DNA of 64,000 nt from Cytophagaceae bacterium (GTDB lineage Bacteria > Bacteroidota > Bacteroidia > Cytophagales > Cytophagaceae), in the NCBI GenBank assembly GCA_025455005.1, contig JALONH010000001.1, positions 1 through 64,000 on the forward strand, in the 5' to 3' direction. Under the pieces are notes generated by a model. The model worked only from the letters and a program-made list of their open reading frames with translations. It did no database searches and had not been told where the DNA came from. Every line of letters begins with the position of its first letter. The first letter of the stretch is position 1. Positions 1 through 64,000 of the stretch are shown here, piece by piece. The translations under genes and the position numbers were made by a program.

Positions 1-173
1 GAAATACTGAGATTCGTAACAACTAAATGGTTCTGTTAAGAATAACACATTATGTTGTGATTTGCTTTCATTCTTTGAAATACTGAGATTCGTAACAACT
101 CAAATTCAAAGGCTTTTCTGCTTGGTGGTTGTGATTTGCTTTCATTCTTTGAAATACTGAGATTCGTAACAAC
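1..173 (+). CRISPR. CRISPR array, 3' end (type II-C, 46-47-nt repeats)
   Basis: Two complete repeats (54-99 and 128-173, identical over 46 nt) and the last 24 nt of a third (1-24) are seen. Each repeat begins GTTGTGATTTGCTTTC and ends ATTCGTAACAAC. The two visible spacers are 30 nt (24-53) and 28 nt (100-127). If the T after the first two repeats belongs to the repeat (47 nt), they are 29 and 27 nt. The array is cut by the window edge, so the spacer count is unknown. Orientation follows from the tracrRNA at 7920-8005: its anti-repeat pairs with the GTTGTG end, so crRNAs read on the plus strand and the leader lies outside the window. No degenerate repeat follows position 173. The length class fits Bacteroidota type II-C arrays. 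Confidence 0.97.
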
Positions 174-254
174 CTACCTCTCTATTTCAATCTAACAATC
201 AACGAATTACAGACCATTTCAGAACAAAAAAATCGATTCGTTTCTCCGTAAACT

Positions 255-283
255 AAAGCCACCTACCGTGGCTTTTTGTTTTT
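255..283 (+). terminator. Terminator between CRISPR array and cas2
   Basis: An 8-bp perfect stem (AAAGCCAC 255-262 / GTGGCTTT 268-275) with a 5-nt loop is followed on the plus strand by a T-rich run. On the minus strand it lies just past the cas2 stop but has a poorer T tract. It probably stops precursor crRNA transcription before cas2 and may also end the cas operon. Confidence 0.7.
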
Positions 284-290
284 TAGTGCT

Positions 291-629
291 TCAAAAAAGC
301 TCTAATTGTTGGGGTGTTTCCGGTCGTTTTGCCGTTTTAGGCCCTCTAAAAAATTCCATACGACCAAACTGTGCATCCGTAATTTCAAATATAATCACCT
401 CGCCTTTTTCCGGTAAAAAACTTTTCACTCGTTTTTTATGCACTTCTGCATTTTCTCTACTGCTGCAGTGCCGCGAATATATACTATACTGTACCATCGC
501 AAATCCATCCTTCAACAAGCCCTTTCGAAAGATGGCGTAAGCCTTACGGTCTTTCTTTGTGTCCGTAGGCAAATCAAAGTAAACAAATACCCACATAATT
601 CTGTACTGATTAAATCGTTCGGTATTCAT
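291..629 (-). CDS. cas2: CRISPR-associated endoribonuclease Cas2
   Basis: This 112-residue protein is the adaptation partner of Cas1 and forms the Cas1-Cas2 integrase that inserts spacers at the leader end. The N-terminus carries the family pattern VFVYFDLPTDTKKDRK, with the conserved Asp of the ferredoxin-like fold. A strand-rich C-terminus (VIIFEITDAQFGRM) and a short tail follow. The start was put at the ATG at 629 because the residues before it have no family character and would run into cas1. The gene follows cas1 by 10 nt in the same operon. Its 3' end faces the CRISPR array, so the two are convergently transcribed. Confidence 0.95.
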   Translation of the reverse strand: MNTERFNQYRIMWVFVYFDLPTDTKKDRKAYAIFRKGLLKDGFAMVQYSIYSRHCSSRENAEVHKKRVKSFLPEKGEVIIFEITDAQFGRMEFFRGPKTAKRPETPQQLELF

Positions 630-639
630 GAGTGACCAA

Positions 640-1539
640 TTAAATTTCCGGATAAGGTATTTTTCGCTTCGTCCCCTCAAAACAGGCCATAAGCCCCGCT
701 GTAGTGCGTTGCATGCCTACCAATAGTGGGCTTTGTTTCCCTTCAATTAGCACATCGATCACAGGAAGTTGCAACAGTGTCGTTTTATCTCCTGTGCGTA
801 AAGTATACGGTAAACTTGGAATTTCATTCAGCCATCGAAAGACCATTAAATCCGCAATAGGTCGGTACGGTTCCATGATATCATCTGCTAAACAAAAGGA
901 ATTGTATTTGTTGGAATGGTGTATGCCTAATGCCGGTAAAAAGCCACTCATCACCAGACTCCGCGCAGTGATAGCTCTAAGAATAGCATAGGCATAATTA
1001 AAAAAAGGATTAGGCATAGGTTCGTCTTGCCCGCGTGTTACGTTGTACTTTCGAAAGAGTATATCCCAATAACGCGAGGCGGCTCTACCTTCCATATTTT
1101 CCGGATCACCACTCCCTACTTTCTCTGCCATCTTACGTAACGGTGTTCCGTCATAACCCATCAAGTCCAATACTTTGGCCTGATTTAAAATTTTTTGTTC
1201 AATGGTTTGCTTCCATAATTGTTTTTTCAGCGGCTCACTGGCTTCCAATTGTGTACGTAAAGCTTCTGTAAACGTGGAGCTTCCTTGCATGTTCCAAGTG
1301 AGTGCATGGGGCATATGCTTTTCGTCACACCACAGTATGGCTGCATGCTGTTGAGTGAGAGCGGGGATGACACTTTGGGTAAATGTAATTTGTCGATGGT
1401 CCAGCACGATTAAACCGATGTCTTCTATGGGTACTTGTTTGGTTTCTTTTTCGCCATCTTTTAAGAGGTCCACCATCAACTGTTCGTTTCGGACACTGAG
1501 ATGGGCAGGGTTTTCAAAATAAAGGGTTCGTTTAATCAT
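640..1539 (-). CDS. cas1: CRISPR-associated endonuclease Cas1 (type II)
   Basis: This is a 299-residue Cas1, the integrase subunit of spacer acquisition, of ordinary length for type II. It starts MIKRTLYFENPAHLSV at the ATG at 1539; the upstream in-frame extension looks hydrophobic and non-homologous. The metal-binding residues are visible: Glu in MEGRAASRYW, His in GIHHSNKYNSF and the acidic residue in DDIMEPYRP. Absence of csn2 and cas4 next to cas1-cas2 supports subtype II-C. The gene is separated from cas9 by about 2.2 kb holding an ATPase and a membrane protein, unlike the compact cas9-cas1-cas2 operons usual for II-C, so it may have its own promoter. Confidence 0.96.
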   Translation of the reverse strand: MIKRTLYFENPAHLSVRNEQLMVDLLKDGEKETKQVPIEDIGLIVLDHRQITFTQSVIPALTQQHAAILWCDEKHMPHALTWNMQGSSTFTEALRTQLEASEPLKKQLWKQTIEQKILNQAKVLDLMGYDGTPLRKMAEKVGSGDPENMEGRAASRYWDILFRKYNVTRGQDEPMPNPFFNYAYAILRAITARSLVMSGFLPALGIHHSNKYNSFCLADDIMEPYRPIADLMVFRWLNEIPSLPYTLRTGDKTTLLQLPVIDVLIEGKQSPLLVGMQRTTAGLMACFEGTKRKIPYPEI

Positions 1540-1865
1540 GGATAAAAAGAGGAAAAGTATGTGGATAAGTACGGTGGACCTTATCCTGTAGTTACACCTA
1601 TTAGGCAATAACATCTTAATTATCAAAAAGGTATAATTATTTGTAGGGATAGTTTTATTTTAAATATCAAAAAAAGTAAAGCAAAGGAGGAGAATTTGTT
1701 TTCCGGTTCATTTACAGAAAGAAAAAAGATATCAACCTTGAAAATCCATAGTTTATCTATTGATTTTCAAGGTTAATGTATAATTTGAATTGAAATTCTA
1801 TAGAAAAAATGACACTCTCAGTAAAGATAAAACGGACGGTGATGTACTAAAAGACCTACTAAAAC
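1540..1865. other. Intergenic region upstream of cas1
   Basis: These 326 bases contain no convincing gene. The only clear structure is the long palindrome at 1734-1774. A cas1 promoter is expected here on the minus strand, but I could not find a good TTTG/TAnnTTTG pair. Confidence 0.6.
1734..1774. repeat. Long palindrome, copy 1
   Basis: AACCTTGAAAATC (1734-1746) pairs with GATTTTCAAGGTT (1762-1774). An inner ATAG/CTAT pairing and a 5-nt loop complete a roughly 17-bp stem with one mismatch. The same palindrome with small changes lies upstream of the ATPase gene (3591-3635). On RNA it could act as a terminator-like hairpin, on DNA as a binding site. Confidence 0.85.
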
Positions 1866-2240
1866 TTATTTTTTAAAATAATTGTATAGTTCTACTGGTA
1901 AAAATAAAAGACCCATATAGAAAGATATACTAATCCTAATCATAAATAAAACTAAATAAAGTAATCCAATAGGATTTATGGAATAATTTTTACGTTCATA
2001 TGGGTTATACGTACGAGAATCTATATATCGGAATTTAAGAAATGAAAGTTTTTTCCAACCAATGATAAAGTTAAATCCGACAAAAAATCCAGAGAAAAAA
2101 ATCAATATACATAAAATAAAAATATCATATTCCAATGTGACATCTGATTTATGTAAAAAATAAAATGGTATACTTATAATAAAACCAGCAATTACACCGG
2201 ATAAAATCTCTGTTTTGAAATGGGTAATGAAAGAGGTCAT
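1866..2240 (-). CDS. Small membrane protein of unknown function in the cas locus
   Basis: I do not recognise the family. The 124-residue protein has about three hydrophobic stretches, near residues 13-30, 40-62 and 93-118, separated by a basic loop (KKLSFLKFRYIDSRTYNPYE). This suggests an inner-membrane protein. It lies between a cas9-tail remnant and cas1 on the same strand, so co-transcription with the ATPase or cas1 is possible. It has no signal peptide cleavage site and no recognisable catalytic motif. Very low GC, even for this locus, is consistent with acquired DNA. Whether it contributes to CRISPR function or is a passenger cannot be told from sequence. Confidence 0.6.
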   Translation of the reverse strand: MTSFITHFKTEILSGVIAGFIISIPFYFLHKSDVTLEYDIFILCILIFFSGFFVGFNFIIGWKKLSFLKFRYIDSRTYNPYERKNYSINPIGLLYLVLFMIRISISFYMGLLFLPVELYNYFKK

Positions 2241-2296
2241 GGTAAAATTTTAGATTTAATTATTTTTCTTAGTGATTCGTTTGTTATTTTATTTGG

Positions 2297-2371
2297 CTAT
2301 CCTCCCACATGCACTATCTTCCCTAAATGATTGATGCGAATGTTTACAATATCTTTAAGATTGTTTGGTTT
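2297..2371 (-). pseudogene. Remnant of the C-terminus of a second cas9
   Basis: Reading the minus strand toward the stop at 2297-2299 gives 24 open codons. They end DIVNIRINHLGKIVHVGG, compared with NMVKVRINHLGKIVHVGE at the end of the intact cas9. Over 39 nt (2302-2340) the DNA is identical to 3760-3798. Upstream it diverges but keeps the reading frame and conservative changes (V/I, I/M), then meets an in-frame stop. The pattern is that of a related but different cas9 allele whose body has been lost. It lies just downstream of the ATPase gene. Confidence 0.8.
2302..2340. repeat. 39-bp direct repeat, copy A (matches 3760-3798)
   Basis: It is identical to the last coding bases of cas9 at 3760-3798, in the same orientation and 1458 bp apart. 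The two copies bracket the ATPase gene. Confidence 0.95.
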
Positions 2372-2386
2372 TTATAAAGTAATATT

Positions 2387-3574
2387 TTAGATACTTGTCC
2401 TTCTTACTATATGAGATAAATGGCCTTGAATAAAATCCCAAAGGGAGCAAACGACAGCTTGTTTAAACGGGTACGTATCAGAGCCGGGTGTGATGATGTA
2501 GTTTTTTTCGGTGGCTAAATCCTCTATTCCTATAAAGAAACCTTTATTCACTTTTGGGGCATTGCTGTATTTAATTTCAATACAGCTTATCGGCCGGTTG
2601 CCCTGCACCAATACCACATCTACTTCTGTTCCGCTATGTGTTCGGTAGTAGTATAGGTCCAGTTCTGCCGGTTTATGATACATGATTTGTTCAATTACAT
2701 AACCTTCCCAAGAGGCACCTACTATAGGATGGAGTAATAAGTCTTCAAGTGTGTTAATGCGGTGCAGGTGGTGTAGTAAGCCGGTATCTTTAATATAAAT
2801 TTTAGGGGATTTTACTAGTCGCTTTCCATTATTGGTGTGCCATGGGAGGAGCTTGTAGGTCAAAAAAGCCCCCGTTAGAAAGTCCGTATAGCGAGCGGCT
2901 ACTGGAGCGGTCACACCTAAGGAACGCCCTAAGTCTTCGGTATTCAAAATAGAAGAATGCAGGTGTGCTAACATGAGCCATAACTTACGGTTGATTTCCG
3001 GATTAAGGTTATAACCAAATAGGTGAGATAAATCCCTTTCTACATAACTGCGGACGAATCCGGAGGCCCAGTCTTGATACTCTGCATCGCTGTTGGCTAA
3101 AATAGCCCTTGGGAATCCACCTCGGAACCAATGTTTCTGTTGTGCAAAGTCTGGGTAGAGTTCACTGAGTCGAAAGGGATTTAAGTCAAGGTAACTTACT
3201 CTTCCTGCCAGGGATTCGGATACACCATTAACCAAATGGGGTGATGCCGAGCCGAGCAGTAAGAAACGACCGTTGACACGGTGACGGTCTATGATACTGC
3301 GCAACCGGGTAAAAAGTACCGGCATTACCTGCACTTCGTCTAGGATAACGAGTTTATCTTTATAAAAATCCAGAAACGTTTCCGGGTCATCGCTTAGTTT
3401 AGCTAGATCCAGTCCGCTTTCCAAATCCAGGTAGAGGTGTTCTTTTTGTAATAGTTTAGCGGCTTGCAGTGCCAGTGTAGTTTTACCTACTTGACGAGCA
3501 CCCAAAATAGCTACGGCAGGGCTGTACTGTAGTTTTTCTGCCAAAAGTTCTATATCGGCTCGTCTTCTTTCCAT
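2387..3574 (-). CDS. AAA+ ATPase, AAA_14/DUF4143 family, inserted between cas9 and cas1
   Basis: This 395-residue ATPase has an N-terminal P-loop domain with Walker A GARQVGKTTL (about residues 25-34) and Walker B LVILDEVQ (about 75-82). A likely sensor follows in RFLLLGSASP. The C-terminal DUF4143 part contains EVDVVLVQGN and SCIEIKYSNAP, resembling a PD-(D/E)xK-like core (D..E.K). Family members are widespread in bacteria and archaea and their roles are mostly unknown. They are not standard cas genes. The gene starts at the ATG at 3574, 17 bp downstream of a long palindrome, and sits between two copies of the cas9 tail. It may be a mobile passenger or an accessory to the CRISPR system. Confidence 0.85.
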   Translation of the reverse strand: MERRRADIELLAEKLQYSPAVAILGARQVGKTTLALQAAKLLQKEHLYLDLESGLDLAKLSDDPETFLDFYKDKLVILDEVQVMPVLFTRLRSIIDRHRVNGRFLLLGSASPHLVNGVSESLAGRVSYLDLNPFRLSELYPDFAQQKHWFRGGFPRAILANSDAEYQDWASGFVRSYVERDLSHLFGYNLNPEINRKLWLMLAHLHSSILNTEDLGRSLGVTAPVAARYTDFLTGAFLTYKLLPWHTNNGKRLVKSPKIYIKDTGLLHHLHRINTLEDLLLHPIVGASWEGYVIEQIMYHKPAELDLYYYRTHSGTEVDVVLVQGNRPISCIEIKYSNAPKVNKGFFIGIEDLATEKNYIITPGSDTYPFKQAVVCSLWDFIQGHLSHIVRRTSI

Positions 3575-3590
3575 AAGACAAATATAAGCA

Positions 3591-3635
3591 TAAACCTTGA
3601 AAAACCATAGTATAACTATTGATTTTCAAGGTTTA
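3591..3635. repeat. Long palindrome, copy 2, upstream of the ATPase gene
   Basis: Arms 3591-3611 and 3615-3635 (beginning TAAACCTTGAAAA) pair over 21 bp with two mismatches and a 3-nt loop. It is the sister of the palindrome at 1734-1774. A half copy (GAAAAACCATAGT, 3651-3663) follows. Its place 17 bp before the ATPase start would suit an operator or a 5'-UTR hairpin. Confidence 0.85.
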
Positions 3636-3754
3636 TATATAGTTTATATAGAAAAACCATAGTTTAATGGATGATTTACTATATTGTTAGAAGTTGTCTA
3701 GAGAGTAAATATGTGGAGACTTCAAGTATATGATAATATCAATAACTACAATCG

Positions 3755-6700
3755 TTATTCTCCCACATGCACTATCTTCCCTAAATGATTGATGCGAACT
3801 TTTACCATATTATCAAAATACCCCAAACTTTTAATGCTTTTAAAAGCAATATTTGCTAGTTCTTTCCTGTCATCGACTTTTGTTTCTAAATGATGCCTAA
3901 ATACATAATCTCTTACAGAGGAGTTTCCATAAGTTACTTTTGAAAACTTTTGTAATCTAAACAACCTCTTACTTATTTCTTTCGCATATTTGGTGTCTAA
4001 TAAATCAATCTCTTTAGGATTAAAAGTACTATCAGGGAAAACAAAATATTCATTTTGTTTCATGGTAAAGAGAAATGTCCAGTTTAATGGTTCGCCCTTT
4101 TCGTTTCTAGGATTTTTATCAATAATTGGTAGTCCGGCGTTTACTCTGGCAACAGCTTCATAAAGTGAAACTACTGCATCTTGTAAATTGCCTTGTTCGT
4201 CTTTGTAAATAGCTACATGATGGTTATTTCCTGTGCTTACAAAATCAACAGCTTGCGGATTTCCGTTTTTATCTAAAATTAATTTCCCTAAATGATCTTT
4301 TTTTGAATGCAAGGCTTCCGCATTTTTTACACCGGAGATGGTTACTTTTTTAATTGCGATTCCTTTTGCTTCATTGAGCCAAATAGGGTTTTTTTCTAAA
4401 TCAACAAACGCTTTTTTAGGGTCGTTGTTGTATTCTTTTAATCGGGCTTCTAGAATTGTTTTTATACCTTCATCTATTATTTTATCTAGCTTTAAGTCAG
4501 GATTAACATCTTTTCTAATTGTATAATCGTCTTCAAAGGATTGAGTTTTTACTTTTTCAGGCATACGAACCGTTTTTGCCTGGTCTAAAAAAATTGGATT
4601 TTTATCTAACGAGTTTTTTCCTGTAAAAGCTTTATTAGGCTCGTTATCAAATTGAGCCAAGCGTTGTAGTAACAATTCTTTAAATAATGGATTACAAACC
4701 GTATTTGCTTTATCAACGGTCATCTTACCATCAATTTTTTCTTCGCTTACCTTTATAGTTTTAATTTTACCATATACAGTTTCTTTATGAAGTTGTCCTC
4801 GAGGAGTAAGGGTAACTTGTTCTTTATAATTATCTTTTCCTTTAAGTTTTATTTTATTTCTATTTTTAGTGACAACTTTATTTTTTGCTTTAAACGATAT
4901 CAATATATTTTCAAGATGTTCTTTAGCTTGTGTTCTAAAATTTTTGATAGGAGATTTGAACACTCTATTAAAGCCATCATCCGTTTTTACTTTTTCTAAA
5001 TATTTACTTTCAATGCCATAAATTTCTTTTCCTTTTGGAGTATCTTCTTTTTTAGCATTTAAGTTATTTAAATATTGAATGTAGGCAGGCTTGGTAAATG
5101 CTACAGTAAGAGCATCCATAGCGTGGTGGCGGTGATCGTTACGTTTGGTCCAATCTGTAATTCTCTCTTTTGTTGATCCGTCTTTTTTTTCTACATGTTC
5201 AGTAAGACCAAGGGCTTTATATTTTTCAAAATTTAATTCTTGCATTATATTAACAAGACCCCAATCTTCGCGGAGTCTATCCGTTACACTACCAGTAGTA
5301 CTAGTGACCGTTCTAAATACTTCGTGCAGTAATTGTTTAGCTTTTTTAGCTATATATTGAGTGTCTCTTAAATCTCTTTCTATAAAACCATCTGGTATTT
5401 TATCACTAGTCATTAATAATTTTTGATATTTAGCTTTGGAAATTTTACCCTCTTTATAAAGCTTTTCAACATTAGACTTGTATTTATCAAGTTCTGAATT
5501 AAATTCCTTTGAAACAAAATCAAATGCTGTTGAATCAGCTTTTTTGATATTGACATCTCTTTGTTCAAGTGTTTTATTTGAAAAACTATCATCAAAAAGT
5601 TTTGCTTTAGGTATGATGTGTTCAATATCAAAGTTTTTGGAGAAAAGCTGTTCTTTCGGGATGTACGTATTAGAATACAATGTCTTATATCCATTAGCAG
5701 AAAGTTCTTCGTAAAGTTTATATCTAATGACATCATTTCGAGTTGGATTTTTAATAAAGAAGGGAGATTCACTTAATAATTTCCTAAATTTTTCATGGTC
5801 TAATTTAGCAGCTGCAATGTTACTACTCATTTCAACTCTTTCCTTAGCACTTTTCTTAAGTTCACGAGCTAATTCAATACGTACTTCATCAGGCTTACCA
5901 AGTTCAGGATCATTAATAACAGCATTTACCACATGAATCATTTGATTCAATATTTTCTCCACTACAGGATTACGTAAACTATTCTTTGGTAAAATATCTA
6001 TTTTATCTTTTAAAATACGTGTGTCATTTTCTTCTTTTGTAAAAGAACTTGAATGGTTATAACCTGCAAGTGCACACGCTTCACTGTATTTATTTCCTGC
6101 TTTTAAATAAGGCAGTATTTTTTTGATAGCTCTTGCAGAAATACTTCCATAATCTTGCTGTAAAGAAACATTTGCTATTATTTTTGCAAATTCTTCTGTA
6201 AAGCCAAATTTAGATTGCAAAGTTTTTATTATTTCTTTGTCTTCTTCTAAAGAATGTAGGATATGCCAAAGTTGATAGGAGAGTTGTTTGTCGAATTCAT
6301 TTCCTTCAATCTCCGCATCAAAATCTATTATTTGAGTATTGATACCCGCTTCATTTAGGAGTAGTTTTGTCTCTTGTTTAATTGTTTCAGCATTTTTAGA
6401 TAAATCTAAATAATGACCATCACGCTCAAACATAACTCTAAAAGCTTCATAAAGGGCTTTGTTGGTATTATTGCCTTCTATTTCTTTGAAGTTTAGTTCA
6501 TATTCTTTGTCTTTATATCCTAAAAATTCAATGACTTCTTTTTTATTCATTCTACCTTTAATATTTAATTCATTGAATATAAGTTTCTTTGTCTCTTCAT
6601 CTAAAATGCTATTCTCCTTTGTTTTGGTATTAGTAAATTCCATGTTGTTTAATACTTGCCAAATTTTGAACTCTTGAAACAAAGGGTTAGAGCGAGCAAT

Positions 6701-7894
6701 CACTTTGTGATGTTTTTCAAATTCACATGTTGAAATTAAGTGTTTTTGAGATTTGAGTTTGCGTTGGTAAAAAATAACAATATCTCTTATCTCTTTTTTC
6801 AAATCATCCGTTAGTACTTTATGAAATTGAGACTGAGTGTTCCATATTCGTTCAAACTCATCCATATAATCTTGACGATAAAAAATTTGATTTTTTAAAC
6901 TTGCATGGGGATTTTTAGATAATTGAGTATATTGATATTGTCCAACTGTAATTTTATTAAAATATAATTCTTTGCTACGGTCACTTATCGCGCCCAAATA
7001 TCCGCTCGATTTATTTAGATTGTTATTGATTTCTGAAATCACGTAAGCTAATTCATCTTCGTTAAGTTTTTCTAATAGAGCCTTACATCTCCATTCGTAA
7101 CTTTGTAATTTTTTATCTGTTGCTTTATTTTCAGCTGTAAATATCTTGAACTTTCCCAAAAATATTTTCTTTGTATTCTGTAAGCCTTGACCTTCCAATT
7201 GTTTCTTAAATTCGTCTGTTAAAATTTCAGGATGAAATTGTTTTTGGAAACTCCATATTTTATCAAATTCATTTTGTAAATCAGACCTATAAAAATCAGG
7301 AATATATTTCTTTTTAGCTTTTAGAATTTGTAAAACATATTGGCCGGGAGTTAAATCGTTTTCGTACATTTCTTTAGCAATAGCCATACCATCAATGGCC
7401 ATCCCTTCATCTTCAGATTTTGCTTTTCGACTACTTTTATAACCCCTTTTTTTGTTAATCATCAATAAAACTTTTGCAAAATCATTTAAAGAAATTTCTG
7501 AAGATGCTGCATTCGCACGTACCTTATAAGAATAATAAGTTGAATTTGAAGCATTTTCAGCATATTCAAAATCAGTGTCAATAATATTGTTTTTTCTTAA
7601 AATTTCTAAAAGATTATCTCTACGCAATTGATATCGATTTAAGTTTCTTCTAGCACCTCGTTTTGATGTTCTATCCGCGTTTGGAGATAGACCTCTACCC
7701 GAATTAAAATCTCCTTCAGGGTCTTTGGATTCAGATACTTTTCCCGTTTTATCAACTTTGGAGAAGTTATCAAATTGAATAATTCTTGTCCCTAATTTTA
7801 TGATAGATGAATTTTCTAAATTTTCATCTTCTTTCACTAATGCCCAACCAATAGAAGTTGTCCCCAAGTCCAATCCTAAAATTTTTTTACTCAT
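3755..7894 (-). CDS. cas9: Type II-C CRISPR effector nuclease Cas9
   Basis: This 1379-residue Cas9 is an RNA-guided DNA endonuclease using crRNA and tracrRNA. RuvC-I is ILGLDLGTTSIGWAL with the catalytic Asp9. The arginine-rich bridge helix (RGARRNLNRYQLRR) follows, then a long alpha-helical recognition lobe. RuvC-II carries EVRIELARELKK. The HNH motif is FDIEHIIPKAKLF with His759, and RuvC-III is DHRHHAMDAL with Asp927. All catalytic residues are intact, so the enzyme should be active. The length fits the large Bacteroidota II-C group. Its start codon lies about 25 nt from the divergent tracrRNA. The last 39 coding bases are duplicated at 2302-2340. Confidence 0.98.
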   Translation of the reverse strand: MSKKILGLDLGTTSIGWALVKEDENLENSSIIKLGTRIIQFDNFSKVDKTGKVSESKDPEGDFNSGRGLSPNADRTSKRGARRNLNRYQLRRDNLLEILRKNNIIDTDFEYAENASNSTYYSYKVRANAASSEISLNDFAKVLLMINKKRGYKSSRKAKSEDEGMAIDGMAIAKEMYENDLTPGQYVLQILKAKKKYIPDFYRSDLQNEFDKIWSFQKQFHPEILTDEFKKQLEGQGLQNTKKIFLGKFKIFTAENKATDKKLQSYEWRCKALLEKLNEDELAYVISEINNNLNKSSGYLGAISDRSKELYFNKITVGQYQYTQLSKNPHASLKNQIFYRQDYMDEFERIWNTQSQFHKVLTDDLKKEIRDIVIFYQRKLKSQKHLISTCEFEKHHKVIARSNPLFQEFKIWQVLNNMEFTNTKTKENSILDEETKKLIFNELNIKGRMNKKEVIEFLGYKDKEYELNFKEIEGNNTNKALYEAFRVMFERDGHYLDLSKNAETIKQETKLLLNEAGINTQIIDFDAEIEGNEFDKQLSYQLWHILHSLEEDKEIIKTLQSKFGFTEEFAKIIANVSLQQDYGSISARAIKKILPYLKAGNKYSEACALAGYNHSSSFTKEENDTRILKDKIDILPKNSLRNPVVEKILNQMIHVVNAVINDPELGKPDEVRIELARELKKSAKERVEMSSNIAAAKLDHEKFRKLLSESPFFIKNPTRNDVIRYKLYEELSANGYKTLYSNTYIPKEQLFSKNFDIEHIIPKAKLFDDSFSNKTLEQRDVNIKKADSTAFDFVSKEFNSELDKYKSNVEKLYKEGKISKAKYQKLLMTSDKIPDGFIERDLRDTQYIAKKAKQLLHEVFRTVTSTTGSVTDRLREDWGLVNIMQELNFEKYKALGLTEHVEKKDGSTKERITDWTKRNDHRHHAMDALTVAFTKPAYIQYLNNLNAKKEDTPKGKEIYGIESKYLEKVKTDDGFNRVFKSPIKNFRTQAKEHLENILISFKAKNKVVTKNRNKIKLKGKDNYKEQVTLTPRGQLHKETVYGKIKTIKVSEEKIDGKMTVDKANTVCNPLFKELLLQRLAQFDNEPNKAFTGKNSLDKNPIFLDQAKTVRMPEKVKTQSFEDDYTIRKDVNPDLKLDKIIDEGIKTILEARLKEYNNDPKKAFVDLEKNPIWLNEAKGIAIKKVTISGVKNAEALHSKKDHLGKLILDKNGNPQAVDFVSTGNNHHVAIYKDEQGNLQDAVVSLYEAVARVNAGLPIIDKNPRNEKGEPLNWTFLFTMKQNEYFVFPDSTFNPKEIDLLDTKYAKEISKRLFRLQKFSKVTYGNSSVRDYVFRHHLETKVDDRKELANIAFKSIKSLGYFDNMVKVRINHLGKIVHVGE

Positions 7895-7919
7895 ATATTT
7901 TTTATTTAAAATTTAAAAT

Positions 7920-8005
7920 CTACATTTACAACGAAAGCAAATCACAATAAGGATTATTCCGTTGTGAAAACATTTAAGGCGGGGCAACTCGCCTTTTCTT
8001 TTTTT
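7920..8005 (+). ncRNA. tracrRNA for the type II-C Cas9
   Basis: GAAAGCAAATCACAA (7933-7947) is a perfect 15-nt complement to the 5' part of the CRISPR repeat. It is followed by TAAGG and a small nexus-like hairpin (GGATTATTCC, 7951-7960), then an A-rich linker and a terminal hairpin with a T run. This order (anti-repeat, nexus, terminator hairpin) is the known tracrRNA layout. The 5' end is estimated, since the promoter must lie in the short gap to cas9. The RNA is transcribed away from cas9 and is antisense to the cas9 leader region. Confidence 0.9.
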
Positions 8006-8006
8006 G
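7976..8006 (+). terminator. tracrRNA terminator hairpin
   Basis: AAGGCG (7976-7981) pairs with CGCCTT (7990-7995) around a GGGCAACT loop that can add a G-T and a G-C pair. It is followed by a run of T residues to about 8006. Confidence 0.85.
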
Positions 8007-8494
8007 ATATTTTAGAAATTCGATTACCTAAAGAAATATACAAACTCCCCTCCAAAAATCAAATAATCGAATTAATATATTTGTTATCTTTATCTATCCC
8101 TTTTTTCTTTTCGTAAAGGCTTTTATTGTAGCGTATGATAGAAAGTGTTTTATTAATATGTTGTCTTTATTTTTCCTTGCTCACAGTAAAGGCTTAAGTA
8201 TAGTATACTTTTTCCACTACCTTTTATTACAAAGATTCGTCCACTGTTAGCACGTCTCGTATCGGCACAATTGAAGTAAGTAAAACGATGATTTATCTGA
8301 AAATAAATACCAAAGAGTTTATCAAATAGACTACTACTATGGTACGGATGATTCTTATGAGAATTGAGGAACTCAACGATTACAAACGAACTAATCCTAC
8401 AAAGCAAATCTTAAACTACCGTATCCGGATATTGACATGCTCCTCATTTTTACAAATAAACAAGGAGCACAATATTATTGGTATATATAAATTT
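8007..8494. other. Gene-poor, apparently decayed stretch after the tracrRNA
   Basis: I see no convincing gene in these ~490 bases. Between about 8285 and 8487 the plus strand has one frame that reads protein-like (QIDYYYGTDDSYEN, then PYPDIDMLLIFTNKQGAQYY) but is broken by two stops. This could be the ghost of an old gene. The match is only by appearance and no family was recognised. Confidence 0.35.
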
Positions 8495-8757
8495 AATAAG
8501 AAAAACCAGAGAACGATACTACCATAGAGTTACACAGAGAAAAACACAGAGTTACACAGAGTATTAAAGAGAGAAAGAGAGCGAAAGTAATATTCAACGA
8601 ACCCTCTGTGAAACTCCGTGCCTTCCTACGTGCTCTCCGTGTAATACAAGTACCACTAACGCTTTACTAAGTGAATTGAATAGTGAGAAACAGAAAACTG
8701 AAACAGGGTGAAAGGAATGAATCACGAATAAATGATATACGGATGTATTATATGCTT
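8495..8757. repeat. Tandem ~250-bp 'cacagag' repeat, copy 1
   Basis: The unit starts at AATAAGAAAAACC and contains a CACAGAGTTACACAGAG block, a central AGCGAAAGTAATATTCAACGA block, then CTCTGTGAAACTCCGTG. The outer blocks are imperfect inverted repeats of each other, so each unit can form a long hairpin. It ends with a GTGAATTGAATAGTGAGAAAC segment (abbreviated) and leads straight into copy 2. It differs from copy 2 by point changes and small indels. Confidence 0.85.
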
Positions 8758-9009
8758 AATAAGAAAAACCACAGAGTAACTCAGAGCAAACACAGAGTTT
8801 CACAGAGTATTAAAAAGAGATACAGAGCGAAAGTAATATTCAACGAATCTTCTGTGAAACTCCATGCCTTCCTCCGTGCTCTCCGTGTAATACAAGTGCC
8901 TCTAACGCTTTACTAAGTGAATTGAATAGTGAGAAACAGAAACAGAAAACTGAAACAGGGTCAAAGGAATGGATCACGAATAAATGATGTACGGATTTAT
9001 TATATGCTT
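8758..9009. repeat. Tandem ~250-bp 'cacagag' repeat, copy 2
   Basis: Starts at AATAAGAAAAACCACAGAG and follows copy 1 with the same block order. Short open frames on both strands inside it are products of the repeat and carry no coding signature. Confidence 0.88.
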
Positions 9010-9143
9010 AATAAGAAAAACCACAGAGTAACACAGAGCAACACACAGAGTTTCACAGAGTATTAAAAAGAGATACAGAGCGAAAGTAATATTCAACGAA
9101 TCCTCGGTGAACTTCTGAGCCTTCCTTAGTGCTCTTTGCGTAA
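9010..9143. repeat. Tandem 'cacagag' repeat, copy 3 (truncated)
   Basis: Begins at the same AATAAGAAAAACC and runs through the central block, then degenerates around CTCTTTGCGTAAC. It ends about 12 bp from the stop codon of the next gene, so the tail of the unit is missing. Confidence 0.82.
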
Positions 9144-9154
9144 CAAAAAATTCT

Positions 9155-10360
9155 TTACATACCCTTTGCATACTCCGATAAATACGAAAACGCATCGGTC
9201 AGCTTCCCATTTACTGTTACAGCACAGCGCTCTATCAAGGAACCGTATGGTTTTCGAATTAACGCTGCGGCCACTTCTCGTATAAATTGATTTCCAAAAT
9301 CTTCACTGGCATCTCGAGGTAATTCGCAAGGTAAATTATCAATCGCCATTACGGTTATATTACGTGGATCAGAAAAAGGGGCTTCTATATCTCGCGAAAA
9401 TGGATTGTAATCGTACGCTGGATCATAAATGTTCGTAGGTTTAACTGTACTCGGTATAGATCCGTGTATGTCACACGTAATATCGGCTATCAAGCGCGTT
9501 TTAAAAGAAGCTGCTTGCATCTCCTCTACCGAAAACAACAAAGGCCCTTTGGGATTCCAATACGCTCCGGCTATCACGATATCCGCCTTTTGGGCGTAAG
9601 GCGCAAATGTTGAACGATAGTCTTCCGGATGTGTATGAAAGTGTCCACTGTCCCATGCTCGCCCATCGTTTGCTTGATGATAATCCGCAGATCCTAAATT
9701 CGTAAATACGGCTTCCGTATCGTCATACTTTAAAAATACTTCGGGTGTTAGTTCTTTTATACCGGCTTCTTTTAACAGGGACTGTATGCCACTGCCTACT
9801 CTGCCTTTACCTGTTACGACTATTCGTACCGGAGGTAAGCGTAACGACTTTAATTCTTCAGACATCCGAAGTCGTGTCGTACACTGATAGGCCGGCTTTA
9901 ACGTATACAGTTGATATTTTTTTCCATATAACAACAACGCATTGTACGCTCCCACTACTCCCGCATATCGACCAAAGGCAATGACTCTATTGCCATCTAC
10001 ATCTTTTAATGCTTCATAATCAATCAGCGTAATACCCTTTTCCATTATACTTTGTAATAATTTTTGATTATGTGCTTGTGCCTTGATGGTATGTGAAAAA
10101 AATACATACGTTTTGCCGGGTAATAACAAGTGTACCGGCACTTCTTTTATTCCAAACAACACATCACAATCGCGGAGGTCCTCTTGTAACGCAATACCGG
10201 CTTCTACATATTCTTTATTTGAAACACAGCGCACATCACTCGGTTGCACTACAATCTGCAAACCGGGATAGGTGTCCATCAACAACCGACATTGCTGCGG
10301 CAACAACGGGACGCGTCGGTCGGAGGGTACTTTGCTTTCTCGAATGATGCCCCATTTCAT
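9155..10360 (-). CDS. Saccharopine dehydrogenase / lysine-ketoglutarate reductase-type oxidoreductase
   Basis: This 401-residue NAD(P)-dependent enzyme belongs to the alanine dehydrogenase/LYS1 fold. The N-terminus WGIIRESKVPSDRRVPLLP is the family's substrate-binding start. FSHTIKAQAHNQKLLQ, IDYEALKD and AFGRYAGVVGAYNALL closely resemble the lysine-ketoglutarate reductase domain of the eukaryotic bifunctional enzyme AASS. The Rossmann site is IVVTGKGRVGSG (about residue 205) and the conserved IADITCDIHGSI follows. The likely reaction interconverts lysine plus 2-oxoglutarate and saccharopine, which is inference. The start was set at the ATG at 10360, 10 bp after the upstream glycosyltransferase stop. 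No partner saccharopine-oxidising gene is adjacent. Confidence 0.75.
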   Translation of the reverse strand: MKWGIIRESKVPSDRRVPLLPQQCRLLMDTYPGLQIVVQPSDVRCVSNKEYVEAGIALQEDLRDCDVLFGIKEVPVHLLLPGKTYVFFSHTIKAQAHNQKLLQSIMEKGITLIDYEALKDVDGNRVIAFGRYAGVVGAYNALLLYGKKYQLYTLKPAYQCTTRLRMSEELKSLRLPPVRIVVTGKGRVGSGIQSLLKEAGIKELTPEVFLKYDDTEAVFTNLGSADYHQANDGRAWDSGHFHTHPEDYRSTFAPYAQKADIVIAGAYWNPKGPLLFSVEEMQAASFKTRLIADITCDIHGSIPSTVKPTNIYDPAYDYNPFSRDIEAPFSDPRNITVMAIDNLPCELPRDASEDFGNQFIREVAAALIRKPYGSLIERCAVTVNGKLTDAFSYLSEYAKGM

Positions 10361-10370
10361 AGTTGCGTTT

Positions 10371-12059
10371 TTACTTTTTACGATAAAAACAATATCCGTG
10401 TTGTCCTCCGATACGAACAAAACTACTGTCTTCTTCTAAGTCTTTTTCTCTTCCCACTTTTGTAACAAAATAAACGGGCGCATCCGTCGGATAATACCGA
10501 AGCCAATCAATAAACGCCGGTGGTGTAGTATCGGCAGGAAATCTTTCTACAAATTTTTTATAGGTACTGTCGCTGCGTCCCGCTTTTTGTGTGTAATACA
10601 AATGGGCATAGCTTTTAAAATGCACTACTTCTACATACGCTTTCTCTCCTACTTTACTCTTGTAAAAATCAATAACCTCTCCTTGTACATAACGTTCAAT
10701 TTTAGGAAGTATGGTAGGCAATACCGTTTCGTGAAAACTTATTCCGGAAAGAAATAATAATACAATGGCTACCATAGTATTCCTTTTAAAATAAAGTATA
10801 GCACTGAGTAGCAATATCCAGTATAGTGCGCCACCACAGGCCTCCCAACCACTCCAATAAACCGGAGCGGTGAAATTAGCCGCCGCAAAGGGATCTTTAT
10901 TATAAGGAATTAAGATGGGATAGAGTGTTTCCCATTGAGTCATGACAATCGGAAATGCGATTAAAACAAGGGCAACGACACTTCCAAACAACGCTATACT
11001 CCAAAGCATCGCTGGACGTATTTTTTCTATTCCATTCCACCAGCGATAAACCACCGTGGTCGCTAGATACGAAAGGGGTAAATAACAAAAAGATGAATAA
11101 TGCGCAATTTTTGTTTTTACGATACTAAACAAAACTAAAACAACAAAGAACGATACCACACTCCATAACCAAAACGATTGTGCACGACTTCCTTCTATAA
11201 CAGATTTGTTCCATGCTCGTAATGCGATAAACGACATCGGAAAACAACCGAATAAAATGACTACCCAATGATAAATAAAGGGTCCTCCGTGTCCGGCATC
11301 TTGTGTTTGAAATAAACGGATTTGATATACGATAAATTCAACTAAGAAAAATGGTCCATGCTGGACTAATTCAAAGGAAAGCCAAGCCATGAAGGGAAGA
11401 GCAGCGACGAATAAAAATAGTCCCCATTCGTACCAGCGCCACAACCAAAAGGTTCTTTGTATAATCATCATGACGCCCATTACCAATAAAAAATCTAAAA
11501 GCCCTACAGGGCCTTTCGTTAATATAGACATACCGGAGGCTATTCCGGCTGCAAGAATATAATACGTTCGAGTTTTACCTCCGATTGACTCTATTGATCG
11601 AAAAGCAAAGTAAAGCGATAAAAAGATAAAGAGATTAAATACCGGATCTATAATACCGGTTCTAAAATAAAAATGAGGTAAGATGGAGCCGGCATATACT
11701 AGAGCCCATAAGCGTCCAAAGGTGACATTCACTATCGAACGACCCATGTGGTACAAAGTAATTAAGGTGACGCCCCCAACCCAAGCATTAGGTAATCGAG
11801 CGGCAAAATCGCTCACACCAAACACTTTCATACTGAGTACTTGTAACCAAAAGAAAAAGGGAGGCTTTTCCCAAAAGGTGGTATAATTAATTTGTACATG
11901 CAAATAATCCGACGTGACATACATTTCACGTGCGGCTTCTGCAAAATTAATTTCATCCCAATCGAATAAGGGAACCCAACCAATAAAGGGAACAAATAAA
12001 ATAAGACTGATGATACCTATGATCCAACTGTCTCTTTGGGGGGTGCTTAGTAAGGCCAT
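10371..12059 (-). CDS. ArnT/PMT-like membrane glycosyltransferase (GT39/GT83-type)
   Basis: This 562-residue integral membrane protein has about a dozen hydrophobic segments. Early on (about residues 30-45) it carries PLFDWDEINFAEAAREM, the acidic first-loop motif of polyprenyl-phosphate sugar transferases such as ArnT and protein mannosyltransferase. FWEKPPFFFWLQ and a later conserved RTGIIDP segment also fit. A soluble C-terminal tail of about 120 residues follows the last membrane span. It would transfer a sugar from a lipid carrier on the periplasmic side, with unknown acceptor. The gene overlaps the upstream PAP2 gene by 13 nt, which suggests co-translation. A lipid phosphatase and a lipid-carrier glycosyltransferase are a sensible pair. 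Confidence 0.85.
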   Translation of the reverse strand: MALLSTPQRDSWIIGIISLILFVPFIGWVPLFDWDEINFAEAAREMYVTSDYLHVQINYTTFWEKPPFFFWLQVLSMKVFGVSDFAARLPNAWVGGVTLITLYHMGRSIVNVTFGRLWALVYAGSILPHFYFRTGIIDPVFNLFIFLSLYFAFRSIESIGGKTRTYYILAAGIASGMSILTKGPVGLLDFLLVMGVMMIIQRTFWLWRWYEWGLFLFVAALPFMAWLSFELVQHGPFFLVEFIVYQIRLFQTQDAGHGGPFIYHWVVILFGCFPMSFIALRAWNKSVIEGSRAQSFWLWSVVSFFVVLVLFSIVKTKIAHYSSFCYLPLSYLATTVVYRWWNGIEKIRPAMLWSIALFGSVVALVLIAFPIVMTQWETLYPILIPYNKDPFAAANFTAPVYWSGWEACGGALYWILLLSAILYFKRNTMVAIVLLFLSGISFHETVLPTILPKIERYVQGEVIDFYKSKVGEKAYVEVVHFKSYAHLYYTQKAGRSDSTYKKFVERFPADTTPPAFIDWLRYYPTDAPVYFVTKVGREKDLEEDSSFVRIGGQHGYCFYRKK

Positions 12060-12694
12060 AAAGGTTTAGATTGTCCCCAACGGGGGGCAGTAAGTGAGGG
12101 GATTGTCGTTTGGATATACTTCCAAAAGAAGAAACCAATAAAAAGGGCGATGATTCCACCAACCAATGTATCGATTAAAAAATGTTGCATTAAGTAAACA
12201 CGAGACCATCCGGTAGCTACTGCAAGCAAAAAGGAAAGAACAGCTAACGGGGTGCTTCTGGTATAATAAGTCAAAGCAAGTGCTAGCGCAAACGCTTGTG
12301 CTGTATGCCCGGAAGGAAAACTATGAAAGTGATGTAACTCTAGACCGGGAATATGGTAAAATGTGGTTTTAAAAAAATGTGCCGGTCGTTCGGCTTCAAT
12401 CCAGTGCTTTAACACTTGAACTATCAAACTGGTGAACAATAATACCACGGTACTCGTCAAGGCAGCTCTACTATTTATAAATACTAGAACCATAACCAAC
12501 AGGTATGCCGCTACCCAACCATCACCTAAGTATGTTATATAATAAAAAAAGGCATCCCACAACGGATGATGCTGAGTGTTTAAGGCTAGCTCAATGGCAC
12601 CTTTTGGAAAAAGGAATACCAATAAGGTGATACCGAAAAAATAGAAGCCACTTAAGATATAAAAGAGTCGAAGCGGAGTAGATACTGCGGGCAT
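12047..12694 (-). CDS. PAP2-family membrane phosphatase
   Basis: This type 2 phosphatidic acid phosphatase has all three catalytic motifs: KHWIEAERP (KX6RP), FPSGH (PSGH) and SRVYLMQH (SRX5H). It has six hydrophobic segments. Likely substrates are lipid phosphates such as undecaprenyl pyrophosphate or phosphatidylglycerol phosphate, but this cannot be decided. The start was set at the ATG at 12694 (MPAVSTPLRLFY, 215 residues). An ATG at 12742 would add 16 residues and overlap the upstream gene by 29 nt. The gene overlaps the ArnT-like gene downstream. Confidence 0.9.
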   Translation of the reverse strand: MPAVSTPLRLFYILSGFYFFGITLLVFLFPKGAIELALNTQHHPLWDAFFYYITYLGDGWVAAYLLVMVLVFINSRAALTSTVVLLFTSLIVQVLKHWIEAERPAHFFKTTFYHIPGLELHHFHSFPSGHTAQAFALALALTYYTRSTPLAVLSFLLAVATGWSRVYLMQHFLIDTLVGGIIALFIGFFFWKYIQTTIPSLTAPRWGQSKPLWPY

Positions 12695-12713
12695 ACAGGT
12701 AGTATAATGAAAC

Positions 12714-12914
12714 TTACTTGGAAGGATGTTGGGTTTCGTCATCCGATCGATCCCGAAGTTTTTTATCGTCTACATTTTTATCTAAGAAGGCATTGATGGC
12801 ATCTATGGAAAGATTCGATTTTATTTCACCAAAAGAATTGATGTTAATATTTAAACCGTCTAAATCTTTATTGACTTTTGGTTTTTGAGCATCGTTCTTT
12901 TTTTTCTTTGCCAT
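12714..12914 (-). CDS. Small conserved Bacteroidota protein of unknown function
   Basis: This 66-residue charged protein starts MAKKKKNDAQKPK and has a core NININSFGEIKSNLSIDA followed by INAFLDKNVDDKKLRD. It has no signal peptide or membrane segment. I recall similar short proteins in other Bacteroidota genomes, but no function is known to me. It lies 23 bp after gltX and before the PAP2 gene on the same strand, so it probably belongs to the same transcript. The lysine-rich N-terminus could bind nucleic acid or ribosomes, which is only a guess. Confidence 0.75.
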   Translation of the reverse strand: MAKKKKNDAQKPKVNKDLDGLNININSFGEIKSNLSIDAINAFLDKNVDDKKLRDRSDDETQHPSK

Positions 12915-12937
12915 AGTATACAATCTAGCGTTTAGAT

Positions 12938-14479
12938 TTAAGGTTTTACTGTTTCAGAAAGGGTAGACAATGCGGACTGTAGTCGTTGCACGGTTTCGTC
13001 TTTACCTAAAATACTAATGATGTGCATTAAGTCAGGACCTGCGCCTACGCCGGTAATAGCAAGGCGTACTGCTTGCATTACTTTCCCAATTTTAATGCCT
13101 TGTTCGTCTAATACTTCATGAAACAGATGTTTCGCCGTTTCTGGGCTGAGGTCGCCGGTATGGGATTGTAATTTATCTTGTAAGGCTTTGGAAACTTGAA
13201 TGGCATCGCTATTCCATTTAGAAGAGGCTACTGCAGAATCATACGAAAGTGGAGCTTGAAAGAAAAATTTTCCTTCTGTCCAAAAGTCTTGAGCAAACGT
13301 AACCCTTTCTTTTAATAAAAGACTGATGGCACCTATGGTTGTAGAATCGTATGATACACCCTCTGCTTGTAATACCGATTCCATCAATTGTTGAAGTTCC
13401 GCATCGGATTTTAATCGCAGGTATTGTTGGTTGTACCATTTCGCTTTATTGATGTCAAACTTAGTACCCGACTTTCCTATACGTTCGATCGAAAATTCTT
13501 GTATCAATTGTTCCATCGTGAAAAGTTCTTCTTGTGTACCCGGGTTCCAACCTAAGAAGGCTAAAAAGTTTACAACCGCCTCTTGAAGATAACCTTGATC
13601 TCTAAAGCCTATCCAAGTATCTTCTGTACCCGGCACTTTCCAATCGATAGGGAATACAGGGAATCCACCGGCGTCGGCATCGCGTTTACTGAGTTTGCCA
13701 TTACCATCCGGTTTAAGCAAAAGAGGTAAGTGGGCAAACTTAGGCATGGTACTTTCCCAACCTAAGAAACGATATAAAAGCACGTGTAACGGAGCAGATG
13801 GTAACCATTCTTCACCACGAATCACATGAGTGATACCCATTAAATGATCGTCTACGATATTAGCCAAATGGTACGTTGGCATTCCATCGGACTTTAATAA
13901 GACTTTATCATCTATGGTAGAAGAGTGAACGACTACCCATCCACGGATTAAATCGTTTAAACGTATTTCTTCTTTACGCGGCACTTTTAAACGTATGACA
14001 TAGGCTTCTCCATTGTCGAGACGACGTTTTACTTCATCTTCCGGCAAGGTTAGCGAATTGTTCATTTGCATTCGCGTTACCATATTGTAAGAAGGGGAGG
14101 CTACTTTTGCTGCTTTCAAACGCTCTTTCATTGCCTCTAGTTCTTCTTCAGTATCAAAGGCATAGTAAGCGTTTCCTTCTGCTATTAATTGTTCTGCGTA
14201 TGCACGGTACATGGGTTTGCGTTCCGACTGACGATAGGGTGCATGTGGACCGCCCTGAGTAGGACCTTCATCAATCGTAATCCCTACCCACTGTAACGCT
14301 TCTAAAATATAGTTTTCTGCACCGGGTACAAATCGAGTTTGATCCGTGTCTTCTATACGGAGCAGCATTTTGCCCCCATGTTTTTTGGAAAATAAATAAT
14401 TATATAAAGCTGTGCGCACTCCTCCAATATGTAAAGGACCGGTAGGAGAAGGTGCAAAGCGTACACGAACGTCGGACAT
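12938..14479 (-). CDS. gltX: Glutamyl-tRNA synthetase
   Basis: This 513-residue class I aminoacyl-tRNA synthetase charges tRNA-Glu. The HIGH-type motif is PTGPLHIGG near residue 12 and the KMSKS-type motif is GKLSKRDA near residue 260. The catalytic Rossmann fold is followed by the helical anticodon-binding region. The length is normal for the family. If no GlnRS exists in the genome it would also charge tRNA-Gln for later amidation, which cannot be judged here. It is the first gene of a minus-strand run with the small protein, the PAP2 phosphatase and the glycosyltransferase downstream. Confidence 0.97.
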   Translation of the reverse strand: MSDVRVRFAPSPTGPLHIGGVRTALYNYLFSKKHGGKMLLRIEDTDQTRFVPGAENYILEALQWVGITIDEGPTQGGPHAPYRQSERKPMYRAYAEQLIAEGNAYYAFDTEEELEAMKERLKAAKVASPSYNMVTRMQMNNSLTLPEDEVKRRLDNGEAYVIRLKVPRKEEIRLNDLIRGWVVVHSSTIDDKVLLKSDGMPTYHLANIVDDHLMGITHVIRGEEWLPSAPLHVLLYRFLGWESTMPKFAHLPLLLKPDGNGKLSKRDADAGGFPVFPIDWKVPGTEDTWIGFRDQGYLQEAVVNFLAFLGWNPGTQEELFTMEQLIQEFSIERIGKSGTKFDINKAKWYNQQYLRLKSDAELQQLMESVLQAEGVSYDSTTIGAISLLLKERVTFAQDFWTEGKFFFQAPLSYDSAVASSKWNSDAIQVSKALQDKLQSHTGDLSPETAKHLFHEVLDEQGIKIGKVMQAVRLAITGVGAGPDLMHIISILGKDETVQRLQSALSTLSETVKP

Positions 14480-14551
14480 AGTTGTACTTGTCGTTGTTTA
14501 AACGACTCTTAAGGATAAGTAAGATTTAAGGTAATGGAAATGGGTCAACAA

Positions 14552-14932
14552 TTATTTCGCAGCGATACAACTGATTTCAACTTGTACGTCTTTGGGTAGT
14601 CGCGCTACTTCTACGGTTTCACGGGCGGGTTTGCTTTCCCCCATGTATTCTCCATACACCCAATTGATTTTATCGAAATGGGATAAGTCTTTTACAAAGA
14701 TGCTGGTTTTTACTACGTCTTGTAAACTATAGCCGGCCTCTGCCAAAACTGTTTTCAAGTTTTGCATCACTTGGTGTGTTTCCTCTTCAATGGTCCCCCG
14801 TACTATTTCTTTTGTGTCCGGATGTATCGCTATTTGACCTGAAACAAAGATCATGTTTCCAAATTGAACAGCTTGACTGTAAGGGCCAATGGGTTCCGGA
14901 GCGTAAGGCGTATAAATTAATTTTTTAGACAT
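14552..14932 (-). CDS. ridA: RidA family enamine/imine deaminase
   Basis: This 126-residue RidA/YjgF protein hydrolyses reactive 2-aminoacrylate-type enamines released by PLP enzymes. Family patterns are YAPEPIGPYSQAV at the N-terminus, FVSGQIAI, and ARETVEVARLPKDVQVEI, which includes the substrate-binding Arg. The start was chosen at the ATG at 14932, since the 11 residues upstream have no family match. The gene stands about 70 bp upstream of gltX. The converging-strand terminator at 14984-15018 belongs to the DUF748 gene before it, so ridA probably has its own promoter. Confidence 0.95.
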   Translation of the reverse strand: MSKKLIYTPYAPEPIGPYSQAVQFGNMIFVSGQIAIHPDTKEIVRGTIEEETHQVMQNLKTVLAEAGYSLQDVVKTSIFVKDLSHFDKINWVYGEYMGESKPARETVEVARLPKDVQVEISCIAAK

Positions 14933-14983
14933 AGTGCTAATCGTAATAAGTGGACAAAAGTACAAAAAATACTTGGATGAAAG

Positions 14984-15018
14984 GTAAAAAAAAGCGTGTA
15001 CTTAGGAATACACGCTTT
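14984..15018 (-). terminator. Terminator of the DUF748 gene
   Basis: AAAGCGTGTA (14991-15000) pairs with TACACGCTTT (15009-15018) around an 8-nt loop. On the minus strand the stem is followed by an eight-base T run reading toward 14984. It separates the DUF748 gene from ridA. Confidence 0.9.
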
Positions 15019-15036
15019 GATTATCAATAGGTTAAT

Positions 15037-17232
15037 TTATTCCGTCATTTCCATTTTCAATAAGAAAACAGGTTGCACGACTTTGGTTTCCGGAATAGTC
15101 GTGGTGGTAGGGTAAGATAGTCGTTGAAGGAGAGCCGGCTGTCTCCCTTGCATATAGTGTTGTATGGCGCGAATTCGAGCCTGTTGAACTCGATCTTGAA
15201 CCGCTTGAACTTGTTCTAAAGAAATGAATTGATGCGCTAAGCTATCCGGTTGAGAGGACGTATTGCCGGTCTTCGTTTGAAGGTATTGAATAAAACCGTA
15301 GTTATAATCATCGATTCGTTTAGACATCAAGAGCCCTTCCGTTCGAGAATTGGCCTTTTGTTGTTCAATACTATATTGAATTTTTGCTTCTTCTTTTTTC
15401 CAATATAATAACTCTTTTAGGTCGGGTTGATAATATTGAAGTTGAACCGCTAACCCTTCTTTTTTTTGTAGTAAGTCCGCCAAAGTTTGAATGTTGACGA
15501 TGGCTTCTTTATTAAGCGTCGTATCGCCTATATCAAATGGTATATAGTTTAAACGAGCGGCATCTAAACCAAATTGTTTGGCTAATATATCTTGCGGTCC
15601 GGCTACTATTTTTTCTAAGTTTTGTTTGATGACTTGCCAAATCAATGGACCTACGCGGAACTCCGGATCATTGACATCACCGTGCATAGGCAAATTGATA
15701 TTGACAATACCGTTTTTGTCTTTCAATAAAAATACTGCAAACTTCAATGGAATAGCATATAGTGGTTTCTTCGCTACTTTATCACCCACTTTCATATCAT
15801 AAATCCGGATTGAATTTCGACTATCCATTAACCCCTTGTGAACTTTTGTATATCCTTTATACACCACTTCTCCCTTAAACAATTCATGTCCTGCATAAAA
15901 TTCTCCATAGGGGCTGAAGTCGCTAATTTGTAATCCATTCAATACAAAATCGATCGTAAAGTTCATTGGGTCATTCGGGTTGGATATTAAGTTCGCCGTA
16001 TAGTTTCCTTTAGAATTTAAAATTCCTTGACTACTGATTCTATTCTCTTTACTGGTAGAGGTAAAATTCTCGGCCCTACCTACTACACCGGATAATTCAT
16101 AATAAAAGGGTCGGTTCATTTGATAATCGCGGTATATAATTTTACTGTTATTTAATAAAATTGTATCCAAGGCATAGTACAAAGTATTTTCCGTAAATAG
16201 GGAATCGGGTAATTGATAACGAGCAGTATCAACCGGTGTATTTAATTCAAACACCTCTTCTACATTGCTGGTTGTAGTCATTTGATCGTATCGAAAAAAT
16301 AATTGATCGATATATGCTTTTGAAAAAACATATCGATTTTTGTAATAATCAAATTCATCTAACTTTAAATAAGCGGAGTCTACACGAGCCATTGGTAAGT
16401 AGGAGGAGTCGCGCATTTCAACATTTGTTAGCCAAGTATCTCCATGAATAATCAATGCAGTATTTTTTTCTCCAAAACCAGAATGGAGTTCAACGCCGCC
16501 ATTAGCCCATCCCTTGAAGTCTTTCATCTTCGGATACATGCTGAGTAAGTAGGGACGAATTATTGCTAAATCAATCTTTCGAAGTTGAAGTGAACAATCA
16601 AATGTTTGTGCGATGGGATTATATTCTGAATCCATCGCAATAGAGCCCACCTTATTAATTTCAAACGCGATATCCATATCAGAAGATTCATTACTCCATT
16701 TGAATTGAGGAATATCAAAGCTGATACTGTCTAACCAAATTTTATTATTTACCGGTTGGTCTAAATAGGCTATTTTACCACTTCGTAGTTTAAAGTTAAG
16801 TACTTCAAATTCTATTTTAGAAGAGTCGGACTCCGTAGACGTCGTATCATCCGACTGTAGTAAATCATCAAAGTTAAACCCTTTACCCGTGTTGATGATA
16901 CGAACAGAAGGCGACAGCAAAGTAAGCTCTTCTACTAACCAACGTCCGATGAGTATATTCCAAAAATGAACGTTTACATATAATTGATCGAAATGTACAA
17001 AGGAAGTCGTATCATCGCGTTCATACCAGGAAAAGTCGTGTAAGGTAGCAGCGCAAGTAAAGTAATTGAATTCTAGTTTTTCTAAATGTCCATTTCGACC
17101 GGTTAATTCTTTCGCATGTTTGTTAAAGTAATTTTTACAAAAGGTGGGCGCATACCACAAAGCAGCGATAAGTAACACAACGAACGATACACCAATAAGA
17201 AGGAAAGTGCGTTTTGAAAATAAAATAGACAT
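15037..17232 (-). CDS. DUF748 (AsmA-like) envelope protein
   Basis: This 731-residue protein has an N-terminal membrane anchor (residues 9-28), followed by a repetitive beta-rich body typical of AsmA/DUF748 proteins. These are thought to be large periplasmic proteins bridging the two membranes in lipid transport. Seen family features are LLSPSVRIINTGKGFNFDDL in the first domain and FAVFLLKDKNGIVNINLPM with GDVNDPEFRVG in the second. The C-terminus (about residues 560-731) is helical and Gln-rich. It is a single-gene unit, flanked by terminators on both sides (17281-17323 and 14984-15018). The function is inferred from the family only. Confidence 0.8.
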   Translation of the reverse strand: MSILFSKRTFLLIGVSFVVLLIAALWYAPTFCKNYFNKHAKELTGRNGHLEKLEFNYFTCAATLHDFSWYERDDTTSFVHFDQLYVNVHFWNILIGRWLVEELTLLSPSVRIINTGKGFNFDDLLQSDDTTSTESDSSKIEFEVLNFKLRSGKIAYLDQPVNNKIWLDSISFDIPQFKWSNESSDMDIAFEINKVGSIAMDSEYNPIAQTFDCSLQLRKIDLAIIRPYLLSMYPKMKDFKGWANGGVELHSGFGEKNTALIIHGDTWLTNVEMRDSSYLPMARVDSAYLKLDEFDYYKNRYVFSKAYIDQLFFRYDQMTTTSNVEEVFELNTPVDTARYQLPDSLFTENTLYYALDTILLNNSKIIYRDYQMNRPFYYELSGVVGRAENFTSTSKENRISSQGILNSKGNYTANLISNPNDPMNFTIDFVLNGLQISDFSPYGEFYAGHELFKGEVVYKGYTKVHKGLMDSRNSIRIYDMKVGDKVAKKPLYAIPLKFAVFLLKDKNGIVNINLPMHGDVNDPEFRVGPLIWQVIKQNLEKIVAGPQDILAKQFGLDAARLNYIPFDIGDTTLNKEAIVNIQTLADLLQKKEGLAVQLQYYQPDLKELLYWKKEEAKIQYSIEQQKANSRTEGLLMSKRIDDYNYGFIQYLQTKTGNTSSQPDSLAHQFISLEQVQAVQDRVQQARIRAIQHYMQGRQPALLQRLSYPTTTTIPETKVVQPVFLLKMEMTE

Positions 17233-17280
17233 AGTTAAAGTAAAAACGGCAGTAAGTTACAGTTAAAATTACAAGGAGTG

Positions 17281-17323
17281 TATAAATAAAAAAAGAGAGG
17301 CTACCCTCTCTTTTTTTATTTAT
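17281..17323. terminator. Terminator downstream of hppA
   Basis: AAAAAAAGAGAGG pairs with CCTCTCTTTTTTT around CTAC-type loop bases at 17301-17304. A/T runs on both sides give a stem that can end transcription on either strand. It lies 15 bp after the hppA stop. Confidence 0.88.
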
Positions 17324-17337
17324 ACGTAATCTTATAC

Positions 17338-19431
17338 TTAATGTATGTTAGATGCAATTAATGGTGCGATAACCATAGCTACTATCGCCACTAATTTGAT
17401 CAATATATTTAAAGATGGTCCGGAAGTATCTTTAAAAGGATCTCCTACCGTATCTCCTACAACAGCTGCTTTATGAGGATCAGAACCCTTAAAGTATTTT
17501 TTTCCTTCGATGTCTACACCGGCTTCAAACATTTTCTTTGCATTATCCCAAGCACCACCCGCATTGGATTGGAAGAAGGCCATCATGACACCGGATACCA
17601 ATACACCGGCTAAGAAACCACCTAAAGCTTCCGCTTGCATAATAAAACCGACGATGATCGGGAATGTAATAGCTATTAAACCAGGTATCACCATATGGCG
17701 AAGTGCGGATTGAGTAGAGATGCTGACACATTTTTCATAATCAGCTTCTGCCGTGCCTTCCATTATACCTTTAATTTCGCGGAATTGACGACGAACTTCT
17801 TGAACCATTGCATTCGCTGATTTACCAACAGCTTGCATTGCAAAACCGGAGAATAAAAACGGCGTCATACCACCAATTAATAGACCGGCCAATACATTAG
17901 CTTTTGAAATATCAATAGAGGTAAGTCCGGTTACTTCCATGTAGGCAGAGAACATGGCTAATGCAGTTAAAGCGGCAGAAGCAATCGCAAAACCTTTACC
18001 AATTGCAGCGGTAGTATTACCTACGGAATCCAAAACATCTGTTTTAACCCGAACTTCTTTTGGAAGACCACTCATTTCAGCGATACCACCCGCGTTGTCC
18101 GCTATAGGACCGAAGGCATCAATAGCCAATTGCATACCTGTAGTCGCCATCATACCGGAAGCAGCTATAGCTACACCATATAATCCTGCAATTTCATACG
18201 CTACTACGATACCTACGGATAATATAATAGTTGGGATTGCTGTAGAAAACATACCGATGGATAAACCTGCAATGATGTTAGTAGCAGGGCCTGACATAGA
18301 CTGAGTTGCAATAGATTGAACCGGACCGGTTCCTTTACCACAGTAATACTCCACTACAAGTGAGATTAAAATACCGGTAACCAAACCTACTATAACGGCA
18401 TAAAATATATTCACTGCAGCCGTTAATTCTCCATTAATAGTAATCGTAGGATCAAATAAATATTGTATGATTCCGTAGGCCGCACCGGCAGTAAGAATTA
18501 CGGCACCAAAGTTTCCGATATTCAATGATTTTTGAGGATTTCCATTTTCACTTACTTTAACAAAATAAGAAGCTACAATAGAGAAAATAAGACCTGCAGC
18601 AGCGATTATCACAGGGAAAATGACAGCAGGATTAACGCCCATGATTTCATTACTCATAGGAGATACCGTTAAACCTAACAACATAGTAGCAATAATGGTA
18701 GAAACATAAGAACCGAATAAATCAGCACCCATACCGGCCACATCACCTACGTTATCACCCACGTTATCAGCGATTACAGCAGGGTTACGCGGATCATCTT
18801 CCGGAATACCTGCTTCTACCTTACCTACTAAATCTGCCCCTACATCAGCTGCTTTAGTGTAAATTCCACCCCCTACACGGGCAAATAAAGCTAAAGATTC
18901 AGCACCTAAAGAAAACCCTACCAATACTTCTAATATTTTTTTAGTAGACCACGTATCTCCAAATAAGGTGCTGTATACGATAAATAAAATACCAATACCT
19001 AAGATACCAAGGGAGACAACATTGATACCCATTACTAAGCCACCACCAAAAGAAATATCTAATGCTTTAGATAAAGACGTTTTTGCCGCTTCCGCAGTAC
19101 GAACATTTGCTTTTGTAGCGATTTTCATTCCAAGAAAACCTGCTAAGGCAGACAAACAGGCTCCTATAACAAAAGCGATACCTATAGTCCAATGCGACGT
19201 TTTATCGTCGGCTAAGACAGAAAGGAGTACTGCAACAATGGCTACAAAAATGGCTAATACTTTGTATTCTGCTTTTAAAAAGGCCAAAGCACCATCCGCT
19301 ATATAACCGGATATTTTTTTCATTCGATCGTCGCCTACGGGCTGTTTACCTACCCAGGCAGACTTCATAAAGCCAAATAGCAGGCCTAAAATACCTACAC
19401 CAATGACTCCATACATTAAGAATTCCATCAT
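17338..19431 (-). CDS. hppA: Membrane-bound ion-pumping pyrophosphatase (K+-dependent type)
   Basis: This 697-residue protein with about 16 membrane segments hydrolyses pyrophosphate and pumps H+ or Na+. The catalytic motif stretch is [12 protein letters not shown], then [18 protein letters not shown] (about residues 215-235). The C-terminal motif is [30 protein letters not shown] has Ala where K+-independent enzymes carry Lys, which points to the K+-dependent class. Whether it pumps Na+ or H+ cannot be settled by eye. Two adjacent ATG codons (19431, 19428) are possible starts. It recovers energy from pyrophosphate formed in biosynthesis and stands divergent to the RND operon. Confidence 0.96.
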
Positions 19432-19675
19432 GTTATCTTAGTTTGTTGGTTAAAGAGTGATACCATCCATAATCACTGTGTTATAGATGAAAATTGAACC
19501 GACGAAAATAGGAAAAAGAAGGAATAAGATAAAATTATTGTTTCCATTTCCATTATATTATACCTTGTTATCTTATAATTATTTGTATATCAAATGGCTT
19601 AATACAATGATAAATACGATTTAATAGGGATTTTTTAAAGAAGAAGTGTATTTTTAGTTCTATTTTACTTTATCT

Positions 19676-20821
19676 ATGACACATTTTATCGACTTTTCTT
19701 CGAGAGTGTATTTACCTCTTCTTTGTCTTACTTCCCTGCTTTGTGGGTCTTGCTCTTCTACAGAAGCTGACAAAAAAAGTAAAGCCATGGAGATATCGTA
19801 TGTCCTACCAACGATGGATACCGTCGTACTAACGGAAGATTTTGTAGGACAAACTTATGGTAAATCGGATATTAAAATTATTCCTCGGGTAGAAGGTAAT
19901 GTTTTGGATATATTATTTACGGAAGGTACTACTGTGCAGGCCGGGACTCCTCTTTATAGAATAGATCCGATCACGTATACCTCTAAGGTTCAAGAAGCAA
20001 AAGGGAATTTAGAATCTGCGCGCTCTGAGTTAGTAAGAGCAGAAGCAGAGTTACGAAGAATACGTCCCTTAGCGCAATTGAATGCGGTAAGTCAACGCGA
20101 TTTAGATGATGCCATTGCCAAAGTTAATGTTGCAAAAGCTCGTGTATCTTCCATGGAAGCAATGGTTCAGCAACAAAATATCAAATTAGGGTACTGTACT
20201 GTAGAAGCACCGGTATCCGGCGTTATAGGGATATCAGCAGTAAAAGTGGGGGATTATGTGGCACCGTTTGGTCAACAGAATTTATTAAACACGATAAGTG
20301 ACGTAAGTGAAATTCGAGTTAAGTTTACGTTGACGGAAAATAAATTTTTAGAATACACTCAAAAAACAAAATCAAATTCCATAGCACAAACCGAAAACAT
20401 ACAGCTACAGTTAAGTGATCAAAGTATTTATCCTTACACGGGTAAAATCAGTATTAAAGATAGGAGTTTAGATCCCACAACAGGAACGTTAACGGTCGAG
20501 GCGCTATTCCCGAATCCACAACGAAGATTAATTCCAGGTCAGTTTGTTCGATTGAAAGTCCCTACAGGAGTAGTGCCGAACGCCATATCCTTACCGGAGC
20601 GAGCGGTAATGGAAATGCAAGGAATCTATCAAGTATATATCATTAATGACAAGAATGTTTTAGAAATTCGAACCATACAAGTTCGGGAAGCCAAAGGGGG
20701 AACCTATATTGTCACAAGTGGTTTAACCGGAAAAGAAAAAGTAGCCTTAATTGGTTCTGCTTTTGTTAGACCCGGAATGCCGGTTCAACCCATAGCTATT
20801 ACCTCGGATTCAATACAATAA
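19676..20821 (+). CDS. RND efflux periplasmic adaptor (membrane fusion lipoprotein)
   Basis: This 381-residue AcrA/MexA-type adaptor joins the inner-membrane pump to the outer-membrane channel. The N-terminus has a signal with lipobox LCGSC (Cys near residue 26). Next come the biotinyl-lipoyl half (PRVEGNVLDILFTEG), a helical hairpin (about residues 95-165) and the second lipoyl half with APVSGVIGIS. A beta-barrel with LDPTTGTLTVEALFPNP follows. It heads the operon adaptor-pump-outer membrane factor, with 7 bp to the pump gene. A TATTTTTA box near 19648 may be its promoter -7 element, but this is weak. Confidence 0.95.
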   Translation: MTHFIDFSSRVYLPLLCLTSLLCGSCSSTEADKKSKAMEISYVLPTMDTVVLTEDFVGQTYGKSDIKIIPRVEGNVLDILFTEGTTVQAGTPLYRIDPITYTSKVQEAKGNLESARSELVRAEAELRRIRPLAQLNAVSQRDLDDAIAKVNVAKARVSSMEAMVQQQNIKLGYCTVEAPVSGVIGISAVKVGDYVAPFGQQNLLNTISDVSEIRVKFTLTENKFLEYTQKTKSNSIAQTENIQLQLSDQSIYPYTGKISIKDRSLDPTTGTLTVEALFPNPQRRLIPGQFVRLKVPTGVVPNAISLPERAVMEMQGIYQVYIINDKNVLEIRTIQVREAKGGTYIVTSGLTGKEKVALIGSAFVRPGMPVQPIAITSDSIQ

Positions 20822-20828
20822 TTACATC

Positions 20829-23800
20829 ATGGGAAAATTTTTCGTAGAGCGTCCGATTGTAGCAATGGTTTTATCCATTGTGATTATTTTATTAGGTGTT
20901 GTTTCCATTACCAAATTACCGGTCAGCAGTTATCCGGATATTACACCTCCGGAAATTCAAGTAACCACGGTTTACAGAGGTGCAAGTGCTGTCAGTGTTG
21001 AAAATGCTGTAGCATCCCCGATTGAACAGAAAGTCAACGGGGTAGAGAATATGTTATACATGAAAAGTACCAATGCCAATGACGGTTCCATGACACTTCG
21101 TGTGACGTTTGATGTAGGAACCGATATGGACATTGCTAACATGCTTACTCAAAATCGCGTGGCACAAGGACAATCGTTTTTACCGGTTGAAGTTAAAAAC
21201 GAAGGGGTGATAACGAAAAAATCCTTATCCTTTCCATTATTATTAATATCCTTAACGGCTGACAGCGGCGCATACGATAAAGATTTTTTATCTAATTATG
21301 CTAGTATTAATTTGGTTGACCCTCTATCGAGGATTCCCGGAGTCGGTCAAATAAACCTATTTGGTGGTAGTGAATATGCCATGCGAATTTGGATGAAACC
21401 GGATAAGATGGCATCGTATGGCCTTTCGATTTCGGAAGTGATGCAAGCCGTAAAGGAACAAAATACGATTGCGAGTGGCGGTAGTATAGGGGCTCCTCCG
21501 TACGACGCGCTCTCTCCATCTCATCAATATACCATTGTAATACAAGACCGTTTAAAATCGGTTGAAGAGTTTTCGAATATTGTGATTCGATCCGGTGGAG
21601 ATGGTAAAAATCTTCGCTTAGGAGATGTAGCAGACATCACTTTTGGTATAGAAAATTATAGTACAAAAGCCAGCTTGAATGGAACAGCTTGTGCTACTTT
21701 AGCCATATACCAAGTACCGGGCTCCAATGCATTAGAAGTAGCCAACACCATCAAGAAAGAAGTAGAGAAAATCAAAGAACGATTTCCTCCCGGTATTCGC
21801 AAAGATATTACCTTAGATACGACCACTTCAATAACCGCCGGAATTGAAGAAATCATTCACACATTATTGGAAGCAGTACTATTAGTTATTTTAGTGGTAT
21901 TACTTTTTCTACAAGATTGGAGAGCGACCATTATTCCTTTGCTTACCGTCCCGGTATCTTTAATAGGGGCGTTTATACTGTTCCCGGTATTGGGATTTTC
22001 GATTAATAATTTATCCTTGTTAGGATTAGTTCTCGCGATAGGAATTGTTGTAGATGATGCCATAGTAGTGGTAGAAGCGGTTATGCACCATATTGAACAT
22101 GGTTTAAGTCCTAAAGAAGCCACCATCAAAGCGATGAGCGAGATTTCAGGACCTGTGATTGCTATTGCATTAATACTTTCTGCTGTTTTCGTTCCGGTAG
22201 CCTTTATACCGGGTATCACAGGAAGTTTATACCAACAATTTGCTGTGACCATCGCCATATCGGTTGCCTTTTCCGCTATCAATGCGTTAACATTAAGCCC
22301 CGCGTTATCGGCCCTTTTACTAAAACCCAAAAAGGAACGAAAGAAAAATATAATCGATAAATTTTTTGATGGCTTTAATACGTTTTTTGGAAAACTGACC
22401 GATGGCTATGAAGGGGTTACTTTATTCATAGCTAAAAAAGCGATTCGTGGGTTATTCCTAATTATTCTCATGTCCGGTTTGGTATACTGGTTTATGTCCA
22501 AAACGCCCGCAGGCTTTTTACCACAAGAAGATCAAGGATACTGCATGATGAATATCATGTTACCAGAAGCATCCTCTCTCGACCGTACAGAAAAAGTTAT
22601 TTCTAAAATTGAAAAAATTATTAAACAAGTTGAAGGGGTAGAATACTCTACAAGTATAGTAGGTTATTCCATGTTGTCTCAATCGAACTCCTCTTACATG
22701 GGAACTGTATTTATATCGTTGAAGCCGTGGGAAGAAAGAAGACAGGTAAAACAAATTGTGGCAGACTTGAACCGTAGAGTCATGATGGGTGTACCGGAAG
22801 CAACGGTATTTGCATTTGAACCGCCCGCTATACAAGGATTAGGTTCCTCCGCCGGTTTCTCATTTGTTTTACAAGACAACTCCGGAAAAGATCCCAATTA
22901 TTTAGCAAAACAATCGGCTCTGTTTATTCAACAGTTGCAAACTAGAACAGAGTTACAACGATTAAATACAACGTATGCTACTAAAGTTCCATTGTATAGA
23001 GTACACGTGGACCGAGACAAAGCAAAACGAATGGGCATTTCGTTATCGGATTTAAATACTTCTTTGAATTCCTTTATGGGCGGAATGTATATTAATGACA
23101 TCAATAAATTTGGTAAACAATATAAGGTATTGTTGCAAGCGGATGCTCCCTATAGAGGTCAATTAGCTGATTTAGATTATTATTATATTCGTTCTTCTTC
23201 TGGAGAGATGGTACCGTTAAATACAATGGCTCGATTGGAAAAGTTTTATGGTCCGGATTTTACCAATCGTTTCAATATGTTACGCTCTGCGGAAATAACA
23301 GGGTTGCCGGCAGATGGGTTTAGTTCCGCTCAAGCCATGAAAGCCATTGAAGAAATGGCGGCTACTTTACCTCAAGATTTGTCTATTTCTTGGACAAACC
23401 TAAGTTATCAAGAAAAGAAAGCCGAAGGGAAAGCAACTATTGTATTTGCGTTTGCAATCCTAATGGTGTTTTTAATTTTAGCAGCACAATATGAAAGTTG
23501 GTCTTTACCTTTCAGTGTGTTATTAGGTACTCCGGTTGCTATATTCGGAGCCTTTCTAGGATTATGGTTAATGAATAAGTTTAGTGATAGTTATATTAAC
23601 AACATTTTCGCTCAAATCAGTCTTATCATGTTAATAGGATTAGCAGCTAAAAATGCCATATTGATAGTTGAATTTGCAACTGCTCAAGTCAAAGAAGGTA
23701 AATCGTATCTTGATGCAGCCATGACAGCAGCTCGCTTGCGCTTCCGTCCTATATTGATGACCGCTCTTGCATTTATTTTAGGAGTAATTCCCTTGTTAAC

Positions 23801-23960
23801 AGCATCCGGTTCAGGAGCAGAGGCTCGAAAAGTAATGGGCGTTGTAGTATTTAGTGGTATGTTGATGGCCTCTATTGTTGGAATCATGATTGTACCATCT
23901 TTATTTGTGATGATTCAAAAGTTAATGCATAAAGACAAAAACACGAATGAAAACGTATAA
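20829..23960 (+). CDS. RND efflux pump, HAE1 (AcrB/MexB) family
   Basis: This 1043-residue proton-driven inner-membrane exporter has 12 membrane segments and two large periplasmic loops. It starts GKFFVERPIVAMVLSIVII. The TM4 proton relay pair is in IGIVVDDAIVVVEAV and the TM10 Lys in LAAKNAILIVEFA. PVAFIPGITGSLYQQFAVTI and the GQVE-like region near GVGQINLFG are typical. The substrates are probably hydrophobic drugs, bile salts or solvents, but this cannot be derived from the sequence. It lies between its adaptor and the outer-membrane factor, overlapping the latter by 14 nt. Confidence 0.97.
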   Translation: MGKFFVERPIVAMVLSIVIILLGVVSITKLPVSSYPDITPPEIQVTTVYRGASAVSVENAVASPIEQKVNGVENMLYMKSTNANDGSMTLRVTFDVGTDMDIANMLTQNRVAQGQSFLPVEVKNEGVITKKSLSFPLLLISLTADSGAYDKDFLSNYASINLVDPLSRIPGVGQINLFGGSEYAMRIWMKPDKMASYGLSISEVMQAVKEQNTIASGGSIGAPPYDALSPSHQYTIVIQDRLKSVEEFSNIVIRSGGDGKNLRLGDVADITFGIENYSTKASLNGTACATLAIYQVPGSNALEVANTIKKEVEKIKERFPPGIRKDITLDTTTSITAGIEEIIHTLLEAVLLVILVVLLFLQDWRATIIPLLTVPVSLIGAFILFPVLGFSINNLSLLGLVLAIGIVVDDAIVVVEAVMHHIEHGLSPKEATIKAMSEISGPVIAIALILSAVFVPVAFIPGITGSLYQQFAVTIAISVAFSAINALTLSPALSALLLKPKKERKKNIIDKFFDGFNTFFGKLTDGYEGVTLFIAKKAIRGLFLIILMSGLVYWFMSKTPAGFLPQEDQGYCMMNIMLPEASSLDRTEKVISKIEKIIKQVEGVEYSTSIVGYSMLSQSNSSYMGTVFISLKPWEERRQVKQIVADLNRRVMMGVPEATVFAFEPPAIQGLGSSAGFSFVLQDNSGKDPNYLAKQSALFIQQLQTRTELQRLNTTYATKVPLYRVHVDRDKAKRMGISLSDLNTSLNSFMGGMYINDINKFGKQYKVLLQADAPYRGQLADLDYYYIRSSSGEMVPLNTMARLEKFYGPDFTNRFNMLRSAEITGLPADGFSSAQAMKAIEEMAATLPQDLSISWTNLSYQEKKAEGKATIVFAFAILMVFLILAAQYESWSLPFSVLLGTPVAIFGAFLGLWLMNKFSDSYINNIFAQISLIMLIGLAAKNAILIVEFATAQVKEGKSYLDAAMTAARLRFRPILMTALAFILGVIPLLTASGSGAEARKVMGVVVFSGMLMASIVGIMIVPSLFVMIQKLMHKDKNTNENV

Positions 23961-25332
23961 AGTACTTATTATTATTTTTCTGAGTACAGTGTACAGCTGT
24001 ATGGTAGGTCCAAAGTACCAATCACCGGATTTACCTACAGACGTAAGTTTGAAAGAAGAAATAGCAGACTCTTTAGTAAAAGATTCTGTTCGCGCTGCTG
24101 ATTGGATTCAGTTGTTTGAAGATTCAGTCTTGATCGCTTTAGTAGATACTGCCTTACATAATAATCTTGATTTAGAAAAAGCGCTGGCAAGAATTGAAGA
24201 AGCACGGGCTTTGTATGGATTTAATAAAGCTGACTTATTTCCTTCGTTTACCTATTCAACTGAAATTAAACGAACAGAGTTTAGTAGTAATGTAATCAGT
24301 TTATCCAAAGATCCAATATCGCAAGCTAATATTAGTGGAGGTTTAAGTTGGGAAGTAGACTTATGGGGTAAACTACGGCACCAACGTAACGCTGCAAAGT
24401 CGGATATGAAAAGTTCTGAAGAAACAGCCAACGCCATCCGTTTGTCCTTAATTGCAGAAGTAGCATCTGTATATTTTACTTTATTAGATTTGGATAATCG
24501 ACTCAAGATAACAGAAGCTACCATTCAAACAAGAGAAGCCTATTTTACTATCATCAATAACAAATTTACATATGGTGATGTGCCGGAGTTAGATAAACTA
24601 CAGTCACAACAACAATTAGATATTGCCTATGTTTTTCGTTATCAAATTATACGACAAATAAAGGAAACAGAACGCTCCTTATCCATATTACTAGGATTGC
24701 CTCCACAACAAATAGAAAGAGGACTTCCTTTAAAAGAGCAAACGGTTAAAGCCTATATTCCGGATAGCTTACCGTCTCGATTAGTCCATTCCCGACCGGA
24801 TCTTAGAGCGTTTGAGTACAAAATGATGGCTCAAAATAATAGAGTTGGAATGGCCGTAGCGATGCGGTATCCTTCCTTTCAACTCAGTGGAATGTTTGGC
24901 TTTGCCAGTAAAGACTTGAGTGTATTGCTTTCATCCGGATCCATCACCAATTCTATATCAGCCGGATTGTTTGGCCCCATTTATAATTTTGGGAAAAATA
25001 AGCGAAGAGTAGAAATAGAGAAATTCCGCTTAGTTCAATTTCAAAAAGAGTATGAACGTTTGTATTTGAATGCTCTAATGGAGGTAGGTAATGCCTTAAC
25101 GTATACAGGTACATATAAAGACGAAATGATACATCGAAATAGTCAAGTAGAAGCAGCGCGAAAAACATTAATGTTGTCGAAAGCGCGCTATGACAATGGT
25201 TACACGTCTTATTTAGAAGTACTGATCAACGAACAAAACTTATTAAGTGCAGAATTAGAATATTCCATTTTACAACGCAACTTTTTAATCAGCTATATTA
25301 CCATTTATAAGTCCTTTGGAGGAGGCTGGTAG
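23947..25332 (+). CDS. Outer-membrane efflux lipoprotein (OprM/NodT-type TolC homologue)
   Basis: This 461-residue trimeric outer-membrane channel completes the tripartite pump. A signal with lipobox VYSC ends near residue 19, followed by GPKYQSPDLP, the usual OprM start. Two repeated OEP halves follow, with SWEVDLWGKLRHQRNAAKSD in the first. GLFGPIYNFGKNKRRVEIEK lies at the second, and RYDNGYTSYLEVL near the C-terminus matches the family. The start overlaps the pump gene by 14 nt, so the three genes form one operon. No regulator gene lies next to them. Confidence 0.95.
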   Translation: MKTYKVLIIIFLSTVYSCMVGPKYQSPDLPTDVSLKEEIADSLVKDSVRAADWIQLFEDSVLIALVDTALHNNLDLEKALARIEEARALYGFNKADLFPSFTYSTEIKRTEFSSNVISLSKDPISQANISGGLSWEVDLWGKLRHQRNAAKSDMKSSEETANAIRLSLIAEVASVYFTLLDLDNRLKITEATIQTREAYFTIINNKFTYGDVPELDKLQSQQQLDIAYVFRYQIIRQIKETERSLSILLGLPPQQIERGLPLKEQTVKAYIPDSLPSRLVHSRPDLRAFEYKMMAQNNRVGMAVAMRYPSFQLSGMFGFASKDLSVLLSSGSITNSISAGLFGPIYNFGKNKRRVEIEKFRLVQFQKEYERLYLNALMEVGNALTYTGTYKDEMIHRNSQVEAARKTLMLSKARYDNGYTSYLEVLINEQNLLSAELEYSILQRNFLISYITIYKSFGGGW

Positions 25333-25386
25333 TTTTGTTTGTAAAGTATGGAATATCTAAATACCTTTATGTTTAAATTTTAATTT

Positions 25387-26022
25387 ATGAAAAAGTATCT
25401 TTCAAAATCGGCATTATGGAGTATGCCTTTTTTAGTCTTCTTCTCCTGTACGTGGGAGCCGGGAGTAGAAGAATTAAGCACCAAGCCTGTCGTAGCCACT
25501 ATTTATGACACAGAGGAAAATTTTGCAGAACGAGTTACGTACGCTATTGTTGACACAGTAGGAATAGTGGATAATGGAGATCGTTCCAAATTAAATTCAA
25601 GCGATGCATCAAAACTTATTGGTGCTGTGAAATCTAATATGGACAGTAGAGGGTATACAGAAGTGGCAACTTCTGCTGATCCAGATTATGTATTAAATAT
25701 TTTGTTATTGAAGGATACAGATGTAGGGTATATTTATTACCCGGGATATTGGTGGGGCTTTTATGGTGGCTACTATCCTTGGTATCCTTGGTGGGGTGGC
25801 GGATATTATCCCGGATATAGTTATGCTTACACTTATGAAACAGGTGTACAAATCATTGAAATGTTTGATCGTAAAGAATTACCTCCTTCTCCGTCTCAAC
25901 CCAACGCGGCTAAATTAGTTTGGACATCTTATTCCGGAGGGGTATTAAATAGCAAACCTATTAATGATGCTGTTGAAAGTATAAATCAATCTTTTAAACA
26001 ATCTACTTATATAACTCGATAG
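25387..26022 (+). CDS. DUF4136 lipoprotein
   Basis: This 211-residue lipoprotein has a signal and a lipobox ending in FFSC near residue 21. The DUF4136 domain has DPDYVLNILLLKD near residue 100, followed by a striking Tyr/Trp/Gly-rich block (YYPGYWWGFYGGYYPWYPWW, about residues 117-136). The C-terminal NDAVESINQSF helix is typical. The function of the family is unknown; members are anchored in the envelope. It follows the efflux operon by 54 bp and precedes two barrel proteins at 4-bp spacings. These three are probably one transcription unit. Confidence 0.85.
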   Translation: MKKYLSKSALWSMPFLVFFSCTWEPGVEELSTKPVVATIYDTEENFAERVTYAIVDTVGIVDNGDRSKLNSSDASKLIGAVKSNMDSRGYTEVATSADPDYVLNILLLKDTDVGYIYYPGYWWGFYGGYYPWYPWWGGGYYPGYSYAYTYETGVQIIEMFDRKELPPSPSQPNAAKLVWTSYSGGVLNSKPINDAVESINQSFKQSTYITR

Positions 26023-26026
26023 TTTT

Positions 26027-26650
26027 ATGCGTTCTTATCTATATATATTATTGCTTTCATTAGGTGTTTTAAGTAATGGCCTTGCTCAAGAATTACCGTT
26101 TCAATCCGCTTTCTTAGTTAAGTATGATGTTAATATTCCGTTAGCCAATCGAAACTTTTTAGATAATACCAGTTTTGTTGGATTTGAAATCGAAGGCAAG
26201 TGGAAAGTAGCTTCGAATATAACTTGCGGTATAGGTGTGAATTGGTCTACTTATTATCAATACCAACCAAGAGCCACTTACCCAGTTCGTGATGGATTAG
26301 ATATCACAACAGATTTATACAAATATATTTACACACTCCCTATTACGTTTAATACACAATATCATTTTACGCCGGGTGAACAAGTTATTCCATATGTAGG
26401 TATGGGAATTGGCACTTGCTACGCGAACCATAAAGTATTGTTTAATGGATACGAAACGTCTGATCACAATTGGGGTATAGCACTTCGACCGGAAATAGGG
26501 GCTGCCATATTCTTAGGTAGAGAATCCACTACTGCTCTCCACGCAGCTATCCGTTATAGCTACTTAAGCAATGGTAACGAAGAATTAAACTACAACAACT
26601 TTCAGTCTTTAGGATTCCAGTTGGGTTTAAACTTCACCATGTATGAATAA
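26027..26650 (+). CDS. Outer-membrane beta-barrel protein, small porin-like
   Basis: This 207-residue protein has a signal peptide (cleavage near GLAQ-E, residue 21). Alternating hydrophobic strands follow, and the conserved VIPYVGMGIGTCYAN stretch in the middle is typical of OmpW/OMP_b-brl-like 8-stranded barrels. The last strand ends in GFQLGLNFTMY, close to the aromatic C-terminal signal for BAM insertion. No specific function is recognised. It begins 4 bp after the DUF4136 gene. Confidence 0.75.
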   Translation: MRSYLYILLLSLGVLSNGLAQELPFQSAFLVKYDVNIPLANRNFLDNTSFVGFEIEGKWKVASNITCGIGVNWSTYYQYQPRATYPVRDGLDITTDLYKYIYTLPITFNTQYHFTPGEQVIPYVGMGIGTCYANHKVLFNGYETSDHNWGIALRPEIGAAIFLGRESTTALHAAIRYSYLSNGNEELNYNNFQSLGFQLGLNFTMYE

Positions 26651-26653
26651 TAT

Positions 26654-27469
26654 ATGAGAATATCTATACTAAGTCTTGCGGTTTTCTTACTATCCATTTC
26701 ATCCTATGCAATGGATAGTTTGAAACGCAAACAAATGCCGGATTATAGATACTATATTTCAGTCAGTTCCTTTTTTACGAACAGTAATACTACCGTCCGA
26801 TTAGATGGACGTGCATTAGGCACTTACTTGTCTTTAGAAAATGATTTCTTGTTACAACGAAATTCAACAGATTTTAGATCAGATGTTAGTGCCTTTGTCT
26901 CTCCGAGAAGTCAATTAGCCTTTACCTATTTTAGCATTAATAGAAATCAAAAAGCCGAAATTAACAGAGATTTTTACATTAAAGACTCTTTGATTGAAAT
27001 CGGAGCTACATTGATTACTAAATTTAATGTTTCTTATATAGCAGCTACTTATCGGTATTCCATTTTTAGACAAAAAAACTGGTGTCTTGGATTCAGTTCC
27101 GGACTTCGACTTTTAGGACTAAATTTTGGATTCGAAGCATTGGAATATGGTGAATCTAAGTTTAAATTTAGTGAACGGTTTCTTTTACCTGTTGCTTTAA
27201 TAGGAATACATGGACAAGCCTATATCACTCCAAGACTTTTAGGAAAGTATAGTTTTGAAATATTCGGCTTACAAATTCAAGGAATAAAAGGTGTGGTGTT
27301 AGATCAACACGTAAGCTTAGATTATTTTATCTTTAAAAATGTAAGTTTGGGCTTAGCTTATTCAACCATTAAATACCAATTAACGGACTATCCCATTAAA
27401 GAATTCATTGATGGAGAAGTGAGTTATGTAATTGTTGGAGCCTCGCTTAGTCTACAAGCTCGGTTTTAA
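26654..27469 (+). CDS. Predicted secreted/outer-membrane beta-barrel protein
   Basis: This 271-residue protein starts with the signal peptide MRISILSLAVFLLSISSYA. The rest is beta-strand rich with tyrosine/phenylalanine spacing typical of a barrel and ends in the aromatic ASLSLQARF. I recognise no family with certainty. It follows the previous barrel gene by 3 bp. Its stop codon overlaps the stop of the convergent gene at 27466 in a shared TTAA, so no terminator separates them. Confidence 0.7.
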   Translation: MRISILSLAVFLLSISSYAMDSLKRKQMPDYRYYISVSSFFTNSNTTVRLDGRALGTYLSLENDFLLQRNSTDFRSDVSAFVSPRSQLAFTYFSINRNQKAEINRDFYIKDSLIEIGATLITKFNVSYIAATYRYSIFRQKNWCLGFSSGLRLLGLNFGFEALEYGESKFKFSERFLLPVALIGIHGQAYITPRLLGKYSFEIFGLQIQGIKGVVLDQHVSLDYFIFKNVSLGLAYSTIKYQLTDYPIKEFIDGEVSYVIVGASLSLQARF

Positions 27470-28539
27470 AAAATGATTCCAATTGTTCCGGAAAGACCAT
27501 AATCAAAGTTGTTGTTAGCACTAATGAATGGTTGTGTATCTAATATATAATAACCACTCACACCAACAGTAAAGTTTTTTACTATTTCGAAATCTACTTT
27601 TAAATCGCTACTCCATCTGTACCTATCAGAAATAGTAATACTGGGGTAAAAATTATTGGTAAAAGTTATTAAAAATTTTGGTGTCGATACTTTATAAAAA
27701 CGGTATTCAGCGGATAATAATCCTTCTATACTATTTCGTCGGCGATCTTCTAGTCCTTCTTCTAAGTTGCCCCCAAATCCTGCTGTAATATAAAAAGAAT
27801 GTAAATCATTCACGAATATGGTTCGACCAATACCATTTCCAAAAAAACCTCGATACTTGATACTCAATTGAGAGTTTTGTTCTGCTGTGAATTGTACATT
27901 CCAATAATTTCGTTTATTAAAGTAGTAATTATGTAAAAAACTTAAGGTTTGTTTAGATGTTTGATTGGTTGTATCCGTTAGTTTTTGATAAGTATTAATA
28001 CTACTTAAAGTTAGTGCCATACGTGATTTTTTATTGATGTAATCCGCATTTAAGCCCACACTAAATGTCGTAACATTATTAGCTAATACGTAATTTAGAC
28101 CTAAGTTAAACTGCCCGTTTACTCTTTGGATAAAGGTGCTTTCAATTCCCATCATAGTACCTATGGTAGAAAAATCAACAAGCTCATAAAAGTCAGCATA
28201 TTTTATGATTGGAGTCCCATTTTCTAAAGTATCCAATCGTACGATCAACACTTTTCCGTCTTCGAATTGAATACGTTGAGGAGATTGTGTTACGACCTTG
28301 GCGACATCAACCCATTTAACATTTATTTTACCAAAACCGTCAGAATCGATAAATAACATTCCATATTCTAGTTTCATTATTTTACATCGAATACGATTCC
28401 CATTTTTTAAAATAACCCAATCTTTTTTTACTATGACTTTTGCATGAGCAGTATTGGAATATGTGACGGTAATTAAAAAAAGAATTAGCCCGACTAAAAG
28501 AAGTTTTATCGTATACTTTATACTATATTTAGTAACCAA
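27466..28539 (-). CDS. Beta-barrel protein with DUF481-like region
   Basis: The protein has an N-terminal signal (IKLLLVGLILFLITVTYS, cleaved near AHA). A small SH3-like region follows, DWVILKNGNRIRCKIMKLEY to FGKINVKWVDVAKV, as seen in DUF481 proteins, and then a barrel of about 250 residues. A TTG at 28539 was chosen as start (357 residues), because the longer in-frame extension to 28677 lies over the divergent gene. No ATG sits at the right place. The start codon is only 3 bp from that of the divergent neighbour, which leaves no room for promoters between them. Confidence 0.7.
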   Translation of the reverse strand: MVTKYSIKYTIKLLLVGLILFLITVTYSNTAHAKVIVKKDWVILKNGNRIRCKIMKLEYGMLFIDSDGFGKINVKWVDVAKVVTQSPQRIQFEDGKVLIVRLDTLENGTPIIKYADFYELVDFSTIGTMMGIESTFIQRVNGQFNLGLNYVLANNVTTFSVGLNADYINKKSRMALTLSSINTYQKLTDTTNQTSKQTLSFLHNYYFNKRNYWNVQFTAEQNSQLSIKYRGFFGNGIGRTIFVNDLHSFYITAGFGGNLEEGLEDRRRNSIEGLLSAEYRFYKVSTPKFLITFTNNFYPSITISDRYRWSSDLKVDFEIVKNFTVGVSGYYILDTQPFISANNNFDYGLSGTIGIIF

Positions 28540-28542
28540 GTG

Positions 28543-29616
28543 ATGCAAAAAAGTACCATATATGGAGTAATCATGATTTTCTTGCTTGTAGGAATGAATC
28601 GTATTTCTAGAGCACAGACGAGCGACTCTATTGTGTTGGAGAAAGATGAAAATTATGTTTACAATTCGCGTCGTCAAATAACTGTATCGATTATTGGGTT
28701 AAGGTTTTTTAATGGTTTATATTATACTGCTGAAGAAAACATTTCGTATCGTCCTACCATTCCCAATATGTTAGGTATTGGTTTAGCACATAAATGGTTA
28801 AATGTAAATATAGGTATAATTGGATTGGACGGAAAGCATACTCCTGAAAAAGACAGTGGAAATTTTCAGCTTCAAGCTAGCGTTTATTTTCCACGCTTTG
28901 GCTTTGATTTTATTTTTGTAAACAATACCGGATTTTTTGTAGGGAATCATCAACACCTTGACCACATTTATCACCAACCCAATGATATTGTCTTTAAAGA
29001 TATGAAAGTCAACCGATATGCATTAAACGCATTGGTCATGCTAACTAAAAAATTCAATTTAAATGAAAGTTTTGGTGCAGGTAAAGTGGCACATCAAACC
29101 TTTAAAGGGTGGTTTATCAATCCTAGTTTTTCCCATTTGTTTATAGGTAATGGTGACCAACCTCTAATTGCAGATAGTTTGAGTTCGTTATTGAGTAATA
29201 GTTTTGTCATTAATGAAGGCAGATTAAATTCAATGGCAGTGTTACCGGGTTATGCTTGGCATAAAGTATGGCATGGGCGTTTATACGCTTCAGTAGCTCC
29301 TGCTTTTGGACCTACATTTCAATATATTGATATGTCTGAATATCCAAGCGGAAAATTAGAACAAACCAGTCTTTCGTTCAAAGGGGTTGTTCGACTAAGT
29401 TTTGGATACCATACGAATCGATGGGTTTTTGGAGGAACGTTGTTACTCGATACCGAACGTTTTTATTTAGGACAACAGACTACTATTATTAATAGTGTAG
29501 GTAAAGCAATGGTAAAAGTCGGTTATAAATTTCAAGTACCGAAATGGGCAAAAAAGTATTCTAAAAATCTAGATGCGATTGAAACTAAAGTGAAAGAATT
29601 AGAACCCGGATTTTAA
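28543..29616 (+). CDS. DUF4421-like secreted barrel protein
   Basis: This protein of up to 357 residues has a signal peptide; an internal ATG at 28573 (MIFLLVGMNRISRAQ) is an alternative start. Strand-rich sequence follows, with SYRPTIPNMLGIGLAHKWLN and VMLTKKFNLNESFGAGKV, which resemble the DUF4421 family, known from Bacteroidota and of unknown role. It is divergent to the DUF481-like gene with adjoining start codons, so its promoter must lie inside that gene. A bidirectional terminator follows at 29619-29646. Confidence 0.65.
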   Translation: MQKSTIYGVIMIFLLVGMNRISRAQTSDSIVLEKDENYVYNSRRQITVSIIGLRFFNGLYYTAEENISYRPTIPNMLGIGLAHKWLNVNIGIIGLDGKHTPEKDSGNFQLQASVYFPRFGFDFIFVNNTGFFVGNHQHLDHIYHQPNDIVFKDMKVNRYALNALVMLTKKFNLNESFGAGKVAHQTFKGWFINPSFSHLFIGNGDQPLIADSLSSLLSNSFVINEGRLNSMAVLPGYAWHKVWHGRLYASVAPAFGPTFQYIDMSEYPSGKLEQTSLSFKGVVRLSFGYHTNRWVFGGTLLLDTERFYLGQQTTIINSVGKAMVKVGYKFQVPKWAKKYSKNLDAIETKVKELEPGF

Positions 29617-29618
29617 AA

Positions 29619-29646
29619 AAACCTATGACGGTTACGTCATAGGTTT
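29619..29646. terminator. Bidirectional terminator between convergent genes
   Basis: AAACCTATGACG (29619-29630) and CGTCATAGGTTT (29635-29646) form a perfect 12-bp stem with a GTTA loop, flanked by an A run on the left and Ts on the right. It serves the DUF4421-like gene (+) and the lipoprotein pair (-). Confidence 0.92.
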
Positions 29647-29666
29647 CTAACATATATCGGAATAGT

Positions 29667-30332
29667 CTATTCAAATACTATTTCTTCTTGACGATTATTA
29701 CCACAATAGGAATTATCGTAAAGTGAACGATTTAATTGTACATCTATAGTTCCTTTTAAGATAGCTGGAATATTCTCCGGAGGTCTTACATCGTACGATA
29801 TATCTCCATAAGGTACCGTTAACTCATAAGTAAAGGTAAGTCTACCGGTGGTTGGATTTAAATAGTAGTTACGAATTTTCAAATTTTGTCCGGTCACATA
29901 ATAACTTTCGTTGTAATAGTTATTTAGTTTGAACAATGTTCCGTTGGCTTTAATATAATTAAAATAGATTAAAGCGCTAGAAGGCACACTGAACGTAGTG
30001 TCATTTCCTGCATCATAAAAGGCATCACAGAAATAGATTTCCATATAATTATCCGGATCAGAAACGTCATTTCGACGGATAGTAACATGGTATGTAGAAT
30101 TATTTCCTACTGTATCGATATAATAGGTTTGGTCAATTGCAGATAAAAACGATGGGTATGTATAAGGTACAATCGCGGTATCACCATTGGGATAATTAAA
30201 ATACATGGTGCCGGAGTTTGTACCTTCTATCTTTAACCCGCTAATGCCATCCGGACCCGGAGGGCCGTCTTCCCCATCTCTACAAGACCATAGTAGTGTG
30301 GAAGACAATATAAGTAGAATTAGTTTTTTCAT
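29667..30332 (-). CDS. Lipoprotein with collagen-like motif, paralogue 2
   Basis: This 221-residue lipoprotein starts MKKLILLILSSTLLWSC, with the lipid-anchored Cys at 17, then a short collagen-like stretch GEDGPPGPDG. A beta-rich domain follows, with MYFNYPNGDTAIVPYTYPSF and YYLNPTTGRLTFTYEL. It ends in a region with RSLYDNSYCGNN. It is a clear paralogue of the next gene upstream, which shares the whole layout. The function is unknown; surface exposure is likely but unproven. Confidence 0.8.
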   Translation of the reverse strand: MKKLILLILSSTLLWSCRDGEDGPPGPDGISGLKIEGTNSGTMYFNYPNGDTAIVPYTYPSFLSAIDQTYYIDTVGNNSTYHVTIRRNDVSDPDNYMEIYFCDAFYDAGNDTTFSVPSSALIYFNYIKANGTLFKLNNYYNESYYVTGQNLKIRNYYLNPTTGRLTFTYELTVPYGDISYDVRPPENIPAILKGTIDVQLNRSLYDNSYCGNNRQEEIVFE

Positions 30333-30342
30333 AAAATACAAA

Positions 30343-31011
30343 TTATCTGGCATTACAATTATTCAACTCATAAGTAGACTTATTTAATTGTACTTGAACG
30401 TTACCTGATACAATAGCCGGATAAGAAGATACTCTTAAGTTATATGGTATATCGTTCGGTGAAATGTAAAACTTGTATCTAAAGCTTAATACTCTTGTTA
30501 CAGGATTTAAATAGTAATTTGTGATTTCAGCATCTTCACCAACATAATAACTCTTAGTTTCATAGTCACTATAGATATTATACATATTGGTAAATTGGAA
30601 AAAGGGATTACCCGGCTTTACTACACTAATAGCGAAATCGATATTGTAGGGTGGGCGATACGAGCTGTCTCTGTTACGATCAAATGTTGCATTACAAATA
30701 GAAAATCTAAAAAAGTTAGCACCATCTGTTGGATCTACTCTTTTTATATCTACAGCATAATAGTCATAACCAAAGTTATCGGTTGAATCCAAGTAAAAAA
30801 CGTTATCCGCATCGGAGGTAAAACTTCCAAAGCTTACAGGAACAATTGCTGTATCTCCATTCGGGTATTCATAATAAATAGTACCGGAAGCAGTACCTTC
30901 TGTTCTAAAGTAGCTTGCGCCGGCTGGTCCTGGCTCACCGTCATCACCGGATCGGCAGGACGAAACTACTAGTGTCGCCGATACCGTTAGATAAAGTAAA
31001 ATGTTTTTCAT
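30343..31011 (-). CDS. Lipoprotein with collagen-like motif, paralogue 1
   Basis: This 222-residue lipoprotein begins MKNILLYLTVSATLVVSSC, followed by GDDGEPGPAGA. The domain shares TIYYEYPNGDTAIVPVSFGS and YYLNPVTRVLSFRYKF with its tandem neighbour, and ends with NKSTYELNNC. The pair arose by tandem duplication and the copies have diverged. The spacing between the two genes is 10 bp, so they are co-transcribed. I know of no function for this domain. Confidence 0.8.
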   Translation of the reverse strand: MKNILLYLTVSATLVVSSCRSGDDGEPGPAGASYFRTEGTASGTIYYEYPNGDTAIVPVSFGSFTSDADNVFYLDSTDNFGYDYYAVDIKRVDPTDGANFFRFSICNATFDRNRDSSYRPPYNIDFAISVVKPGNPFFQFTNMYNIYSDYETKSYYVGEDAEITNYYLNPVTRVLSFRYKFYISPNDIPYNLRVSSYPAIVSGNVQVQLNKSTYELNNCNAR

Positions 31012-31188
31012 CTCGATTAAATATTTATTTCTAAAAGGTTTATTTAAACTTAAATATACAATTTAATAAGGTAATACATGGTGGTTATAGAAGGTATTTT
31101 GATTAAAAATCTACAACTAATTATATTTTTTCCCGTTATTATTAAAATATTATTATTAAATGGTATCCTAAACGTTGGATGAAGCGCT

Positions 31189-31971
31189 ATGTTAACTACA
31201 GAAAAAGAACCGGTAAATCAAGGTATTTCCTCGGTAAACCCTAACATCATCAATGAAGAACAAAATGAAGAACGTATATTTTTGGAAGGTCCAAAATCGA
31301 GATGGAAAGAGTTTGTTATGTTACACCATACTCTCTTGGATTTTATTCGGGGCTTTCGAAAATTACACTTTGCAGGACCTTGTGTAACTATTTTCGGATC
31401 GGCACGATTTAAAGAAGATCACCCCTATTACCAACAATCCAGACAGATGGGCTCTATCGTATCAAAGTTAGGGTTTACAGTAATGACGGGTGGTGGTCCG
31501 GGTGTTATGGAAGCTGCCAATAGAGGAGCTAAAGATGTAGGAGGTAAATCGGTAGGATGTAATATTATTTTACCCATGGAACAGTACGTAAACAAATACG
31601 TTGACTATTCTGTCAATATCAAATTCTTTTTTGTTCGTAAAGTTCTATTATGCAAGTATTCGTATGCTTTCATCTGTATGCCGGGGGGTATGGGTACATT
31701 AGATGAATTCTTTGAAGCGGTTACGTTAATTCAAACGAATAAAATGAAAAAGTTTCCTGTTGTGTTGTTTGGAACAGAGTACCATAAACATTTGTATGAG
31801 CATATACTTTATATGGCAGAAAGAGGAACCATTTCAAAAGAAGACTTAAAATTATTTTTGTATACAGATGATTTTTCGGAAGTCGAAAAACATTTGCAAA
31901 AATATGCGGTAGAGGCTTTTGGATTAATTAAACGCAAAGGCCCTAAGAAATTAAGTTGGTTAGGAGAATAA
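31189..31971 (+). CDS. LOG family protein (TIGR00730-type Rossmann fold)
   Basis: This 260-residue protein has the phosphoribohydrolase signatures GGGPGVMEAANRGA (about residues 102-115) and PGGMGTLDEF (about 165-174). It belongs to the 'lysine decarboxylase'-annotated family, whose characterised members cleave nucleoside 5'-monophosphates and produce cytokinin bases in plants and microbes. An N-terminal extension of about 45 residues is present, as in many Bacteroidota members. It is a single gene ended by a terminator hairpin. The physiological substrate in this organism is unknown. Confidence 0.88.
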   Translation: MLTTEKEPVNQGISSVNPNIINEEQNEERIFLEGPKSRWKEFVMLHHTLLDFIRGFRKLHFAGPCVTIFGSARFKEDHPYYQQSRQMGSIVSKLGFTVMTGGGPGVMEAANRGAKDVGGKSVGCNIILPMEQYVNKYVDYSVNIKFFFVRKVLLCKYSYAFICMPGGMGTLDEFFEAVTLIQTNKMKKFPVVLFGTEYHKHLYEHILYMAERGTISKEDLKLFLYTDDFSEVEKHLQKYAVEAFGLIKRKGPKKLSWLGE

Positions 31972-31975
31972 CCGT

Positions 31976-31998
31976 TATCCCCTTTTATAAAGGGGATA
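31976..31998. terminator. Terminator between LOG gene and kynurenine operon
   Basis: TATCCCCTTT (31976-31985) pairs with AAAGGGGATA (31989-31998) around a 3-nt loop. The stem overlaps the stop codon of the convergent KMO gene. T runs are weak on both sides. Confidence 0.7.
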
Positions 31999-33340
31999 CA
32001 TCTTTATATTCTTGACGGTAACGTTGATATTCACTAATAATATAGGACTTATTCTCTTCCATATTACCTTTTACAATAGTGCGAAGAAGATGATCATACA
32101 GATTCTGTAAAGATTTCCCCCATGCTAAGGCTTCTGCATACGGTGTATCATTAAATGAAATATGTCTATATAAATTAATAAAACTAGGATCAGATTCTTC
32201 TATTACTTTTTCAATTTCTTTTATTTTTAGATAACGATCATCGTCTACATGATCACGCATTTCTAAAAAATTCTGTAAAGCTAAATGGGCTATGGCATCG
32301 GTATTAGGTTTTCTATTGTTATAAAACCGCTCCCAAGTCGTTTCGGATAGTCCGATTTCTTGTATAAGTTCTTGTAATAGTCGGACATCTTCGAAGCCGG
32401 CATTCATTCCTTGACCATAAAAAGGCACAATAGCATGAGCTGCATCACCTATGCAAATCACTCGTTCGTGCATCCAGGGATGTGTATGTACAGTGGATAA
32501 ACCGGAAGTAGGATGCGCCGTCCATTGTTCCCATAAATCAGGTAAAGCAAGAAGGGTATCCGGGAAAAAACGTTCAAAAAAGTGGAGGACTTTGTCTTCA
32601 GTGGATAGCGATTCAAACGTATTTCCTTCTCCTCGTGTAGGTAAAAATAAAGTACAGGTTAAGGAACCATCCGTATTAGGTAAGGCAATCAACATGAAAG
32701 TACCTCTTGGCCAAATATGTAACACCTCCCATTGAGCCATCCATTGCCTTGCTTGTTCCGGATGTATATCTAATTCTTTATAACTATACTCTAGTGTTTC
32801 TATGGTAGTGTGTAGTTTCCCTTCTTTAGAAAGAACGCGCCGTATTTCTGAAAAAGCCCCGTCTGAAGCGATAATCCAACTGTCTTTTGGTATTTCAAAT
32901 TGGGTATCTCTTTGTTGTAGTTGCCACAGTCCTGTTTCTGATTTACCGGTACAAGTTGTTTCAAAATGAAGTTGAACACCAACTTCTTCTGCTTTGTTTA
33001 ACAATAAACAATTTAACGCTGCCCTTCCAATACTAAGGATAGATTCGCCTTGTGAACTATAAGGTTGAAAATGAAGTGCCCCGTTCATATCATGAATCAA
33101 ACGTCCTTGCATGGGAACAACCAACTGATATATGGAAGGCAATACTTCAGGGCAAATGTGTTCAATTGCATGCAGACCGCGTCTGCTTAAGGCTAGATTA
33201 ATAGAGCGACCTTGAGTGGAAGTAAATTGTCTGGGGTCTTTCCGTTTTTCATAAAGGTGTACGGAATGACCGTTTTTTTTAAGACTTATCGCTAATAGAC
33301 TTCCTACTAAACCACCTCCTATTAGATACGCTGTTTTCAT
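31985..33340 (-). CDS. kmo: Kynurenine 3-monooxygenase
   Basis: This 451-residue FAD-dependent hydroxylase converts kynurenine to 3-hydroxykynurenine. The ADP-binding motif is IGGGLVGSLLAISLKKNGHS at residues 7-26, and VHLYEKRKDPR and GRSINLALSRRG follow as in KMO proteins. The second FAD motif is CIGDAAHAIVPFYGQGMNAG (about residues 294-313). The C-terminal membrane-association region is short. The start overlaps the kynureninase stop by 4 nt (ATGA). It is the last gene of a three-gene operon leading toward quinolinate. Confidence 0.95.
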   Translation of the reverse strand: MKTAYLIGGGLVGSLLAISLKKNGHSVHLYEKRKDPRQFTSTQGRSINLALSRRGLHAIEHICPEVLPSIYQLVVPMQGRLIHDMNGALHFQPYSSQGESILSIGRAALNCLLLNKAEEVGVQLHFETTCTGKSETGLWQLQQRDTQFEIPKDSWIIASDGAFSEIRRVLSKEGKLHTTIETLEYSYKELDIHPEQARQWMAQWEVLHIWPRGTFMLIALPNTDGSLTCTLFLPTRGEGNTFESLSTEDKVLHFFERFFPDTLLALPDLWEQWTAHPTSGLSTVHTHPWMHERVICIGDAAHAIVPFYGQGMNAGFEDVRLLQELIQEIGLSETTWERFYNNRKPNTDAIAHLALQNFLEMRDHVDDDRYLKIKEIEKVIEESDPSFINLYRHISFNDTPYAEALAWGKSLQNLYDHLLRTIVKGNMEENKSYIISEYQRYRQEYKDVSPL

Positions 33341-34611
33341 TTGATCACCATCACCTTACTTAAATAAATACTTAGGGCGTATATGTCGGAATAGCTCGTA
33401 AACCATGGACTTGGTGTAATTCGAATTACATCCGGTTCTCGCCAGTCTACCCAGAAACCTTTTGAATGCAATTCATCGACTAACGATTTACCTCCCGGAC
33501 AATGGATACAAACCATCGAGCCATGTTGGTTTTCTTCTTGTGGGCTAATAATAGAACCAAAATATTTTTTTCCGTTTTGTACCGTACATAAAGAGCTTAA
33601 TAAATAACATAAATATTGATACTGATGTTCTCGTTTAAACGCAAGTACTTTAGCATCAACTTTTAAAAATAACTCTAGAGAAGCCTTTAATCCAATCATA
33701 TTAGCAATCGGAGCATTGCTTATTTGAAATCCATCCACTCCTTTTACAGGTTTAAATTTTCCGGATAACTGAAAACGAGTAGAGGCTTCATGGCCCCACC
33801 AGCCGGCCATCCTAGGTGTATTTTTTTCTAAAGCATGTCGCTGGTGTATGAATGCTCCACCGACAGCGCCCGGTCCACCGTTTAAATATTTGTAGCTACA
33901 CCAAACCGCAAAATCAACTCTCCAATCATGTAAGGATAACGTAATGTTACCGATGGCATGCGCTAAATCAAACCCACAATAGGCACCCACCCGATGTGCC
34001 GCTCGGGAAATGGCTTCCATAGGAAAGGCTTGACCGGTATAGTAATTTACTCCATTAAAAAAAACCAATGCGAGTTCCGAACCATGTTGTGCAATCGCTT
34101 CTTCTATATCTTGCCATTCTACTATAAATCGATTTTTCTTTGGTTTTAAGGTAATGATAGCATCCTTTGGATCATAGCCATAAAGAGATACTAAACTTTC
34201 TAATGCAAATCGATCAGATGAAAAATTCCAATACTCTGTCAAGATTTTATACCGCTTGCGATGTGGACGGTAAAAGGATGCAAAACATATGTGTAGATTA
34301 ACCGTTAAGCTATTCATCGCCACCACTTCATCCGGATATGCCCCGGTCAGCAGGGATAAAGGTTTTTGAAACCACTCGTGAAAAGATAACCAAGGAGAAG
34401 CTCCTTTCCAATGACCATCAACAGCAAAATTACCCCAATCAGATAAGTACTGTTGCATGTATGTTTTTGTTTGCTCTGCTTGTAGGCCTAATGAATGGCC
34501 ACAAAAATACCGGATCTCTTTTCCTTTCGGAAATATAAAGGCATCCCGATACTGAGCTAATGCATCTTGTTCATCTAACTGCGTTGCGTGTTGTCGAGTT
34601 ACACTAAACAT
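33337..34611 (-). CDS. kynU: Kynureninase
   Basis: This 424-residue PLP enzyme cleaves 3-hydroxykynurenine to 3-hydroxyanthranilate and alanine. YFCGHSLGLQ lies at the N-terminus and MNSLTVNLH in the substrate/PLP region. The Schiff-base Lys is in VWCSYKYLNGGPGAVGGAF (about residues 228-246), preceded by CGFDLAHAIGN with the PLP-binding Asp. The ATG at 34611 was chosen because it lies in a TAATG overlap with the upstream dioxygenase stop. It sits between 3-HAO and KMO in one operon. Confidence 0.96.
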   Translation of the reverse strand: MFSVTRQHATQLDEQDALAQYRDAFIFPKGKEIRYFCGHSLGLQAEQTKTYMQQYLSDWGNFAVDGHWKGASPWLSFHEWFQKPLSLLTGAYPDEVVAMNSLTVNLHICFASFYRPHRKRYKILTEYWNFSSDRFALESLVSLYGYDPKDAIITLKPKKNRFIVEWQDIEEAIAQHGSELALVFFNGVNYYTGQAFPMEAISRAAHRVGAYCGFDLAHAIGNITLSLHDWRVDFAVWCSYKYLNGGPGAVGGAFIHQRHALEKNTPRMAGWWGHEASTRFQLSGKFKPVKGVDGFQISNAPIANMIGLKASLELFLKVDAKVLAFKREHQYQYLCYLLSSLCTVQNGKKYFGSIISPQEENQHGSMVCIHCPGGKSLVDELHSKGFWVDWREPDVIRITPSPWFTSYSDIYALSIYLSKVMVIK

Positions 34612-35138
34612 TATTTTCGAACGAAGGGTTGAGGTAAGGATAAGACACTTCCACAAACGGAGCAGGTACGTAATTGTTCGCTGGCATAAAATGACTCCAT
34701 CATTTTAGGAAGCTGTTGAACGATATCTTTAAGCGGAAAACGCGTTGTATGAAGAAGATGATTACACGATTCACAATACCAAGCACAGCCATCCCATTCG
34801 TCTTCTTTTCTATATCGTTCAATAACCAAACCTACCGTATCAGCCGGACGTCTCGGACTATGGGGAACTCGTGCAGGTAATAAAAATAATTCTCCCTCCT
34901 TTATTTCTATCATACGAGCTTTCCCATCTTCTTGTATCCATAACTCAATCGTACCTTGGAGTTGATAAAATAGTTCTTCTCCTTCACTGATATGATAATC
35001 TTTACGAGCATTAGGACCACCTACTACCATAACGATAAAATCGTCATTCCCTTTATAAATTTGTTGATTACCTATTGGAGGTTGGAGTAAAGCCTTGTTA
35101 TCTGCAATCCACTGATGTAAATTGAAAGGTGTTTTCAT
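34611..35138 (-). CDS. nbaC: 3-hydroxyanthranilate 3,4-dioxygenase
   Basis: This 175-residue cupin enzyme opens the ring of 3-hydroxyanthranilate to the precursor of quinolinate. Fe(II) ligands are visible: His and Glu in DYHISEGEELFYQL and His in RVPHSP. The C-terminus carries two Cys pairs (WYCESC and CSVCGS), the rubredoxin-like site of bacterial enzymes. It is the first gene of the operon, with 1-nt overlap to kynU. The set lets the cell make NAD from kynurenine. The tryptophan dioxygenase, formamidase and nadC steps are not in this window. Confidence 0.95.
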   Translation of the reverse strand: MKTPFNLHQWIADNKALLQPPIGNQQIYKGNDDFIVMVVGGPNARKDYHISEGEELFYQLQGTIELWIQEDGKARMIEIKEGELFLLPARVPHSPRRPADTVGLVIERYRKEDEWDGCAWYCESCNHLLHTTRFPLKDIVQQLPKMMESFYASEQLRTCSVCGSVLSLPQPFVRK

Positions 35139-35358
35139 AAAATTAAGCTTACTTAAAGGTAGAAAACTAATCGTTAATTCTCATTGTTTTTTTGTAATTT
35201 TATACACCCAATGCCGTATAGTTAAGGGGGAAAACCTAACAGGTTTATATTTATACGTGAGTACGTATTCTAAATTAAACTCTTCTATTGATGAACTAAA
35301 ATAGGTTAGGTTTTAACTTAACGAAATCGAATTTTAAATCTTGTAACCCTCATTTAAC

Positions 35359-36327
35359 ATGACAGTTTCCAATCATAACCATCTGCGTTTCCTATTCTTT
35401 CTACTTCTTTTGGGGGTACTCTATTCTTGTAAGAAAGAAGATGAAACAACAGGCTCAACACCGTTTGTACCGGACAAAACGTTACCCCTTACAATTAATC
35501 TGGTAGAAACCGTAAAAGATACCGGTTATGTTTTACGTTCTGCCACTCAATATGGTATGCGACTATCCGCTCTGACAAACGCCTCTGCGCCCTTCCATCG
35601 CTTGTATATTTTTAAAAAGGAGCAATATGGTACTACAAGCACCACATTTGAAACCTATCCGTATGCAGGTTTTGTTAAAGATAATGCCGAAAATTGGTAT
35701 AAAGACATTTCCATTCAAGGTGATACTAATGAAGTAGTGGATATAATTCATTCCTTATCTACCCGAACAGATCAGTATTCAGAAGATTTTTATATAGTGT
35801 TTACTTCCGGCGATTATAGTGCTCCCGGTTCAACTACCAATCTTGTAATAGGACCTATTGAATTTTCTATACAATATGGATTGTTAACAGAATACACTGC
35901 AAAAAGAGTCTATAATTATCAAGGTACTCAAACACCGATTTTAAATTTATATAATGTAACCACTTATACTGCTTCTACAGCTGACAGTAATCGATATATA
36001 ATGGATATGGATTCAGTAACGACAGCCTTTGAACGACTGTTTGTTTCTAAAAATGGGACACGCTTTGTCCGTGTACCGGTCGGATTTAATTATACTAGAG
36101 CTACAGATACTAGGGTACGAGATACATATGAAAACCTAAGCTCTAGTTCTTTTACAGAAGCGACTACCCCTGTCCAAGTAGGAGATGTATATATTGCCAA
36201 ATTAAAAGGTGTTTCTACCACACGCTTACAAGATTATGTGCTCTTGAGATGTACCGCTTATTTTGACAATCTTCAAACAGGTACCAATAGAAACAATGAT
36301 TTTATACAGTGGTCTGTAAAAAAATAA
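35359..36327 (+). CDS. Lipoprotein of unknown function
   Basis: This 322-residue protein has a signal and lipobox LYSC (about residue 22) followed by KKEDETT, a usual surface-lipoprotein-like start. The body is beta-rich, with no family I recognise. It leads a run of three genes on the plus strand (2-bp and overlapping junctions) whose other members are also exported or propeller-like. These look like one operon of unknown purpose. About 220 bp upstream are without a gene. Confidence 0.7.
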   Translation: MTVSNHNHLRFLFFLLLLGVLYSCKKEDETTGSTPFVPDKTLPLTINLVETVKDTGYVLRSATQYGMRLSALTNASAPFHRLYIFKKEQYGTTSTTFETYPYAGFVKDNAENWYKDISIQGDTNEVVDIIHSLSTRTDQYSEDFYIVFTSGDYSAPGSTTNLVIGPIEFSIQYGLLTEYTAKRVYNYQGTQTPILNLYNVTTYTASTADSNRYIMDMDSVTTAFERLFVSKNGTRFVRVPVGFNYTRATDTRVRDTYENLSSSSFTEATTPVQVGDVYIAKLKGVSTTRLQDYVLLRCTAYFDNLQTGTNRNNDFIQWSVKK

Positions 36328-36328
36328 T

Positions 36329-37246
36329 ATGTCGGTATCAATTCTAAAACAAGCCATACTTCCTGGAATAGCATCTGCTTCTTGTGTAGAATATGCGCAA
36401 GGAAATATTTATATCATAGGGGATGACAGTCATTATTTATATGTTTTAAAATATGATTTAACACTTTTACATAAAATTCCCTTAACTGATAATCCGGAAG
36501 AAGGTCGAATAGCAAAAGAGGCTAAAACAGATATTGAATGCATTACAAAAGTTACTATCAATGGATATCTCCATTTGGTTCTTTTAGGCTCCGGTTCTAA
36601 AAGTCCCTCGCGAGATAAAGGCTTTTTAATTAAACTCCCAACACCTTATAATAAGAAACACATTGTTTGGCCAATCGATTGCACGGCGTGGTACAGTTTG
36701 CTTCGACTGCAACTGTCTATGGAAGGGATGACGGCAGCGATGAACTTAGAAGCAGCAGCAGCAGATGAATCTTTTTTTTACTTAGCCGATAGAAGTTCTA
36801 ATACCTTATTCCGATTTGATTTGCCGGAAGTAATAGAGTTTGTTCAAGGACATCTCGAACATTCACCCTTTCCTACTTCCGTTCCCCTATCGCTTCCTAT
36901 TTTGCATCAAGTACCCTATCAGATAACAGGAGCAGATGTGTTTGATGCTACCTTCTTTTTTACTGCAACAGCCGAAGACACAGATAATCCTATAGATGAC
37001 GGTGAAATATTAGGTAGTGCTATTGGCATCTTGGAAATGAATGGAGGGAATAAAACACGCGGAGCCGTCGCAACCGGTCTTCAGGCAACTATTCGCTCGT
37101 TTATTCCGTTGTCTACCCATATTCCTTTAAAAGTAGAATCGATTGCGATATATGAAAAAGAAAATGATACAACATATATCGGATTAGCAGTAAGTGATGA
37201 TGATAAAGGGAACAGTGAAATTTTAATGTTAGAAATACATGTTTAA
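36329..37246 (+). CDS. Hypothetical protein, propeller-like (DUF6929-like)
   Basis: This 305-residue protein has no signal peptide. It shows repeated strand patterns such as GNIYIIGDDSHYLYVLKYDL, HLVLLGSGSKSPSRDKGFL and FFYLADRSSNTLFRFDLPE, which suggest a beta-propeller of about six blades. I associate it loosely with DUF6929. It lies 2 bp after the lipoprotein gene and overlaps the PhoX-like gene by 8 nt, so the three are co-translated. A cytoplasmic place between two exported proteins is odd. Confidence 0.65.
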   Translation: MSVSILKQAILPGIASASCVEYAQGNIYIIGDDSHYLYVLKYDLTLLHKIPLTDNPEEGRIAKEAKTDIECITKVTINGYLHLVLLGSGSKSPSRDKGFLIKLPTPYNKKHIVWPIDCTAWYSLLRLQLSMEGMTAAMNLEAAAADESFFYLADRSSNTLFRFDLPEVIEFVQGHLEHSPFPTSVPLSLPILHQVPYQITGADVFDATFFFTATAEDTDNPIDDGEILGSAIGILEMNGGNKTRGAVATGLQATIRSFIPLSTHIPLKVESIAIYEKENDTTYIGLAVSDDDKGNSEILMLEIHV

Positions 37247-38666
37247 GCTTAATGTCCGGATTATTCTTCTTATAATCCTACCCTTCACTATCAATGCTCA
37301 AACCTCTATTCCGGCGGTGACAGCACAAGCTCTACCGAATCAACTCGTAGTTCCGGCTTCAGCTTCTGTTCAAGTCATTTTTTCAGAAGGTGATTCTATC
37401 CTAGCTCCAAATGGTCAATGGGCCATTGCTAAAGGGAGCCACGATATGACCGTTCCGTATCTCCTTCAAAAAAAACAAGTACAATTAGCCATTTCCCATG
37501 AGTGTAATGACAGTTCTGCATTGTTGGGCGATGGAGGAGGTATCACAACACTATCAATATCCAAGATGAAACAGAAGGTCGTAGTACATGAAAAAAGAGC
37601 TATTGACTTTAGTCCAGTAGGAGGTACATATAATAATTGCAGTGGTACGTATGTTTCTTCCACCGGTAAGATATTAACTGCAGAAGAAGGTTATCCGGAA
37701 TCCAATGTAAAATTACACCGCTCTGGAAAAGGATATACTGACACATCTGATTTCAATGGTATGACTAGAACCCAACATACAGGGTGGATGGTTGAAGTGG
37801 ATCCGGTTAGTGGAAAGGCGATACAAAAAATCTATTCAATGGGACGTTTTGGACATGAACACGCGCAGGTTCAAGCAGACAATAAGACGGTATATTTAAC
37901 TGATGATTTTGCACCGGGTGTATTTTTTAAATTTATAGCTACGCAGCCCAATGATTTTTCAACCGGCCAATTGTATGCATTTAAACAAAAAGAAAATCAA
38001 TATGCAGGTGAATGGATTCCATTGCCTATGGAATTAGATTCCTTAATCAATATCCGGTCAATAGCATTGAATAAAGGCGCTACCTTCTTTATGCGAATGG
38101 AATGGATGGCCATGCACGATGGTAAACTATATATTACAGAAACAGGATTTGATGCGCTTTCGTTGTACCATCCTTCAATTGGAAATGGTAAACCGGCGTA
38201 TCATTTAAAACCATTTACGAATAAGGATACTATATCCTACCCTCATGGGGGTGTTCTCCTTTTCGATCCGGAAACAAATACTATACTACCTTATTTACTC
38301 GGGGGTAAATCTACAACGGATTCCGTTACTGTATTTTCTAATCCGGATGCCATAACGGTAGCCATTATTGATAAGAAGCCCTATTTAATCCTATGTGAAG
38401 ATATTATCGGATTGACGGATCAACGCGTTTCGAAAGAGGCCTTAAAAATGGATCAATATGTTTGTGAAGTATATGTACTTCCGCTTCTAACAGATAAAAG
38501 CATAAGAGATATAGAAGAGTTAAGAAGAATAGCGGTCTTACCTGCTGGATCAGAAGGATCAGGACCCTTCTGGTGGAACGATACCTTGTTTTTAAATGTT
38601 CAACATCCGGATCGAAAAAATCCTATACCTTATAATAAATCTTGTACAGTTGCTATACGATTTTAG
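37239..38666 (+). CDS. PhoX/DUF839-family secreted protein
   Basis: This 475-residue protein starts with a signal peptide (cleavage near INAQ, residue 21). The family pattern is LAISHECNDSSALLGDGGG, then NNCSGTYVSSTGKILTAEEG and GWMVEVDPVSGKAIQKIYSM. FGHEHAQVQADNKTVYLTDD and KPAYHLKPF continue the PhoX-like propeller. PhoX enzymes are Ca/Fe-dependent alkaline phosphatases, but many DUF839 proteins are uncharacterised and activity here is unproven. It overlaps the previous gene by 8 nt and ends 4 bp before the convergent rsmI stop. Confidence 0.75.
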   Translation: MFKLNVRIILLIILPFTINAQTSIPAVTAQALPNQLVVPASASVQVIFSEGDSILAPNGQWAIAKGSHDMTVPYLLQKKQVQLAISHECNDSSALLGDGGGITTLSISKMKQKVVVHEKRAIDFSPVGGTYNNCSGTYVSSTGKILTAEEGYPESNVKLHRSGKGYTDTSDFNGMTRTQHTGWMVEVDPVSGKAIQKIYSMGRFGHEHAQVQADNKTVYLTDDFAPGVFFKFIATQPNDFSTGQLYAFKQKENQYAGEWIPLPMELDSLINIRSIALNKGATFFMRMEWMAMHDGKLYITETGFDALSLYHPSIGNGKPAYHLKPFTNKDTISYPHGGVLLFDPETNTILPYLLGGKSTTDSVTVFSNPDAITVAIIDKKPYLILCEDIIGLTDQRVSKEALKMDQYVCEVYVLPLLTDKSIRDIEELRRIAVLPAGSEGSGPFWWNDTLFLNVQHPDRKNPIPYNKSCTVAIRF

Positions 38667-38669
38667 ACT

Positions 38670-39386
38670 TTAGGATTCATCTTCGTTGTCCTCTGATTTA
38701 GAGTCTTTGCCTTTACCACTTATGATTACAACAAATTCCCCTTTTGGAGCTTGTGCAGTGAAGTGAGCAAATACTTCTTTAGCTGTACCTCTTATGGTCT
38801 CTTCAAATTTTTTGCTGATTTCACGCGACACAGAGACTTTTCGATCCTCGCCCATACATTCAATACACTGTTGTAGGAGTTTAAGTAGTCGATGGGGAGA
38901 TTCGTATAATATAGTAGTGCGTGTTTCTTGTTCGATTTGAAGAAGGCGGGTTTGCCTCCCTTTTTTGTGTGGTAAAAAACCTTCAAATACAAAACGGTCT
39001 GTAGGGAAGCCGGAGTTGACCAACGCAGGTACAAAAGCCGTAGCACCAGGCAAACAGTCGACTTCAATACCCTCCAATAACGCAGCACGAACCAGTAAAA
39101 ACCCCGGATCGGAAATCCCAGGCGTACCGGCATCCGATACCAGTCCTATGGTTTGCCCTTGTTTTAAAACATCAATAAAACGTTGTGTAACGTGGTGTTC
39201 ATTGTGAAGATGAAACGATTGGATTTTAGTAGAAATTTCAAAATGTTTTAATAACTGTCCGGATGTACGGGTATCTTCTGCTAGTATTAAATCCACTTCT
39301 TTTAACAAACGTATTGCTCGAAGGGTAATGTCTTCTAAATTCCCGATTGGGGTAGGAATAAGATATAGTTTTCCGTAATTAGCCAT
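38670..39386 (-). CDS. rsmI: 16S rRNA (cytidine(1402)-2'-O)-methyltransferase
   Basis: This 238-residue tetrapyrrole-methylase-fold enzyme carries the RsmI motifs [19 protein letters not shown] (residues 7-25), [13 protein letters not shown], and [33 protein letters not shown] and EGFLPHKKG also match. It methylates C1402 of 16S rRNA in the decoding centre. The last residues are acidic (SEDNEDES). It overlaps the upstream pterin dehydratase by 8 nt. A second, more divergent paralogue lies at 50932-51657. Confidence 0.95.
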
Positions 39387-39621
39387 TAAAAAGTTGGTCT
39401 ATTGCAGCGGCTAACGTCTTATCTTTATCCGTTACTTTACCTCCTACATCGTGTGTATTGAGTTCAATGCGTACTTTGTTATAAGCATTGCTCCAATAGG
39501 GATGATGATTCATGGCCTCAGATATCGCTGCTACTTTTGTCATAAAGTCAAAAGCACTTTTGAAATCTATAAATTGAAATTCTTTAATTAAACGATTGTT
39601 TTGTTCTGCCCAAACCGACAT
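39379..39621 (-). CDS. phhB: 4a-hydroxytetrahydrobiopterin dehydratase (pterin carbinolamine dehydratase)
   Basis: This 80-residue protein has the family core [20 protein letters not shown], the catalytic [16 protein letters not shown], and [12 protein letters not shown]. Such proteins recycle the pterin cofactor of aromatic amino acid hydroxylases, though many bacterial copies have no known hydroxylase. The ATG at 39621 is preferred over one at 39627. It overlaps rsmI by 8 nt and is divergent to the methyltransferase gene with about 60 bp between starts. Confidence 0.93.
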
Positions 39622-39682
39622 ATGCAAAGGTTTTAATATCTTTAGGCAAAATACATTTTATTTAACAATTCCTCAACGTATC

Positions 39683-40870
39683 GTGTCGCACATTTCTTGG
39701 ATCTTATCGAAAGATGTTCAAACTCATTTAAATAAACTAAGGGGTGAGAAAGATATTCAAAAGATAATTTTATCCTTACCCTATGAAGGTGAAGAAAAGA
39801 GGTGGTTTGCAGCACAGTTGGAAGGACGAATTAAAGCGTCTGAAAAGCTCCCTACATGGCTTCTTGCGGCCGGAATCGTATTTCCTAAACGATTAAGTAT
39901 AGAACAATCCAGTTCAGAAATAACAGCAGCATACAAAGCTTCATTGGTTAAGGGCGCTGCGACTTTACTGGATATAACCGGTGGATTTGGAGTAGATAGT
40001 TATTTTTTTTCTAAAGAAGTTGTACAGGTAACCTATGTTGAGCAACAAGATGAATTGGTTGAAATAGTTACACATAATCATCAAGTTCTAGGGACACACA
40101 ACATTCGACATATTCAGGAGGACGGATTAAAGATTGTTTCCAATTGCAATACCGTAGATTGGATTTATGTAGATCCGGCACGAAGAGAGGGAAGCTCCAA
40201 ATTGGTTTTGTTACAAGACTGCCAACCGGATATAATAACTCATTTAGATAGGGTGATGGATAAATGTTCCAATCTAATGATTAAAGCCTCACCTATGTTA
40301 GATATAAAAGAAGCAATCAAACTATTGCAGTTCGTAAAGGAAGTGCATGTGGTGGCAGTGAAAGGAGAGTGTAAGGAGGTTTTATTTATCTTAAACAAAC
40401 AAAATAATTCCTTAATCAAAATTAAAGCAGTGGATCTAGATGGAAGGAAGAACAGTGTAGTGGAATCAACTTATGAGGATGAACGAGTTGCACAAATTAA
40501 TTATTCAGATCCATTAAAATTTTTGTATGAACCCAATGCAGCTATCATGAAGGTCGGTCTATTTAAAACAGTAGCTGCAGAATGTAACGTTTTTAAAATT
40601 CATACACATACACACTTATATACGTCAGATGAAGGGAGAAATAATTTTCCCGGTAGAACATTTAAAATACTCGAAATAATCCCGGTGGATAAAAAGGAAT
40701 TAAAAAGAGTAGTACCGGATGGCAAGGCCAATATTCAAGCAAGAAATTTCCCAAAAACGACAGAAGAGATTAGAAAGAAATTAGGTATCGAAGATGGAGG
40801 CAAAGTGTATATTTATGCTACCACATTACGTAATGGAGAAAAGAAGTTGATTATATGTGAGCGGGTATAG
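39683..40870 (+). CDS. THUMP-like domain class I SAM methyltransferase
   Basis: This 395-residue protein has a Rossmann-fold SAM site (LLDITGGFGVDSYFFS) and the DPARRE motif (VDWIYVDPARREGSSKL). A C-terminal THUMP-like region ends with NFPKTTEEIRKKLGIEDGG and LIICERV. Such proteins are found across Bacteroidota and are thought to methylate RNA, but the target is unknown to me. No ATG fits the start. A GTG at 39683 was chosen, since earlier codons lie over the divergent pterin dehydratase gene. The N-terminus then begins with a helix ending in KLPTW, as in homologues. Confidence 0.8.
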   Translation: MSHISWILSKDVQTHLNKLRGEKDIQKIILSLPYEGEEKRWFAAQLEGRIKASEKLPTWLLAAGIVFPKRLSIEQSSSEITAAYKASLVKGAATLLDITGGFGVDSYFFSKEVVQVTYVEQQDELVEIVTHNHQVLGTHNIRHIQEDGLKIVSNCNTVDWIYVDPARREGSSKLVLLQDCQPDIITHLDRVMDKCSNLMIKASPMLDIKEAIKLLQFVKEVHVVAVKGECKEVLFILNKQNNSLIKIKAVDLDGRKNSVVESTYEDERVAQINYSDPLKFLYEPNAAIMKVGLFKTVAAECNVFKIHTHTHLYTSDEGRNNFPGRTFKILEIIPVDKKELKRVVPDGKANIQARNFPKTTEEIRKKLGIEDGGKVYIYATTLRNGEKKLIICERV

Positions 40871-40931
40871 AAATTCTTAAATATTTATTTAGGTATAAAA
40901 TAGAGATCAAGGGGTAGAAAGGATTAACTTT

Positions 40932-41795
40932 TTATCGTTTCAATAAATTCAATAAATATTGTCCGTACCCACTTTTTACTAATGGCTTGGCGATATCTTC
41001 CAATTGCTGTTTATTAATATAACCCATGGTATAGGCTATTTCTTCAATACAACCCACTTTTAATCCTTGACGCTCTTCTATTACACGTACAAATTCACCA
41101 GCTTGCATCAACGATGCAAAAGTTCCTGTATCTAACCAAGCTGTACCACGATTGAGTACGGCTACTTTCAATTGATTTCGTTTTAGATATTCTCTATTGA
41201 CATCCGTTATTTCTAATTCTCCTCGTGGACTAGGTTTTAAATTGGTAGCAATCTCTACTACCGATTGATCATAAAAATAAATACCTGGAACAGCATAATT
41301 TGTTTTTGGATGTTCGGGTTTTTCTTCAATGGATAATACCTGCATGTTTTGATCAAACTCTACTACTCCATAACGTTCAGGGTCTGTTACGTGATAGGCA
41401 AAGATAACTGCACCTTGTGGATCGTTATGACTATGAAGTAATCTTCCTAATCCTGAACCATAAAATATGTTATCACCTAAAATCAACGCTACTTTATCAT
41501 TACCAATAAAGTCTTTACCAATCACAAATGCTTGAGCTAAACCATCCGGACTGGGTTGCTCTGCATATTCAAAACGACATCCTATACGAGAGCCGTCTCC
41601 TAATAATTTTTTAAAATTAGGTAAATCATGGGGCGTTGAAATAATTAAAATCTCTCGGATTCCCGCTAAAAGTAAACAAGACAATGGATAATAAATCATA
41701 GGTTTATCATACACCGGCATCATTTGTTTGCTCATCGCAAGCGTAAGTGGATGTAAACGCGTGCCGGAACCTCCGGCTAAAATAATCCCTTTCAT
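40932..41795 (-). CDS. rfbA: Glucose-1-phosphate thymidylyltransferase
   Basis: This 287-residue enzyme makes dTDP-glucose from dTTP and glucose-1-phosphate. The nucleotide-binding motif is [13 protein letters not shown] and the metal site [12 protein letters not shown] (about residues 108-119). [20 protein letters not shown] and [16 protein letters not shown] also fit RfbA. It is the last gene of the five-gene nucleotide-sugar operon, 1 bp after rfbB. rfbC and rfbD, which would complete dTDP-rhamnose, are not in this window. Confidence 0.97.
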
Positions 41796-41796
41796 T

Positions 41797-42861
41797 TTAT
41801 CGGTTATTGTATTGTTTATCGTAATAAGTTAAGTAGTCACCACTTGTAATGTGCTGCAGCCAATTTTCGTTTTCTAAATACCAATCAATAGTACTTTCTA
41901 ATCCTTGTTCAAAGGTAACAGAAGGAATCCAACCTAATTCATTTTTGATTTTGGTGGCATCGATAGCATAACGAAAATCGTGACCGGCTCTATCGGTGAC
42001 ATACGTGATTAGTTTTTCAGATGTACCGGTTGCTCGATTTAATTTTCGATCCATAAGGGAACACAATAAACGAATCAAATCAATATTAGTCCATTCGTTA
42101 TGACCTCCAATATTATAAGTTTCGCCATTCTTACCTTTATGAAATACCTCATCAATAGCACGAGCATGATCTACTACAAATAACCAATCGCGAATATTTT
42201 CACCTTTGCCGTATACTGGCAATGGTCTATTGTTTTTAATGTTATGTATGAATAACGGAATTAACTTTTCCGGAAATTGATTCGGCCCGTAATTATTAGA
42301 ACAATTGGTGAGCACGATCGGTAAAGCATAGGTATTACCATATGCTCGAACGAAATGATCAGAAGAGGCTTTAGATGCAGAGTAAGGACTTTGTGGATCA
42401 TAAGAAGTGGTCTCTAAAAAGAAACTTCCATCATGCAACGACCCATATACTTCATCTGTTGATACATGATAGAATCGTTTGCCTTCCATACCGGTAGACT
42501 TCCATGCTTCTTTAGCGGCGTTCAATAAGTTGACAGTGCCAATTACATTCGTCACAACAAAATCCATTGGATTAGTAATGGACCGGTCTACATGGGATTC
42601 CGCTGCTAAATGTATAACGCCATCGATAGAATACTTTTTAAAAAGGGTTTGAACAGCAGTGGAGTCAGCTATGTCGATGCGTTCAAAGGTGTAATTTGGC
42701 GCACCATCTATATCTTGAATATTTTCTAAATTACCGGCATACGTAAGTTTGTCTACATTTATAATATGGTAATGCGTATATTTTTGAACAAATAAACGAA
42801 CTACGTGTGAACCTATGAAACCGGCACCTCCGGTAATAATGATTGTTTTGGAAAAGGACAT
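41797..42861 (-). CDS. rfbB: dTDP-glucose 4,6-dehydratase
   Basis: This 354-residue extended short-chain dehydrogenase converts dTDP-glucose to dTDP-4-keto-6-deoxyglucose. It has the NAD site [13 protein letters not shown], the active-site [13 protein letters not shown] (YxxxK), and [28 protein letters not shown] and [16 protein letters not shown] are also present. The ATG at 42861 lies 3 bp after the upstream stop. A TTG at 42876 would overlap it. rfbB and rfbA stand side by side, as in many O-antigen loci. Confidence 0.97.
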
Positions 42862-42863
42862 AT

Positions 42864-44156
42864 TTATAATGACCAATAGTTTACTTTAACGTTTACTTTA
42901 CGATATAATCCTTTTAAATCTACCAAAAGACCTCCCTCGTGCAAAAGACCTTTAAAACAAGCTTCGTCCATACCAATGTATTCTTTATGAGGAACGGCTA
43001 TAATAACGGCATCGTATTTTGGAATGGCATCTTTGGCTAGTCGTAATTTGTATTCATAATAGAACTCATCTGCATCTGCATGAGGGTCGATGGCATCTAC
43101 TTGAAAACCGTACGATTGAAATTCTCGAATGACATCCACTACTTTAGAATTACGAATATCCTCTACATTTTCTTTGAACGTTACTCCCATAATTAATATA
43201 CGAGCATTACCTAGAGGACGACCATTTTGAACGAGTTTTTTTATTGTCTGTTGCGCAATGTAAGCCCCCATCTGATCATTAATTGATCGACCACTTAAAA
43301 TCACTTGTGGTTGTATACCTAATTTTTTGGCTTTATAGGTTAAATAATAAGGATCTACCCCTATACAATGACCGCCAACTAAACCCGGTTGAAATTTCAA
43401 AAAATTCCATTTAGTACCGGCAGCTTCTAATACTTCATAAGTATTAATTTTAAGCTCATGGCAAATTTGTGAAAGCTCGTTCATCAACGCGATATTGACA
43501 TCCCGTTGGGTATTTTCAATAATTTTGGCTGCTTCTGCTACTTTTATGGAACTGGCTTGATGAATACCGGCTTCCACTATAATGGAGTAAACATCGGCTA
43601 TAGCTTTTGTTGTTGCTTTATCATTAGCGGCAACTACCTTTGTGATTTTTGTTATAGTGTGCTCCTTATCTCCCGGATTAATCCGTTCCGGAGAGTACCC
43701 TACTTGAAAATCTGAGCCATACGTTAATCCAGATAATCTTTCCAGGAGAGGGATACAGTCTTCTTCTGTACAACCGGGATATACTGTCGATTCATATACT
43801 ACAACATCCCCCTTTTTTAAAACCTTACCGATAGTCGTCGTTGCTGATAATAAAGGCTTCAAATCCGGTGCGTTGTAGATGTCAATTGGGGTTGGAACGG
43901 TTACAATGAATACACTTGCTTTTTTTAATTCCGACGGATCTGTCGTAAACAGTATATCTATATTCTTGAAATCTTCGGATTCCACCTCTCCACTGGGATC
44001 CATTCCTTGCTTCATCTTTTCTATTCTACCTTCATGAATATCAAATCCAATGACGGTTATTTTTTTAGCAAAAGCTAAGGCAATAGGTAAACCCACATAG
44101 CCTAAACCTATTACTGCTAATGAAGATTGACGCTCAGTTAAAGGGAAAGCATACAT
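42864..44156 (-). CDS. Nucleotide sugar dehydrogenase, UDP-HexNAc type (WbpO/TviB-like)
   Basis: This 430-residue UDP-sugar 6-dehydrogenase oxidises the C6 hydroxyl to a carboxylate. LAVIGLGYVGLPIALAFAKK is the NAD site (residues 13-32). The catalytic Cys is in VGGHCIGVDPYYLTYKAKKL (about residues 255-274). YSPERINPGD and IENTQRDVNIALMNELS mark the UDP-HexNAc branch rather than UDP-glucose dehydrogenase, as in TviB/WbpO. The product would be an N-acetylhexosaminuronate for capsule or O-antigen. It lies between UDP-xylose synthase and rfbB at 2-5 bp spacings. Confidence 0.92.
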   Translation of the reverse strand: MYAFPLTERQSSLAVIGLGYVGLPIALAFAKKITVIGFDIHEGRIEKMKQGMDPSGEVESEDFKNIDILFTTDPSELKKASVFIVTVPTPIDIYNAPDLKPLLSATTTIGKVLKKGDVVVYESTVYPGCTEEDCIPLLERLSGLTYGSDFQVGYSPERINPGDKEHTITKITKVVAANDKATTKAIADVYSIIVEAGIHQASSIKVAEAAKIIENTQRDVNIALMNELSQICHELKINTYEVLEAAGTKWNFLKFQPGLVGGHCIGVDPYYLTYKAKKLGIQPQVILSGRSINDQMGAYIAQQTIKKLVQNGRPLGNARILIMGVTFKENVEDIRNSKVVDVIREFQSYGFQVDAIDPHADADEFYYEYKLRLAKDAIPKYDAVIIAVPHKEYIGMDEACFKGLLHEGGLLVDLKGLYRKVNVKVNYWSL

Positions 44157-44161
44157 AAAAA

Positions 44162-45148
44162 TTATCCTTTAATAAATTCTTTTGGAGTGATATCCCATTC
44201 TGAAGCAGGTAAGGATTTAAAATAGTCGTATGTTATCTTTAATCCTTCCGCTCTACTTATCTTGGGCTCCCAACCCAATAGGGCTTTTGCCCTTGTAATA
44301 TCTGGTTGACGTTGCTTGGGATCGTCTGTAGGTAATGGTTTATAAATAATCTTAACAGATGCTCCGGTTAACTTAATGATTTCTTCTGCAAATTGATTTA
44401 TTGTAATTTCGTTTGGATTACCAACATTTACAGGTTGTGCATAGTCACTTAGTAATAAACGGTATATACCTTCTACTAAATCACTAACATAACAGAAAGA
44501 GCGCGTCTGGCTTCCATCTCCAAAGGAGGTTAAATCTTCTCCTCTTAAAGCTTGTCCAATAAAAGTAGGTAATACTCGTCCATCATTTAAGCGCATACGT
44601 GGACCATAGGTATTGAATATTCGAACAATACGAGTTTCTACTCCATGATACGTATGATAAGCCATAGTGATGGCTTCTTGAAATCGTTTTGCTTCATCGT
44701 ATACACCCCTAGGTCCTATGGGGTTTACATTGCCCCAATAGTCTTCGTTTTGAGGATGCACTAATGGATCTCCATATACTTCTGAAGTTGATGCAACTAA
44801 AATTCTTGCTTTTTTAGCACGAGCTAAACCTAGTAAATTATGTGTACCTAAAGATCCAACTTTTAAGGTTTGAATTGGAATTTTTAAGTAATCAATAGGA
44901 GAGGCCGGTGATGCAAAATGTAAGATGTAGTCTAATTGTCCGGGTATATGAACAAATTTGGATACATCATGATGATAATATTCAAATTGCTCTAGTTTAA
45001 ATAAGTGTTCAATGTTTTTTATGTTTCCGGTAATTAGATTATCCATACCGATTACATGATACCCTTCTGCGATAAACCGATCGCATAAATGAGAACCTAA
45101 AAAACCGGCAGCACCGGTAATCAATACACGTTTACGAGTGGTAGACAT
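44162..45148 (-). CDS. uxs: UDP-glucuronate decarboxylase (UDP-xylose synthase)
   Basis: This 328-residue SDR enzyme turns UDP-glucuronate into UDP-xylose. [20 protein letters not shown] (residues 8-27) is the NAD site. [13 protein letters not shown] is the UXS signature and [11 protein letters not shown] precedes the YDEAKRF catalytic Tyr/Lys pair. [20 protein letters not shown] and [18 protein letters not shown] are also typical. It is 2 bp downstream of ugd, whose product is its substrate. Confidence 0.95.
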
Positions 45149-45150
45149 AT

Positions 45151-46479
45151 TTATTTTTTTAAAGGGGTTAAACCTATTCCATAATAATTAAAACCAAGTC
45201 GAAGTAATTCTTCTCGATCGTAAATATTTCTTCCGTCAAAAACTACGGGCTGTTTTAATCGTGATTTTATTTCTGTAAAATCTGGTGAACGGAATTCTGT
45301 CCATTCAGTAATCAATAAAAGGGCATCCGCATTTTTAAGTGCTTCCATGGGTTCATTTGAATAGGTAATTCTATCCCCCATTACTTTAGCGGTTTCATGC
45401 ATCGAAACCGGATCATAGGCACTAACCGTAGCTCCTGCTAATAATAATTCTTCAATAATAACTAATGACGGGGCTTCTCGCATATCATCTGTTTTAGGTT
45501 TAAAAGAAAGACCCCATACAGCAAAGTGTTTCCCTTTTAAATCTTGTCCAAAATGGTTTTTCACCTTTTTAACCAATACAAACTTTTGGTCGTTGTTCAC
45601 GTCTTCCACTGCATTTAAAATTCGCATGGGATAACCTCTTTCCTGTGCCGTTTTGATTAATGCTTTTACATCTTTGGGAAAACATGAGCCACCATAACCA
45701 ACACCAGGATAAATAAACTTATTTCCTATTCGTGGGTCTGAACCTATACCTTTTCTTACCCAATTGACATCTGCACCAACGATTTCGCACATATTCGCGA
45801 TATCATTCATGAAACTAATTTTAGTAGCTAACATCGCATTGGCAGCATATTTTGTCATTTCTGCAGAAGGGATATCCATAAATAAAATCGGATGTCCATT
45901 CAACACAAAAGGTTTGTATAATTTACGCATAATCGTTTCCGCTTCCGGATGATCGATACCTACTACAATACGATCCGGTTTCATGAAATCTTCTATAGCG
46001 GCCCCTTCTTTTAAAAACTCAGGATTCGATGCTATGTAAAAAGCGGTATGGGATTGGCGAACCGTTAATTCTTGTGCTACCGCAGCACGTACTTTTTCAG
46101 AAGTGCCCACCGGTACAGTACTCTTGGTTACAACTACTAGAGGATTTTGCATCGATTTACCAATATCTCGAGCTACACCTAAAACGTATTTTAAATCAGC
46201 ACTTCCGTCTTCGCCCGGAGGCGTTCCTACTGCAATAAAGGCAACTTCAGCTCCCGGAATACTTGCAGCTAAATCTGTAGAAAATTGTAAACGACCTTTA
46301 GCGACGTTACGTTCAACTAACTCTTCAAGACCGGGTTCATAAATGGGAAGTATCCCTTTTTTTAAATTGTCTATTTTCTTTTGGTCAATATCTACGCAAG
46401 TAACTTGTATTCCAACTTCTGCAAAACAAGTACCGGTAACTAATCCAACATAACCGGTGCCAACTATAACTATTTTCAT
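45151..46479 (-). CDS. ugd: UDP-glucose 6-dehydrogenase
   Basis: This 442-residue enzyme oxidises UDP-glucose to UDP-glucuronate with two NAD+. [19 protein letters not shown] lies at residues 4-22. [20 protein letters not shown] and [18 protein letters not shown] (catalytic Cys) identify the family. It heads the minus-strand operon that continues with UDP-xylose synthase. The region upstream to 46657 holds no gene. A TATATTG-like sequence near 46523-46530 (minus) could be part of its promoter, but support is weak. Confidence 0.97.
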
Positions 46480-46657
46480 GAAATAAAATGTGTAAGTGTA
46501 TTGTTCTAATCAATCCACAATATACTTATTTTCTGTAGCACAGACTTAAGAAATCTAGAATTTTCCCATTTTTTTACTGAATCCTAGTCGAAGTTGGCCA
46601 ACCAATTCATTCATATATGCGTAAATAAACCTTACAAGCCTAAGAACCGTTACCAAT

Positions 46658-46867
46658 ATGAAACCTTTAAAAATATTTGTCATAGAAGACGATAGAACCT
46701 TACACCGTCGGATAACGCGGGAGTTAAGCGCTGTCCCTTGTAAAATTTCTTTTTTTTCTACCTCCGATTCTGTATTCGATTTGTTAAAGTTTCATCCGGA
46801 TGTTGTAATACATGATTACAAATTACAAAAGGTAACAAAACTAAACGAATGGGCTATACCTTATTAA
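46658..46867 (+). CDS. Truncated response-regulator receiver domain
   Basis: The 69 residues begin like a CheY-type receiver: [19 protein letters not shown] with the acidic pair, then [12 protein letters not shown], where the Asp of HDY aligns with the phospho-acceptor. The chain then stops. Strands 4-5, the switch Thr/Ser and the conserved Lys are absent. It is either a pseudogene of a receiver protein or a small decoy-like domain. It begins about 180 bp from ugd and ends 13 bp before the acyl-CoA dehydrogenase gene on the same strand. Confidence 0.6.
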
Positions 46868-46880
46868 GAGGATACGAGCT

Positions 46881-48017
46881 ATGATGAACTTTACGCCTTC
46901 TGAAAGCCAACAAATGATTCGGGAAATGACCCGAGACATCGCAACACGCTACATTCGACCACATGTCATGGAGTGGGATGAAAGCCAACATTTTCCGGTT
47001 GAGTTATTTAAAACATTAGGCTCTTATGGCTTATTAAGCGTATTAGTTCCAACTACTTATGGTGGTGCAGGTCTAGGATATTTAGAATATGCTACAGTGA
47101 TAGAAGAAATAGCAGCCGTGTGCGGTAGTATTGGGCTTTCTGTTGCAGCGCATAATTCTTTATGCACTGGACACATATTACAGTTTAGTAACGAAGAACA
47201 AAAACTGAAGTATTTGCCTAAGTTGGCCTCCGGTGAATGGATTGGTGCATGGGCATTAACCGAAGCCAATACCGGATCGGACTCCGGTAATATGCGAACA
47301 ACAGCTCGGAAAGAAGGCGATTTTTATATTTTAAATGGTTCTAAAAATTTTATTACACATGGACTCTCTTCCGGAGTAGTGGTGGTATTAGCTCGAATGG
47401 AAGGAGCTACAGACAAACGAGCCTCTTCGGCATTCATCATTGAGAAAAGCACTCCCGGGATCCGAGCAGGAAAAAAAGAAAATAAGTTAGGAATGCGGGC
47501 CAGCGAAACGACGGAGCTTATCTTAGATGAAGTAAAAGTGCCGGCATCACAACTTATCGGTATGGAAGGAGAAGGATTTAAACAAGCCATGAAAGTATTG
47601 GATGGTGGCCGCATTTCGATAGCTGCTTTAAGCTTAGGGATTGCACAAGGGGCCTATGAAGCGGCTAAAAAATATTCAAGTGAACGTATACAATTTAATA
47701 AGCCGATACAGCAATTTCAAGGTGTGGCATTTAAATTGGTAGATATGGCAACAGAAATTGAAGCTGCGCGGCTATTGATTTACCAAGCTGCTGATAAAAA
47801 AAATAGAGGCGAGACCATGACAAAAGAAGCATCCATGGCTAAATTATTCGCTTCAGAAGTAGCAGTAAAAGTTGCTAACGACGCAGTTCAAATTTTAGGG
47901 GGCTATGGGTATACCAAAGACTATCCGGTTGAAAAGTACTATAGGGATGCTAAATTATGTACCATAGGTGAGGGGACGTCAGAAATTCAAAAAATAGTGA
48001 TTGCCAAGAACTTATAA
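46881..48017 (+). CDS. Acyl-CoA dehydrogenase, short/medium-chain type
   Basis: This 378-residue flavoprotein performs the first step of fatty acid or branched-chain acyl-CoA oxidation. The N-terminal helical domain is followed by [19 protein letters not shown] (FAD site). The [17 protein letters not shown] helix lies in the C-terminal domain. [20 protein letters not shown] and [17 protein letters not shown], with the likely catalytic Glu in EGTSE, end the protein. The closest type is butyryl-CoA dehydrogenase, but the chain length is inferred. Two adjacent ATGs (46881, 46884) are possible starts. Confidence 0.93.
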
Positions 48018-48063
48018 TAAAATTTATTTTAGCCCAATCCTTTTATTTTCTGTGGATAATGTA

Positions 48064-48071
48064 TATTTTTG
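48064..48071 (+). promoter_or_regulatory. Possible promoter -7 box of rpsU
   Basis: TATTTTTG matches the Bacteroidota -7 consensus TAnnTTTG. It lies 33 bp before the rpsU ATG. A clear TTTG at -33 is missing. Confidence 0.4.
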
Positions 48072-48103
48072 CATCTCCTAGAAAAGAAATAAAGGAAATT
48101 TAT

Positions 48104-48298
48104 ATGATCGTCATCAACATTAAAGAAAACGAGTCCATAGACAAAGCGTTAAAGCGTTTTAAAAAGAAATTCGAAAAAACGGGCGTTTTAAAGGAACTTC
48201 GTGCTCGTGCAACGTATGAGAAAAAGTCTGTAAAGCGTAGAAGTGAAATCATTCGTGCAGCTTATCGCCAATCCTTACAAGAAGCAGAGGCAAAATAA
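48104..48298 (+). CDS. rpsU: Small ribosomal subunit protein bS21
   Basis: This 64-residue, strongly basic protein starts MIVINIKENESIDKALKRF and continues with KKFEKTGVLKELRARATYEK, the bS21 family sequence. It binds the 30S platform near the anti-Shine-Dalgarno region and in Bacteroidota contributes to sequestering it. The ATG at 48104 was preferred, since the 15 earlier residues are not family-like. The order rpsU, tyrosine recombinase, hpf is a common Bacteroidota neighbourhood. Confidence 0.96.
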   Translation: MIVINIKENESIDKALKRFKKKFEKTGVLKELRARATYEKKSVKRRSEIIRAAYRQSLQEAEAK

Positions 48299-48362
48299 GC
48301 CTTTTACTTTTGTCTACTTTTACCTATATTGAGTTATCGGTACATGCCGGTAACCCAATATC

Positions 48363-49244
48363 ATGGTAGATGTTTTTTTACATTACCTCCAATCCGAGAA
48401 ACGATACTCTCACCATACCATTCGTTCGTATAAGAACGATTTGGATTCCTTTGCCAATTATTTACTAAACACTTATACTCTTTCGGATATCGAAAAAGCA
48501 ACTTATCCTATGTTACGATCTTGGATGGCTGCATTGTCTGAGGAGGGAATGACAGAAAAATCCATTCATCGAAAAATAGCGTGCCTTCGGTCTTTTTTTC
48601 ATTATTGCAGAAAAAAAGAAATAATACCCTTAGATCCTACTTTAAAACTTAAAACCCCTAAAATTCCAAAACGTCTTCCGGTATTTGTAGAAGAAGCCTC
48701 AATGCTAAAGCTTTTAGATCAATTAGAATTTACGGATTCATTTGAGGGTGTTCGTGATCGATTGGTACTAGAACTTTTATATGGCACCGGCATCCGATTA
48801 TCAGAAATTATCGGATTGACTGACAATCAAATTAATATAGTACAACAACAAATTAAAGTTACCGGAAAAGGAAATAAGCAACGTATTATTCCTTTAAATA
48901 CTTCTGTAATTCAACAGTTGCATTCTTATATCCAATTAAAAAAAAGCGAGAACATAGGAAACTCAACTCCATATTTTATCGTTACTAATAAAGGGGAACA
49001 GACCTATCCTATGTTTATTTATCGATTGGTGCGTAGCTATTTGGATCAGGTTACTACTGTTGAAAAAAGAAGTCCACACGTCCTTAGACATACATTCGCC
49101 ACTCATTTATTAAACAAAGGAGCGGATTTAAACGCCATCAAAGACCTTTTGGGTCATAGTAGTCTTGCTGCCACACAAGTGTATACGCATAATACTATTG
49201 AAAAATTAAAAGCAGTCTTTGATCAAGCTCACCCCAAATCATAA
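48363..49244 (+). CDS. xerC: Tyrosine recombinase XerC/XerD
   Basis: This 293-residue site-specific recombinase resolves chromosome dimers at dif. The N-terminal SAM-like core-binding domain has SEKRYSHHTIRSYKNDLDSF. The catalytic domain carries Arg in LLYGTGIRLSEI, HVLRHTFATHLL (HxxR), and LLGHSSLAATQVYTH, with the second His and the nucleophilic Tyr. Whether it is the XerC or the XerD member cannot be told. It sits in the conserved rpsU-xer-hpf order, which argues for the housekeeping recombinase and against a mobile-element integrase. Confidence 0.93.
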   Translation: MVDVFLHYLQSEKRYSHHTIRSYKNDLDSFANYLLNTYTLSDIEKATYPMLRSWMAALSEEGMTEKSIHRKIACLRSFFHYCRKKEIIPLDPTLKLKTPKIPKRLPVFVEEASMLKLLDQLEFTDSFEGVRDRLVLELLYGTGIRLSEIIGLTDNQINIVQQQIKVTGKGNKQRIIPLNTSVIQQLHSYIQLKKSENIGNSTPYFIVTNKGEQTYPMFIYRLVRSYLDQVTTVEKRSPHVLRHTFATHLLNKGADLNAIKDLLGHSSLAATQVYTHNTIEKLKAVFDQAHPKS

Positions 49245-49269
49245 GTTTCACCATTAACTTTTTACAACC

Positions 49270-49569
49270 ATGAAAGTGCAAATTCAATCGATTCATTTCG
49301 ATGCCGACCAAAAGTTAGTCGACTTTATTCAAAAGAAATTAGATAAGTTGGAAACATTCCATGACAAGATTCAAGATGCGGAGGTCTTTCTGAAATTGGA
49401 TGCTAACGATTCGAAAGGAAATAAAGTAGTAAATGTGAAACTCAATGTGCCCGGCAACCCCATTGTGGTTAAAGATCAAAAAGCCTCATTTGAAGAAGCA
49501 ATGGAACATATATATGATGTACTAAAAAATCATTTGACTAAAGTCAAAGAAAAGTCTATGTCGTATTAA
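49270..49569 (+). CDS. hpf: Ribosome hibernation-promoting factor (HPF/RaiA family)
   Basis: This 99-residue protein binds the 30S decoding centre and inactivates ribosomes in stationary phase. MKVQIQSIHFDADQKLVDFI, EVFLKLDANDSKGNK and EEAMEHIYDVLKNHL fit the short family form, without a dimerisation tail. It starts 25 bp after the recombinase gene and ends with a bidirectional terminator. In many Bacteroidota genomes tRNAs and tuf follow, but here the next gene is the convergent metK. Confidence 0.94.
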   Translation: MKVQIQSIHFDADQKLVDFIQKKLDKLETFHDKIQDAEVFLKLDANDSKGNKVVNVKLNVPGNPIVVKDQKASFEEAMEHIYDVLKNHLTKVKEKSMSY

Positions 49570-49608
49570 AAATAAAAAACCCTTAACATTGTTAAGGGTT
49601 TTTTATTT
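49570..49608. terminator. Bidirectional terminator between hpf and metK
   Basis: An 18-bp perfect palindrome (49570-49587 / 49591-49608) with a 3-nt ATT loop. GC pairs (CCCTTAAC/GTTAAGGG) are flanked by A/T runs. It lies directly after the hpf stop and 2 bp before the metK stop. Confidence 0.95.
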
Positions 49609-49609
49609 C

Positions 49610-50863
49610 TTACTTAATTCCAAACGCTTTTCGTATCGCTGTTACATAGTCTAATTTTTCCCATGTGAAAAGCTCTACTTTTTTCTTTACTACTTTACCA
49701 TCGTTTGACTTAAATGTCTTCTCTACAATTTGTGGCTGACGACCCATGTGCCCATAAGCTGCCGTTTCACTATAGATAGGATTTCTGAGTTTTAATCGTT
49801 GTTCTATTGCGTACGGTCGCATATCAAATACCTTCTCTACAATCTTAGCAATTTGACCATCATTCATTTTTACTTTAGCTGTTCCATAAGTATTTATATA
49901 GATACCCATAGGCTTTGCAACGCCAATAGCATAAGATACTTGAACAAGTACCTCTTCACAAATTCCCGCGGCCACTAAGTTCTTAGCAATATGACGGGTG
50001 GCATAGGCAGCGGATCGATCCACTTTAGAAGGGTCTTTACCGGAAAATGCACCACCACCATGCGCTCCTTTTCCACCATAAGTATCCACAATTATTTTAC
50101 GACCGGTAAGTCCGGTATCGCCATGTGGTCCACCAATTACAAATTTACCGGTTGGATTGATATGGTACTTAATTTTATTGTTGAATAGGTTTTTATATTT
50201 TGGATACTTCTTTTTAACTCTTGGAATAAGTACCTCGATAATGTCTTTCTCGATTTGAGCATGCATTTTCGCTTCTGTCCCAAAATCATCATGTTGTGTA
50301 GATACAACAATTGCATCAATACGAACCGGACGATTGTTATCATCGTATTCTAACGTTACTTGTGATTTAGCATCCGGACGTAAGTATTTTATAGCTTTAT
50401 TTTCTCTTCTAAGAGCAGCTAATTCTTGAAGAATTTTATGTGCAATGTCTAACGCCAAAGGCATGTAGTCTTCGGTTTCGTTTGTAGCATATCCAAACAT
50501 CATACCTTGATCACCGGCACCTTGTTCTTCTTTTTTCTTACGGTCTACTCCTTGATTGATATCCGCTGATTGTTCATGAATGGCTGAAAGTATCCCACAA
50601 GAGTTTGCCTCAAACATGTATTCGGATTTGGTGTATCCAATTTTACGAATAACGTCTCTGGCAATTTCCTGAACATCTAAATAGGCTTTTGATTTTACTT
50701 CACCGGCTAGAATGACTTGTCCGGTTGTAACTAAGGTTTCACAAGCTACTTTAGCATTGGCATCAAATGCTAGAAAATGATCGATAAGTGCATCCGATAT
50801 TTGATCGGCAACTTTATCCGGATGTCCTTCGGATACAGATTCAGAGGTAAATAAATAAGACAT
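49610..50863 (-). CDS. metK: S-adenosylmethionine synthase
   Basis: This 417-residue enzyme makes SAM from ATP and methionine. Motifs are [17 protein letters not shown] at residues 10-26, [12 protein letters not shown] (about 116-127), [20 protein letters not shown] and [19 protein letters not shown]. The slightly long chain, with its [18 protein letters not shown] region, is typical for Bacteroidota. No SAM riboswitch was recognised in the 70 bp upstream. The neighbour upstream at 50932 is a SAM-dependent methylase. Confidence 0.98.
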
Positions 50864-50931
50864 GTAGGAATAAACGAATTATGAATATAACAATAAGGTC
50901 AAAAATAATCTTTTCTACCTACTTTACCAAT

Positions 50932-51657
50932 TTACTTTTTCCCCATTAAAGCAAACATAGTGGGACGTTTTCCAATATTTAAGGAGAGTTTTCGCCATTG
51001 ACCAACCGTTTTGGTTTTTATGAATTCCTGTTCTATATCGGTAATATCCGTTGCGATGGTTAGTAAGCTGTCTGGATGAAGGGTTAGTAACAAGTCTTCT
51101 AAGAGCTTATCGTTTCTATAGGGGGTTTCCATAAATAGTTGAGTTTGACTTAATCTACTACTTTCCGACTCTATGCTTTTAATTTTTTTCTTTCGCTCGG
51201 AAGCATCTATTGGTAAGTAGCCATGAAAAGTAAAACTTTGTCCATTTAAACCGGAAGCCATCAGACACAAGAGTATAGAGGATGGCCCTACTAATGGTTT
51301 TACTTGTATACCATTCCGATGGGCCCAATCCACTGCAAGCGCACCCGGATCTGCAATCCCGGGACATCCGGCATCGCTGATGACTCCTATAGTTGTAACG
51401 GTTGATGGAATGTCAGACAGTTGCTCTTGTAATTGTATAGGAGTAGTTTCTTTAGTTAGAGGAAGTAACGTGTATGTTTCAATTTTCCGCTGTCCTTGCA
51501 GTAATTTAGAAAGGTAACGTCGGGTTGTTCTTAAATCTTCACACCAGATGTAATCAATGGAGGCCACTACATCAAGGACTTCTTGAGGTATCACTTTTGA
51601 GTGTGTTCCTTCCGCTAATTCATTGGGGATTAAATACAGGACAGCGATAGACGTCAT
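50932..51657 (-). CDS. RsmI-like SAM-dependent methyltransferase, second copy
   Basis: This 241-residue tetrapyrrole-methylase-fold protein starts MTSIAVLYLIPNELAEG. It keeps WCEDLRTTRRYLSKLL, GVISDAGCPGIADPGALAV and FHGYLPIDASERKKK, the landmarks of RsmI. The N-terminal TPIGN loop is replaced by IPNEL. This divergent copy is common in Bacteroidota beside canonical RsmI; its target is unknown. The start overlaps the stop of the upstream hydrolase by 4 nt (ATGA), so the in-frame extension upstream was rejected. Confidence 0.88.
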   Translation of the reverse strand: MTSIAVLYLIPNELAEGTHSKVIPQEVLDVVASIDYIWCEDLRTTRRYLSKLLQGQRKIETYTLLPLTKETTPIQLQEQLSDIPSTVTTIGVISDAGCPGIADPGALAVDWAHRNGIQVKPLVGPSSILLCLMASGLNGQSFTFHGYLPIDASERKKKIKSIESESSRLSQTQLFMETPYRNDKLLEDLLLTLHPDSLLTIATDITDIEQEFIKTKTVGQWRKLSLNIGKRPTMFALMGKK

Positions 51658-52424
51658 TTGGATAAAAAGGTCTCTATTAGTCGAACGACTTCTTGTGGTT
51701 TTTCTGCATGCACCCAATGACTGGCTCCTTCAACGGTTTGTATTGAATAGTTCGTAAAATGGTTAGCAATGATAGATTCATCTTTCGCTTCAATATAGCC
51801 ACTTAAAGCACCACGAATGAATAGGGTAGGCAAGGTAATGGAACTTCCTTCAGGCAACGCTTCTCCTACATTTTCAATTTGGTCTCTAATAACAGGTAAA
51901 TTAATACGCCATAGAAAACGCCCTGCTTCTGTACGATAAAGATTTTTTAATAGAAATTGTCGGACGCCTATATCGTCTATAAATTTTGAGACAATAGAAT
52001 CAGCTTCTGTTCTACTAGATAAAGTATTAATAGGCACAGCAGATAACGCTTCTAAAATTGTATCGTGGTGACGTAAATAGAATCTGGGCGAAATATCTAC
52101 TACAATCAATTTTCCAACAATATCCGGGTATGTAGCAGCTAACCGTATAATCGTTTTGCCTCCCATGGAATGTCCAATCGAAGGTGCTCCGACTAAGTTG
52201 TTTTTTTCAATAAACAGTTTCACATCCTCTACCATATCGGTATAATTAAAAGTAGAAGTGTGCGGTGATTGACCATGGTTAGCCGCGTCTAATAGGTACA
52301 ACGTATAAGAATGTTGTAATTCTTTAGCAACACTTAACCAATTATCCGATGAGCCAAATAGCCCATGTAAAATAAGGATTGGAGGCCCTTGTCCTATTTT
52401 TCTATAATGAAGATCAACCGCCAT
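51654..52424 (-). CDS. Alpha/beta hydrolase (YbfF-like esterase)
   Basis: This 256-residue alpha/beta hydrolase has GPPILILHGLFGSSDNW at the oxyanion loop and the nucleophile in SIGHSMGGKTIIRLA (about residues 82-96). The catalytic His is in GASHWVHAEKP. The acid is probably an Asp in the LFIRGALSGYIEAKDES region. It resembles YbfF-type esterases with broad acyl specificity. It lies between pdxJ (1-nt overlap) and the RsmI-like gene (4-nt overlap) in one operon. Confidence 0.88.
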   Translation of the reverse strand: MAVDLHYRKIGQGPPILILHGLFGSSDNWLSVAKELQHSYTLYLLDAANHGQSPHTSTFNYTDMVEDVKLFIEKNNLVGAPSIGHSMGGKTIIRLAATYPDIVGKLIVVDISPRFYLRHHDTILEALSAVPINTLSSRTEADSIVSKFIDDIGVRQFLLKNLYRTEAGRFLWRINLPVIRDQIENVGEALPEGSSITLPTLFIRGALSGYIEAKDESIIANHFTNYSIQTVEGASHWVHAEKPQEVVRLIETFLSK

Positions 52425-53146
52425 TAGAAAGGTTTTTTTAATTGATATTTATATTGTTGAATGGTGTTCTCTAACCCAAAATAAAGGGCATCGCAAATTA
52501 AAGCGTGCCCTATTGAGACTTCATCTAAGTACGGAATATTTTTTTTCAAAAAATGTAAGTTATGAAGATCTAAATCATGTCCGGCATTAATTCCCATCCC
52601 TAAACGACGAGCATGAGCAGCCGCAAGCTTATAGGATTCCACAGCTTTTTCTGGATTGATAACATAAGTTGAGGCATAAGGTTCTGTATAGAGCTCTATT
52701 CGATCGGCACCTACTGCATGTGCGCCTTCTACCATTTTAATATCCGGATTTACAAATATAGAAACCCGTATTCCGACAGAATGAAAATGTCTACAAATGT
52801 CTTGGAGAAAAGATTGATGAAGTTGTGTATCCCAACCACTGTCAGAAGTAAGTGCTTGTGGACCATCAGGAACTAAAGTAACTTGGGCCGGTTTAACCTC
52901 CGTTACCAAGTCGATAAAAGCAGGTTCCGGATTACCTTCAATATTAAATTCAGTTTGAATATGTTGTTTTAAAAGTCGTACGTCTGAATATCGGATATGG
53001 CGTTCATCCGGACGAGGATGAACGGTAATGCCATCTGCTCCAAATCGTTCACAATCTAATGCGACTTGAAGCACATTGGGATTATTCCCTCCTCTTGCAT
53101 TTCGAATCGTAGCGATCTTATTGATATTTACACTTAATTTGGTCAT
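52424..53146 (-). CDS. pdxJ: Pyridoxine 5'-phosphate synthase
   Basis: This 240-residue TIM-barrel enzyme condenses 1-deoxyxylulose-5-phosphate with 3-amino-2-oxopropyl phosphate. [19 protein letters not shown] at the N-terminus, [13 protein letters not shown] and [14 protein letters not shown] match Pdx[16 protein letters not shown] and [17 protein letters not shown] are also there. It heads the operon pdxJ, hydrolase, RsmI-like. Its 5' end overlaps the -33 element of the divergent yqeY promoter. Confidence 0.97.
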
Positions 53147-53169
53147 CTACTGCCCTAGTTGTATTTTTG
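53138..53169 (+). promoter_or_regulatory. Bacteroidota sigma-A-type promoter of yqeY
   Basis: TTTG (53138-53141), a 20-bp spacer, and TATTTTTG (53162-53169) match TTTG-N19-21-TAnnTTTG. The -7 box ends 30 bp before the yqeY ATG. The -33 element lies inside the first codons of the divergent pdxJ. Confidence 0.75.
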
Positions 53170-53199
53170 TTCTAATTGTACAAAAATAGGAAAAACCAT

Positions 53200-53655
53200 A
53201 TGAGTTTAAAGGAAACTATTGAATCGGATATTAAAAAAGCAATGTTGGCTAAAAATCAAGATGATTTAAGAGCGCTTAGAGCCATCAAATCGCTTATATT
53301 ATTAGCGGAAACAGAAAAAGGGGCCAGCGCTGCTTTATCCTCTGAAAAGGAAATCCAATTATTGACAAAAGCAGCTAAACAACGTAAAGAATCAGCGGAT
53401 ATTTTTGGAACACAAGGCAGAGCGGATTTACAAGAGAAAGAATTACATGAATTGGCTGTAATTGAGAAATACCTTCCTAAGCAGCTGACAAAAGAAGAAA
53501 TCATAGAAAAAATAAAAGGAGTCGTTTCTGAAATAGGCGCTAAAGGTCCCGGAGATATGGGAAAAGTTATGGGTGTCGCTTCTAAACAACTGGCAGGTTT
53601 AGCAGACGGCAAAGTAATATCCGAAACGGTAAAAGAAGTATTAGCTGCCCTTTAA
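53200..53655 (+). CDS. yqeY: GatB/YqeY domain protein
   Basis: This 151-residue helical protein resembles the tail domain of GatB, the tRNA-dependent amidotransferase subunit. SLKETIESDIKKAMLAKNQD leads, then LRAIKSLI, EKYLPKQLTKEEIIEKIKGV and GDMGKVMGVASKQLAGLADG. The role of the stand-alone protein is not known; tRNA binding is presumed. The ATG at 53200 was chosen from the family start and promoter position. The cvpA gene follows after 1 bp. Confidence 0.93.
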   Translation: MSLKETIESDIKKAMLAKNQDDLRALRAIKSLILLAETEKGASAALSSEKEIQLLTKAAKQRKESADIFGTQGRADLQEKELHELAVIEKYLPKQLTKEEIIEKIKGVVSEIGAKGPGDMGKVMGVASKQLAGLADGKVISETVKEVLAAL

Positions 53656-53656
53656 T

Positions 53657-54178
53657 TTGGAAATAATAGATATCATATTAGGAGCCGTTTTGTTGTATAG
53701 CGCTTGGAAGGGCTATCAATCCGGTTTATTGATTCAGATATTAACCCTACTAGCATGGGTTGTAGCACTGATTTCAGCCTTTCAATTAATGCATTTAAGC
53801 GTAACGTTTCTATCTGATCATTGGAATGTGAAAGGATCCAGTGTTCCATTAATCGGATTCTTAGTGGTGTTTATTATAGTGCTGATATTAATGATACTCT
53901 TATCAAAATGGCTGTGTCATGTTATTCATACTACATTATTAGGCACTTTCGATCAATACGCGGGAGCAATTATCGGGCTTATGAAAGCCGCTTTCGGATT
54001 AGGAGCCTTCTTATGGTTATTGCATAAGTCGTCTTTACAACTCCCGAACGAATATGTAGATGACGCTTTTTTGTATCCTTGGTTAATTACATTCACTCCT
54101 AAATTTATACAATGGGTTAGTATGATTATTCCCTTTTCAGATATCTTGACTAAAGTTAGTGGCTGGATTCATTTGTAA
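53657..54178 (+). CDS. cvpA: CvpA family membrane protein
   Basis: This 173-residue inner-membrane protein has four hydrophobic segments (about residues 2-20, 26-44, 62-84 and 100-120). The early IIDIILGAVLLYSAWKGYQS and the QYAGAIIGLMKAAFGLGAF motif define the CvpA/colicin V production family. Its function is linked to envelope stress but is not settled. The start is a TTG at 53657, 1 bp after the yqeY stop. No in-frame ATG exists before the first motif. Confidence 0.85.
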   Translation: MEIIDIILGAVLLYSAWKGYQSGLLIQILTLLAWVVALISAFQLMHLSVTFLSDHWNVKGSSVPLIGFLVVFIIVLILMILLSKWLCHVIHTTLLGTFDQYAGAIIGLMKAAFGLGAFLWLLHKSSLQLPNEYVDDAFLYPWLITFTPKFIQWVSMIIPFSDILTKVSGWIHL

Positions 54179-54195
54179 AAGGAAAAGGATGTAGC

Positions 54196-54226
54196 TTTGA
54201 CAATACATAAACTTTATTATAGATTG
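54196..54226 (+). promoter_or_regulatory. Probable promoter of the alpha/beta hydrolase operon
   Basis: TTTG (54196-54199), a 20-bp spacer, and TAGATTG (54220-54226), one base short of TAnnTTTG, lie about 25 bp before the next ATG. Confidence 0.5.
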
Positions 54227-54252
54227 CACGTTAGTACCAGTAAAGAATACCC

Positions 54253-55026
54253 ATGAGTTTAGTTGTTCAACAAGATGGAGGTTACAAGTTTGTAGACGAA
54301 GGCCAAGGAGAAGTATTAGTATTACTTCATGGACTCTTTGGAGCATTGAGTAATTGGGAAGGAATGGTCAATCATTTCAAACAAAACTATAGGGTTATAA
54401 TCCCGATGTTGCCCATTTATGAAATGCCCATAAAATCAGCCGGATTAGAGGGACTTGTTAATTTTTTAGAGAAGTTTATTGCATATAAACATCTGCATGA
54501 GTTTCATTTAATAGGTAATTCACTAGGTGGGCATGTGGGGTTAATTTATACCTTACAAAATGATAAATATGTAAAATCGCTCACATTGACCGGTTCTTCC
54601 GGCTTATTTGAAAATGGTATGGGAGGGTCGTTCCCCAAACGTGGAAATTATGCCTACGTAAGTGAACGGGTACGGTATACTTTCTATAAACCGGACACGG
54701 CCACATCAGAGCTAATTGACGAAGTATATCAGATTTGTAATGATATACCAAAATGTATGCGTATAGTGGCCATTGCAAAATCCGCTCAACGACATAATAT
54801 GGCTAAAGAAATCCCTAAAATTAATAAACCTACCTTATTGATATGGGGATTAAATGATACTATAACACCACCATTGGTAGCTCATGAGTTCAACCGATTG
54901 ATTAAATCATCCACTTTAAGATTTATTGATCAATGTGGACATGCTCCCATGATGGAACACCCTAATTTATTTAATCAATATTACGAGACCTTTATCTCCC
55001 AATTAACACCTGTACATGCTAGCTGA
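54253..55026 (+). CDS. Alpha/beta hydrolase
   Basis: This 257-residue hydrolase has GEVLVLLHGLFGALSNWEGM (oxyanion region) and the nucleophile Ser in LIGNSLGGHVGLIYT (about residues 91-105). The acid is in WGLNDTITPP and the His in QCGHAPMMEHP. The type is near the MhpC/esterase group; its substrate is unknown. It overlaps the CBS-domain gene by 11 nt, so both are translated together. With nadK behind, the three form an operon. Confidence 0.9.
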   Translation: MSLVVQQDGGYKFVDEGQGEVLVLLHGLFGALSNWEGMVNHFKQNYRVIIPMLPIYEMPIKSAGLEGLVNFLEKFIAYKHLHEFHLIGNSLGGHVGLIYTLQNDKYVKSLTLTGSSGLFENGMGGSFPKRGNYAYVSERVRYTFYKPDTATSELIDEVYQICNDIPKCMRIVAIAKSAQRHNMAKEIPKINKPTLLIWGLNDTITPPLVAHEFNRLIKSSTLRFIDQCGHAPMMEHPNLFNQYYETFISQLTPVHAS

Positions 55027-55681
55027 AGAACTCATTAATCAAATGATTCCTCCGTTGAAAATGACGGATACAGCTCAAATAGCATTGAACTGGATGGAAG
55101 TATTTCGGTTGAGTCAATTACCCGTTATAGAAGGTGATAAATACAAAGGCATTTTATTGGAAGAAACCATTTTAGAAAAAAACAATGCCCTTTTAACGTT
55201 GGAGGATTTGGATATTCATTTCTCTGATGTCAAAGTATTACCGAATACGCATTATTATGATGTGATTCATTTAGCCAGTAAATTTAAAGCCGAAATCATT
55301 CCGGTTGTAAATCCGGAACAGCAATATTTAGGCGTAATTTCAGTTAATGAAACCTCAGCTGCTATAGCTCAAATGTTCGCCACTCAAGGCCCGGGAGGAA
55401 TATTAGTTTTACATTTAAAAGAAAACGATTATACTCTGGCGCAGTTGTCGCGTTTAGTGGAATCGAACGATGCAAAAATAATCAGCTTATTTGTAGCATC
55501 GGATGATAAAAATCCGGGATTTATAAAAGTGACCATCAAGCTTAATAGAGTCGACGTAACACGGGTAATTGCTACGTTAGAGCGCTATGATTATAGAATA
55601 ATAGCCCATTTTCAAGAATCAGATACAGAACTTCAAGATCGAGATCGTCTAGACATGTTATTCAAATACTTAAATATGTAA
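55016..55681 (+). CDS. CBS-domain protein
   Basis: This 221-residue soluble protein has two CBS repeats in the first 130 residues (QLPVIEGDKYKGILLEETIL and IIPVVNPEQQYLGVISVNET). A C-terminal ACT-like segment follows (LVLHLKENDYTLAQLSRLVE, ATLERYDYRI). CBS pairs bind adenosyl ligands such as AMP, ATP or SAM and regulate a partner. A CBS protein before nadK is a recurrent Bacteroidota arrangement, so a link to NAD metabolism is plausible but unproven. Confidence 0.85.
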   Translation: MLAEELINQMIPPLKMTDTAQIALNWMEVFRLSQLPVIEGDKYKGILLEETILEKNNALLTLEDLDIHFSDVKVLPNTHYYDVIHLASKFKAEIIPVVNPEQQYLGVISVNETSAAIAQMFATQGPGGILVLHLKENDYTLAQLSRLVESNDAKIISLFVASDDKNPGFIKVTIKLNRVDVTRVIATLERYDYRIIAHFQESDTELQDRDRLDMLFKYLNM

Positions 55682-55685
55682 TCGA

Positions 55686-56564
55686 ATGCTGGTAGCTATA
55701 TTCGGTCGACCTTTCAAAGAAGATAATATTCCGGCGATACAACTTTTATTGTATCGTTTATTGGATAAAGGAGTACGGCTATGCTTACACCAAGAATTTG
55801 CCAGCTATTTAGAACAAGTATCTATTGATTTCCCAATCACAAGTGAGCGATTCACCTCCGCATTCGATTTACCGGAAGCGGATTTTGTTATTAGTATCGG
55901 CGGAGATGGTACACTTTTAGAAACCGTCACATTTGTGGGATCAAAAGAAATCCCAATTGTAGGGATTAATACCGGTAGATTAGGATTTTTGGCTGCTACG
56001 CGAAGAGAAGAAATAGAAATTGCAATTGATGAATTAATTTCGAAACATTATAGAATTTCGGAACGTACATTACTAAAATTAATTTCTAATGTAGATTTAT
56101 TTGCTGGAATTGATTTTGCTTTGAATGAATTAACGATTTCAAAAATAGATTCCTCCTCAATGATTACGGTTCATACCTATGTAGATGGTGAGTTCTTAAA
56201 TTCGTATTGGGCAGATGGCCTAATTGTAAGTACCCCAACAGGGTCTACTGGTTATTCATTGAGTTGCGGAGGGCCTTTGATGCACCCTAGTACACAGAAT
56301 TTCATCATAACACCTATAAGTCCACATAATCTTAATGTAAGACCTATGGTGATTTCAGACGAATCTTATGTGTCCTTCGAAATCGAAGGAAGAAGTCAAA
56401 ATTTTCTAATATCCTTAGATTCAAGATCTAAGATTGTTTCATCGGATATAAAGTTAGCCTTAAAAAAAGAGTCTTTTAAAGTTAAACTCATTGAATTAAA
56501 GACAAATAGCTACTTTAAAACCCTTCGAAGCAAACTTAATTGGGGTTTTGATGCAAGAAATTAG
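55686..56564 (+). CDS. nadK: NAD kinase
   Basis: This 292-residue enzyme phosphorylates NAD+ to NADP+. The GGDGT motif is in SIGGDGTLLETVTF, with the catalytic Asp. NTGRLGFLAATRREE, LNELTIS, and TPTGSTGYSLSCGGPLMHP are the other NAD-binding landmarks. ITPISPHNLNVRPMVISDES also fits. It lies 4 bp after the CBS gene. Interestingly, the kynurenine pathway genes at 31985-35138, also NAD-related, are not linked. Confidence 0.96.
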   Translation: MLVAIFGRPFKEDNIPAIQLLLYRLLDKGVRLCLHQEFASYLEQVSIDFPITSERFTSAFDLPEADFVISIGGDGTLLETVTFVGSKEIPIVGINTGRLGFLAATRREEIEIAIDELISKHYRISERTLLKLISNVDLFAGIDFALNELTISKIDSSSMITVHTYVDGEFLNSYWADGLIVSTPTGSTGYSLSCGGPLMHPSTQNFIITPISPHNLNVRPMVISDESYVSFEIEGRSQNFLISLDSRSKIVSSDIKLALKKESFKVKLIELKTNSYFKTLRSKLNWGFDARN

Positions 56565-56638
56565 GCAAATATTTATATATTTGGAATGAATAGAAATATT
56601 TATAGGTAAGTGTTATCATATTTAGTTTGCTCAACTAC

Positions 56639-57616
56639 ATGAAAAAAGTATATTCCTTTTTAATTGTATTTTCTTTCGCTTGTGTTACCCAAACAACATT
56701 TGCACAACAAAGCTTTAAGAAAAACAGATATTTCAGTATAGGCGGATGCCTTAACGCGATGAACTATGTAGGGGATTTGGATCCAGGTCCCAGCTTTTTA
56801 AGCCCAAGTATAAAATTTACACGATATAACTTTGGAATTACGGCATTATACAGAATCCAGCCGCGCGTTTCATTAAGAGGTACATTCTCGTACGGTCGTT
56901 TTAAAGGGTCGGATGCGGAATCGTCAAATTTTGATGACAAAAACGTAAACCGTTTGTATCGAAATCTTTCTTTTCGCAATCAAGTGTACGAATTTAAATT
57001 TGACGTTGTAGTCGATTTATTCGAAAATAGAGGTAAATATTCAAAGCGCCCAGATTATACACCTTACCTTTTTGCTGGATTAGCTTACTTTCATCATAAT
57101 CCGGAGGGTCTTACCCCAGGAGGATCATGGGTAGACTTAAGAAGTTTAAATACAGAGGGACAGGGTCTAGAAGGTGGAGCAAACCCATATTCACTTCATC
57201 AAATTGCTATACCTTTAGGAATTGGTTTCCGTTATAAATTGGCTAAACACCTGGATTTAGCTTTTGAAATTGGCTGGAGATTTACTACAACAGACTATTT
57301 AGATGATGTTGGAGGCAAATATTATGATAAAGAGAAATTAGCAGCTGCTAATGGCGAACTAGCTGTAGTCATGTCCGATCGTTCGTATGAAGGGTATCTT
57401 TCCAATCCGGAAGTGCAACAATCAGCAAATGAGGATTATGCGCAAGCCATTATATCTCCTTATCCCGGAAGTCCTCAATATCTAAGTATCAACGGTTATG
57501 GTGCCCCTGGTGATCAAAGGGGAGATATTAAAGGAAGACGGGATACCTATATAATAACAGGGTTCCATTTGACGTATATATTACCGGAGAAGGTAATATG
57601 TCCAAAATTCAGATAA
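56639..57616 (+). CDS. DUF6089-type outer-membrane protein
   Basis: This 325-residue protein has a signal peptide (MKKVYSFLIVFSFACV to TFAQQ) and the family pattern SIGGCLNAMNYVGDLDPGP. DVVVDLFENRGKYSKRPDYT and TPYLFAGLAYFHHNPEG follow, and HLDLAFEIGWRFTTTDYLDD near residue 215. The function is unknown; it is probably a small barrel. Such proteins regularly precede uppS-bamA in Bacteroidota. A TATATTTG box (56576-56583) lies upstream, but no -33 element is seen at normal spacing. Confidence 0.85.
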   Translation: MKKVYSFLIVFSFACVTQTTFAQQSFKKNRYFSIGGCLNAMNYVGDLDPGPSFLSPSIKFTRYNFGITALYRIQPRVSLRGTFSYGRFKGSDAESSNFDDKNVNRLYRNLSFRNQVYEFKFDVVVDLFENRGKYSKRPDYTPYLFAGLAYFHHNPEGLTPGGSWVDLRSLNTEGQGLEGGANPYSLHQIAIPLGIGFRYKLAKHLDLAFEIGWRFTTTDYLDDVGGKYYDKEKLAAANGELAVVMSDRSYEGYLSNPEVQQSANEDYAQAIISPYPGSPQYLSINGYGAPGDQRGDIKGRRDTYIITGFHLTYILPEKVICPKFR

Positions 57617-57624
57617 ATAGAAAA

Positions 57625-58329
57625 ATGAAAATCAGTTTTGCTAAAACGATAGTGAAGTCTTTCTTCACTATCGTTTTTGTTTGTTTAGGCCAATGGGCTG
57701 CTGCCCAAGTACACGAGATTGGGCTTAGTGCCGGAGTGTCTGCCTATAGTGGAGATATAATCCAACACATTGATTGGTTGCACCCACGTCCATCCGGTCA
57801 ACTTTTTTATAGAGCAAACTTTACTCACGTCTTTTCTTTAAAAGTGGCCGCAGGCTTAGGTGTTTTAGCCTCATCAGATGAGTCGTATGACAATCCAATG
57901 AACAACCAACGCGGGCATTCCTTTACCACTACGTATAACGAATTAACGGTAATGACTGAATATAATTTCTTAGACTATCGATATAATAGTAAAGACGATG
58001 TCTATCGATTTTCCCCTTATTTTACAATGGGATTAGGTTTATTATCCTTTAATAATGGAATTACACCACCGAATAATGCGGTCAATACCGGTTCCGGTGC
58101 TCCTGTAACTATCCCGTTTGGTGTAGGAATTAAATTTAGAACCCACTCCAATTGGAACTTTCAATGGCAGTTTATTGCCACTAAAACCTTTACAGATGCA
58201 CTGGACGGGTTATATGAATTGCCGTCAAACGTAAAATCGTATTCCAACCCTAATTCATTGGATTGGTACTATTTTACCGGTATCAGTGCCGGATACGTTT
58301 TCTATAAAGTCGATTGTCCTAAAAGATAG
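57625..58329 (+). CDS. DUF6089-type outer-membrane protein, second copy
   Basis: This 234-residue paralogue of the previous gene starts at the ATG at 57625, 8 bp after that gene's stop (an ATG at 57598 would overlap it). The signal peptide ends near WAAAQ. EIGLSAGVSAYSGDIIQHID, VMTEYNFLDYRYNSKDDVYR and SPYFTMGLGLLSFN match the family. The signal-peptide codons contain a perfect terminator-like hairpin (57643-57677), which may reduce expression. The last part overlaps the uppS upstream extension, which was rejected. Confidence 0.8.
   Translation: MKISFAKTIVKSFFTIVFVCLGQWAAAQVHEIGLSAGVSAYSGDIIQHIDWLHPRPSGQLFYRANFTHVFSLKVAAGLGVLASSDESYDNPMNNQRGHSFTTTYNELTVMTEYNFLDYRYNSKDDVYRFSPYFTMGLGLLSFNNGITPPNNAVNTGSGAPVTIPFGVGIKFRTHSNWNFQWQFIATKTFTDALDGLYELPSNVKSYSNPNSLDWYYFTGISAGYVFYKVDCPKR
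57643..57677 (+). terminator. Perfect hairpin with T run inside a signal-peptide coding region
   Basis: AAAACGATAGTGAAG (57643-57657) and CTTCACTATCGTTTT (57663-57677) form a perfect 15-bp stem with a 5-nt loop and are followed by TGTTTGTTT. It has the form of an intrinsic terminator, but lies in codons 7-18 of the second DUF6089 gene. It could attenuate transcription or mark an older gene boundary. Confidence 0.75.
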
Positions 58330-58359
58330 AATTTTCCGCAATTGTCGTTGTTTTTTTAC

Positions 58360-58367
58360 TAAATTTG
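58360..58367 (+). promoter_or_regulatory. Promoter -7 box of uppS-bamA
   Basis: TAAATTTG fits the TAnnTTTG consensus exactly, 11 bp before the uppS ATG. A TTG at 58342-58344 is 15 bp upstream, closer than usual for a -33 element. Confidence 0.5.
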
Positions 58368-58378
58368 CGGCTTGTTCT

Positions 58379-59137
58379 ATGTCAGAATTTCGTCATTTAA
58401 ATACACATCAGATACCTAAGCACATCGCCATCATAATGGATGGGAATGGTCGTTGGGCGAAACAACAAGGGTTTTTGAATAGAATTTTTGGTCATAAGCA
58501 TGCGTTACAATCCGTCCGAGACACCACAGAAGGATGCGTAGAACTAGGGGTTCAATATTTGACCTTATATGCATTTTCAACTGAAAATTGGAATCGTCCT
58601 GCTGAAGAAGTTCAAGCCTTAATGGAATTACTCGTAAATTCATTATTAGATGAAGTTCCCGGTTTGCATAAAAATGGTATCCGAGTGAATGCCATCGGCG
58701 ACTTGACCTCATTGCCATCTGTTTGCCAACAACAATTAAAAGAAGCAATGGCTAAGACACAGCACAATACAAAGCTAACACTAACGTTAGCGTTGAGTTA
58801 TAGTGGGAGAATGGAAATCACACAAGCGTGCAAACAGATAGCTTTACTAGTACAAAAAGGACTTTTGTCTATACAAGATATTTCTGAAAAAACAGTTTCT
58901 GATAATATGTATGACCCTACATTACCGGATCCTGAACTGATGATTCGAACTAGTGGAGAATTCAGAATAAGCAATTTCTTGTTGTGGCAATTAGCCTATA
59001 GTGAATTATTTATTACACCAACTTTATGGCCTGACTTTAGAAAAAAGGATTTGGCAGCGGCTATAGAGGATTATCAAAAAAGAGAGCGTAGGTTTGGGTT
59101 GACCAGCGAACAACTCAACGGGACAAAGGCAGTATGA
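58379..59137 (+). CDS. uppS: Isoprenyl transferase (undecaprenyl diphosphate synthase)
   Basis: This 252-residue cis-prenyltransferase makes the C55 lipid carrier for wall and polysaccharide synthesis. It has HIAIIMDGNGRWAKQQG with the catalytic Asp, TLYAFSTENWNRP, and MIRTSGEFRISNFLLWQLAY near the C-terminus. The ATG at 58379 is the family start; the long in-frame upstream stretch overlaps the previous gene. It overlaps bamA by 4 nt (ATGA). Confidence 0.97.
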   Translation: MSEFRHLNTHQIPKHIAIIMDGNGRWAKQQGFLNRIFGHKHALQSVRDTTEGCVELGVQYLTLYAFSTENWNRPAEEVQALMELLVNSLLDEVPGLHKNGIRVNAIGDLTSLPSVCQQQLKEAMAKTQHNTKLTLTLALSYSGRMEITQACKQIALLVQKGLLSIQDISEKTVSDNMYDPTLPDPELMIRTSGEFRISNFLLWQLAYSELFITPTLWPDFRKKDLAAAIEDYQKRERRFGLTSEQLNGTKAV

Positions 59138-61710
59138 AAAAGTTTTTTTTAGTAGGATTTCTAGTACTCTTGAGTTCTGTAGTGTGGAGTCAATCGAGAT
59201 TTGGAAGTAGACGAACATTTTTTAACGTGGATTATGAAAATCCTCAGCAATATTATATTGGGGGAATTACCGTGTCGGGTGTTGAATTCTTAGATCCGGA
59301 TGCTATTGTAGCATTAACAGGTTTAAAAGTAGGGGATAAGATTAATGTGCCCGGTGAAGATATTTCCAATGCCATTAAAAAATTGTGGGAACAAGGTTTA
59401 ATTGGAGATGTCAGTGTATCGGTATCTAAAGTAGAAGGTAAAACGATTTTCTTGAATTTCGAATTAAAAGAAAGACCTAGATTGTCTCGATTTATATTTG
59501 AGGGAGTAACCAAATCTGAAAAAGAAGATTTAGAAGGTAAAATCGATTTAGCCCGCGGAAACGTCGTTACGGACGCATTGATAAAAAATGCAACATATAA
59601 GATCAGAGAATTCTACTTAGAGAAAGGTTATTACAACGTTGAAGTAACTATACAACCTCCGATTAAGGATACAATTTTAGATAACAATGTTATTCTTAAA
59701 GTAGTCGTCCAAAAAAATAAAAAAGTTCATGTAAATAAAATTTTTATAGAAGGTGATTCTCTACTTTCTCAGAAAGAAATCATTTCAAAAATGAAAAAAA
59801 CAAAACCGTCTCAAGCATCTAATCTGTGGACGGGCTCAAAGATGATTCGTAAAACATACGAAGATGAAAAAGCAGCTGTTATTAATTTTTATAACTCTAA
59901 AGGATATAGAGATGCACAAATCATAACGGATTCCGTTGTGGCTTCTAAACAGGACAAAGTAGATATATATATAACACTGGATGAAGGAAGAAAATATTAT
60001 TTTAGAAACATAGTTTGGAAGGGCAACTATGTTTATACGGATAAGGTATTAAACGAAATATTAGGCATCAAAAAAGGAGATGTTTATAATTTTGAGTTAT
60101 TAGAAAAACGGCTAAGTTTTAATCCATCCGGAGTAGATGTTAGTTCTCTATACTTAGATAATGGATATCTGTTTTTCAGTGTAGATCCGGTAGAAGTTTT
60201 GGTCGAGGGAGATTCGATAGACTTAGAGCTAAGAATATTTGAAGGAGAGCAAGCCCTTATTGATAAAATTGTTATTTCAGGGAATACTAAAACACATGAC
60301 CATGTAATCCAACGAGAGGTAAAAACCTATCCCGGTGATAAGTTTAGTCGATCAGATTTAATTCGCACGCAACGAGAATTAGCTGCCCTTAATTATTTTG
60401 ATAATGAAAGTTTAGGATTAAATCCAATACCTAATCCAACAAAAGGTACGGTAGATGTAGGGTATAGTGTAAAAGAAAAACCGAACGATCAAATAGAGCT
60501 ATCCGGAGGGTATGGAGGGTTCTTTGGATTTGTAGGTACCGTTGGCGTTGTGTTTAATAATTTTTCAGCTAAGAATATAACGAATTTTAAAAAATGGAAT
60601 CCAGTTCCTTCCGGAGATGGACAACGTTTAGCGTTCCGCGTTCAAGCGAATGGTCGTACATTTCAAACCTATTCCGTTTCTTTTACAGAGCCATGGTTAG
60701 GTGGTCGAAAGCCTACTTCATTAAATGTAAGTTTATCCCATTCTGTTCAATCTAGAATGCAACCCGGAGTTCGTCCATTGAAGAAAATTGGTTCTTTACA
60801 AGTGACCAGTTTATCTGTGACTATAGGGAGACGATTAAAATGGCCGGATGAATATTTTAATATATCTCACGGGTTAGCATTTACCCGTTATACCTTGGAT
60901 AACTACGACTTTAGAAATTCATCTCAAGCGCTAGGATTTACTACCGGATATGCTAATAATATAAACTATACTCTCACTATATCAAGGAATAATATAGACA
61001 ACTTCCAATTCCCAACAACAGGTGGTAATATAGCACTAAGTTTAAGCCTAACACCTCCTTACTCAGCGTTCAATGGAGTGAATTATGAGGACCCGAATTT
61101 AGATCCTAAGTTACGTTACCGTTGGGTAGAGTACCATAAGTGGAATTTTGATTTCTCATGGTTTACACCGGTTTGGCAACATGTTAAAAATAATAAAACA
61201 ACGAAGCACAAATTAATCTTCCATACACGTTTTCACTTCGGATTAATCGGTTCATATAATCCACAAGTAGGTATTGGTCCCTTTGAGCGTTTCATAATGG
61301 GGGGTGATGGTTTATCCGGATTTAACTTTTTGTTAGGTTCAGATATCATTGGTCTAAGAGGGTACCTAAATAATACCATTAAACCTAACGACGCTGATCC
61401 AATCAGTGCGGCTGCCGGTGGAATCGCATTTGATAAGTTTGTAGCAGAACTGCGATACCCACTTTCGAATAGTCCGGCATTTTCTATCTTTGTATTAGGC
61501 TTTTTTGAGGCCGGAAATACTTGGGGTAATATTCGAGATATAAATCCGTTTGAAGTATACCGATCAGCCGGTTTTGGTACACGAATCTTTATGCCTGCCT
61601 TTGGATTAATTGGTATAGATTGGGGGGTACCGTTGGATTACGTTCCTGGAACTACAAATCCGGCATTTAAACCACATATTACTTTCTCTATCGGACAACA
61701 AATTCGTTAA
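59134..61710 (+). CDS. bamA: Outer-membrane protein assembly factor BamA
   Basis: This 858-residue Omp85 protein inserts barrels into the outer membrane. It has a signal peptide (residues 1-20), five POTRA domains (about 45-460) and a 16-stranded C-terminal barrel. GGITVSGVEFLDPDAIVALT begins POTRA 1 and DKIVISGNTKTHDHVIQREV begins a later POTRA. The barrel carries FMGGDGLSGF-like loop residues (FERFIMGGDGLSGFNFL) and GLRGYLNN. The final strand ends in ITFSIGQQIR, without the usual terminal Phe. The two periplasmic Skp-like chaperone genes follow immediately. Confidence 0.97.
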   Translation: MKKFFLVGFLVLLSSVVWSQSRFGSRRTFFNVDYENPQQYYIGGITVSGVEFLDPDAIVALTGLKVGDKINVPGEDISNAIKKLWEQGLIGDVSVSVSKVEGKTIFLNFELKERPRLSRFIFEGVTKSEKEDLEGKIDLARGNVVTDALIKNATYKIREFYLEKGYYNVEVTIQPPIKDTILDNNVILKVVVQKNKKVHVNKIFIEGDSLLSQKEIISKMKKTKPSQASNLWTGSKMIRKTYEDEKAAVINFYNSKGYRDAQIITDSVVASKQDKVDIYITLDEGRKYYFRNIVWKGNYVYTDKVLNEILGIKKGDVYNFELLEKRLSFNPSGVDVSSLYLDNGYLFFSVDPVEVLVEGDSIDLELRIFEGEQALIDKIVISGNTKTHDHVIQREVKTYPGDKFSRSDLIRTQRELAALNYFDNESLGLNPIPNPTKGTVDVGYSVKEKPNDQIELSGGYGGFFGFVGTVGVVFNNFSAKNITNFKKWNPVPSGDGQRLAFRVQANGRTFQTYSVSFTEPWLGGRKPTSLNVSLSHSVQSRMQPGVRPLKKIGSLQVTSLSVTIGRRLKWPDEYFNISHGLAFTRYTLDNYDFRNSSQALGFTTGYANNINYTLTISRNNIDNFQFPTTGGNIALSLSLTPPYSAFNGVNYEDPNLDPKLRYRWVEYHKWNFDFSWFTPVWQHVKNNKTTKHKLIFHTRFHFGLIGSYNPQVGIGPFERFIMGGDGLSGFNFLLGSDIIGLRGYLNNTIKPNDADPISAAAGGIAFDKFVAELRYPLSNSPAFSIFVLGFFEAGNTWGNIRDINPFEVYRSAGFGTRIFMPAFGLIGIDWGVPLDYVPGTTNPAFKPHITFSIGQQIR

Positions 61711-61750
61711 GTATCACTTATTGCTAACTTCTTTAATAGCAGCACACTAT

Positions 61751-62290
61751 ATGAGACTTTTCCTTTTGGCATTATTCTTGACCATCGCCTCTTCGTTCAG
61801 TTGGGCGCAAAAGTTTGGCTATATTGATTCCGAATTAATATTAAATCAATTGCCGGAGTATAAAGAAGCTCAAAAGCAATTGAACCAGTTCTCCTTGAAA
61901 TGGCAAAAAGAGGTAGAAGATTTACAAACGCAATTAGATAAATATAAACAAGATTACGAGGCAGAAGAAGTGCTCTTAACGGAGGATATGAAAAAAGAAA
62001 GACAAGACACTATCGCCAATAGAGAAAAGATAATTCGAGATAAACAACGAAACTATTTTGGGTACAATGGAATGTTGTATCTAAAACGACAAGAATTAAT
62101 CAAGCCGGTACAAGACAAAGTGTTTGCAGCAGTAGAAAAAGTAGCAAAAGAAAAAAAATTAGCTATTGTATTTGATAAATCCAGCGCACTCATTATGGTA
62201 TATACAGATCCGATTCATGATTACACCGATTTTGTCTTAGAAGCATTAGGCTTCGGAGATAAAAACGATACTATTCCAAGCAATAAATAA
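61751..62290 (+). CDS. OmpH/Skp-family periplasmic chaperone, copy 1
   Basis: This 179-residue protein has a signal peptide cut near FSWAQ, then KFGYIDSELILNQLPEYKEA, the OmpH start. A long coiled coil (about residues 40-120) and the closing KKLAIVFDKSSALIMVYTD sheet follow. Skp-type trimers hold unfolded outer-membrane proteins for BamA. The ATG at 61751 is chosen by the signal peptide. It lies 40 bp after bamA and 29 bp before its paralogue. Confidence 0.93.
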   Translation: MRLFLLALFLTIASSFSWAQKFGYIDSELILNQLPEYKEAQKQLNQFSLKWQKEVEDLQTQLDKYKQDYEAEEVLLTEDMKKERQDTIANREKIIRDKQRNYFGYNGMLYLKRQELIKPVQDKVFAAVEKVAKEKKLAIVFDKSSALIMVYTDPIHDYTDFVLEALGFGDKNDTIPSNK

Positions 62291-62319
62291 ACTATACAAT
62301 TTCCCTTAATATCAATCCC

Positions 62320-62997
62320 ATGAAAAAAACGATTTCTTCTATAGTGTTTGTAGTTTCTATACTACTATCTTATTGTGTTATGGCGCAGACCCATGATACA
62401 CATATAAAAATTGGTTATACGAATGTTGAATATATTTTAAGCCGTTTACCGGAAGCAAAACAAATTGAAGCGGATTTAAAAGCATATGAAAAACTATTAG
62501 AAACTCAGTTAGAATCCAAATATCAAGAGTATCAAAAAAAATTAGAAGACTATCAAGCTCAAGTTGCTAGTGGTTTGATGCCTCCTTCAGTTAAAGCGGA
62601 TAAAGAGCGGGAGTTGCTGAATCTACAAACTTCAATCCGAGAGTTTGAACAAAATGCTGAACAAGACTTGCAAAACAAACAAGTAACTTTATTAGAACCT
62701 GTATTGAAAAAAGTACAAGACGCGATAGATAAAGTAGCGGCCGCAAATAATTATACTTATATCTTTAGCTCACATACTGATTTCGGTGGATCCGCTATCA
62801 TATTGTATGCTAAAAACAAAGAGAAGGACGACATTTCGGATACAGTATTAAAAGAGTTGGGTGTAGACGTTACCGCAACCGGCACCACTGGAACTACCAC
62901 CACCGGTACTCCGACAACCGGTACCACTACAACTCCTAAGCCGACCACTACGGGCACTACCACTACGACGCCGTCATCTGGCATTCCAAAAAAATAA
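62320..62997 (+). CDS. OmpH/Skp-family periplasmic chaperone, copy 2, with Thr-rich tail
   Basis: This 225-residue paralogue has a signal peptide (to VMAQ), KIGYTNVEYILSRLPEAKQI, a coiled coil and an NNYTYIFSSHTDFGGSAIIL sheet. It then carries a C-terminal low-complexity tail of about 40 residues made of Thr, Gly and Pro (TTGTPTTGTTTT-like), absent from copy 1. The tail could be O-glycosylated or a spacer, which is a guess. A terminator follows at 63010-63035. Confidence 0.93.
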   Translation: MKKTISSIVFVVSILLSYCVMAQTHDTHIKIGYTNVEYILSRLPEAKQIEADLKAYEKLLETQLESKYQEYQKKLEDYQAQVASGLMPPSVKADKERELLNLQTSIREFEQNAEQDLQNKQVTLLEPVLKKVQDAIDKVAAANNYTYIFSSHTDFGGSAIILYAKNKEKDDISDTVLKELGVDVTATGTTGTTTTGTPTTGTTTTPKPTTTGTTTTTPSSGIPKK

Positions 62998-63009
62998 TTA
63001 ATTAAATGG

Positions 63010-63035
63010 AAGCCTCATAACATGAGGCTTTTTTT
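63010..63035 (+). terminator. Terminator of the bamA-skp operon
   Basis: AAGCCTCAT (63010-63018) pairs with ATGAGGCTT (63022-63030) around AAC and is followed by a T run directly before the next start codon (63036). Confidence 0.92.
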
Positions 63036-63902
63036 ATGAAAAAAAGAATTGCAGTAATTTCTCCTTCAGCCAAGCCGGAAAAAAAACGACTTTCACAAAA
63101 TATAAAAACACTACAACGTTTTTATGATATCACGTTAACGCGCCCTACAGATTCTGCCGTTTCCTATTTTAGCGCAAACGATTCGAGTCGTTTAGCAGAA
63201 TTACAAGCAGCTTGGGATTCGACTCTATATGATTTTATTTGGATGAGTAGAGGAGGGCATGGCATCACGAGGATTTTAGATGACCTAAACTGGAAAGCAT
63301 TTAAAAAACACCCTAAAGGATTTATCGGCTTTAGTGATGGAACTGCACTCCATATTGCACTTAATAACATGGGGTATTCTTCTGTTCATGCCCCTATGGT
63401 GGCACAACTTCACCAGCCCGAACTTCACTCATCCCTTACGGCATTACATTCTATTTTAGAAGGTAATACGATTACTTATCGCTTACCCAAATGTTCCTAT
63501 CAAAAGGAAGGCAAAGTGAAGGCCCCAATCGTTGGAGGAAATTTAACTTTAATAGTAGCATCTTTGGGTACAGAAACTGAAATCATTACAAAAGGAAAAA
63601 TATTATTTATAGAAGAAGTAGGTGAAGCAGCCTACAGAATCGACCGACTTATGGTTCAGTTGTCCAGAGCCGGCAAATTAAAGGGTTTAAAAGGCGTTTT
63701 AATAGGCTCTCTTACCGACTGTACGAATGAAAAGGAATTCGGCTCTACTGCTCTTGAGATTATATGGACGTATGTTAAAGACTTGAATGTTCCGGTGTAT
63801 AGCCAATTCCCTGCAGGTCATGGAGTGCCTAATGTGCCTTTAATTTTGGGAAGAACAGGACGTTTTCACGTCCGAAACAATGGGCTTGAAATGGAGTATT
63901 AG
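63036..63902 (+). CDS. LD-carboxypeptidase-like serine peptidase (S66 family)
   Basis: This 288-residue S66 protein is of the LdcA/MccF type. The N-terminus IAVISPSAKPEKK fits the family. The nucleophile Ser is in GFIGFSDGTALHIAL (about residues 95-109). The Glu is in LFIEEVGEAAYRIDR and the His in QFPAGHGVPN near residue 265. LdcA trims cell-wall tetrapeptides for recycling and MccF cleaves microcin C; the role here is not decided. It begins right after the terminator, and its stop overlaps the stop of a convergent gene. In many Bacteroidota murI occupies this place. Confidence 0.9.
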   Translation: MKKRIAVISPSAKPEKKRLSQNIKTLQRFYDITLTRPTDSAVSYFSANDSSRLAELQAAWDSTLYDFIWMSRGGHGITRILDDLNWKAFKKHPKGFIGFSDGTALHIALNNMGYSSVHAPMVAQLHQPELHSSLTALHSILEGNTITYRLPKCSYQKEGKVKAPIVGGNLTLIVASLGTETEIITKGKILFIEEVGEAAYRIDRLMVQLSRAGKLKGLKGVLIGSLTDCTNEKEFGSTALEIIWTYVKDLNVPVYSQFPAGHGVPNVPLILGRTGRFHVRNNGLEMEY

Positions 63903-64000
63903 TCTTTCGTTTTTCGCGCTGCCTTTATAGAGTCAATATTTTTGAGCCCCAGGCGTTCGTTGTATTGCACTTTGTATTTACTTTTTACTTCAGAAGACCT
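63899..64000 (-). CDS. C-terminal end of an unidentified gene (cut by window edge)
   Basis: On the minus strand an open frame runs from the window edge to a TAA at 63899-63901, giving 33 residues that end LGLKNIDSIKAARKTKD. It is lysine-rich and unrecognised. The stop overlaps the TAG of the S66 gene, the same close convergent packing seen elsewhere here. Its reality is likely because no stop interrupts the frame, but the stretch is short. Confidence 0.5.
   Translation of the reverse strand, partial: RSSEVKSKYKVQYNERLGLKNIDSIKAARKTKD

Follow-up and report, generated by a model that had tools for sequence, protein, structure and literature searches.

A Terminator-Like Hairpin within the Signal-Peptide Codons of porG Recurs among Cytophagales and Probably Limits porG Expression

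In the frd-ampC overlap of Escherichia coli, reportedly described by Jaurin in 1981 and Bergstrom in 1983, the terminator of the upstream operon is said to lie at the start of the ampC transcript and to throttle ampC; the attenuator hairpin is reportedly in the untranslated leader, and ampC is said to have its own promoter. The locus described here resembles ampC in that the putative terminator of an upstream unit lies at the start of a downstream gene, porG, and differs in that the hairpin is found within signal-peptide codons. The presumed terminator is situated in a type IX secretion gene, next to a paralog whose cysteine tail is similar, and it appears to have had more than one origin.

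At pil1 of Streptococcus gallolyticus, a premature stem-loop terminator is destabilized by ribosomes (PMC3894217). The likeness to porG lies in the premature stem-loop; the difference is that pil1 is controlled through a separate leader peptide with repeats, whereas the porG terminator would be in the structural gene itself, where control by ribosomes is hypothetical. Another intrinsic terminator near a start codon is tR2, which terminates efficiently in E. coli when it lies ∼30 bp after the start codon, within the initial 100 bp of an open reading frame (ORF) (PMC4824070); tR2 was placed there in an engineered construct and, unlike the porG hairpin, the arrangement is neither natural nor conserved. 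Premature 3′ ends in 5′ untranslated regions and ORFs of E. coli (PMC7815308) share with porG the notion of near-start termination as possible regulation, but they were mapped by RNA sequencing over many genes, whereas porG is one gene, approached by comparison. We searched the open-access literature on DUF6089, PorG, and intragenic and Bacteroidetes coding-sequence terminators, and no description of the porG element was found among the matches listed.

The window, i.e., the whole stretch of DNA analyzed, comprises 64,000 nucleotides of a Cytophagaceae bacterium (contig JALONH010000001.1) and contains, on the forward strand, the gene order nadK, DUFa, porG, uppS, bamA. The upstream gene, nadK (NAD kinase, 55686 to 56564), matches Pfam NAD_kinase and NAD_kinase_C. 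It is followed by DUFa (56639 to 57616), the first of two DUF6089 genes and a porG-like paralog whose T9SS_PorG score of 109.3 bits is below the cutoff of 130. The second DUF6089 gene (57625 to 58329) scores 173.9 bits with the same model (NF052316; cutoff, 130), which identifies it as the type IX secretion gene porG. Downstream are uppS, encoding isoprenyl transferase (58379 to 59137; TIGR00055, 284.1 bits with a cutoff of 109.55), and bamA (59134 to 61710; TIGR03303, 323.5 bits with a cutoff of 297.15). The PorG C terminus, KVDCPKR (58306 to 58326), is a cysteine tail of the kind that marks T9SS PorG; DUFa also ends in a cysteine tail, KVICPKFR (57590 to 57613). In F. johnsoniae, PorG is disulfide linked to GldK via its C-terminal cysteine tail (PMC12635249), and DUFa may be a second disulfide partner like PorG. 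The porG start was placed at 57625, a position that corresponds to the first ATG in each of the three nearest relatives (L002 to L004); an alternative in-frame ATG is found at 57598. This alternative ATG is covered by another predicted hairpin, at 57576 to 57601 (ATATATTACC / GGTAATATGT), formed by the last DUFa codons, and a different short stem is present at a similar place in L002 and L003 (group g8).

The original prediction, a perfect 15-bp stem with a T-rich 3′ flank in codons 7 to 18 of the second DUF6089 gene, was confirmed with the start at 57625. The 5′ arm (57643 to 57657, codons 7 to 11) and the 3′ arm (57663 to 57677), both given for the plus strand, are complementary at 15 of 15 positions and enclose the 5-nt loop TCTTT (57658 to 57662). 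The core scored as a terminator spans 57647 to 57673, and the T-rich tail TTTTTGTTTGTTT (57674 to 57686) overlaps the A-T pairs at the end of the 15-bp stem; the sequence from 57674 onward reads TTTTTGTTTGTTTAG. The T run flanks the core on one side only. Folding of the 81-nt segment with the hairpin yields −25.8 kcal/mol compared to a shuffled mean of −12.2 kcal/mol (z = −5.2; 0/200 shuffles). The core itself has a stability of −14.9 kcal/mol and a d of 17.0 by the d'Aubenton-Carafa formula, in which d > 0 denotes a terminator-scoring hairpin; it combines a stable, C-G-containing stem with a T run directly after it. A scan of 14 kb yielded 13 terminator-like sites, of which the porG hairpin has the longest stem.

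To place the hairpin in a wider context, we used the best-scoring 140 of 315 matching genomes plus one further locus (L071), a nonrandom set in which genera repeat. L015 and L056, in which the gene start is missing, were left out. Seventeen distant named loci (L072 to L088) were set aside from the synonymous-draw, upstream-gene, Phe, promoter-motif, antiterminator, tail-T, and stem-energy counts, and L071 was also set aside from the lineage and gap counts. Of 121 Cytophagales loci, 40 carry a d > 0 hairpin in the 5′ codons of porG, compared to 0.57 expected from synonymous draws that keep the protein and the codon usage of the gene, and the score of the window's own hairpin was reached in 0/300 such draws. 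These counts bear out the earlier claim that chance formation of the hairpin is unlikely. Stem energy alone gives a consistent picture: 30/118 loci (3 of the 121 were too short) are at ≤1/100 draws, compared to 3/118 and 4/118 in two internal control regions. The position is kept as well. Relative to a conserved Glu codon just after the signal peptide, the d > 0 hairpins of 138 loci end within the 100 nt upstream in 42 cases, in the 200 nt preceding that interval in 11 cases, and in the 650 nt downstream of this codon in 1 case. A further batch of 20 loci has the hairpin in the porG codons of 14.

By lineage, with genus labels transferred by hand from tables, the hairpin is at or in the porG start in 41/120 loci, representing 20/60 genera and 9/17 families. 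These 41 hairpins were classed as coding by position (3′ end from −110 to −25) rather than by a known start codon; 29 follow an in-frame ATG, 4 span the ATG, and 1 (L125) precedes it. In the other seven loci (L010, L011, L012, L014, L128, L134, and L135), no in-frame ATG is found before the hairpin, and porG may start at another codon or elsewhere. A d > 0 hairpin is placed upstream in 11 more loci. The element is not essential, because 68/120 loci, including 49/100 with DUFa upstream and 6/17 with a long gap before porG, have none. Between lineages, the arms differ in sequence and offset and the loops range from 3 to 9 nt; the differences in arms suggest that the hairpin arose repeatedly in separate lineages. 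At the class level, no d > 0 hairpin was detected from −450 to +700 relative to the match in the best 30 of 144 matching genomes, 29 of which are from other orders and 12 of which have a porG-like gene directly upstream. On this 30-locus sample, the element looks restricted to Cytophagales.

An internal control region yields at least as many hairpins of −9 kcal/mol or below (79 loci) as the signal-peptide region does (68 loci), but at least 6 T in the 8 nt after the hairpin are present in 0/79 and 40/68, respectively. The T content of these tails exceeds the need imposed by the amino acids modestly (5.44 versus 4.84 of 8; 10/68 at P ≤ 0.05).

Within groups of related loci, all of them chosen for showing the hairpin, the stem bears marks of selection beyond the protein. 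In nine sequences of the window's own family (9/17 f1 loci, alignment A5), 93.3% of stem cells pair, and sliding of the arms lowers pairing to 60 to 69%; 7/15 pairs changed on both sides, a number matched in 1/500 shuffles, and the covariation score was matched in 0/500. Covariation is weak in g59 (9/12 loci; 2/12 pairs changed on both sides; 28/500 shuffles as high) and g37 (5/5 loci; 1/9 pairs; 53/500 shuffles). In f13 (13/14 loci, L165 dropped), the stem is near invariant, with 98.9% pairing and no pair changed on both sides, and the codon identity at conserved residues is 0.97 in the arms and tail (10 columns) versus 0.60 elsewhere (122 columns). Synonymous codon identity is likewise higher in the arms and tail than outside in g59 (0.98 versus 0.60), g37 (0.81 versus 0.64), g6 (1.00 versus 0.81; 4/4 loci), and g8 (0.96 versus 0.74; 3/3 loci). 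Conservation of the stem in relatives, which the original prediction had named as a check, was thus found as a kept position, own-family covariation, and selection at synonymous sites, and the element is very likely real and under selection.

Such a hairpin at a gene start is unusual in the parts of the two genomes that were surveyed. In the window's own genome (463 kb, 337 ORFs of ≥100 amino acids), porG is the sole ORF with a d > 0 hairpin clearly within the first 100 nt; five other hairpins at 5′ ends terminate 11 to 15 nt past the start of longest ORFs that are probably overextended at this end. Likewise in the relative G341 (400 kb, 345 ORFs), porG has a d > 0 hairpin clearly within the first 100 nt. 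There, nine other 5′-end matches include seven that end ≤28 nt from probably overextended starts, one located 81 nt into an ORF of doubtful status, and another that is 101 nt in, before the first ATG; four d > 0 hairpins are deeper within ORFs. In both censuses, the ORFs are greedy longest ORFs rather than annotated genes. Two d > 0 hairpins of the own genome are found deep in long sense ORFs (L182:8756-8777 and L184:13730-13745, 156 and 780 nt in, respectively). The palindrome core has a single copy in its own genome, which rules out a mobile or repeated palindrome, and a similarity search for the palindrome elsewhere returned weak partial matches and nothing more. A riboswitch or other described Rfam family was also rejected, as the whole window has no Rfam match at the gathering threshold. 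No useful match came from a sequence search of the PDB (best E value, 0.5).

Presence of the terminator follows the gene upstream of porG. A d > 0 terminator is found between −340 and −10 in 51/100 loci with DUFa upstream, 0/10 loci with nadK directly upstream, and 1/11 other loci. Its placement follows the space available: in all 40 coding-hairpin loci with DUFa, the DUFa end is ≤204 nt from the Glu codon, and in all 11 loci with an intergenic terminator, this distance is ≥232 nt; among the 17 long-gap loci, 11 have the terminator in the gap. The stem begins 21 to 140 nt after the DUFa stop, and this distance is never <21 nt in 51 loci. Ordinary terminators of G341 show similar spacing, with 76/83 beginning ≥21 nt after the stop codon, unlike those of the window's own genome, where 18/45 begin within 15 nt. 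The association with DUFa and the intergenic counterparts support, at the level of sequence, the earlier suggestion that transcripts arriving from the first DUF6089 gene are terminated at the hairpin. Dependence on uppS as the next gene was rejected: uppS was found in the retrieved downstream stretch of 73/121 loci, and g37 and g59 loci without uppS keep the hairpin. In six loci from two f11 genera (L107, L128, L134, L135, L136, and L150), other genes follow porG, no uppS was found nearby, and the hairpin is kept.

Comparison of the loci thus establishes an element that is under selection as RNA or DNA, is built like a terminator, and goes together with DUFa. Partial termination of the DUFa mRNA is the simplest mechanism consistent with these features. 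We consider it reasonably probable (∼0.7) that the hairpin is an intrinsic terminator that belongs to DUFa, is embedded in porG, and throttles porG. Because there is almost no spacing between DUFa and porG (8 nt from the DUFa stop to the porG ATG), the Rho-independent terminator of the DUFa transcript would sit inside the signal-peptide codons of porG. RNA polymerase from the DUFa promoter would mostly stop in the T-rich tail, at about 57675 to 57690, to yield DUFa mRNA, and the fraction that reads through would yield porG mRNA. uppS and bamA probably have their own promoter downstream of porG, so porG would be the gene that is specifically throttled. The hairpin thereby probably limits the amount of the porG product; we infer termination in the cell, its extent, the promoter positions, and the purpose, a high DUFa-to-PorG ratio. 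Every porG transcript must pass the putative terminator in its first codons, and a conserved terminator would therefore make read-through part of porG expression. A stopped transcript would bear the porG start but lack a stop codon, which is noted as a cost in PMC4824070 for the construct described there.

Among other explanations, the complementarity could arise by chance or be driven by the protein, with Lys codons opposite Phe and Ile codons; signal-peptide AAA and TTT codons do pair, and A-T pairs extend this very stem. This is scarcely credible given the 40 hairpins seen where draws of synonymous codons under an unchanged protein and codon usage predict 0.57, and given that, bar the one doubtful G341 ORF, no other ORF clearly has a hairpin in its first 100 nt in the two genome parts sampled. 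For the set as a whole, chance Lys/Phe pairing was therefore rejected, and the stem-energy test agrees. A perfect inverted repeat at a gene start could also be the operator of a regulator, acting as DNA rather than RNA; the G-U pairs kept in relatives, the arms and loop lengths that change between lineages, and the T run on one side of the core only make this very improbable. Translational control, in which initiation on porG mRNA or the first steps of elongation would be impeded by the hairpin and the T tail would be a mere run of hydrophobic signal-peptide codons, draws on the start of the hairpin 18 nt after the ATG, on the four relatives in which it spans the first ATG (L020, L026, L063, and L129), and on the modest T excess of the tails. 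It is, however, decidedly unlikely: the 11 intergenic counterparts end tens of nucleotides to ∼200 nt upstream of porG, a placement from which most of them could not affect initiation, Phe in the tail is encoded by TTT in 62/62 cases versus 500/726 elsewhere (in loci picked for d > 0, which favors T), and the association with DUFa is left unexplained.

An attenuator gated by translation, the other option raised in the original prediction, would make the hairpin terminate only when no ribosome is on the first porG codons, with efficient initiation melting the stem. The hairpin does lie in translated codons, and its distance of at least 21 nt from the DUFa stop (51 loci) probably puts it beyond the reach of the DUFa ribosome and within that of the porG ribosome; the pil1 leader peptide is reported to work on a comparable principle (PMC3894217). 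Three observations speak against such a gate and leave it rather unlikely in our view. The terminator is upstream of porG in 11 loci. No conserved antiterminator was recognized: the 5′ arm pairs with the upstream 150 nt better than shuffled sequence (P ≤ 0.05) in 3/41 loci, compared to 2.05 expected, which excludes a general antiterminator helix, and the duplex of the 5′ arm with upstream sequence is ≥70% as strong as that of the terminator arms in 5/41 loci, so that single cases may exist. Finally, translation costs tR2 in E. coli, 30 bp after the start codon, only ∼10% of its efficiency (PMC4824070); ribosome gating would therefore be modest unless a pause helps. Neither hallmark of a leader-peptide attenuator, a separate short leader ORF and a mutually exclusive upstream antiterminator, was found, and apart from DUFa and porG, no plus-strand ORF of ≥20 amino acids in the window overlaps 57486 to 57690. 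It is quite unlikely that the hairpin is a terminator gated by translation that senses the state of the PorG signal peptide and has several independent origins in Cytophagales; if it were, whether a ribosome initiates and proceeds through the signal-peptide codons would decide porG transcription, and PorG supply would follow translation or export capacity. Under the preferred reading, a DUFa terminator embedded in porG, termination might, speculatively, still be lowered somewhat by a ribosome that occupies the first codons of porG, and the porG hairpin offers a natural test of ribosome protection of transcripts in Bacteroidota.

Candidate promoters are consistent with transcription units on both sides of porG. 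The −7 consensus of Bacteroidota is reported as TAnnTTTG (PMC7366714), and the window was scanned for the −7 box alone of the full TTG-N17-23-TANNTTTG pattern. On the plus strand, a candidate −7 box for DUFa, TATATTTG, is found at 56576 to 56583, and another, TAAATTTG, precedes uppS at 58360 to 58367. Across loci, the −7 motif is present upstream of DUFa in 11/19 coding-hairpin loci (2.6 expected) and 20/28 no-hairpin loci (3.0 expected), and upstream of uppS in 12/29 (3.0 expected) and 12/40 (4.2 expected), respectively; the uppS promoter box is not specific to hairpin loci. Since the motif is enriched before both DUFa and uppS, porG appears to fall between two transcription units and would then rely on read-through. 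In family f2 loci with an intergenic terminator (n = 7), a promoter-like TTG-N-TAAATTTG motif follows the terminator in three (L028, L132, and L139), and the TANNTTTG box alone is found in three more. An alternative layout of the junction, with a terminator near the DUFa stop and then a TANNTTTG box before porG, is seen in L028, L096, L099, L100, L132, and L139 of this family.
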